Positions 1-34,670 of a stretch of 34,670 nucleotides of DNA are shown one piece after another (within the stretch, counting starts at the first letter, position 1; each line of letters starts with the position of its first letter). The notes beneath the pieces are model-generated. The model was not told the DNA's origin and did not search any database. It saw only the letters and a program-made list of their open reading frames with translations. The stretch is taken from the NCBI GenBank assembly GCA_945786965.1, contig CALZFZ010000157.1:1-34670 (forward strand). Reading direction: 5' to 3'. The DNA comes from an uncultured Muriicola sp. GTDB taxonomy: Bacteria; Bacteroidota; Bacteroidia; Flavobacteriales; Flavobacteriaceae. Both the position numbers and the translations under genes were made by a program.

Positions 1-428
1 GGCTTTATCAATGTAAGAAGTTGTTCTACTATGGTGCCCACACCATTAAAATGGCCCTCCCTGAATGCTCCTTCCATGGCCTTGTCCAAGCCTTCAAAAT
101 CATATTCCTTTGAGATTAAATTGTTCTTGTACATTTCAGATATAGAAGGAGCAAAAATGATAAGTTCCTCGCTAAAACTTTTTAATAGTCTGAGATCGGC
201 TTCCAGCGTATTTGGATATTTTTTTAAGTCGGCCGGATTATTAAATTGGGTGGGATTCACAAAAATGCTTACCACTACTACATCATTATCCGAAACAGCC
301 TTTTGAACAAGGCTAAGATGCCCCTGATGAAGAGCACCCATTGTGGGCACCAAACCCAGTGTATTATTTTCTGTAGTTCGTAGGCCAAGATGCAATTTTA
401 ATTCCTTCTTGTCATGTAATACCTGCAT
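1..428 (-). CDS. panC: Pantoate--beta-alanine ligase (pantothenate synthetase), 3' part missing
   Basis: Joins pantoate and beta-alanine with ATP hydrolysis to give pantothenate, the precursor of coenzyme A, in the cytosol. I translated the minus strand from the ATG at 428: the protein begins MQVLHDKKELKLHL and carries the ATP-binding HIGH-type motif in LVPTMGALHQGHLSL, then VSIFVNPTQFNNPADL, both hallmarks of PanC. About 142 of the usual ~280 residues are visible; the rest lies beyond the left edge. It is read divergently from the GT5-like gene, with a 101-base gap holding a TAnnTTTG box for each direction. The family call is firm; the missing part cannot be checked for integrity. Confidence 0.95.
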   Translation of the reverse strand, partial: MQVLHDKKELKLHLGLRTTENNTLGLVPTMGALHQGHLSLVQKAVSDNDVVVVSIFVNPTQFNNPADLKKYPNTLEADLRLLKSFSEELIIFAPSISEMYKNNLISKEYDFEGLDKAMEGAFREGHFNGVGTIVEQLLTLIK

Positions 429-447
429 ACTCCATTTTAAAAGCGAG

Positions 448-455
448 CAAACTTA
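448..455 (-). promoter_or_regulatory. Candidate -7 box of panC
   Basis: Read on the minus strand this is TAAGTTTG, a match to the Bacteroidota TAnnTTTG box. It would place the transcript start about 16 bases before the panC ATG. No TTG is seen at the usual -33 distance, so this is a half-supported promoter. Confidence 0.4.
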
Positions 456-486
456 CTATAATTACGGCTAATCTGTATAATTTTCG

Positions 487-494
487 TAATTTTG
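487..494 (+). promoter_or_regulatory. Candidate -7 box of the GT5-like / DUF4270 unit
   Basis: TAATTTTG matches TAnnTTTG and lies 35 bases before the ATG at 530. No clear TTG stands 17-20 bases upstream. It is the best candidate promoter for the gene pair that follows, and sits back to back with the panC box. Confidence 0.4.
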
Positions 495-529
495 CAGCTA
501 CGTTTCTGCGATAAATAAAAAAAACCTGT

Positions 530-1339
530 ATGAATGGTAAAAAGATATTGTTTGTATCTTCAGAATTAGTGCCCTACTTACCAGAGAATGAAGTTTCCTT
601 AATGTCTTATGAAGCACCAAGAATGGTGAATAGCAAAGGAGGTCAAATACGTATTTTTATGCCGCGTTATGGCAATATTAATGAACGTAGACATCAGCTT
701 CATGAAGTTATTAGGCTGTCTGGGATGAATCTTGTGATCAATGATATGGATATGCCATTGATCATCAAAGTTGCTTCGATACCTCGGGAGCGCATCCAAG
801 TCTATTTTATAGACAATGAAGAGTATTTTAAAAGAAAAGCAACTTTCACCGATGAAAACGGACAAATGTTCGCAGACAATGACGAACGAGCCATATTCTT
901 TGCGAAAGGAGTTGTAGAGACGGTTAAAAAACTGAACTGGACTCCGGACATTATTCATGTTCATGGATGGATGGCATCCCTGCTGCCTTTGTATTTAAGG
1001 CAATATTATGCTGATGAGCCTCTTTTTGCTGATAGTAAAATTGTCACTTCGGTTTATGGAAAAAGCTTTGAAGGTAGCTTAGACAAGGAAATTTATAACA
1101 AAATAGCTTTTGATGGAATACCGGAAGAAGCAATATCTCTTTTAAAAGAACCCACCTATAATAATATGTTAAAAGTGGGGGTTAATTTTTCAGATGCCAT
1201 TATTTTAGCCGCTGAAGGAATTCCTGAAGAATTACAGGAATATATTACCAACCTCCAAAAACCTGTGTTGCCATATGTTTCTTTGCAAGAATTTGAAGAA
1301 GCTTATGCTAATTTTTATAACACTGAAGTTTTAAATTAA
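530..1339 (+). CDS. Half-length glycogen/starch synthase-like protein (GT5 N-terminal domain only)
   Basis: The 269-residue product starts [13 protein letters not shown] and later has [19 protein letters not shown], both typical of the N-terminal Rossmann domain of ADP-glucose-type glycogen synthases (GT5). True synthases have about 470-500 residues and a second, nucleotide-sugar-binding domain; here the protein ends after the first. The usual KxGGL ADP-glucose loop near the N terminus is also replaced ([13 protein letters not shown]). Glycogen synthase activity is therefore doubtful even though automatic tools will call it that. It lies 5 bases before a DUF4270 lipoprotein gene, so the two are probably co-transcribed, and the pair sits between panC and glmS. 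From memory this arrangement recurs in flavobacteria. Real role unknown. Confidence 0.8.
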
Positions 1340-1344
1340 GTTCC

Positions 1345-3171
1345 ATGCAATTTTTATTTAGAAGAACAATACCTTTCATAATAGGGATTCTTTTTGTAAT
1401 CCCATTTGTTTCCTGTGAGGAGGATGTTACTACCATTGGTAATGGTGTTATTGATGGTGATCCTTTTGTAAGCAGTAAAGCCGTTTATGATGTTTTTGCT
1501 TTCAATAAGAAGATAGAAGCAGTTCAAACGAATAAGCTCCCCGTTTACCAAATAGGCGTTTTTAATGATCCTATTTTCGGGAGAACCACTGCGAGTATAA
1601 CATCGCAGGTTTCATTGCCGGGAGGTACCGGGAACCCGACATTCGGAACCTATTCCCAAATAACAGAAAATGATGCCGATACCGATGAGAACGAATCTAC
1701 TATAGAAGAAAATGAAACTGTAACCGAGGTTATTCTATATATACCCTATTTGCGGAATAATAGGGCTGATTCTGATCTGGATGGTGTGGCCGATGAATTT
1801 GATGTAGATCCTTTCGACTCTAACAGTGACAGTGACGGGGATGGACTCACAGACAATCAGGAACGATTGGCAGGTTCTGACCCTTTGAACGAAGATACTG
1901 ATGGTGATGGTATTCTGGATGCTGAAGACGATAGCACCCTGGGAAACCGTTTTCCGGTAAAACGAGATCTGGATAGTATCTACGGGAATCGCGAAGCTCC
2001 CTTTACATTTAAAGTAGAACGTTCTACTTTTTTCTTGCGGGATTTGGATCCCAATACTAATTTTCTGGAGGCTCAGGAATATTATTCTAACCAGGAATTT
2101 TCACCGTCTTTTGTTTCAGATGTTTTGTTTGAGGGTCCTGTTCAAATTAGTAATGAGCAAACGCTGATTTTTAAAGAAGATGACCCGGATACTGAAGAGG
2201 ATGAATCTCTGGATGCACCACAAGTTATAGAACCGGGGATCAGAGTACCCCTGGACGCAGCTTTTTTTCAAGCGAACATTTTAAATAAGGAAGGGAAATT
2301 TGAATTGATCAGTAATTCCAACTTCAAAGATTTTTTCAGGGGAATTCATATGTCTATTACCCCTATTACAGACGACATTATGCTTTTATTAGACCTTAGA
2401 AGCGCAAGCATTTCAATAGCGTATGAATATGACCAGGTAGTTGATGGTGATGTTGAAAAAGCCGAGCGCCAATTCAACTTGAACCTCTTAACAGGGCAAG
2501 GGAACACACCTATTCAGGGAAATGCGGTAAATACACTTCTTAGTGATGCTTATCCTCCAGAAGTAACAGATAAATTAGATACCGGAGTAAATGCCGATAA
2601 AATTTATCTCAAAGGGGCGGCCGGTTCCTTTACAGAAATAAAGTTGTTTGATGCAAACAATGGTGAGGAGTTGATCAATGAAATTAAATCCAATAATTGG
2701 ATAATTAATGAAGCAAACCTTGTTTTTTATGTCGACAGGGAAACGTTAGACGCAGCTGGGTCTGTCCCGGAACCACCAAGACTATATTTGTACAATGCTG
2801 AGAACAGAAATCCCTTGTATAATATTGTGACCGAAAACTCTGTTGCGGACACGCGTTTTGGCGTTTACCTGGATTATGATGGCTTTTTGGAAGAAGACAA
2901 TGACCAGGGAATAAAATACACCGTTCGCATCACAGATCATATCAATAATATGATCATTCGGGATTCAGTAAATGCTACTTTGGGCCTGACTATTACCCCA
3001 GACCTCAGAATTTCGGGCACTGCCAGAGCAATGTTGGCGGGTAGTTTAGAAAAAAGCCTGCCGGTTGCAGCAAACCTAACTCCGCTAAGTACAATTCTTT
3101 TTGGCAGTAGTGCTGTCGTGCCTGAGGATAAAAAGTTGAAACTTGAGCTTTTCTACACTGAAACCAATTAA
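1345..3171 (+). CDS. DUF4270 family outer lipoprotein with thrombospondin-3-like calcium repeats
   Basis: 608 residues with a hydrophobic signal and lipobox ending at Cys24 (FVSC, followed by EED), so exported and lipid-anchored by signal peptidase II. The sequence around [17 protein letters not shown] and the later beta-rich part (for example [14 protein letters not shown]) fit the Bacteroidota DUF4270 family, whose function is not established. Residues ~140-200 hold D-rich repeats such as [37 protein letters not shown] and [13 protein letters not shown], which resemble thrombospondin type 3 calcium-binding repeats, so this stretch probably folds around calcium. It follows the GT5-like gene by 5 bases and precedes glmS by 121. 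The family call comes from recalled similarity and context. Confidence 0.8.
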
Positions 3172-3292
3172 AAGTTTAAAAAGAATACCACTAAAGGATA
3201 ATTCGCGTTATACAACCAATAAAACTGTATAATGTAACTTACTTCTTGTAAATTTACGCAGCTTTAAAAAATTAAAATAAATTTGATCTTTT

Positions 3293-5140
3293 ATGTGTGG
3301 AATAGTCGGATATATTGGTTATAGGGAAGCTTATCCAATCATAATGAAAGGCTTGCAACGCCTTGAATACAGAGGCTATGACAGCGCCGGTATTGCACTT
3401 TATGACGGGAATCAGATCTACCTTTCCAAAACCAAAGGGAAAGTAGAAGATCTTAAAAATAAATCTGAAAGTCAGATTCCATTAAATGGTAGCCTGGGAA
3501 TAGGCCATACTCGTTGGGCAACTCACGGGGTTCCAAATGATGTGAATTCGCATCCACACTATTCAAATTCTGGAGATCTGGTTATCATTCATAATGGGAT
3601 TATAGAGAATTACGAATCAATAAAAACCGAATTAATTAAAAGGGGCTACGTATTTGAGTCCGATACTGATACCGAGGTTTTGGTGAACCTTATTGAGGAA
3701 GTTAAAAAGAAAGAAAACGTTTTACTGGGGCATGCCGTTCAAATTGCCCTTAACCAGGTAGTAGGAGCCTATGCAATTGCCGTTTTCGACAAACAAAAAC
3801 CAGACGAAATTGTAGTAGCCAAACTGGGGAGTCCCCTGGCCATAGGAATTGGTGACAAAGAGTTTTTCATAGCGTCAGATGCATCTCCTTTTATAGAGTT
3901 TACAAACAATGCTGTATACCTTGAAGATGAAGAAATGGCGATTATCAGACTAGGGAAAGAGATAAAATTACGCAAGATAAAAGACGATGCGATCGCGTAT
4001 CCCATGATCCAGGAACTTCAACTTAACCTGGAAGAGATTGAAAAAGGTGGCTATGATCATTTTATGTTGAAAGAGATCTATGAGCAACCCCGTGCCATAA
4101 AGGATACGTATAGGGGTAGGTTATTGGTAGACCAGGGACTAATCAAAATGTCCGGGATAGATCAAAACCTCGAGAAATTTATGAATGCCCAAAGGATCAT
4201 AATTGTGGCATGTGGTACTTCCTGGCATGCAGGACTGGTAGCCGAGTATATTTTTGAAGATTTGGCCAGAATACCTGTTGAGGTAGAATACGCTTCAGAA
4301 TTCAGATATCGTAATCCGGTGATTACAAGCAAAGATGTGGTCATTGCCATCTCACAATCTGGGGAAACAGCAGATACACTGGCGGCAATAAAACTGGCCA
4401 AAGAAAGAGGTGCGTTTGTATTTGGTGTCTGCAACGTGGTAGGGTCCTCCATCGCAAGGGAAACCAATGCCGGAGCCTATACACATGCAGGACCGGAAAT
4501 TGGAGTAGCATCTACCAAGGCGTTTACTACTCAGATCACTATTCTTACCTTAATTGCGCTTAAACTAGCCAAAGCCAAAGGAGAATTTTCTGAATCCAGG
4601 TTTCACGAATACCTTACAGAACTAGAAAACATACCTGCCAAAGTTTCTAAGGCACTAGAGGCCAATCCGTTGGTAGAAATAATTGCCGATGTCTATAAGG
4701 ATTCTGAGAATTGCCTCTATCTGGGACGGGGTTATAATTTCCCTGTTGCTTTGGAAGGGGCCTTAAAATTAAAAGAGATAAGTTATATTCATGCCGAAGG
4801 GTATCCAGCTGCAGAAATGAAGCATGGACCTATAGCCCTTATAGATGAACATATGCCGGTAATCGTGATTGCCACTAAAAAAGGGCATTACGAAAAGGTT
4901 GTCAGTAATATTCAGGAAATAAAAACTCGAAAAGGCAAGATCATAGCCATAGTAACTGAAGGCGATGACCAGGTCAGGGATTTGGCAGATCACGTCATTG
5001 AAGTTCCGGAGACCTTCGAGAGCCTCACACCCTTGCTTACCACCATACCTTTGCAGTTATTATCGTACCATATTGCTGTGATGCGGGGATGTAACGTTGA
5101 TCAACCCCGTAATCTCGCTAAATCGGTAACGGTTGAATAA
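3293..5140 (+). CDS. glmS: Glutamine--fructose-6-phosphate aminotransferase (isomerizing)
   Basis: Makes glucosamine-6-phosphate from fructose-6-phosphate and glutamine, the entry step to UDP-GlcNAc for peptidoglycan and LPS. The N terminus MCGIVGYIG gives the Cys nucleophile right after the initiator Met; RGYDSAGIAL, GHTRWATHG and NGIIENY complete the class II glutaminase domain (about residues 1-220). Two SIS sugar-isomerase domains follow, with VACGTSWHAG, SQSGETADTL, EGALKLKEISY and AAEMKHGPIALID. The protein ends with the family tail NLAKSVTVE. The length of 615 residues is normal. The 121-base leader shows no glmS ribozyme-like structure that I could recognise, in keeping with that ribozyme being mainly a Firmicutes feature. 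Confidence 0.98.
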   Translation: MCGIVGYIGYREAYPIIMKGLQRLEYRGYDSAGIALYDGNQIYLSKTKGKVEDLKNKSESQIPLNGSLGIGHTRWATHGVPNDVNSHPHYSNSGDLVIIHNGIIENYESIKTELIKRGYVFESDTDTEVLVNLIEEVKKKENVLLGHAVQIALNQVVGAYAIAVFDKQKPDEIVVAKLGSPLAIGIGDKEFFIASDASPFIEFTNNAVYLEDEEMAIIRLGKEIKLRKIKDDAIAYPMIQELQLNLEEIEKGGYDHFMLKEIYEQPRAIKDTYRGRLLVDQGLIKMSGIDQNLEKFMNAQRIIIVACGTSWHAGLVAEYIFEDLARIPVEVEYASEFRYRNPVITSKDVVIAISQSGETADTLAAIKLAKERGAFVFGVCNVVGSSIARETNAGAYTHAGPEIGVASTKAFTTQITILTLIALKLAKAKGEFSESRFHEYLTELENIPAKVSKALEANPLVEIIADVYKDSENCLYLGRGYNFPVALEGALKLKEISYIHAEGYPAAEMKHGPIALIDEHMPVIVIATKKGHYEKVVSNIQEIKTRKGKIIAIVTEGDDQVRDLADHVIEVPETFESLTPLLTTIPLQLLSYHIAVMRGCNVDQPRNLAKSVTVE

Positions 5141-5370
5141 ATATTCTTCCAAGGACTATTTTATTTAAGTTTCAACACTACCTTTTTTATCCAAAATATT
5201 TAAGGGCGTATGTTAGTTTAGTCGGTTAATATTTGAAGACTAAGCCTGTATGCCTTCATTGAATTTCAACTGCTGTTTTTAAAGCAAACAGGACTTCACT
5301 CATTTTAATCGTGCACGTATTTCAGATTGTCAGGTTGGTAATAAATACTATTAATATTTTTCATATTAAT

Positions 5371-5386
5371 ATTATGCATGCATAAT
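5371..5386. promoter_or_regulatory. 16-base perfect palindrome, candidate operator
   Basis: ATTATGCATGCATAAT is its own reverse complement. Its right end shares four bases with the TAATTTTG box, so a protein bound here would cover the promoter. No regulator gene is adjacent. Confidence 0.45.
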
Positions 5387-5390
5387 TTTG
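5383..5390 (+). promoter_or_regulatory. Candidate -7 box of the TonB receptor gene
   Basis: TAATTTTG fits TAnnTTTG and predicts a transcript starting near 5394, with a leader of about 60 bases before the ATG at 5455. No TTG lies at the normal -33 spacing, which would fit a promoter that needs an activator. Confidence 0.4.
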
Positions 5391-5454
5391 ATAAATTAAT
5401 ATTATTAGATTAAAAAAATCTGTAAATTGTCCGGAATTACTAAGCTAATAACCA

Positions 5455-8205
5455 ATGAGAACAAAACTCTTTTTTTTATTCCTGCTGGCAGGAATTGGGG
5501 CCTTCGCGCAGACAACCGTAAATGGTACTGTAATTGATAATAACGGTGAACCGATACCGGGGGCAAACGTTGTAATAATCGGAACAAGCACGGGAACGGT
5601 GGCCGACTTTGATGGAAAATTCGTTTTATCAACCAATGAAACGCCTCCCTTTGTTTTGAGGATTACCAGCATCGGTTTCACTGAAGTAACCGCGCAAGTA
5701 ACTTCAAACAATCAAAGCTTAACCATTACCCTTCAGGAAGCACAAACCATGCTCGATGAAATCGTTGTATCAGCATCCAGGAGGCCAGAACGGCTTTTTG
5801 AATCTCCGGTATCTGTAGAACGCTTTGGACTAAAAGAGATCAAGAATGCGGCAGCGGAATCTTTTTATGGGAGCTTACAGAATTTAAAAGGAGTAGATAT
5901 AAATACCAATAGTTTAACCTTCCAGTCTATCAATACACGGGGCTTTGCAACCTTTGCAAACACGCGATTTTTGCAGTTGGTAGATGGGATGGATAACTCG
6001 GCTCCCGGACTTAATTTTGTCTTGGGAAACCTGGTAGGGATGTCCGAACTGGAGGTGCAAAGTGTTGAAATATTACCGGGGGCCTCTTCTGCTTTATACG
6101 GAGCAGGAGCCTTTAATGGGATCTTGTTTATGAGAAGTAAAAGTCCTTTCGACTTTCAGGGGATTAGCGCCTATTTCAAAACAGGGATCACATCACAGGA
6201 AGCAGCCGGCGATAACAACTACTATGATTTTGGGATTCGCGCAGCACATGCTTTTAGCGATAAATTGGCTGTGAAAGCAAATTTATCGTATTTGCAAGGT
6301 GAGGATTGGCATGCCAACAGAACAGATGATCTTTTTAATCCTGGGGCTACACGCACAGACCCTGCATATGATGGCTTAAATGTATATGGGGATGAGGTCG
6401 GCACCTTGCTCAATTTTGATAATCTTGCTGGTTTGCCTTCAGGCACCGTTGGTTCAGCCTTTGTTACAAGGACCGGCTATGATGAGGGTGTTCTCGCAAA
6501 CTACGATGCCCAAAGTGTCAAATTTGATGGTTCTATTCACTACAAGCCATTTGCCGATGACTTTGAAATTGTTTATAACGGTCGGATAGGTAGAGGTAAT
6601 ACTATTTACCAGGGAGCCAACCGATATTCCATAAAGAACTTTATTCTACAGCAACACAAATTGGAGTTTAGGAACGATAATTTCTTTTTAAGGGGGTACA
6701 TTACTTCAGAAAATTCGGGGGATTCTTATGACACCCGATTTGCAGCTATAAATATCAACCGGAAATGGAAGGGAGATACACAGTGGTTTACCGAGTACGC
6801 ACAAACCTATATAGGGGCCCGTTTAGGAGTTGGAACCGGTGTACTTTTGGATGATGCCACTGCACATGCCGCAGCCAGACAGGCAGCAGACACAGGTAGG
6901 TTTATTCCCGGAACACCCCAATTTCAGACTGCATTTAATGCGGTTACTGCGGATGGGGATTTATTAACCGGCTCAAAATTTATCGATAATACGAAGCTAC
7001 GTCATGCAGATGCCAACTATAATTTTACTCACCTAACAAGTGAATTTGCAGAGATCCAAATAGGTGGTTCTTTCAGAGAGTATGACCTGAATTCGAACGG
7101 TACCATCTTTACGGACATCGATGGACCCATTAAATACAATGAATATGGAGCCTACCTTCAAATTCAGAAGAAACTATTAGAGGAACGCCTTAAATTTACC
7201 GGGTCTATCCGTTATGACAAGAATGAATTTTTCGATGGTTTCTTTTCACCACGGGTATCATTGGCGTATACCGCCGGAGCCTCAAAAAAACATAATTTCA
7301 GAGTTTCGGCTCAACAGGGTTTCCGAAATCCTACTACCCAGGATCTTTTCATTGGTTTAAATGCAGGAAGGGCTGTTTTAGTTGGTTCTGCACCTAGTAA
7401 CCTCGATAGGGATGTCAGAACCTATACGTTAAGTAGTTCCGGGGCAACAATCGCAGGATCTAGTACAGCAACCGTATTAGGCAGGGCGGCTTACGAAAAT
7501 GCCTTCTCCCTGGCGTCTGTAAACGCAGGGGCACCCACTGCCGTAAATACACCTCTGGTTAAACCTGAAGAAATCACTGCGTATGAAGTGGGTTACCGGG
7601 CACAATTCGGTAAAGTTGCAGTAGATCTAAGTGGTTATTATAATAAGTATAAAAATTTCATATCGAATACAACGGTTCTTGTTCCTTTTTATGGTACTGC
7701 CGGGGATAACGCATTGTCATTATTGGCCTTGCAGAATGGCGATTTCTTCCCATACCAAACTTATACCAATTCTGAGGCCGATATAAATTCGTATGGGGCT
7801 ACAATTGGGGTTGATGTTAAGATCTTAGGAAACTTTGATCTTGGGGCTAATTATACGTATTCGGAAATCGATTTTAATCAGGCAGCTTTTCCCGATTTCA
7901 GGACCAACTTCAATACGCCAAATCACAAGGTAAAGGCCTCATTCGGAAATACGGAGTTGTTTAAGAACTTTGGATTTAACATCAATTATCGTTGGAGTGA
8001 CACCTATTTTTGGCAGGCAACTTTCGCCGATGGCGACATTCCCTCTTATAATATTTTGGATGCACAAATTAATTATTCAGTTCCTGATATTAAATCTATT
8101 TTTAAATTGGGTGGTTCCAACATTTTGGGTGAGGAATATTTCTCAGCTATTGGAACCGGAAATGTTGGATCTATTTTTTATGTTTCCTGGACCATAAATC
8201 CTTAA
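5455..8205 (+). CDS. TonB-dependent outer-membrane receptor with carboxypeptidase-like N-terminal domain
   Basis: A 916-residue outer-membrane importer. The signal peptide MRTKLFFLFLLAGIGAFAQ probably ends at AFA. Residues ~22-100 form the carboxypeptidase-D-regulatory-like (CarboxypepD_reg) domain (TVNGTVIDNNGEPIPGANV, then GTVADFDGKFVL). The plug follows (EIVVSASRRPERLFESPVS, VEILPGASSALYGAGAFNG), then a long beta barrel ending FYVSWTINP, a plausible aromatic-rich final strand. No susD-like gene lies next to it, so it is not a Sus-type glycan pair; the ligand may be a siderophore, cobalamin, peptide or other compound and cannot be read from the sequence. It is monocistronic: a repeat-rich promoter region precedes it and a strong terminator follows. 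Confidence 0.93.
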   Translation: MRTKLFFLFLLAGIGAFAQTTVNGTVIDNNGEPIPGANVVIIGTSTGTVADFDGKFVLSTNETPPFVLRITSIGFTEVTAQVTSNNQSLTITLQEAQTMLDEIVVSASRRPERLFESPVSVERFGLKEIKNAAAESFYGSLQNLKGVDINTNSLTFQSINTRGFATFANTRFLQLVDGMDNSAPGLNFVLGNLVGMSELEVQSVEILPGASSALYGAGAFNGILFMRSKSPFDFQGISAYFKTGITSQEAAGDNNYYDFGIRAAHAFSDKLAVKANLSYLQGEDWHANRTDDLFNPGATRTDPAYDGLNVYGDEVGTLLNFDNLAGLPSGTVGSAFVTRTGYDEGVLANYDAQSVKFDGSIHYKPFADDFEIVYNGRIGRGNTIYQGANRYSIKNFILQQHKLEFRNDNFFLRGYITSENSGDSYDTRFAAININRKWKGDTQWFTEYAQTYIGARLGVGTGVLLDDATAHAAARQAADTGRFIPGTPQFQTAFNAVTADGDLLTGSKFIDNTKLRHADANYNFTHLTSEFAEIQIGGSFREYDLNSNGTIFTDIDGPIKYNEYGAYLQIQKKLLEERLKFTGSIRYDKNEFFDGFFSPRVSLAYTAGASKKHNFRVSAQQGFRNPTTQDLFIGLNAGRAVLVGSAPSNLDRDVRTYTLSSSGATIAGSSTATVLGRAAYENAFSLASVNAGAPTAVNTPLVKPEEITAYEVGYRAQFGKVAVDLSGYYNKYKNFISNTTVLVPFYGTAGDNALSLLALQNGDFFPYQTYTNSEADINSYGATIGVDVKILGNFDLGANYTYSEIDFNQAAFPDFRTNFNTPNHKVKASFGNTELFKNFGFNINYRWSDTYFWQATFADGDIPSYNILDAQINYSVPDIKSIFKLGGSNILGEEYFSAIGTGNVGSIFYVSWTINP

Positions 8206-8226
8206 AAATAAAGACCATAATCAAAG

Positions 8227-8257
8227 AAAAAGCACCGTATTAACCGGTGCTTTTTTT
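8227..8257 (+). terminator. Rho-independent terminator of the TonB receptor gene
   Basis: AGCACCG (8231-8237), a 7-base loop and CGGTGCT (8245-8251) form a perfect GC-rich stem. It is preceded by an A run and followed by seven T residues (8251-8257). It lies 21 bases after the receptor stop codon and insulates atpD. Confidence 0.9.
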
Positions 8258-8304
8258 ATAAAGAAAAAATCGGTTTAACGTTATTTATTTAAATAGTAAA
8301 AACA

Positions 8305-8312
8305 TATCTTTG
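8305..8312 (+). promoter_or_regulatory. Candidate -7 box of atpD-atpC
   Basis: TATCTTTG matches TAnnTTTG and would give a leader of about 70 bases before the atpD ATG. No TTG is found at -33. It lies after the terminator, so atpDC needs its own promoter and this is the best match. Confidence 0.45.
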
Positions 8313-8377
8313 CAGCCGGAAAAAAGTTCCTACATGTTTATATCACAGAGTTCTATTTCCTGTTAATACGAAAATAA

Positions 8378-9898
<1,521 letters not shown>

Positions 9899-9954
9899 AA
9901 TCTCTTATACTAATTTAAGCGAATTGTTATAGCTGAATCTAGAAAACGCAAACT

Positions 9955-10233
9955 ATGCATTTAGAAATTGTATCCCCGGAAGCCACGTTATTTTCAGGTG
10001 AAGTGGACTCAGTTACGGTACCAGGTTTAAAAGGAGAGTTTCAAGTCTTAATAGATCACGCTCCTATAGTCTCTTTACTACAGCAAGGGACCGTTAAGAT
10101 CGGGGGGAAAGTAACCATTGAGGAAGAATACGAATCCAAATTCAAAAAGAGTCCTGATGGTAAAACAACCATGTCAATTTCGAGCGGCACCATTGAGATG
10201 AATAATAATAAAGTAATTGTTCTGGTCGATTAA
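9955..10233 (+). CDS. atpC: F1 ATP synthase subunit epsilon, short form
   Basis: A 92-residue central-stalk subunit that joins gamma to the c ring. The sequence MHLEIVSPEATLFSGEVDSVTVPGLKGEFQVLIDHAPIVS is the canonical epsilon beta-sandwich start. It stops after a strand-like end (NNNKVIVLVD), so the two C-terminal helices that in many bacteria inhibit ATP hydrolysis are absent; E. coli epsilon has 139 residues. The ~20-residue segment EEEYESKFKKSPDGKTTMS is a charged loop inside the sandwich. It is co-transcribed with atpD. The short form seems usual for flavobacteria, so I do not read it as a truncation. Confidence 0.95.
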   Translation: MHLEIVSPEATLFSGEVDSVTVPGLKGEFQVLIDHAPIVSLLQQGTVKIGGKVTIEEEYESKFKKSPDGKTTMSISSGTIEMNNNKVIVLVD

Positions 10234-10257
10234 GCTTAGAGAAGAAAATATTTTGTT

Positions 10258-10794
10258 TCATCCATTCCAACGAATTAAATACCATTCACGACCATCGGAA
10301 TGGTATTTTTTTATTGTTTTAAAACCAATTGCCAAATGAGCATGCAGTGACCTTTGGTTGGTAGCATCCACTTCGGTAACAATACAATTAAATTCTGGCA
10401 TTACCGCATGTTTCATGGCATTGTAAAGCCCCCTGAAAACTCCTTGTCCTCGGTATGATTTATCTACACAAATCTGCCCCATCACCATAAAGGATTCCCC
10501 TTCAGAAAGAATTGATCCTATTTCTTTGAACATTGACTGTATAATGGGAATTTCCTTAGAAAACTTAGGATGCATACATAAGGCGTAACCTACCACTTTA
10601 TTATTACTTTTTGCAATTATATGTGGAGACGCATCATTCATTCTGTCTAACAATTCTAAGGTATGGGTAATCGTTACAAAGCCTTCCTTTTCAATTTCTT
10701 CTTTCGCAAGTTGACCGGGTAGGTTTCGTTTTTGAAGTATCAGTATTTCTTCCAGTTCTTTTTTACTGCATACACGGCTGTATTCAACTGACAT
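10258..10794 (-). CDS. GNAT-family N-acetyltransferase
   Basis: 178 residues with the acetyl-CoA-binding motif A in QICVDKSYRGQGVFRGLYNAM (residues ~109-129; pyrophosphate loop R-G-Q-G-V-F-R-G), preceded by VVGYALCMHP and followed by ATNQRSLHAHLAIGFKTI, the usual last part of the fold. It transfers an acetyl group from acetyl-CoA to an amine, but the acceptor is unknown. It is convergent with atpC (24-base gap) and divergent from bioF (76-base gap with a perfect inverted repeat), so it may share control with the biotin genes; this is inference from position only. Confidence 0.85.
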   Translation of the reverse strand: MSVEYSRVCSKKELEEILILQKRNLPGQLAKEEIEKEGFVTITHTLELLDRMNDASPHIIAKSNNKVVGYALCMHPKFSKEIPIIQSMFKEIGSILSEGESFMVMGQICVDKSYRGQGVFRGLYNAMKHAVMPEFNCIVTEVDATNQRSLHAHLAIGFKTIKKYHSDGREWYLIRWNG

Positions 10795-10836
10795 GGTTTA
10801 AATAGTATTTTAAAGTTCAGTTTCTCCTTTTGAAGA

Positions 10837-10860
10837 TAGCATTTATTCAGGTAAATGCTA
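10837..10860. promoter_or_regulatory. Perfect 9+6+9 inverted repeat, candidate operator of bioF
   Basis: TAGCATTTA (10837-10845), a 6-base spacer TTCAGG and TAAATGCTA (10852-10860) are exact reverse complements. The repeat lies between the divergent GNAT and bioF genes, and its last two bases are the first two of a TACATTTG box. No T run follows on either side, which speaks against a terminator. The layout is that of a dimeric repressor site. It does not look like the BirA consensus I recall (TTGTAAACC with its mirror half). Confidence 0.6.
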
Positions 10861-10866
10861 CATTTG
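10859..10866 (+). promoter_or_regulatory. Candidate -7 box of bioF with almost no leader
   Basis: TACATTTG matches TAnnTTTG and ends only 4 bases before the bioF ATG at 10871. If used, the mRNA would start near the ATG itself (leaderless). The nearest upstream TTG is 26 bases away, too far for a normal -33 box. The bioF start is well supported by family similarity, so either the transcript is leaderless or the box is not used. Confidence 0.35.
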
Positions 10867-10870
10867 TTAC

Positions 10871-12046
10871 ATGGCCGATTTCCCAAAAAAATTAGAATTT
10901 AAACTTCTGGAGCGAAGCAATAGCGATGCACTTAGGGAGTTACAAGCTGTTTCGAAAAAGGTCGACTTTGTCTCCAACGACTATCTGGGGATGGCTAGGA
11001 ATGAGGAAGTTTTTCATGGCGCCCATAAACTATTAGTAGAGCGGGGAATCATTCAAAATGGGGCCACAGGATCTCGCCTCTTGTCAGGGAATGGCCAGTT
11101 ATATATGGAAGCTGAGAGTATACTTTGTGATTATTACACTGCTGAAGCAGCTCTGATCTTTAATTCCGGGTATGATGCCAATATTGGATTTTTTGCCTCA
11201 ATTCCACAACGTACAGATGTTGTATTTTATGATGAATATATTCACGCCAGTATACGGGACGGTATACAGATGGGAAATGCCAAAAGTTACAAGTTTAAAC
11301 ATAACGACTTTAAGGACCTTGTCTCCGTAATTGATCGCCAAAAAAGTTCAAATAATCCTAATACGGAATATTATGTAGTTACCGAAGCTGTTTTTTCTAT
11401 GGACGGGGATAGCCCTGATATTAGCGGTCTGGTTTCCATTTGTAATGATCAGAATTGCCGGCTTGTGATAGATGAAGCCCATTTAATACGTGGGTTAGGG
11501 AATTCGCAACTAGATGTCACAAAAACAGATGCAGCAAAGGACGTATTATTTGCCAGGATCGTTACCTTTGGAAAGGCCATGGGAATTCAGGGTGCAGTGA
11601 TCTTGGGAAGTGATCAATTAAAAACCTATCTGGTAAATTTTGCCCGTAGTTTTGTGTATACAACTGCCCTTCCTCCAATGAGTATAGCAGCTATTGTATT
11701 GGCCCATCAAATTTCATCTTCAAATCAGGGGAAAGAACATAAAAAACTTCTCAACCGAAATATTAAATGTTTTAATGATGAGGTATCAGCCCTGGGTCTG
11801 CAAAACATCTTTATTCCTAGCACATCGGCCATTCATTGTGGTATTATCCCGGGAAATGACATCGTAAAAAAGACAGCTGCTACTTTGCAAAAGCATGGGT
11901 TTGATATTCGGCCTATTTTGGCACCGACCATCCCGGAAGGACAAGAACGACTCCGGTTTTGCCTCCATAGTTATAATACGCCCCATGAAATAAAAGAAGT
12001 ATTGAGTATATTGGCTAATGCAATTAATAGAGAGATCCATGTCTGA
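10871..12046 (+). CDS. bioF: 8-amino-7-oxononanoate synthase (KAPA synthase)
   Basis: A PLP enzyme that condenses pimeloyl thioester with alanine, the first ring-forming step of biotin synthesis. VDFVSNDYLGMA (residues 31-42), NGATGSRLLSGNG (63-75) and IDEAHLIRGLG (200-210, with Asp201 and His204) are present, and the PLP lysine is Lys235 in TFGKAMGIQGAVILG. The 391-residue length is normal. The loop after DEAH is shorter and less glycine-rich than the usual DEAH-S/A-TG-x-x-G form, but the neighbours bioD, bioA and bioB make the biotin role clear. Its stop codon overlaps the start of the DUF2007 gene by 8 bases. Confidence 0.95.
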   Translation: MADFPKKLEFKLLERSNSDALRELQAVSKKVDFVSNDYLGMARNEEVFHGAHKLLVERGIIQNGATGSRLLSGNGQLYMEAESILCDYYTAEAALIFNSGYDANIGFFASIPQRTDVVFYDEYIHASIRDGIQMGNAKSYKFKHNDFKDLVSVIDRQKSSNNPNTEYYVVTEAVFSMDGDSPDISGLVSICNDQNCRLVIDEAHLIRGLGNSQLDVTKTDAAKDVLFARIVTFGKAMGIQGAVILGSDQLKTYLVNFARSFVYTTALPPMSIAAIVLAHQISSSNQGKEHKKLLNRNIKCFNDEVSALGLQNIFIPSTSAIHCGIIPGNDIVKKTAATLQKHGFDIRPILAPTIPEGQERLRFCLHSYNTPHEIKEVLSILANAINREIHV

Positions 12047-12422
12047 TAAATTCTATACCCTAGGTGCCTTTGAGTTTCCTGCAGATGTTCAGGTAATTAA
12101 AGGCCGTCTGGAATCTGAAGGAATTTATGTTTTCTTGCGCGATGAGAACTTTTTGAATATGGATCCCCTTGCTAGTCAGGCTATTGGTGGGGTAAAACTA
12201 CAGGTATATACCAAGGATAAGGATAGAGCCATAGCGATCTATGATGAATTCAGAAGATATGCTATAGATGATGAAGGAAACCCAATTACCTGTCCCAATT
12301 GCAAGGCACAGCGTTCAGAGGTCTATTACGCCCGGAAAGGGATTTTTAATAAGCTGTTCCCTTTTTTTGAAAAGAAAAAATATAAATGTCTGAGGTGTCA
12401 GATGATCACCCAACCTTCCTGA
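12039..12422 (+). CDS. DUF2007-type protein with C-terminal zinc ribbon
   Basis: A 127-residue protein. The start at 12039 (MSDKFYTLGAFEFP) is chosen over the in-frame ATG at 12018 because homologous-looking sequence begins here, and AGAGAGA stands just before it. Residues ~5-75 resemble DUF2007, a small signal-transducer-like fold (YTLGAFEFPADVQVIKGRLESEG, GGVKLQVYTKDKDRAI). A zinc ribbon follows with CPNC at 85-88 and CLRC at 117-120. It overlaps bioF by 8 bases and ends 3 bases before bioD, so it must be translated with them. No biotin role is known to me for this family; it may be a regulator or a passenger. Confidence 0.75.
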   Translation: MSDKFYTLGAFEFPADVQVIKGRLESEGIYVFLRDENFLNMDPLASQAIGGVKLQVYTKDKDRAIAIYDEFRRYAIDDEGNPITCPNCKAQRSEVYYARKGIFNKLFPFFEKKKYKCLRCQMITQPS

Positions 12423-12425
12423 TCC

Positions 12426-13043
12426 ATGAAACGCATTTTTATTACAGGGATCTCCACAGATGTTGGGAAGACCATTGCATCGGCGATCATTGCCGAGGCA
12501 TTGGAGGCCGATTACTGGAAGCCTATACAGGCAGGTGACCTGAACCATTCAGATAGTCATAAGATCGCTCAATTGATCAGCAATAAGAGAACGATCATCC
12601 ACAATAATAGCTATGCCCTAAAAACCCCTATGAGTCCCCATGCGGCAGCCGATATAGATGGTATAACTATTAAATTGGATCAAATCAAAGAACCTCAAAC
12701 CAAAAACCATCTGGTCATAGAGGGGGCAGGTGGCCTATTGGTTCCCATCAACTACGACGAAACCATCCAGGATCTCATAAAACCACATTATAAAGTTGTT
12801 ATCGTATCCAGGCATTATTTGGGGAGCATTAATCATTCACTTCTGACCATTGGGTGGCTAAAGGAAAGGGGCTTTAATGTTTCGGTCCTGTTCAGCGGGA
12901 AAGAGCATGCGTCGACTGAACAGATAATACTTTCCAAAACCGGAATTCAGTGCATTGGTAGAATATCGGAAGAAAAGGAATTTAACCCTGAGATCATTAG
13001 AAAGTATGCCAATCTTTTTAGGCAGCAACTAAAGGTCTTGTGA
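12426..13043 (+). CDS. bioD: Dethiobiotin synthase
   Basis: Closes the ureido ring of 7,8-diaminopelargonate with CO2 and ATP to give dethiobiotin. The N-terminal P-loop GISTDVGKT is at residues 8-16; YWKPIQAGD, then SPHAAA, and HLVIEGAGGLLVPI are the other family motifs (carbamate and Mg-ATP binding). The 205 residues are near the usual length. It is the third gene of the bioF unit, and its 3' end overlaps the end of the convergent glycosyltransferase gene by 15 bases. Confidence 0.95.
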   Translation: MKRIFITGISTDVGKTIASAIIAEALEADYWKPIQAGDLNHSDSHKIAQLISNKRTIIHNNSYALKTPMSPHAAADIDGITIKLDQIKEPQTKNHLVIEGAGGLLVPINYDETIQDLIKPHYKVVIVSRHYLGSINHSLLTIGWLKERGFNVSVLFSGKEHASTEQIILSKTGIQCIGRISEEKEFNPEIIRKYANLFRQQLKVL

Positions 13044-14519
13044 TCTGGAATAGACCTCCGCCCTGTCAATAGTTCCTGCAAACTGATAGTACCTTTTTAA
13101 GTAGTCCCGTACATAGTGATCTTCTGCAACAAATTTTTTATCGAATACGGTTTTGTTCGACCTGATTATAACCGTTCCGGGTTTTATGGTGTCCAGAAGG
13201 AAACTAAGTTCTTCCATTGGTGTCTTTCTTGGATTATCGTAGAAAGGAAAAAGGTTGTCCCTGCAAATATTGCTTGGGTGGGTTGTAGCCTTGGTGGGAG
13301 GTGTTGCTCCAAGCAGCCAGTAACCGATATGATATTCAAAAAACAGAATATTCTCAGTATCCAATTGATTTTCTATTAGATATTTAGGAACCGTAAAACC
13401 CTCTCCATTATAGTAGGTGCCCCGCTCCACTTTATTTTTAAAAATGGCATAATATTCACGGTACGATTCAACAGGGAGTAACAGGGCAAACAATACCACA
13501 AACCCATAAAATCTCTTAAGAATTCGAGGGGCATGTGCTAAAGCAAGGCCTATTAAAATAAGCAACATAGGATAGACTTGCATCAGATAATGGCCGTTTA
13601 TCTTACCACTCTTTAAAAAGGAGATAATAACCCCAAGGACCACTAAAACCAGTAAAAGCACCTTAGGATTTTTATAATCTAGCCACTTTTTTTTCCAGCA
13701 AAAAATAAAAAAGGCTCCGGCTAATATGCAAATAGGAAGTAATTTTATAAAGGAAGATCGGTTCATAGAGGCATATTCCAGGGGAGCCAGGATCACTGAA
13801 TTATACCATACTTTGGTAATCCCTTCAAGAAAATAAGGAAGAAAAGTAAATCCAATTATTAAGACGATCCCTGATCCCAAAGCAATTAATTTCCAGACGC
13901 CTGAGACAATCTGTTTCCTTCTAATTGACTGTATCAGAAAGAAGATTCCCATTATTAGCACGGTATAGGCCAGGTTCAATTTCATCATCAGAGAACCTCC
14001 GAGCAACAATCCGGATAAAAAGTACCAGCGAATAGTATCGTATCTGATAAGGATATATAGGGCCGGCATAAATAACAGCATACTCAGATGCTCGGACATG
14101 ACCCCCTGCAGACTTCCAAAAAGACTCAATAGATAAACGCAACTCACGGCCGACCATAACCCTAATCTGGCCGTTTTCAGATCTCTCCCAATCTTGTATG
14201 TAAAAAATGCGGTGATCGCAACCCCTATGGCTCCAATAAGACGAATTGCGATAAAGCTTTTGCCAAAAAAATAGAGGATACCCGCAAAGAAAAGATAGAC
14301 CATAGGAGGTTTTAGATCCCATAGTTCCGTATATGGTAAATTACCATCTACCCATGATTGGGCTACCAGAATAAACGTACTTTCATCCCGGTCTATATAG
14401 TCCCTGAAAAAAAAGGGGAAGCGAATAAGTATCGAAATGACAAAAAGCCATAGAAAAACAAGGCGGTCGTTGAGTTTTTCATATTTAGGAGAAAGAGATG
14501 TTATAACTTTGTCTAACAT
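13029..14519 (-). CDS. Multi-pass glycosyltransferase, family 39/ArnT-like
   Basis: A 496-residue membrane protein with about ten hydrophobic segments and a C-terminal soluble part. The first periplasmic loop has YIDRDESTFILVAQSWVDG and LPYTELWDLKPPMVYLFFA, the acidic D-E and D-x-K-P-P signatures of GT39/GT83 enzymes that use polyprenyl-phosphate sugar donors. It probably adds a sugar to a lipid or protein on the outer face of the inner membrane; donor and acceptor are unknown. It is read against the biotin genes, sits between bioD and bioA, and overlaps the 3' end of bioD by 15 bases. It breaks the biotin locus into two transcription units. Confidence 0.85.
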   Translation of the reverse strand: MLDKVITSLSPKYEKLNDRLVFLWLFVISILIRFPFFFRDYIDRDESTFILVAQSWVDGNLPYTELWDLKPPMVYLFFAGILYFFGKSFIAIRLIGAIGVAITAFFTYKIGRDLKTARLGLWSAVSCVYLLSLFGSLQGVMSEHLSMLLFMPALYILIRYDTIRWYFLSGLLLGGSLMMKLNLAYTVLIMGIFFLIQSIRRKQIVSGVWKLIALGSGIVLIIGFTFLPYFLEGITKVWYNSVILAPLEYASMNRSSFIKLLPICILAGAFFIFCWKKKWLDYKNPKVLLLVLVVLGVIISFLKSGKINGHYLMQVYPMLLILIGLALAHAPRILKRFYGFVVLFALLLPVESYREYYAIFKNKVERGTYYNGEGFTVPKYLIENQLDTENILFFEYHIGYWLLGATPPTKATTHPSNICRDNLFPFYDNPRKTPMEELSFLLDTIKPGTVIIRSNKTVFDKKFVAEDHYVRDYLKRYYQFAGTIDRAEVYSRSQDL

Positions 14520-14549
14520 GCATCAATGGGATTATTAACCGCTGATGCA
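14519..14549. repeat. Inverted repeat between the glycosyltransferase gene and bioA
   Basis: TGCATCA (14519-14525) and TGATGCA (14543-14549) are exact reverse complements 17 bases apart, in the 66-base divergent region before bioA. The spacing could suit a dimeric regulator, but 7-base arms can arise by chance, so this is weak. Confidence 0.3.
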
Positions 14550-14585
14550 AGATAGATAAATAGATGTTCCCCTAAAATATAAGAT

Positions 14586-15857
14586 TTGAAGAATCTTTCA
14601 GAAAGAGACCAAAAGTATATTTGGCATCCTTTAAACCAGCATAAGACCCACCCTCAAATGTTGGGGATAGTTAAGGCAAAAGGTGCCGTATTGACCGATG
14701 AAAATGGAAAGGAATACATAGACGGAATAGCTTCGTGGTATACAGCAATGTACGGGCATTGCAATCCGCTTATCACTAAAAAGGTCGCCCTGCAAATGCA
14801 ACAACTAGATCAGGTCGTATTCAGTGGATTTACCCATGAACCGGCCATAGCACTCTCGGAAGCTTTAATTAAGTTATTGCCAAACAATCAAAGTAAATTG
14901 TTTTTTTCTGATAATGGTTCCACTGCTACCGAGATAGGGATTAAAATGGCCCTGCAATATTTTTTTAATAAAGGTGAGAAGCGGTCGGTAATGATGGCTT
15001 TTGAAGACGGTTTTCACGGAGATACGTTCGGGGCCATGGCTGTTTCCGGATTATCAGTATATAATGGACCCTTTGAGGCATATTTCATGCAGGTAGAACG
15101 TATCCCCGTTCCAACAGAGGAAACCATTGATGAAATACTAGATCTTCTTGAGAGAAAGTTAAAAAACAACGACGTAGCCGGATTTATTTATGAACCCCTC
15201 GTACAGGGGGCAGCGGCCATGCAAATGCACAAACCGGAACACCTGGCCCGTATCCTTCACCTGTTAAATTTAAATGGGGTAATTACCATTGCCGATGAGG
15301 TAATGACGGGCTTCGGCAAAACAGGGACCTGTTTTGCTTCAGATCAAATCCCTGTAAAACCAGATATTATATGTATGTCTAAAGCTTTAACCGCCGGGTT
15401 GTTACCCATGGCCATAACCAGCTGTACCGGGGATATTTATGATGCTTTCTTTAGTGAGGATATCTCAAAAGGATTTTTTCACGGTCATACCTATACAGCC
15501 AATCCATTGGCGTGTACTGCAGCCCTTGCAGGTATTGAATTGTTGCAAACGGAAGAACTGAAACAACATATACAGAGAATTATCCGAAGCCATCAGGAAT
15601 TTGATGCTACCATAAAGGACCACCCTAAAGTTGCAGCTACCAGGCAGTGTGGCGTGATATACGCGCTCGATCTTAAAATTAAAACAGAACGATATGGTAA
15701 CCTTAGAGATCGGTTGTTTAAACATTTTATGGATAATGGGGTTTTCTTAAGACCACTGGGGCAAACTATCTATGTAATGCCACCTTATGTAACCACAAAC
15801 GAACAACTACAGAAGATCTATAAGACGATAATTTCTTCGCTGGAGATCGTACCATAG
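14586..15857 (+). CDS. bioA: Adenosylmethionine--8-amino-7-oxononanoate aminotransferase
   Basis: A PLP transaminase giving 7,8-diaminopelargonate from KAPA, with S-adenosylmethionine as the usual amino donor. IWHPLNQHK near the N terminus, EYIDGIASWYTAMYGHCNP, FSDNGSTATEIGIKMALQYF and IADEVMTGFGKTG are typical BioA motifs, and Lys266 in CMSKALTAGLLPMAIT is the PLP lysine. The 423 residues are normal. The start is the TTG at 14586: an in-frame TAA stands two codons upstream and the next Met would remove conserved sequence. The first residues KNLSERDQKYIWHPL fit the family. Confidence 0.95.
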   Translation: MKNLSERDQKYIWHPLNQHKTHPQMLGIVKAKGAVLTDENGKEYIDGIASWYTAMYGHCNPLITKKVALQMQQLDQVVFSGFTHEPAIALSEALIKLLPNNQSKLFFSDNGSTATEIGIKMALQYFFNKGEKRSVMMAFEDGFHGDTFGAMAVSGLSVYNGPFEAYFMQVERIPVPTEETIDEILDLLERKLKNNDVAGFIYEPLVQGAAAMQMHKPEHLARILHLLNLNGVITIADEVMTGFGKTGTCFASDQIPVKPDIICMSKALTAGLLPMAITSCTGDIYDAFFSEDISKGFFHGHTYTANPLACTAALAGIELLQTEELKQHIQRIIRSHQEFDATIKDHPKVAATRQCGVIYALDLKIKTERYGNLRDRLFKHFMDNGVFLRPLGQTIYVMPPYVTTNEQLQKIYKTIISSLEIVP

Positions 15858-15923
15858 CAGAGACACCATTTATTTATATAAATTTCACAGTAGGGATTCA
15901 GGGATATTTATTCACAGAAAAGG

Positions 15924-15952
15924 TTGAAAGAGCTTCAGAACAATTATTTTTG
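15924..15952 (+). promoter_or_regulatory. Consensus Bacteroidota promoter of the ketosynthase gene
   Basis: TTG at 15924-15926 and TATTTTTG at 15945-15952 are separated by 18 bases, a full match to the TTG-N17-20-TAnnTTTG consensus. It predicts a start near 15956. The first possible TTG start codon (15950) overlaps the -7 box, which argues for translation from the TTG at 15971. Confidence 0.65.
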
Positions 15953-15970
15953 TACAATATTCTGTACGAT

Positions 15971-17140
15971 TTGATCAAACCAATCTCCATTACTTCCATT
16001 ACCTCTGTATCTGCTTTAGGAGATTCAAAAAAAACGGTTTGGAATTCCTATTTGGATAATTCCCATTTGCTTCGGGAAATGAAATTTGGAAATACTCAGG
16101 GCTATGTTGCTTCCTTATCGAAAACTATAAAATCAGCAGTAGAGGCCCTAAGAAGTTCTGGCGAAAATTATAAAAAATTAGATGATACGGTGCTGTATGC
16201 CATGTATGCTGCTCGCAAAGCAGTAAAACTTGCCGGATGGGAAAAAGAATGCGACCTGGGCATCAATATAGGTTCTTCGCGAGGGGCAACGGGTTTATTT
16301 GAAAAATACCATAAGGATTTCCTAGCCGGTGACCAAAGTACACCACTGGCTTCCCCTACCACCACATTAGGCAATATTTCATCCTGGGTAGCCCATGATC
16401 TTCAAACTACAGGGCCCGATATTTCGCATTCCATTACATGTTCCACGGCTTTACATGCCTTGTTAAATGGAATTGCCTGGATACAAAGTGGGATGGCAGA
16501 AAAATTTCTGGTAGGTGGCAGTGAAGCCCCGCTTACACCTTTTACCATAGCCCAAATGCAAGCCTTAAAAATTTATGCAAGAAAAAAGGATATATATCCA
16601 TGTAAGGCATTAGACCTCTCAAAAAAACACAGTAGCATGGTTTTGGGAGAAGGGGCTTCAATAGCATGTATTGAAGGTACTTTGTCCGATAAAACATTAG
16701 CGGTGGTTGAAGGAATTGGATATGCTACGGAACCTCTGGAACATAGTGTTTCCATATCTATAGATGCCGCCTGTTTCCAAAGATCCATGAAAATGGCTCT
16801 TGGAAATCTGAGTCCGTCAGAAGTAGATGTTATAGTGATGCATGCTCCGGGTACGATTAAAGGAGATCTATTCGAATATAATGCTATAACCCATGTATTT
16901 GGATCAAAACTACCATTGTTAACCACTAACAAATGGAAAATTGGCCATACCCTCGGCGCATCGGGTATGTTAAGTTTGGAAATGGCCATACTGATGCTTC
17001 AACATCAACATTTTATACCTGTTCCGTATTTGGACAAAGAGTCTGCCACTGAAAAAATAAGAAGGATATTGATCAATGCCGTCGGTTTTGGGGGCAATGC
17101 GGTAAGTATCCTGATTAAACATCCGGGCATAAAAACGTAA
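15971..17140 (+). CDS. FabF-type beta-ketoacyl synthase in the biotin locus
   Basis: A condensing enzyme of the KAS I/II (FabF) fold, about 389 residues with the TTG start at 15971 (MIKPISITSITSVSALG), preferred over the TTG at 15950 because that one lies inside the promoter. The catalytic set is intact: Cys157 in HSITCSTALHALLNG, His291 in VMHAPGTIKGD (aligned on the GD that follows HGTSTPLGD in FabF), and Lys321 with His326 in NKWKIGHTLGASGM. The HAPGT version of the active-site loop is unlike housekeeping FabF, and no acyl-carrier protein gene is adjacent. Placed between bioA and bioB, it probably makes or extends the pimeloyl precursor; that is inference. A role in another lipid pathway cannot be excluded. 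Confidence 0.85.
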   Translation: MIKPISITSITSVSALGDSKKTVWNSYLDNSHLLREMKFGNTQGYVASLSKTIKSAVEALRSSGENYKKLDDTVLYAMYAARKAVKLAGWEKECDLGINIGSSRGATGLFEKYHKDFLAGDQSTPLASPTTTLGNISSWVAHDLQTTGPDISHSITCSTALHALLNGIAWIQSGMAEKFLVGGSEAPLTPFTIAQMQALKIYARKKDIYPCKALDLSKKHSSMVLGEGASIACIEGTLSDKTLAVVEGIGYATEPLEHSVSISIDAACFQRSMKMALGNLSPSEVDVIVMHAPGTIKGDLFEYNAITHVFGSKLPLLTTNKWKIGHTLGASGMLSLEMAILMLQHQHFIPVPYLDKESATEKIRRILINAVGFGGNAVSILIKHPGIKT

Positions 17141-17166
17141 ACTCTTAGATTATTGTTTATTAGTCG

Positions 17167-17195
17167 TTGCAATTTCTAAGGATTATCTATTTTTG
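17167..17195 (+). promoter_or_regulatory. Consensus Bacteroidota promoter of bioB
   Basis: TTG at 17167-17169, an 18-base spacer and TATTTTTG at 17188-17195 fully match the consensus. The -7 box and spacer length are identical to those of the ketosynthase promoter. The predicted transcript start near 17199 gives a leader of about 17 bases to the ATG at 17216, and lies upstream of that ATG as required. Confidence 0.65.
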
Positions 17196-17215
17196 AAAAG
17201 CCATAAATTTTGTTT

Positions 17216-18310
17216 ATGAACGAGGAAAGACACAATTGGACCAAAAAGGAAATACTATCTATTTATAAGCTCCCAATGATGGAGCTTCTTTATAGGGCTG
17301 CTACGGTGCATCGACAATATCACGACCCCAATACAGTTCAAGTTTCCACTCTGCTGTCTATCAAAACCGGTGGATGCCCTGAAGATTGTGGATATTGCCC
17401 ACAAGCGGCGAGGTACCATACAGATATTGAAGGAAATGATTTAATGACGGTAACCCAGGTAAAAGCCCAGGCTTTAAGGGCAAAAGCATCCGGGAGTTCC
17501 CGAGTTTGCATGGGGGCGGCATGGAGAAATGTAAAGGACGGTCCCGAATTCGATCAGGTGCTGGAAATGGTACGTACCATAAATAAACTTGATATGGAGG
17601 TCTGTTGCACCCTTGGTATGTTAACCGAAAACCAGGCCAAAAGACTGGCTGAGGCAGGTCTCTATGCGTACAATCATAATCTGGACACTTCAGAAGATTA
17701 TTATAAGGATGTGATTTCTACCCGTGCGTTTGAAGACCGGTTGGAAACCATAGACAACGTAAGGAAAAGTAATGTTACTGTATGTAGTGGAGGTATCATT
17801 GGGATGGGTGAAAAATTGAAGGACCGTGCAGGCATGCTAGTGGCTTTGTCTACATTAAACCCCCAACCAGAGTCGGTCCCAATTAATGCCCTGGTTGCGG
17901 TTGAAGGTACCCCCATGGAAAATATGGAACCTATACCTATTTGGGATATGATTCGCATGGTAGCAACTACCCGAATCGTAATGCCAAAAACACAAGTAAG
18001 GCTTTCAGCAGGCCGCACTGAAATGAGCAGGGAAGGACAGGCTATGTGCTTCTTTGCCGGGGCCAATTCAATTTTTGCGGGAGATAAGTTACTGACTACT
18101 CCAAATCCGGATGTCAATGAGGATATGGAAATGTTTAATTTATTGGGGTTAAACCCCCAAAAGGCCTTTGTAAAAATGCCACAACCCAAGACGGTAGATG
18201 TTGAGGATTCTCAATACCAGGCATTGGGCGAACGACCAAAATGGAGTCGGCCGGGTCATACTATTGAGAGAAATGAAGCGACTAAGGCGAAGTCAAAAGT
18301 ATCTCGGTAA
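17216..18310 (+). CDS. bioB: Biotin synthase (radical SAM)
   Basis: Inserts sulfur into dethiobiotin to make biotin. The radical-SAM 4Fe-4S motif is C54-x3-C58-x2-C61 in [13 protein letters not shown]; later [31 protein letters not shown] and [11 protein letters not shown] contain the conserved ligands of the second (2Fe-2S) cluster and the SAM site. 364 residues from the ATG at 17216, chosen over a TTG two codons earlier. The C-terminal ~25 residues are a charged tail that is probably flexible. It has its own promoter and is followed by the cupin gene. Confidence 0.98.
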
Positions 18311-18333
18311 CAGCATTCTTTATTGCGGATATA

Positions 18334-18361
18334 ATCAAATTAGTTTGATTTTATAACTTTG
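18334..18361 (+). promoter_or_regulatory. Inverted repeat plus -7 box before the cupin gene
   Basis: ATCAAA (18334-18339), TTAG and TTTGAT (18344-18349) make a 16-base inverted repeat, followed at 18354-18361 by TAACTTTG, a TAnnTTTG match. No TTG is seen at -33. The repeat could be an operator or a weak AT-only hairpin at the end of bioB. Confidence 0.35.
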
Positions 18362-18385
18362 AGCAATCGATCAATCATTTAGGCT

Positions 18386-19252
18386 TTGAACTTAATAGAA
18401 ATTCCACGGGTTTCCAACTTAACTAAACATACGTTTTTAGAGGATTATCTAAAACCTCAAAAGCCTGTGGTTATTGAAAATTGTATAAAGGATTGGCCGG
18501 CGTATTCAAAATGGAACCTGGATTATATCAAGAATGCGGCTGGCCAAAAAATAGTTCCTTTGTACGATAACAGGCCGGTAGATTACAAAGAAGGTTTTAA
18601 CGAGCCTCATGCCCGAATGAAGATGAAAGACTACATAGATCTGCTTAAACGGGAACCTACAAAATATCGTATCTTTTTATGGAACGTAATAAAGGAAGTT
18701 CCTGAATTACAGAAGGATTTTAAGTATCCGGACTTCGGCATTCCGTTAATGAAAGGCCTTCCAATGCTATTTTTTGGAGGTCGGGATTCCTATACCTTTA
18801 TGCATTATGATATTGATCTGGCAAACATTTTCCACTTTCACTTCGATGGTAAAAAAGAATGCATCCTCTTTCCGCAATCAGAGAATAAATATTTGTATAA
18901 AGTGCCTCATTCCCTGATCACTCATGAAAAAATAGACTTTTCAAATCCTGATCTGGAGAAATGGCCAGCATTAAAGCATGCAACCGGGTATAAGACTCAA
19001 TTAAAACACGGAGAAGTGCTCTATATGCCTGAAGGTTATTGGCATTATATGAAGTATATAACACCCGGATTCTCAATGAGCCTAAGATCCGTTGCGCGTA
19101 ACCCAATGCGCTTGAGTAAGGCATTGTACAACGTTTTTTTTATGCGCCATTTTGATAATGGCATGCGACGCCTCAAAGGACAACAATGGATCGAATGGAA
19201 AAACCAACAAGCGATCGTAAGAACTAAAAAGGCAATTAAAGAAACCTTGTAG
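18386..19252 (+). CDS. JmjC-like cupin (cupin_8) protein, putative Fe(II)/2-oxoglutarate oxygenase
   Basis: A 288-residue protein with the start KHTFLEDYLKPQKPVVIENCI typical of cupin_8/JmjC-like proteins. Metal-site candidates are His and Asp in YTFMHYDIDLANIFHFHFDG and the distal His in EVLYMPEGYWHYMKYI, giving the H-x-D...H triad that would hold Fe(II). It probably hydroxylates a protein or RNA side group; the substrate is unknown. The start is a TTG: an in-frame TAG lies just upstream and the next ATG is deep in the domain. It follows bioB by 75 bases and has a possible promoter of its own. A biotin role is not established. Confidence 0.8.
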   Translation: MNLIEIPRVSNLTKHTFLEDYLKPQKPVVIENCIKDWPAYSKWNLDYIKNAAGQKIVPLYDNRPVDYKEGFNEPHARMKMKDYIDLLKREPTKYRIFLWNVIKEVPELQKDFKYPDFGIPLMKGLPMLFFGGRDSYTFMHYDIDLANIFHFHFDGKKECILFPQSENKYLYKVPHSLITHEKIDFSNPDLEKWPALKHATGYKTQLKHGEVLYMPEGYWHYMKYITPGFSMSLRSVARNPMRLSKALYNVFFMRHFDNGMRRLKGQQWIEWKNQQAIVRTKKAIKETL

Positions 19253-19291
19253 TCGACCATGATTTTCCTCAGGTCGCGATACATCCTACAA

Positions 19292-19768
19292 CTATTTTAT
19301 TAAGGTAGAAACCAGCTCATAAACCAGGTGACTTTCCCATCCACGATATAGGAGATAATCGGCCAGTTTCCTTTTTTTCTGATTTTTTTTCTGGCCTTGT
19401 AACTGGTCGACCTTTTTTTTTGCAAGGGCTTCCAACTTAGAATGATATACCGAATCATCGATTTCTTTTAAAGCACTTTTAATAGAATATGCGGATATCT
19501 TTCGAAGCTTTAATTCATTGGTAATTCTAATACGCCCCCAATTTTTAATATTGAATTTACCACGGGCGAAACTTTTTGCAAAGCGCTCTTCGTTTAAATA
19601 ATCTTTCTGAATCAAATGTGCCATGATGTGATCTATCGCTTCCGGGATCATAGACATATCCTTTAATTTTCTAATTACGTCCTGGTGGCAACGTTCCTGG
19701 TATGCACAGTAATACTCGGCTTTTTTAATAGCGTCTGTTAGGGTATATGTCTTTTGGAGCCGCTTCAT
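19292..19768 (-). CDS. recX: Regulatory protein RecX
   Basis: A 158-residue RecA-binding modulator that caps or destabilises RecA filaments. It is nearly all alpha-helical with three repeats of the RecX three-helix type, for example DAIKKAEYYCAYQERCHQDVIRKL, YLNEERFAKSFARGKFNIKNWG and a lysine-rich stretch KKVDQLQGQKKNQKKRKLADYLLYRGW. No recA is nearby, as is common in this phylum. The gene is convergent with the cupin gene (39-base gap) and 46 bases after the glycosidase-like gene on the same strand, so they could share a transcript. Confidence 0.9.
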   Translation of the reverse strand: MKRLQKTYTLTDAIKKAEYYCAYQERCHQDVIRKLKDMSMIPEAIDHIMAHLIQKDYLNEERFAKSFARGKFNIKNWGRIRITNELKLRKISAYSIKSALKEIDDSVYHSKLEALAKKKVDQLQGQKKNQKKRKLADYLLYRGWESHLVYELVSTLIK

Positions 19769-19814
19769 TAAAAAAATAATAGGGGATAAAAAGTACGGGT
19801 GATCTCTAAATACA

Positions 19815-22202
19815 TTATTTCATGATTTTTTTTACCTCCAGTGTGATATCGGAAGAACTAAAAATGATCTCTTTATCAGAAGTACTTTGTTTCAGGCCTT
19901 CCTTAAATTCAAAGTTAGATCTACCATCATTGGAAAAAACCAGGTCTATGGTCCATTCCGTATTGGTTTGCGTAACAATAACAGTGGTTTTATCATCGGT
20001 TTTATTATAGGTTATAGAGATCTTATTGTCCGCAATAACTACATTTTCGAGCGAAGCACTGTTCCATTCGCTGGGCATCTGCAATTGAATACGAACTCTT
20101 TTTTCAGCGGCTTTCGGATGTATCCCAAAAAATTGATGTACAATAGGTATTGCAAAAGCATAGATATTCCAGGCCTGGGTAATCATCCCATAATCCGGGG
20201 AAACCTCATACATACTTCCGGGAAGGGCATAGCTAAAAGTGCGGGACATGCGTTTTAGATAATTTAGGGCTTTATCCGGATTGCCATAGTTGTTCTCAGC
20301 AATAGCCTGTACACCCGTCGGAAGAGTCATCACAGCGCCGGTATAGGAAAACAGTTTACTTCCTTTAAAAGATCCATCATCCGAGCCTGCAGATTCATCC
20401 CTGTCAATGCCGGTAACAAACATCCCATAGGGATTCACAAATTTTTCAGCCGTACGTAAAGCGCGTTCTGCCTTGGGGCTATCTGCAATATTCATCTCCA
20501 TAGGGGTGTTTACAACCCAGTTATGATGAAGTACAAAGGGCCTTGAGTAATCAGAGGGATTCTTTAGAATAGCTTTTCTTGTCTGTTCTAATTCTGCGAT
20601 CGCCCATGGCTTATTCAGCGTATCTGCCCTAACAATGGCATCGTCAATTAAATGCAAAGCCTGTTCATCGGTTCCAATAAAATCTGCATAAGAATTAAAT
20701 TCCTCGGACCAAAATTCGTTGTTAATTTTTAACTTTAAGGTTTTCGCCAATTCCTCATATTCCTGAGCGAGACCTGCGTCTCCCAATTCCCTGGCTATTT
20801 TGCCAGCATCTTCAAAAGCCCGTTGTGTATAGGCCGCAACATCTATCATTTCACTGTCCAATCCGTGAATTTCCATCATGCCAAAGCCATCCGGAAATAA
20901 ATTGTTGTTGGCATCGTTCTCTGACATCAGCCAATGCAGCCCTTTTTTTATTGTAGGAAAATATTTGATTAAGAAATCACGATCCCCATTCCATTGATAT
21001 ATTTCCCAGACTAGCGAAGCAAATTGCGGGGTTTCGTTAATATTTCCTTTATTGAACACAGCGCCATTGGTTGACATTTCATGGATTATACGCCCGTTGC
21101 CATTAACCGCATTTGAAACACTGTCTATTAACCGTATCGTGCTATATACTGCATCGGCCTGGCCAATGGCCATATACCCCCTAAGGGCGTATTCACTATC
21201 CACTCCAAACCACCAGGGATAGTCCGGAATTCCCGCGGTAATTCCCGTTCCAATTTCCGGAACAGTCCGGATCAGCCAGTCAGAATTGTATTTGAGCCAC
21301 TCAAATGTTTCCCCCAATTGTTTATCAGGGATGGTCAGCTTGGAAAGAGAGGCCAGGATCTCATAGCGTTGTTGTTTCTCATTAAAGAGTCTGATACTGT
21401 TTTTTTGGATGTGTTTAAAGGTATTTTGTACCGCTGCTTTAGAAATATAGGACCCTGCAATGGTAAAATTCACCATCGCGCTTGCATTGGGCGCCAAGGA
21501 AAGACTATACGTGGTACTGCCTGTAAACCCATTACCCAAATCATCCATCGCAGTATGCGTTTCAGGAGCAAGGTTGGCACCGAACATAACATACCAGGGG
21601 TTTTCATCATCTTTTACAAACCAGGCCTTAAAAGAACTATCAAAGGAGCCTTTATCTTCATGATCTATCATATTGGTGCGCTCTCCCAGCCAAACCGGCC
21701 TTAAATCTGTGTGTCCCGTAAACCGGAAATTAATTTTCCGTTCTTTTTCAGAACGGTTGGTGATCTGGTATTGAATAAGAATACCTTCTGTCCCATCCGG
21801 AACAAATTGAAATCGTTCCACTTGAAGCTTCATATCCTTAAGATCATACAAATGGCTATTTGTAAAAGGATAATTCTTAAATGATGTGGCTTTATCCAGC
21901 GTAATTTCCTGATCTCCTATTATAAGTTGAGCCTCAAAACCATCCATTAATTTAATGGGGTGGTCCCAAATTCCACCCATTTCTCCTTTAACATGCCAAC
22001 CAATTTCGGGAAAACTGCCATCCTGATGCCCTACCATATACAATCGGTCTCCCGCGGTAACATAAGGAGAATTCAAATAAGCACTTTTACCGCTAATAGC
22101 AGGGGCATCTTCCAAAAGGGCAGACATATTTATGGTATCCTGCTTGTTACAGGAGCAAACAAGGAGACTTATGATAAGGTATTTAATAGATGAAAATTTC
22201 AC
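19815..22202 (-). CDS. Glycogen-debranching-like (alpha/alpha)6 glycosidase lipoprotein
   Basis: 795 residues with a GTG start and a lipobox ending at Cys18 (LLVCSC, then NKQD), so an exported lipoprotein. The first ~300 residues are beta-rich (DGFEAQLIIGDQEITLD), and the rest looks like an alpha-toroid catalytic domain with AGIPDYPWWFGVDSEYALRG and FPDGFGMMEIHGLDSEMIDVAAY. These motifs recall amylo-alpha-1,6-glucosidase / GH15-like families. Candidate acids are the Asp in GIPDYPWW and the Glu in MMEIHG. No other carbohydrate-use gene, SusC/SusD pair or regulator is adjacent, so the substrate is unknown; an alpha-glucan is a guess. The gene lies between recX and RNase G and seems unlinked to either. 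Confidence 0.65.
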   Translation of the reverse strand: MKFSSIKYLIISLLVCSCNKQDTINMSALLEDAPAISGKSAYLNSPYVTAGDRLYMVGHQDGSFPEIGWHVKGEMGGIWDHPIKLMDGFEAQLIIGDQEITLDKATSFKNYPFTNSHLYDLKDMKLQVERFQFVPDGTEGILIQYQITNRSEKERKINFRFTGHTDLRPVWLGERTNMIDHEDKGSFDSSFKAWFVKDDENPWYVMFGANLAPETHTAMDDLGNGFTGSTTYSLSLAPNASAMVNFTIAGSYISKAAVQNTFKHIQKNSIRLFNEKQQRYEILASLSKLTIPDKQLGETFEWLKYNSDWLIRTVPEIGTGITAGIPDYPWWFGVDSEYALRGYMAIGQADAVYSTIRLIDSVSNAVNGNGRIIHEMSTNGAVFNKGNINETPQFASLVWEIYQWNGDRDFLIKYFPTIKKGLHWLMSENDANNNLFPDGFGMMEIHGLDSEMIDVAAYTQRAFEDAGKIARELGDAGLAQEYEELAKTLKLKINNEFWSEEFNSYADFIGTDEQALHLIDDAIVRADTLNKPWAIAELEQTRKAILKNPSDYSRPFVLHHNWVVNTPMEMNIADSPKAERALRTAEKFVNPYGMFVTGIDRDESAGSDDGSFKGSKLFSYTGAVMTLPTGVQAIAENNYGNPDKALNYLKRMSRTFSYALPGSMYEVSPDYGMITQAWNIYAFAIPIVHQFFGIHPKAAEKRVRIQLQMPSEWNSASLENVVIADNKISITYNKTDDKTTVIVTQTNTEWTIDLVFSNDGRSNFEFKEGLKQSTSDKEIIFSSSDITLEVKKIMK

Positions 22203-22315
22203 GTTGGGAACGTATTTTAAATTTCTGATTACTGCTAATTTAAAGAATTAGTACATAATCAAGATTTATAAGGATAATTACTTATAGGAGAGAGAAAGAT
22301 CACTATAAAAAGGAC

Positions 22316-22352
22316 AAAAAAAAAGCGACTCCGTTAGGAAGCCGCTTTTTTT
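22316..22352 (-). terminator. Terminator of RNase G gene
   Basis: On the minus strand GCGGCTTCC (22345-22337), TAAC and GGAGTCGC (22332-22325) form a stem with two G-T pairs, followed by a run of nine T residues. It begins 6 bases beyond the RNase G stop codon. Confidence 0.8.
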
Positions 22353-23898
22353 AGATTATTGCTTTACCGTCTTTGTCTTTAAAACGGTAATCAAGGTATG
22401 TATAAGCATCCCTTGGTTGAATTTTTATCCATTTCCTATGTTCCAAAAACCATTTGGATCGAATGGATGGAAACCCTTTGGTGAGATAGGCAGCAATAAA
22501 AGGGTGTGTATTTAACACAATTCCTTTTTCTTTTGCCGAGCTCTTTAAAATATGTTCCAGATCGACATTTATTTTTTCGATCAGTACAATAGGGGCTTCA
22601 ACCTCCTGATTGCTACCACTGGGATTTTCCTCCGTGGTTTTGATGTTTACCTCTGGCCTAACTCGTTGTCTGGTAATCTGTACCAAACCAAACTTGCTGG
22701 GCGGTAAAATCTTATGCTTGGCCCTGTCGTCTTTCATTTCATTCCTTAAATGATCAAAAAGCTTCCTTCTGTGTTCAGACTTTACCATATCGATAAAATC
22801 GATTACGATAATTCCTCCCATATCACGCAGTCTTAATTGTCTGGCGATTTCAGCTGCGGCAAGCATATTTACCTCTAGGGCCGTGTCTTCCTGATTGTTT
22901 GCTTTGTTAGAACGGTTGCCGCTATTTACATCAATAACATGCAATGCTTCCGTATGTTCAATTACCAGGTAGGCTCCTTTACTCATGGACGCTGTACGTC
23001 CAAATGAGGTTTTAATTTGTCTCTCGATCCCAAATTTTTCAAAAATAGGGACTTGAGAACTGTACAACTTTACAATGGATTCTTTATCCGGTGCAATCTC
23101 ATGCACATAATCCTTAAGTTGGTTATAAAGCGTTTCGTCATCCACATGAATCCCTGTGAAGGTATCATTAAAAACATCCCTCAATATGGAGGAGGCTCTG
23201 TTGACCTCTACAAGTACTTTGGATGGTGTAGGCGCTCTATACAATTTCTTACACATTGCTGTCCATTTGTTCAGCAAGTTTTGAAGATCTTTATCCAGCT
23301 CTGCTACTTTTTTGCCTTCTGCAACGGTCCTTATAATGACCCCAAATCCTTTTGGCTTAATACTCTTTATGAGTCTTTTAAGCCGGTCCTTTTCTTCATT
23401 GCTTTCTATTTTTTGCGAAACAGAAACACGATCTGAAAATGGAACCATCACCAAATATCGACCAGCGATAGATAACTCCGAACTAATTCGGGGTCCTTTG
23501 GTAGAAATGGGTTCTTTTACTATTTGAACCATAAGCGTTTGATTGGCCTTGATCACATTATTAATGGTACCATGCTTATCAATATCTTTTTCTAATGGAA
23601 AATTCTTTAGGGAAAAGTCTTTAAGTCTCCCCGTACTTACACTTTTAACAAACTTCAACATCGACAATAACTGGGGCCCAAGGTCGTGATAATGCAAAAA
23701 GGCATCTTTTTCATACCCAACATTTACAAATGCTGCATTAAGACCCGTAACAGGCTTTCGAACCTTGGCGATTAAAACATCTCCAACGTTGAAATTATGG
23801 TCATTTTCGTCTTTGTGAAGTTCAATAAGTTTTCCATCCTTTAATAAGGCAAAATCGACGGCAGCGGAATCGGATCTTACGATTAATTCTCTATTCAC
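22351..23898 (-). CDS. rng: Ribonuclease G (RNase E/G family)
   Basis: A single-strand endoribonuclease for rRNA maturation and mRNA decay. From the GTG at 23898 the protein is 515 residues and begins MNRELIVRSDSAAVDFALL, which fits flavobacterial homologues better than the TTG three codons upstream. An S1-like domain is near the N terminus (VGDVLIAKVRKPVTGLNAAFVNVG). The catalytic aspartates are Asp323 in HVIDVNSGNR and Asp367 in GGIIVIDFIDM. The CPxC zinc-link that pairs subunits in E. coli RNase E/G is absent: the region after ITRQRVRPEV has no cysteine, and the whole protein has only one (WTAMCKK). It follows the mS38-like and HU genes on the same strand. Confidence 0.95.
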   Translation of the reverse strand: MNRELIVRSDSAAVDFALLKDGKLIELHKDENDHNFNVGDVLIAKVRKPVTGLNAAFVNVGYEKDAFLHYHDLGPQLLSMLKFVKSVSTGRLKDFSLKNFPLEKDIDKHGTINNVIKANQTLMVQIVKEPISTKGPRISSELSIAGRYLVMVPFSDRVSVSQKIESNEEKDRLKRLIKSIKPKGFGVIIRTVAEGKKVAELDKDLQNLLNKWTAMCKKLYRAPTPSKVLVEVNRASSILRDVFNDTFTGIHVDDETLYNQLKDYVHEIAPDKESIVKLYSSQVPIFEKFGIERQIKTSFGRTASMSKGAYLVIEHTEALHVIDVNSGNRSNKANNQEDTALEVNMLAAAEIARQLRLRDMGGIIVIDFIDMVKSEHRRKLFDHLRNEMKDDRAKHKILPPSKFGLVQITRQRVRPEVNIKTTEENPSGSNQEVEAPIVLIEKINVDLEHILKSSAKEKGIVLNTHPFIAAYLTKGFPSIRSKWFLEHRKWIKIQPRDAYTYLDYRFKDKDGKAII

Positions 23899-24013
23899 CT
23901 GAATCAATTTTTATCCCGCACTTTGCGAGATGGATTAAACATTAGTTATAACAGGTTGTATAAACCCGTCGAAATCCTCTTATGAATTTCTATGTCAATG
24001 AACGTATAAAATG

Positions 24014-24040
24014 AAAAAGTAGTTATCTAAACTACTTTTT
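24014..24040 (-). terminator. Hairpin at the end of the HU / mS38-like transcript
   Basis: AAAAAGTAGTT (24014-24024) and AACTACTTTTT (24030-24040) pair exactly around a 5-base loop. Read on the minus strand it ends in five T residues just after the mS38-like gene, whose stop codon lies within the stem. It may terminate or attenuate before rng. The same symmetry would also work on the plus strand. Confidence 0.6.
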
Positions 24041-24121
24041 CTTGTGGCGGTTGGCTCTTCTGCGCTTTTTTCGCTTGTGTGTGGCCACCTTATGTCTTTT
24101 TCTTTTTTTACCACTCGGCAT
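24032..24121 (-). CDS. 29-residue mS38/bS22-type small ribosomal protein
   Basis: The minus strand encodes MPSGKKRKRHKV followed by ATHKRKKRRRANRHKKK and a TAG stop: 29 residues, 19 of them Lys, Arg or His, and no acidic residue. It matches the very short, conserved Bacteroidota protein now named AURKAIP1/COX24-domain protein, relative of mitochondrial mS38 and mycobacterial bS22, which sits on the small ribosomal subunit. It lies 24 bases after the HU gene and before rng, the position it has in other flavobacteria as I recall. It is under 100 bases and easily missed by gene finders. Confidence 0.88.
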   Translation of the reverse strand: MPSGKKRKRHKVATHKRKKRRRANRHKKK

Positions 24122-24145
24122 AAAACTCTTATTTAATTTCGGTTA

Positions 24146-24436
24146 TTATTTAACTTGTACGTTACTTTTTACACCCTCTACAAAAACTTTGGCAGGTTTA
24201 AATGCCGGTATATTGTGAGCAGGTATTTTAATCGTAGTATTTTTAGAAATATTTCTACCTGTTTTTTCTGCACGTGTTTTAATAATGAAACTTCCAAAAC
24301 CTCTGAGGTATACATTATCTCCATTTTCAAGGGAGGTTTTCACCTCTTCCATAAATGTTTCAACAGTTGCTTGTACATCACCTTTTTCTATTCCCAGTTT
24401 TTCTGAGATCTTAGATACGATATCTGCTTTCGTCAT
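24146..24436 (-). CDS. HU/IHF-family DNA-binding protein
   Basis: A 96-residue nucleoid protein that bends DNA as a dimer. The family signature is GFGSFIIKTRAEKTGRNISKN, then TTIKIPAHNIPAFKPAKVFVE, with the proline-tipped beta arm. The N terminus MTKADIVSKISEKLGI is the usual helical dimerisation part. It begins an apparent unit with the mS38-like gene and rng. The promoter region towards mutY is shared and divergent. Confidence 0.97.
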   Translation of the reverse strand: MTKADIVSKISEKLGIEKGDVQATVETFMEEVKTSLENGDNVYLRGFGSFIIKTRAEKTGRNISKNTTIKIPAHNIPAFKPAKVFVEGVKSNVQVK

Positions 24437-24472
24437 GTTTGTGTTTAGTTAATCTGTTATTTTTCAGGCTTG

Positions 24473-24480
24473 CAAATATA
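24473..24480 (-). promoter_or_regulatory. Candidate -7 box of the HU gene
   Basis: Read on the minus strand it is TATATTTG, followed by C, a TAnnTTTG match 37 bases before the ATG. No TTG at -33. HU is usually highly expressed, so a promoter here is expected. Confidence 0.45.
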
Positions 24481-24556
24481 TAAATATTATTCATTCTTTT
24501 ATCCTAAAGAGCTAATTTTAAGTCTTTAAAACGTTACTTTTATGCTCATTATTGGC

Positions 24557-25603
24557 ATGAACACTTTCTCTCAAACTATTCTTCACTGGTATTCAAAAAA
24601 CAAAAGGTCGCTTCCATGGCGAAAAACAAACGACCCTTATAAGATCTGGCTTTCTGAAATTATGCTCCAACAGACAAGGGTTGCCCAGGGACTACCCTAT
24701 TACAAAAAGTTTATTGAAAAGTATCCCAGCGTACAGGATTTGGCTTTGGCCAAAGAGGAAGAGGTCCTGAAACTATGGCAGGGACTGGGCTACTATTCAC
24801 GAGCCAGAAATCTTCATGCAACGGCCAAATTGGTAACTTCCCAGTTCCAGGGAAATTTTCCTAAATCTTATGATGAACTTATAAAATTAAAAGGTATTGG
24901 CGATTATACCGCAAGTGCCATTTCATCTATTTGCTTTGGGGAAGCACAGCCTGTGGTAGACGGTAATGTTTACAGGGTTTTAGCAAGATATTTTGGTATT
25001 GATCTTCCTGCCAATTCTTCAAAGGGGATAAAATACTTCAAAGATTTGGCGGTCGAAGTTATGGACTTTAAAAACATTGGCGCATACAATCAGGGTATCA
25101 TGGAATTTGGAGCAATGCAGTGCACACCACAAAACCCTGATTGTGATTCCTGTCCATTAAACATGAGTTGTTATGCCAAGCTACAGAATAAGATTAGTGA
25201 GCTTCCTGTAAAAATAAAAAAATCCAAAGTTAAAATACGTCACTTCAACTATCTGGTTTTAATGGATAAGAACAGGAATACTGTATTAAATAAAAGAAAC
25301 GGTAAAGGAATATGGCAAAACCTATACGAATTTCCATTAATTGAGTCAGCCAATCCTTTAAAAGAGCAGGAATTACTTGCCAAAATAGAAAACTTAGAAG
25401 AAATAGAGATAAAGAAGGTGTTTCCCTGGCATCAACAGGCTGTAATCCATAAATTATCGCATCAGCACCTGAAAACACGGTTTTGGATCGTAGAAACAAA
25501 TCAGGATCTTAAGAATGGTTTTCCAATTAAGAGGTTAGAAGATTATCCTGTCCCGGTATTGATCGCAGATTTCATAGAAACATTTAAAAATTCGTACTTT
25601 TGA
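24557..25603 (+). CDS. mutY: A/G-specific adenine glycosylase
   Basis: Removes adenine mispaired with 8-oxoguanine. From the ATG at 24557 (MNTFSQTILHWYSKNKRSLPWR) it has 348 residues; the in-frame ATG at 24542 adds five residues unlike the family. The catalytic Glu34 is in WLSEIMLQQTRV, the helix-hairpin-helix is LKGIGDYTASAIS (111-123) and Asp135 is in VVDGNVYR. The 4Fe-4S loop is C189-x6-C196-x2-C199-x5-C205. A C-terminal NUDIX-like (MutT-like) domain follows (GIWQNLYEFPLIE). It starts the plus-strand group mutY-ssb-gldE-gldD. Confidence 0.97.
   Translation: MNTFSQTILHWYSKNKRSLPWRKTNDPYKIWLSEIMLQQTRVAQGLPYYKKFIEKYPSVQDLALAKEEEVLKLWQGLGYYSRARNLHATAKLVTSQFQGNFPKSYDELIKLKGIGDYTASAISSICFGEAQPVVDGNVYRVLARYFGIDLPANSSKGIKYFKDLAVEVMDFKNIGAYNQGIMEFGAMQCTPQNPDCDSCPLNMSCYAKLQNKISELPVKIKKSKVKIRHFNYLVLMDKNRNTVLNKRNGKGIWQNLYEFPLIESANPLKEQELLAKIENLEEIEIKKVFPWHQQAVIHKLSHQHLKTRFWIVETNQDLKNGFPIKRLEDYPVPVLIADFIETFKNSYF
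25595..25602 (+). promoter_or_regulatory. Candidate -7 box of ssb
   Basis: TACTTTTG matches TAnnTTTG and runs into the mutY stop codon. It predicts a transcript start about 12 bases before the ssb ATG. No TTG at -33. Confidence 0.4.
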
Positions 25604-25617
25604 CCTAAATAAATATC

Positions 25618-26088
25618 ATGAGCGGAACATTAAATAAAGTGATGCTAATTGGGCATCTGGGTGACGAAGTAAAAATGCATTATTTTGAAGGTGGTAATTG
25701 TATCGGACGCTTTCCGATCGCGACCAATGAAACCTACACGAATAAGCAAACCGGGGAAAAAGTGACCAATACAGAGTGGCACAATATTGTAGTTCGCAAT
25801 AAGGCTGCAGAGATATGCGAAAAGTATTTAAGCAAGGGAGATAAATTATACGTGGAAGGACGCCTTAAAACACGCCAATGGCAGGGAGAAGATGGCGCTT
25901 CCAGATATACTACCGAAATTCATGTACAAGATTTTACTTTCCTAACTACCAAACAGGGTAGTATGGATCATGATTCTCAGGCAGCATCAAAAAACGTTCC
26001 CAGGGCCACTGCAAAAACAGTCCAGAATAAACCTGAGCAACCTGCCTCTGTTCCAGAGACTGAACAGGACGATGATTTGCCATTTTGA
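25618..26088 (+). CDS. ssb: Single-stranded DNA-binding protein
   Basis: A 156-residue protein that coats single-stranded DNA. The OB-fold occupies about residues 1-110 (LNKVMLIGHLGDEVKMHYFEG, TEWHNIVVRNKAAEICEKYL, LYVEGRLKTRQW). A flexible linker leads to the acidic tip DDDLPF that binds partner proteins. It follows mutY by 14 bases and precedes gldE by 23, so a shared transcript is likely; a -7-like box also lies at the mutY stop. Confidence 0.97.
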   Translation: MSGTLNKVMLIGHLGDEVKMHYFEGGNCIGRFPIATNETYTNKQTGEKVTNTEWHNIVVRNKAAEICEKYLSKGDKLYVEGRLKTRQWQGEDGASRYTTEIHVQDFTFLTTKQGSMDHDSQAASKNVPRATAKTVQNKPEQPASVPETEQDDDLPF

Positions 26089-26111
26089 TTTTATAAATAA
26101 TAAAATATCGC

Positions 26112-27440
26112 GTGGATCCGGATCCCTTTCTACTCCTTCTTGGTTTTATAGATTTTGATAGTGCCTTTGTAGTTAAAGTATGCGTGCTTGTATTGTTATT
26201 GGTATGTTCTGGTATGATCTCAGGGGCCGAAGTCGCTTTTTTTAGCCTTTCTCTCACCGAAGTCAAAGAAATAGAAGAACGGAAAACATCCAAGGGCCTT
26301 ATTATTGTCAGATTATTGGAGCGACCCAAGAAATTGCTGGCTACCATACTTATCGCCAATAATGCTATCAATATTGGGATCGTCCTTTTATTCAGTGCAA
26401 TAGGGGATACCTTATTTTCAAATATTACCTATAAACTGATGGGTGTTATTTCGATCCGATTTTTGTTGGAAGTAGTTGTTGCCACTTTTTTGATCCTGAT
26501 GTTTGGTGAGATATTGCCCAAAATATACGCGAATCGAAATAGGCATATATTTTCGAATTTTATGGCGTACCCCTTAAAAGTACTGGATATATTGCTTACT
26601 CCATTGAGTATGCCTATGCGGTCGGCAACTATTTATATGTTTAATAAACTGGGCAAACAGAAAACCAACTTAAGCGTAGATCAACTTTCGCACGCCCTGG
26701 AGTTAACCTCGGAAGGAGATACGACCAAAGAAGAGCAGAAAATACTAGAGGGGATTGTCTCTTTTGGAAATACCGATACCAAACAGGTGATGCGCCCCCG
26801 GATCGATATTTTCGCTTTGAGGGAAGATATGAAGTTTGTTGAGGTTATTGAAGAGATCCAAAAACACGGATATTCGCGTATTCCTGTTTTTTCGGATCAT
26901 ATAGATCAGGTAATAGGCGTGCTCTATGTAAAAGATCTGCTACCCTACATTGATAGAAAAAACTTTAATTGGGTGTCGCTGGCGAGGGATCCTTATTTTG
27001 TACCGGAAAATAAAAAACTGGATGATTTACTCCTCGAATTTCAGGAAAAGAAAATTCACCTTGCCGTAGTGGTAGATGAATATGGGGGCACTTCCGGCAT
27101 AGTGACCCTGGAAGATATTATTGAAGAGATTGTAGGGGATATCAGCGATGAGTTCGATGATGAGGATTTGATATTTTCGAAATTAGACGATTTCAATTAC
27201 GTTTTTGAAGGAAAAACAACTTTAAAAGATTTTTACAGGGTTGCCAAAATAGAGAACGAAGCAGATTTTGAAGAACAGAAAGGGGAATCTGAAACCATAG
27301 CGGGATTTGTGCTTGAAATAGCAGGAAGTTTTCCCAAAAGAGGGTCAAAGGTCGTATTTAAGAACTACCAATTTGTTGTGGAAAGCCTGGATAAGAAACG
27401 GTTGAAACAAATTAAAATAACTTTGCCCCATGCAGTGTAA
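26112..27440 (+). CDS. gldE: GldE, CNNM/CBS-domain membrane protein of the gliding machinery
   Basis: 442 residues, start GTG at 26112 (MDPDPFLLLLGFIDF). It has an N-terminal DUF21/CNNM membrane domain with about four transmembrane segments (VCVLVLLLVCSGMISGAEVAFFSL, then LLEVVVATFLILMFGEILPK). A CBS pair (MRPRIDIFALRED to GVLYVKDLLPYI and HLAVVVDEYGGTSGIVTLEDI) and a C-terminal transporter-associated domain follow. The order mutY-ssb-gldE-gldD and the family fit GldE, which in Flavobacterium acts with GldD in gliding and the type IX secretion system. Its end overlaps the start of gldD by 11 bases. Confidence 0.9.
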   Translation: MDPDPFLLLLGFIDFDSAFVVKVCVLVLLLVCSGMISGAEVAFFSLSLTEVKEIEERKTSKGLIIVRLLERPKKLLATILIANNAINIGIVLLFSAIGDTLFSNITYKLMGVISIRFLLEVVVATFLILMFGEILPKIYANRNRHIFSNFMAYPLKVLDILLTPLSMPMRSATIYMFNKLGKQKTNLSVDQLSHALELTSEGDTTKEEQKILEGIVSFGNTDTKQVMRPRIDIFALREDMKFVEVIEEIQKHGYSRIPVFSDHIDQVIGVLYVKDLLPYIDRKNFNWVSLARDPYFVPENKKLDDLLLEFQEKKIHLAVVVDEYGGTSGIVTLEDIIEEIVGDISDEFDDEDLIFSKLDDFNYVFEGKTTLKDFYRVAKIENEADFEEQKGESETIAGFVLEIAGSFPKRGSKVVFKNYQFVVESLDKKRLKQIKITLPHAV

Positions 27441-27984
27441 TTGGTTTATTTTTCTACTTCTGAGCTTTATGGTGTTTGTTTCTTGTAAAGAAGAAGTATT
27501 ACCCAAACCCAGGGCCCAATTACGACTGGAATATCCGCAAGGAAATTCGGATATCGTTGAAACGCCGGACTATTCCTTTCAGTACAATACCCTGGCACAG
27601 ATCAAAAACAGGAAAGGATCTTCCTTTACCCTGGAGTACCCGGGTTTAAAAGGCGCTGTTTTTATAACCTACAAGCCTGTCGAGAACAATTAAAATGTAT
27701 TATTAGCAGATGCCCAAAGACTGTCCTACGAACATGTGGTTAAAGCCGACAATATATTGGAACAGAGATTTGTAAACGAGGATACAGGCGTGTATGGGAT
27801 GTTTTATGAAGTGAAAGGGAATGCTGCTTCCCAGGCACAATTCTATGCAACCGATAGTATTCGGCATTTTGTAACTGGTGCACTCTATTTTTATGCTAAA
27901 CCCAACTACGATTCTATTTACCCTGCTGCCATCTATCTTCAAAATGATGTTCGGAGGATCATGGAGTCTTTAAAGTGGAAATAA
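27430..27984 (+). pseudogene. gldD: GldD gliding lipoprotein gene interrupted by an in-frame stop codon
   Basis: Codons 1-87 give a lipoprotein with a lipobox at Cys19 (MVFVSC, then KEEVLPKPRAQLRLEYP) and the GldD-like part DYSFQYNTLAQIKNRKG. Codon 88 is TAA (27691-27693). The same frame then continues without a break for 96 more codons: NVLLADAQRLSYEHVVKAD, VYGMFYEVKGNAASQAQF, LYFYAKPNYD, to a TAA at 27984. Total length matches GldD (about 185 residues), and the two halves are in the same frame, so a single base change (for example TTA to TAA) would explain it. GldD is needed for gliding and type IX secretion in Flavobacterium. Loss of function, a sequencing error and readthrough are all possible; the downstream half shows no further decay, which favours a very recent change or an error. 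Confidence 0.88.
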
Positions 27985-28021
27985 AGGAATTGGACAATAC
28001 CAGTAAATAAATCTCAACCCA

Positions 28022-28957
28022 ATGAACAGGGAGCAGCTTTTAGCATGTCAAAACAGGATAAAGCCATATATCCATAAAACTCCTGTGCTTACCTCGCGCC
28101 TTATCAATAAAATGGCAGAAGCTGAGGTTTACTTCAAATGTGAGAATTTTCAGCGTATGGGGGCCTATAAAATGAGGGGAGCTACCAATGCCATTCTTCA
28201 GCTATCTGAAAAAGAGAAAGCAAAGGGGGTTGTTACGCATTCTTCCGGGAATTTTGCACAGGCACTGTCACTGGCGGCACAAAGCTTAGATGTAAAAGCA
28301 CATATTGTAATGCCAAGCACGGCTCCGGAAGTAAAAAAGAAAGGAGTAATTGAATACGGTGGAAAGATCTATGAATGTGCCCCTAATTTAGAAGCAAGGA
28401 ACGCCGCAGCTAAGGCGATTCAGGAAGAAACAGGAGCTACTTTTATTCATCCATCCAATGATAAAAATGTTATTCTGGGGCAGGGTACGGCCTGCCTGGA
28501 ATTATTACAGGAGTATCCTGATCTAAATGCTGTCTTTGCCCCGATAGGTGGTGGGGGCCTTATAGCGGGTTCCGCCCTGGCAGCCTTTTATTTTGGCAAT
28601 GAATGCCGTGTAATAGGAGCAGAGCCTTTTGAAGTGGATGATGCATACAGGTCTTTCCATAGTGGTAAAATTGAAACGAATGCCACTACCAATACCATTG
28701 CTGACGGATTAAAAACAGAATTGGGAGATAATACCCTTCCTGTTATCCTTAAACACGTTAGCGAAATTGTAAGGGTAACGGAAGCAGAAATAATAGCTTC
28801 CATGCGCCTTATATGGGAGCGGATGAAAATTATTGTGGAACCTTCCAGTGCTGTTGCATTGGCAGCATTACTAAAAGATAAAAAGAAATATAAAAACCAA
28901 AATGTCGGTATTATTATATCTGGAGGGAATGTAGATCTGGAACACCTTCCTTTTTAA
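28022..28957 (+). CDS. PLP-dependent threonine/serine dehydratase-like enzyme
   Basis: A fold-type II PLP enzyme of 311 residues. The PLP lysine is in FQRMGAYKMRGATNA; SSGNFAQALSLAA binds the substrate and the glycine-rich PIGGGGLIAG loop holds the phosphate. There is no C-terminal ACT regulatory domain, so it is not the allosteric biosynthetic IlvA. By length and motifs it could be a catabolic threonine ammonia-lyase, a serine racemase or an L-threo-3-hydroxyaspartate ammonia-lyase; the sequence cannot decide. It begins 37 bases after gldD. Confidence 0.88.
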   Translation: MNREQLLACQNRIKPYIHKTPVLTSRLINKMAEAEVYFKCENFQRMGAYKMRGATNAILQLSEKEKAKGVVTHSSGNFAQALSLAAQSLDVKAHIVMPSTAPEVKKKGVIEYGGKIYECAPNLEARNAAAKAIQEETGATFIHPSNDKNVILGQGTACLELLQEYPDLNAVFAPIGGGGLIAGSALAAFYFGNECRVIGAEPFEVDDAYRSFHSGKIETNATTNTIADGLKTELGDNTLPVILKHVSEIVRVTEAEIIASMRLIWERMKIIVEPSSAVALAALLKDKKKYKNQNVGIIISGGNVDLEHLPF

Positions 28958-28960
28958 GAC

Positions 28961-29386
28961 TTAGTTTCCTTCCAACAATTCCTCGGCCTTCCGTATACTG
29001 GTATTTATTTCATCACGAAGCAACTTTACTTTTACCTCTTCTTCATTAAGCCATTCTTTTTTTTCAGGGGTAAGCTCTTTTCCATTAAGCGTTTCATCAG
29101 AAGTGAAACGGTCTCCGAAACCTTTCATCCAATCCATCATCGATTTATGTGCCGATTGAAGATCGCGCATGGCTTTTTGATATTCTTGTCCGGTAGCAGT
29201 AGAATCTACCTTGGGCTTCAACTGGGCCACTAATTTACTCAGGGCACCCATTTTGGGCATTACCTCATCATGTATGGCAATGACCTGCTCCATTTGTGAA
29301 GGCTCTTCTTGTTTTTTCTCTTCCGTTTTGCAAGCACCAACTACCAAAATTAGGGATACAAGGTAAAGTAGATTTTTATAAGACAT
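28961..29386 (-). CDS. Small helical lipoprotein of unknown function
   Basis: From the ATG at 29386 (MSYKNLLYLVSLILVVGAC) it has 141 residues with a lipobox at Cys19; an in-frame ATG further upstream would spoil the signal peptide. After the cysteine come charged residues (KTEEKKQEEPSQ), then a helical, probably coiled-coil body with EQVIAIHDEVMPKMGALSKLVAQLKP and KSMMDWMKGFGDRF. I recognise no catalytic motif and would leave it as a conserved Bacteroidota lipoprotein. It is convergent with the PLP enzyme gene and divergent from the DMT exporter gene. Confidence 0.75.
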   Translation of the reverse strand: MSYKNLLYLVSLILVVGACKTEEKKQEEPSQMEQVIAIHDEVMPKMGALSKLVAQLKPKVDSTATGQEYQKAMRDLQSAHKSMMDWMKGFGDRFTSDETLNGKELTPEKKEWLNEEEVKVKLLRDEINTSIRKAEELLEGN

Positions 29387-29474
29387 TGATATGATTTTTA
29401 TTTTGACAAAATTACAAAAGAGAACAGTATTTATTTCGCTAAAAAACATCAATTTTGCCCCTTAACTTAACTAT

Positions 29475-30365
29475 ATGAGTGATGTTAACCGGAAATGGTT
29501 CTACCTGATCGTTCTTTCCATTATCTGGGGGACTTCGTATATTCTGATCAAAAAAGGATTGCAAGGTTTTACTCCGATTCAGTTGGGTGCCGTAAGGATC
29601 GTGATAACAACCTTTTTCTTATTCCTGGTAGGTTTTAAAACATTAAAGGGGATTAGTAAAAAAGAATGGTTTTGGGTCGCAATGTCTGGATTGGCGGGAA
29701 GTTTTATCCCGGTCTTCCTGTTTGCATTCGCTCAAACCGAAATAGACAGCAGCATTGCCTCTATATTGAATTCCCTGGTTCCATTGTTTACGATACTCAT
29801 CGGATTCCTGATATTTAAAATTGCATTTAACCGAAACCAAATAATAGGTGTATTGATAGGGTTGTTGGGGGCGATGCTCCTCATACTCGTAGGATCGGAT
29901 ATCAATCCTGACCAGAACTACTGGTACGCAGGCCTGGTCATCATTGCGACCATCTTGTATGCGTGCAACGCTAACATTATTAAAAGCAAACTGCAGGATG
30001 TTTCCCCCATGGCCATCGCTGTTGGAAACTTTGCGATTATGTTGGTTCCTGCCCTCATCCTGTTGTTCTTTTCAGGGGCATTAGGTTCAAACGTTACACA
30101 GGGCGAATACTTTTATAGTTCCCTGGGATATGTAGTAATTCTGAGTATTGTAGGAACTTGCATTGCGAAAGTGATGTTCAATAGGCTTATCCAGATCTCC
30201 TCACCCGTCTTTTCTGTTTCTGTTACCTATCTCATACCCATCGTTGGGATATTCTGGGGGCTCCTGGATGGGGAGAAATTTACTCTATGGCAAGTAGGTG
30301 CCGCAGGGATCATTTTGCTGGGGGTTTACCTGGTAAACAAAAAAAGAAGCGTACCTCAGATTTGA
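29475..30365 (+). CDS. DMT-superfamily transporter (EamA, DMT family)
   Basis: A 296-residue inner-membrane protein with about ten transmembrane helices in two EamA halves. The first half begins KWFYLIVLSIIWGTSYILIKKGL and the second WYAGLVIIATILYACNANIIKSKL; the C terminus is basic (VNKKRSVPQI). Such proteins export amino acids, metabolites or drugs; the cargo is unknown. It lies next to a PLP amino-acid enzyme, which may hint at amino acid export, but the two genes do not share an operon. Its 3' end contains the terminator of the convergent M16 peptidase gene. Confidence 0.9.
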   Translation: MSDVNRKWFYLIVLSIIWGTSYILIKKGLQGFTPIQLGAVRIVITTFFLFLVGFKTLKGISKKEWFWVAMSGLAGSFIPVFLFAFAQTEIDSSIASILNSLVPLFTILIGFLIFKIAFNRNQIIGVLIGLLGAMLLILVGSDINPDQNYWYAGLVIIATILYACNANIIKSKLQDVSPMAIAVGNFAIMLVPALILLFFSGALGSNVTQGEYFYSSLGYVVILSIVGTCIAKVMFNRLIQISSPVFSVSVTYLIPIVGIFWGLLDGEKFTLWQVGAAGIILLGVYLVNKKRSVPQI

Positions 30366-30376
30366 AATACGCTTCT
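30340..30376 (-). terminator. Terminator of the M16 pair, inside the DMT gene 3' end
   Basis: AGAAGCGTA (30345-30353) and TACGCTTCT (30368-30376) pair exactly around a 14-base loop. On the minus strand a run of Ts follows the stem, so it can end the M16 transcript 22 bases after its stop codon. On the plus strand no T run follows. Confidence 0.65.
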
Positions 30377-30397
30377 CTCCCTTTAAGACTATTATGT

Positions 30398-32476
30398 CTA
30401 TTCGAAATCGGCTTCTGTAACGTCTTTATTGATTACAGCTTCCAATAATTTCGTTTCGATCATTTGAGGTCCCATACTACTCACTCTGATTGAAGGAAAT
30501 TTGATGCCCTCTATTTCCTGGTAATCCTTCATAAAAGATTCCTGGTTTTGGGTCTGACCATTCATTGTTGTTACCGAAGCTTCCTTTACTTTAAGCCCGC
30601 TTTCCATATCATAGAAGTAGGTAGCCTGAACCACAGTTCCGGGCACTTCAATTTTAATCGTTTCTCTTCCATCTACCATTTCCGTTCCTGCAACCTTTGC
30701 AGCACTATTGGCTGCAATGCTTTGTTCCGGAAAAATGCCCATGGAATTCTTCATGTCTTTTTGCAGATCTGATGGAAGGGGTACTTTATTGGCGCCTTGC
30801 TTCATATAAAGTTCATCTCCTTTGGCGATTACTCCCATCATGGGAGCATCATTCATATAAGTGGTCTGAGCCATTTTATCAGCGGTCCTTTTTTCTTCAA
30901 CCTTAATGATACCACCCATCGCTGCTCCTTCATAAACCAATTTTAAAGACTGAATTTTAGCAACTTCGTCCTTCCCTCCAATGGCTTCAAAATATTTGTC
31001 AATAATAGACTGAACTGAAACTCCTTCAGGGATTGCTGCCTCATAATTTGGTTTTTCAGCATCGTTGGCGTATTTGTCATAGTATTTTACCGGTATTGTT
31101 TTCCCATTAAAACTAACCTTTTCCAGATTTTCAAGGACATCACTTCCTTTACCGACAACTACTATTCTGGCGTTATCCACGCTGAAATACTTTTGGGCAG
31201 CTGCCTGTACTTCTTCAACGGTAATGGCATTGATCCGTTCCAGATAGGTTTTATAAAAGTCCTTAGGTAGGCCCTCAGTTTCTATGTTTAATGCATATCC
31301 GGCTATGGTCGAAGGTCTTTCCAGTGCCCTTACAAATCTCCCAACATATTTAGCTTTTACGTTTTTAAGTTCTTTCTCAGAAACCGGTTCCTTGATGATC
31401 CGATCTATTTCGTATAGCAATTCAACCACCGAACTATCAGTTACCATGTTTCGGACACTTGCTGATGCACTAAACCTGGAAGGGATATACTTGTTATTTC
31501 CAATTCCCGAAGATGATCCATAGGTATATCCTTTATCTTCCCTTAGATTCAGGAAAAGTCGGGCTTCACCACCGCCTCCCAAAATTTGATTGGCAACCAG
31601 AGCAGGTAGGTAATCGGCATCCTTCATCTGTAAATTCACCAGGTTTTGTACCGTAACCTCCGATTGAACAGCGTTTGGAACGTCCACAAAGTTAATTTGT
31701 GTGTATTGCGCATCTGCCGGTTTAGAGAAGGAAAATGAAAGGGGTACCGCCTTGGTCCAGGGAGTAAAACGTGCGGTTACCAGTTCTTTTACTTCTTCAA
31801 AATTGACATCCCCAATTACTACTAAATACGCATTGGCAGGAACAAAATAGTTGGCATAGAATTGTTGAACATCTGCCAGCGTCACATTATTGACTGTTTC
31901 TTCAGAAGTGTATTCCCCGGCGGGATGGTTTACTCCATAGGCCAGAGCGCGTTGTACACGACTTGCAATAGTCTTGACATCCTTTTCCCCTGTTTTTAAG
32001 CCTGTAATAAGTTTGTCTTTTTCCTTATCGAATTCTTCCTGTGTAAAGTTGGGATTAATAGCAGCATCGGCCATTAGTTCCAGGATCCTGGGAAAATATT
32101 TGGATAAGGAACTGGCAAAGGCAAACTGCGAACCAAAGCTAATATTGGCGCCCAAAAAGTCGACCTCTTCATTAAAATCATCTTTTGGGATGGACTTTGA
32201 GCCATTGCCCAACAAACTTCCTGTAAGGCTAGAAACGCCGGCTTTGTCTCCTTCCAAAATAGGGGGGTTATCCAACGAAAGTTGAATGGATGCCCTAGGC
32301 AATTTATGGTTCTCAACCACCAAAACTTTGAGTCCGTTTTTTAGCTCAAAACGCTGGGGTTCATCCAAATTTATTTCAGGAGCTGGTCCTGGTTCCGGCA
32401 TTTTAGATCGATCAATCTGTGCATGCGCAGAAATTGCCAGAAACGCGAATAATATTATACTATATAGCTTTTTCAT
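30398..32476 (-). CDS. M16-family partner protein without zinc motif, with extra C-terminal domain
   Basis: 692 residues with a signal peptide (LFAFLAISAHAQ). Residues ~35-470 are M16 peptidase-like (FELKNGLKVLVVENHKLP). The HxxEH zinc motif is missing where it should stand (GVSSLTGSLLG), while the substrate-binding motif RLFLNLREDKGYTYG is kept, the pattern of the non-catalytic beta-like subunit. Residues ~478-692 (IIDKYFEAIGGKDEVAKI, then LKLVYEGAAMGG) resemble the outer-membrane lipoprotein-sorting (LolA-like) fold, an unusual addition. The catalytic M16 gene is immediately upstream on the same strand (4-base gap), so the two probably form a heterodimer in the periplasm. Confidence 0.88.
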   Translation of the reverse strand: MKKLYSIILFAFLAISAHAQIDRSKMPEPGPAPEINLDEPQRFELKNGLKVLVVENHKLPRASIQLSLDNPPILEGDKAGVSSLTGSLLGNGSKSIPKDDFNEEVDFLGANISFGSQFAFASSLSKYFPRILELMADAAINPNFTQEEFDKEKDKLITGLKTGEKDVKTIASRVQRALAYGVNHPAGEYTSEETVNNVTLADVQQFYANYFVPANAYLVVIGDVNFEEVKELVTARFTPWTKAVPLSFSFSKPADAQYTQINFVDVPNAVQSEVTVQNLVNLQMKDADYLPALVANQILGGGGEARLFLNLREDKGYTYGSSSGIGNNKYIPSRFSASASVRNMVTDSSVVELLYEIDRIIKEPVSEKELKNVKAKYVGRFVRALERPSTIAGYALNIETEGLPKDFYKTYLERINAITVEEVQAAAQKYFSVDNARIVVVGKGSDVLENLEKVSFNGKTIPVKYYDKYANDAEKPNYEAAIPEGVSVQSIIDKYFEAIGGKDEVAKIQSLKLVYEGAAMGGIIKVEEKRTADKMAQTTYMNDAPMMGVIAKGDELYMKQGANKVPLPSDLQKDMKNSMGIFPEQSIAANSAAKVAGTEMVDGRETIKIEVPGTVVQATYFYDMESGLKVKEASVTTMNGQTQNQESFMKDYQEIEGIKFPSIRVSSMGPQMIETKLLEAVINKDVTEADFE

Positions 32477-32480
32477 TTTC

Positions 32481-33809
32481 TTAGTTATCAGTTTTGTCTT
32501 GTGGTAAATAGTCGATCACGACTCTTTGATTTGGTTTTAAATATTTTTCAGCTACTGCTTTCATTTCCTCCCTTGTAATAGATCGATAGATATCGATTTC
32601 CTTATTGATCAGATCAGTATCTCCATACAATAAATATGAAGTTGCCAATGTTCCAGCAATCCCCTCAATGCTCGAATTTTTGTTTACAAAACGATTCTCA
32701 AATATATTCTGCAATTTTTGATAATCGTTTTCCGAAATTAATTCGGTTCTTATTTTTGCGATTTCTTCATCCATTTCAACAACCAAAGTTTCTAAAGAAG
32801 TCTCGCCTACTGGGAGGGCAAAAACTAAATACATTCCATAATCTTCCTGACCATTGTAAAAAGCTTGTACAGCTAAAGCCTGTTTTTGCTCATCTACCAT
32901 TTTTTTATAAAGCTTAGAACTTTTCCCATCGCTGAGGTAGGACGAGATCATGTCCAAAACATAGGCATCTCTATTTTTAAATCCCGGTGTACGATAGGCT
33001 AATACAGTCGCAGGGATTTGGACGTTGGCATCATAGGCTGTGGCCCTGATCTCTTCTGTGATGGGGTCTTCTAAAGGAAAATTACGAACAATGTCTGCTC
33101 CCCTTGGTATGGGTCCAAAATAATCCGAAATCATTTTTTTTGTTTCTTCCAAATTAATGTCTCCGGCTACTACCAAGACCGCATTGTTTGGTACGTAGTA
33201 CTTTTTATTGTAAGCAATGACATCTTCAAGGGTAGCTGCATCCAGATCTTCCATAGTACCAATAGTACTAACCTTATAAGGATGAACTTTAAATAAGTTT
33301 TCCTCTACAGAAGAAAATAGTTTACCGTATGCCCTATTATCTATCCGTACCCGTTTTTCCTCCTTGACGACCTCCTGTTGTGTGTCGATACCGATTTGAT
33401 TGATAATAGGATGCAATAGGCGTTCAGATTCTAACCATAATCCCAATTGCAAATTATTAGAGGGCAGTACTTCATAGTAATAAGTCTGGTCCTGAGTGGT
33501 GTAGGCGTTGTTTGATCCACCATTGGAGGAAACTATTTCAAACCATTTCCCTCTTTCGATATTTTTGGTTCCTTCAAATAAAAGGTGTTCAAAAAGGTGT
33601 GCAAATCCTGTTCTTCCTTCAGTTCTGTCTTTCCCACCCACATGGTACATTACTGAGGTTGTTACCACTGGTGCTGTATTGTCCTGATGCAGGATAACAT
33701 GCAGTCCGTTGTCCAGGTTGTATTCTTCATAAGTAACTTCCTGGGCGTTGGTGGTCATAACCAGGAAAAATAAAGACAAACCAAGCCCTAATAATTTTCT
33801 TTTTCTCAT
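32481..33809 (-). CDS. M16-family zinc peptidase, catalytic subunit
   Basis: 442 residues with a signal peptide (GLGLSLFFLVMTTNAQ). The inverted zinc motif HxxEH is complete (His71, Glu74, His75 in FAHLFEHLLFEGTKN), with the third ligand glutamate about 75 residues later (around residue 150, EVVKEEKRVR). A second M16 half follows with the substrate-binding part. It is expected to degrade peptides in the periplasm together with the downstream non-catalytic partner, 4 bases away on the same strand. Confidence 0.95.
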   Translation of the reverse strand: MRKRKLLGLGLSLFFLVMTTNAQEVTYEEYNLDNGLHVILHQDNTAPVVTTSVMYHVGGKDRTEGRTGFAHLFEHLLFEGTKNIERGKWFEIVSSNGGSNNAYTTQDQTYYYEVLPSNNLQLGLWLESERLLHPIINQIGIDTQQEVVKEEKRVRIDNRAYGKLFSSVEENLFKVHPYKVSTIGTMEDLDAATLEDVIAYNKKYYVPNNAVLVVAGDINLEETKKMISDYFGPIPRGADIVRNFPLEDPITEEIRATAYDANVQIPATVLAYRTPGFKNRDAYVLDMISSYLSDGKSSKLYKKMVDEQKQALAVQAFYNGQEDYGMYLVFALPVGETSLETLVVEMDEEIAKIRTELISENDYQKLQNIFENRFVNKNSSIEGIAGTLATSYLLYGDTDLINKEIDIYRSITREEMKAVAEKYLKPNQRVVIDYLPQDKTDN

Positions 33810-33985
33810 GTGTTTTTTGTAATTAATTAAGTGAATAAAAGTAGAATTTCTGCAAGTGAATAGTACTATAATTTTTCAGAAAATTTGAAGGTAAATATAG
33901 AAAAAAGAACAGCTTTAACAAGAATTAACGGTAATCTTAACAATAATTTTTTAATTTAAGGGTAACTTACTAACCAGGTATAAAT

Positions 33986-34429
33986 ATGATGAAAATTGCA
34001 CTCCCTATACGTTTTGGCATTGCAGCCAGTGGTAGTCTTATTGCCTATTTCTTAATATTGTCATTTGTTGGGCTGCATACCAACATATTTTACAGTCTTT
34101 TTAATGGAGTCATTACCGGTTTCGCTATCTACGAGGCCATTAAGTACTTCCGACTACAGGAAAAAGAACAATTTAATTATGGGACAGGTTTTAAGGCAGG
34201 GTTAATTACGGGATTTGTAGCCACCATTATATTTACGATCTTTTTTGCTATTTATGCCACAGAAATAGCTCCGGAATTTTTAGCCCAATTATCAACGCAA
34301 TGGTTTAGCAGCTATGCTAGTTTTGAAGCCATTGTATTTTTCACGGTAGCTGTAATGGGCTTTGCAACAACATTGGTTCTAACCCTTAGTTTTATGCAGC
34401 TTTTCAAATCAAAAAGAAAGGCCAGTTAA
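33986..34429 (+). CDS. DUF4199-type membrane protein
   Basis: 147 residues with about four hydrophobic helices (FGIAASGSLIAYFLILSFVGL, FNGVITGFAIYEAIKYF, GLITGFVATIIFTIFFAIYA, FFTVAVMGFATTLVLTLSF) and a basic end (KSKRKAS). The pattern of a polar stretch followed by GFKAGLITG matches the Bacteroidota DUF4199 family, of unknown function. It is divergent from the M16 pair (176-base gap) and upstream of rplU, in the same direction but probably not in the same transcript because rplU has its own promoter. The initiator could be the second Met. Confidence 0.75.
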   Translation: MMKIALPIRFGIAASGSLIAYFLILSFVGLHTNIFYSLFNGVITGFAIYEAIKYFRLQEKEQFNYGTGFKAGLITGFVATIIFTIFFAIYATEIAPEFLAQLSTQWFSSYASFEAIVFFTVAVMGFATTLVLTLSFMQLFKSKRKAS

Positions 34430-34456
34430 ACTCAGGTGAAATTCTGAATTTTTCAC

Positions 34457-34486
34457 TTGTGATTTCCTAATTTAGCAGTATATTTG
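34457..34486 (+). promoter_or_regulatory. Consensus Bacteroidota promoter of rplU
   Basis: TTG (34457-34459), 19 bases and TATATTTG (34479-34486), followed by C, match the consensus fully. The predicted start near 34490 gives a ribosomal-protein leader of about 70 bases, with no recognisable leader structure. Confidence 0.65.
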
Positions 34487-34561
34487 CACCCTCCTAATAC
34501 GATCCTTTTTTATTTGGACTCGAAAATAGGAAGCTAATAATTAATAATTAATATACACGCT

Positions 34562-34670
34562 ATGTATGCAATTGTAGAAATAGCAGGGCAGCAATTTAAA
34601 GTTGCAAAAGACCAGAAAGTGTATGTTCACCGTTTACCTGAAGAAGAAGGAAAGAAAGTATCCTTTCACA
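34562..34670 (+). CDS. rplU: 50S ribosomal protein L21, 5' end only
   Basis: The visible start MYAIVEIAGQQFKVAKDQKV is the highly conserved N terminus of bL21. Only 36 full codons are present before the right edge; rpmA (L27) would be expected next. It is a component of the large ribosomal subunit, with its own consensus promoter. Confidence 0.96.
   Translation, partial: MYAIVEIAGQQFKVAKDQKVYVHRLPEEEGKKVSFH

Follow-up and report, generated by a model that had tools for sequence, protein, structure and literature searches.

A single in-frame stop codon in gldD of a fragmented Muriicola draft genome, more likely an assembly artefact than a loss of gliding

The stretch of DNA analysed here (the window) is the entire contig C157, 34,670 bases, of a draft genome (G000), and its gldD gene contains one in-frame stop codon. 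Does this stop mark a loss of gliding and type IX secretion in the organism, or does it belong to the assembled sequence only? The draft genome comprises 2,387,794 bases in 214 contigs, is 80.32% complete, and in its fragmentation and incompleteness looks like a metagenome bin. The suggestion in the first-pass annotation that gliding had been lost in the laboratory does not suit a window that is one contig of such a genome, and was dropped.

The gldD frame and its surroundings

The gldD reading frame lies on the forward strand at 27430–27984; as read from the sequence, it starts with ATG at 27430, ends with TAA at 27982–27984, and stays in a single frame throughout. It is interrupted at codon 88 by a TAA at 27691–27693 (forward strand), after which 96 sense codons (27694–27981, forward strand) encode the rest of GldD, its more conserved part, confirming the first-pass description of a single in-frame stop with no frameshift. 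Both PF25593 and TIGR03512 span the stop. Read through the stop, the frame scored 237 bits against TIGR03512 (GldD_lipoprot, cut-off 120) and matched the profile over its length; on their own, the part before the stop scored 67 bits, which is under the cut-off, and the part after it 154 bits. A PF25593 search of the 80%-complete draft found a single GldD place (E 1.1e-58, 198 bits against a cut-off of 27, with one TAA inside) and no second gldD copy. The stop is present and is not a chance effect, and the gene is otherwise an ordinary gldD.

Upstream, gldE (26112–27440, forward strand) proved intact, as first described, with 633 bits against TIGR03520 (GldE, cut-off 376); its last 11 bases are shared with the start of gldD, and the pair is preceded by mutY and ssb. 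The gene resembles the GldD lipoprotein family (TIGR03512/PF25593) in its full-length match across the stop, its position after gldE, and its lipoprotein-like start, and differs from it in the codon-88 stop, which is absent from the other 419 genomes among the matches listed. The mature protein begins C-K-E-E (27487–27495), and relatives have C-K-D-E, C-Q-D-E, and similar motifs at this place. Motifs of the C-K-E-E type mark surface-exposed lipoproteins in some Bacteroidota.

GldD in relatives and conservation beyond the stop

The GldD survey comprised 420 genomes with a match, inspected one row at a time: 77 genomes and, within the same family, a further 343 (132 and 211). The nearest named records to the second part of GldD were marine Flavobacteriaceae, including Eudoraea, Allomuricauda, and Muriicola. 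An in-frame gldD stop occurred only in the window's own genome (1 of 420) among the matches listed; one genome, G286, has a second GldD match outside them. The comparison with relatives proposed in the first-pass annotation likewise returned, among these listed matches, no GldD ending at codon 88, and a naturally short GldD was rejected. The codon-88 residue is leucine in 111 of 124 GldD loci, a count in which some genomes appear twice because they were drawn from two collections. The eight same-genus copies, from seven genomes, are all stop-free with leucine at this codon, and the same-genus genome G004 gave no GldD match. In the second collection, one of the 80 loci (L098) has a different in-frame gldD stop, TAG at 2938–2940 of that locus; it is a metagenome-assembled Muricauda record, in a collection where 29 of the 80 locus titles say MAG. 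Another draft, G007, has two different intact gldD copies on its contigs C259 and C54 (L120 and L125), suggesting a mixed bin.

After the stop, one of 53 strongly conserved columns deviates (the mean for the other sequences is 1.7%), and before it none of 11 does. The second half is thus as clean as first reported; it follows that the stop, if real, is recent, and an old or established pseudogene was rejected because the relaxed conservation expected beyond such a lesion is absent. Relative-rate counts for gldD flipped direction with the outgroup, and nothing was concluded from them.

Other gliding and secretion genes of the draft are open, namely those for GldM (positions 1–524 of 524), GldK (2–408 of 408), and SprA (3–2319 of 2319), as are seven secretion-tail matches, six of them above the cut-off; decay of the whole secretion system was not seen for any of these. 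A 565-aa open frame on contig C68 probably encodes GldJ. Viral contigs, searched for exact matches of 30 bases, gave none.

Interior stops elsewhere in the assembly

In a homology scan, 723,098 bases of the draft were compared with proteins from 1.2 Mb of G001, a one-contig genome of the same genus. The scan, which covers only genes common to both samples, yielded 214 non-shadow gene pairs (70,887 codons); seven pairs, four of them with stops, were excluded as shadow frames. Ten of the 214 pairs hold a stop, and gldD had the sole stop well inside a gene. The other nine stops fall within the first 28 aligned residues and were read by eye as different start sites; among those checked further, the UbiA profile of L177 begins after the stop, and L179, with no family, has a Met start following it. 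No frameshift-like splits were detected among 223 best-hit gene pairs, in a test that short pieces would escape.

A codon-usage scan followed by family profiles tested 293 stops in the same 723 kb and gave 10 candidates; applied to the 1.2 Mb of G001, it tested 642 stops and gave 17 (other versions of the scan gave 8 candidates when stricter, in an earlier form, and 34 when looser). A family profile ran across a single in-frame stop in 4 of the 10 candidates from the draft and in 0 of the 17 from the 1.2 Mb of G001, counts that rest partly on judgement, several candidates having been settled by eye. The four were gldD, the haem chaperone gene hemW, the tRNA-modification gene mnmG, and an aminotransferase fusion gene. 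The hemW gene (3–899 of L156, contig C42, forward strand) has an in-frame TAA at 315 and scored 194 bits against TIGR00539, short of the cut-off of 205 as the gene is truncated by the start of the contig. In mnmG (774–2669 of L163, contig C49, forward strand; TIGR00136, 835 bits) the stop is a TAG at 1239. The phosphotransferase-peptidase-aminotransferase fusion gene (7016–10075 of L156, contig C42, minus strand; PRK06148, 1149 bits) has a TAA at 7798, within the aminotransferase domain.

The remaining six candidates from the draft were set aside as gene junctions or ends (L137, L144, L156 at 900, L178, L179 with IF-3 then L35, and L183); the least certain is L183, whose stop is crossed by broad iron-sulfur profiles. 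Among the G001 candidates, no family was found for L224 or for the shorter candidate in L222, and a weak Ras-like match in L202 starts just past the stop. By sample length, the chance of all four stops landing in the draft's sample is about 2%; leaving out gldD, which had been selected in advance, raises it to about 5%.

Origin of the stop and its meaning

Isolated base errors and minority alleles occur in draft metagenome-assembled genomes. The gldD stop is probably not fixed in the organism; an error at the base level, or a minority allele, in the consensus would account for it. A wrong base or a non-representative allele would have passed into the consensus sequence of this fragmented assembly of metagenome type and produced the TAA in gldD, and the living population would make full-length GldD, gliding and secreting normally. 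All four stops would then be substitution-type consensus errors or non-representative alleles. Similar lesions do turn up elsewhere in this assembly, in genes with no relation to gldD: clean stops of the same kind interrupt hemW, mnmG, and the aminotransferase gene, housekeeping genes included, so the gldD stop is not special and the weight shifts to assembly or consensus error. This was one of the options in the first-pass annotation, and it is the one favoured by the three like stops in 723 kb. Scattered stops of the substitution type also agree better with consensus errors or minority alleles than with a loss specific to gliding. The lesions resemble base errors and minority alleles of metagenome-assembled genomes in being single in-frame stops that interrupt functionally unrelated but otherwise constrained genes, and in that the compared pairs showed no frameshift-like splits; they differ from established examples in that the error is here a probable one, proposed from the assembled sequence itself. 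Against this explanation, the excess of stops comes from four genes, the homology scan of 214 genes had gldD as its only interior stop, and four errors would by our estimate amount to about one wrong base per 10 kb, which is high for a well-covered assembly. On balance, loss of gliding as a property of the organism is not established, and an assembly artefact is more likely; a fault of sequencing or assembly, or an accidental lesion, explains the stop more readily than a meaningful loss of motility does.

It is possible, though less likely, that the sequenced population really carries a nonsense mutation of very recent origin. The protein would then end at residue 87 and lack its more conserved part, with gliding and type IX secretion weakened or gone, a change that phage resistance may have favoured. 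In its favour, the TAA is present in the assembled sequence and the region beyond it is undecayed, as a recent mutation predicts, and L098 supplies a second, different in-frame gldD stop; however, the equal lesions in the other three genes of the scan point to a general cause, the GldM, GldK, and SprA genes are open, and L098 is itself metagenome-assembled. Such a phenotype has precedent in PMC5682007: transposon mutants of Flavobacterium psychrophilum in gldD fail to spread and secrete fewer type IX proteins, and greater phage resistance is cited for gldD mutants of F. johnsoniae. A phage-selected, non-spreading morphotype of F. columnare is described in PMC4094633. If the window's stop is real, GldD would be lost as in the Flavobacterium insertion mutants of PMC5682007; those are laboratory transposon insertions with tested phenotypes, whereas the window's gldD stop is read from sequence. 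The first-pass statement that a nonsense change should abolish both gliding and secretion is sound in so far as loss is likely, but it was too firm, since a Cellulophaga algicola gldD mutant is cited in PMC5682007 as only partly deficient in motility; loss of gliding here, if the stop is real, is therefore likely but not certain. A broader proposal is very unlikely: that gldD nonsense alleles arise repeatedly in wild marine flavobacteria, here and independently in L098, with non-gliding, non-secreting cells escaping phages and the remaining machinery kept so that full-length alleles can return.

That a suppressor tRNA or an altered code lets the stop be read through, yielding full-length GldD, is improbable in the extreme. 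The gldD frame and its conservation do persist past the stop, and profiles cross stops in three further genes, but the stops concerned include TAA and TAG alike, and no stop-reading anticodon was present at the 21 tRNA places found in the 80%-complete draft, an incomplete set. A changed code was rejected because TAA still terminates 114 of the 177 genes with readable ends, gldD among them; the readthrough or suppression raised in the first-pass annotation thus gained no support. Hardly credible, too, is a GldD made as two pieces by a translational restart at GTG 27736, the first in-frame GTG after the stop and the start of an 82-aa ORF (27736–27984, forward strand) in the ORF list, because the second piece, as read from its sequence, would carry no signal peptide and a stop inside gldD occurs in 0 of the 419 other genomes among the matches listed, so that this predicted ORF is unlikely to be functional.

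The practical lesson is that this assembly has several clean interior stops per megabase, so a single broken gene in it should be checked against the reads before it is taken as biology. Phage resistance would be a possible gain from a real stop. If the stop is both real and common in the population, the organism would be a gldD mutant from nature whose gliding and secretion machine is otherwise open, and would be useful for asking what such a loss brings in the wild.
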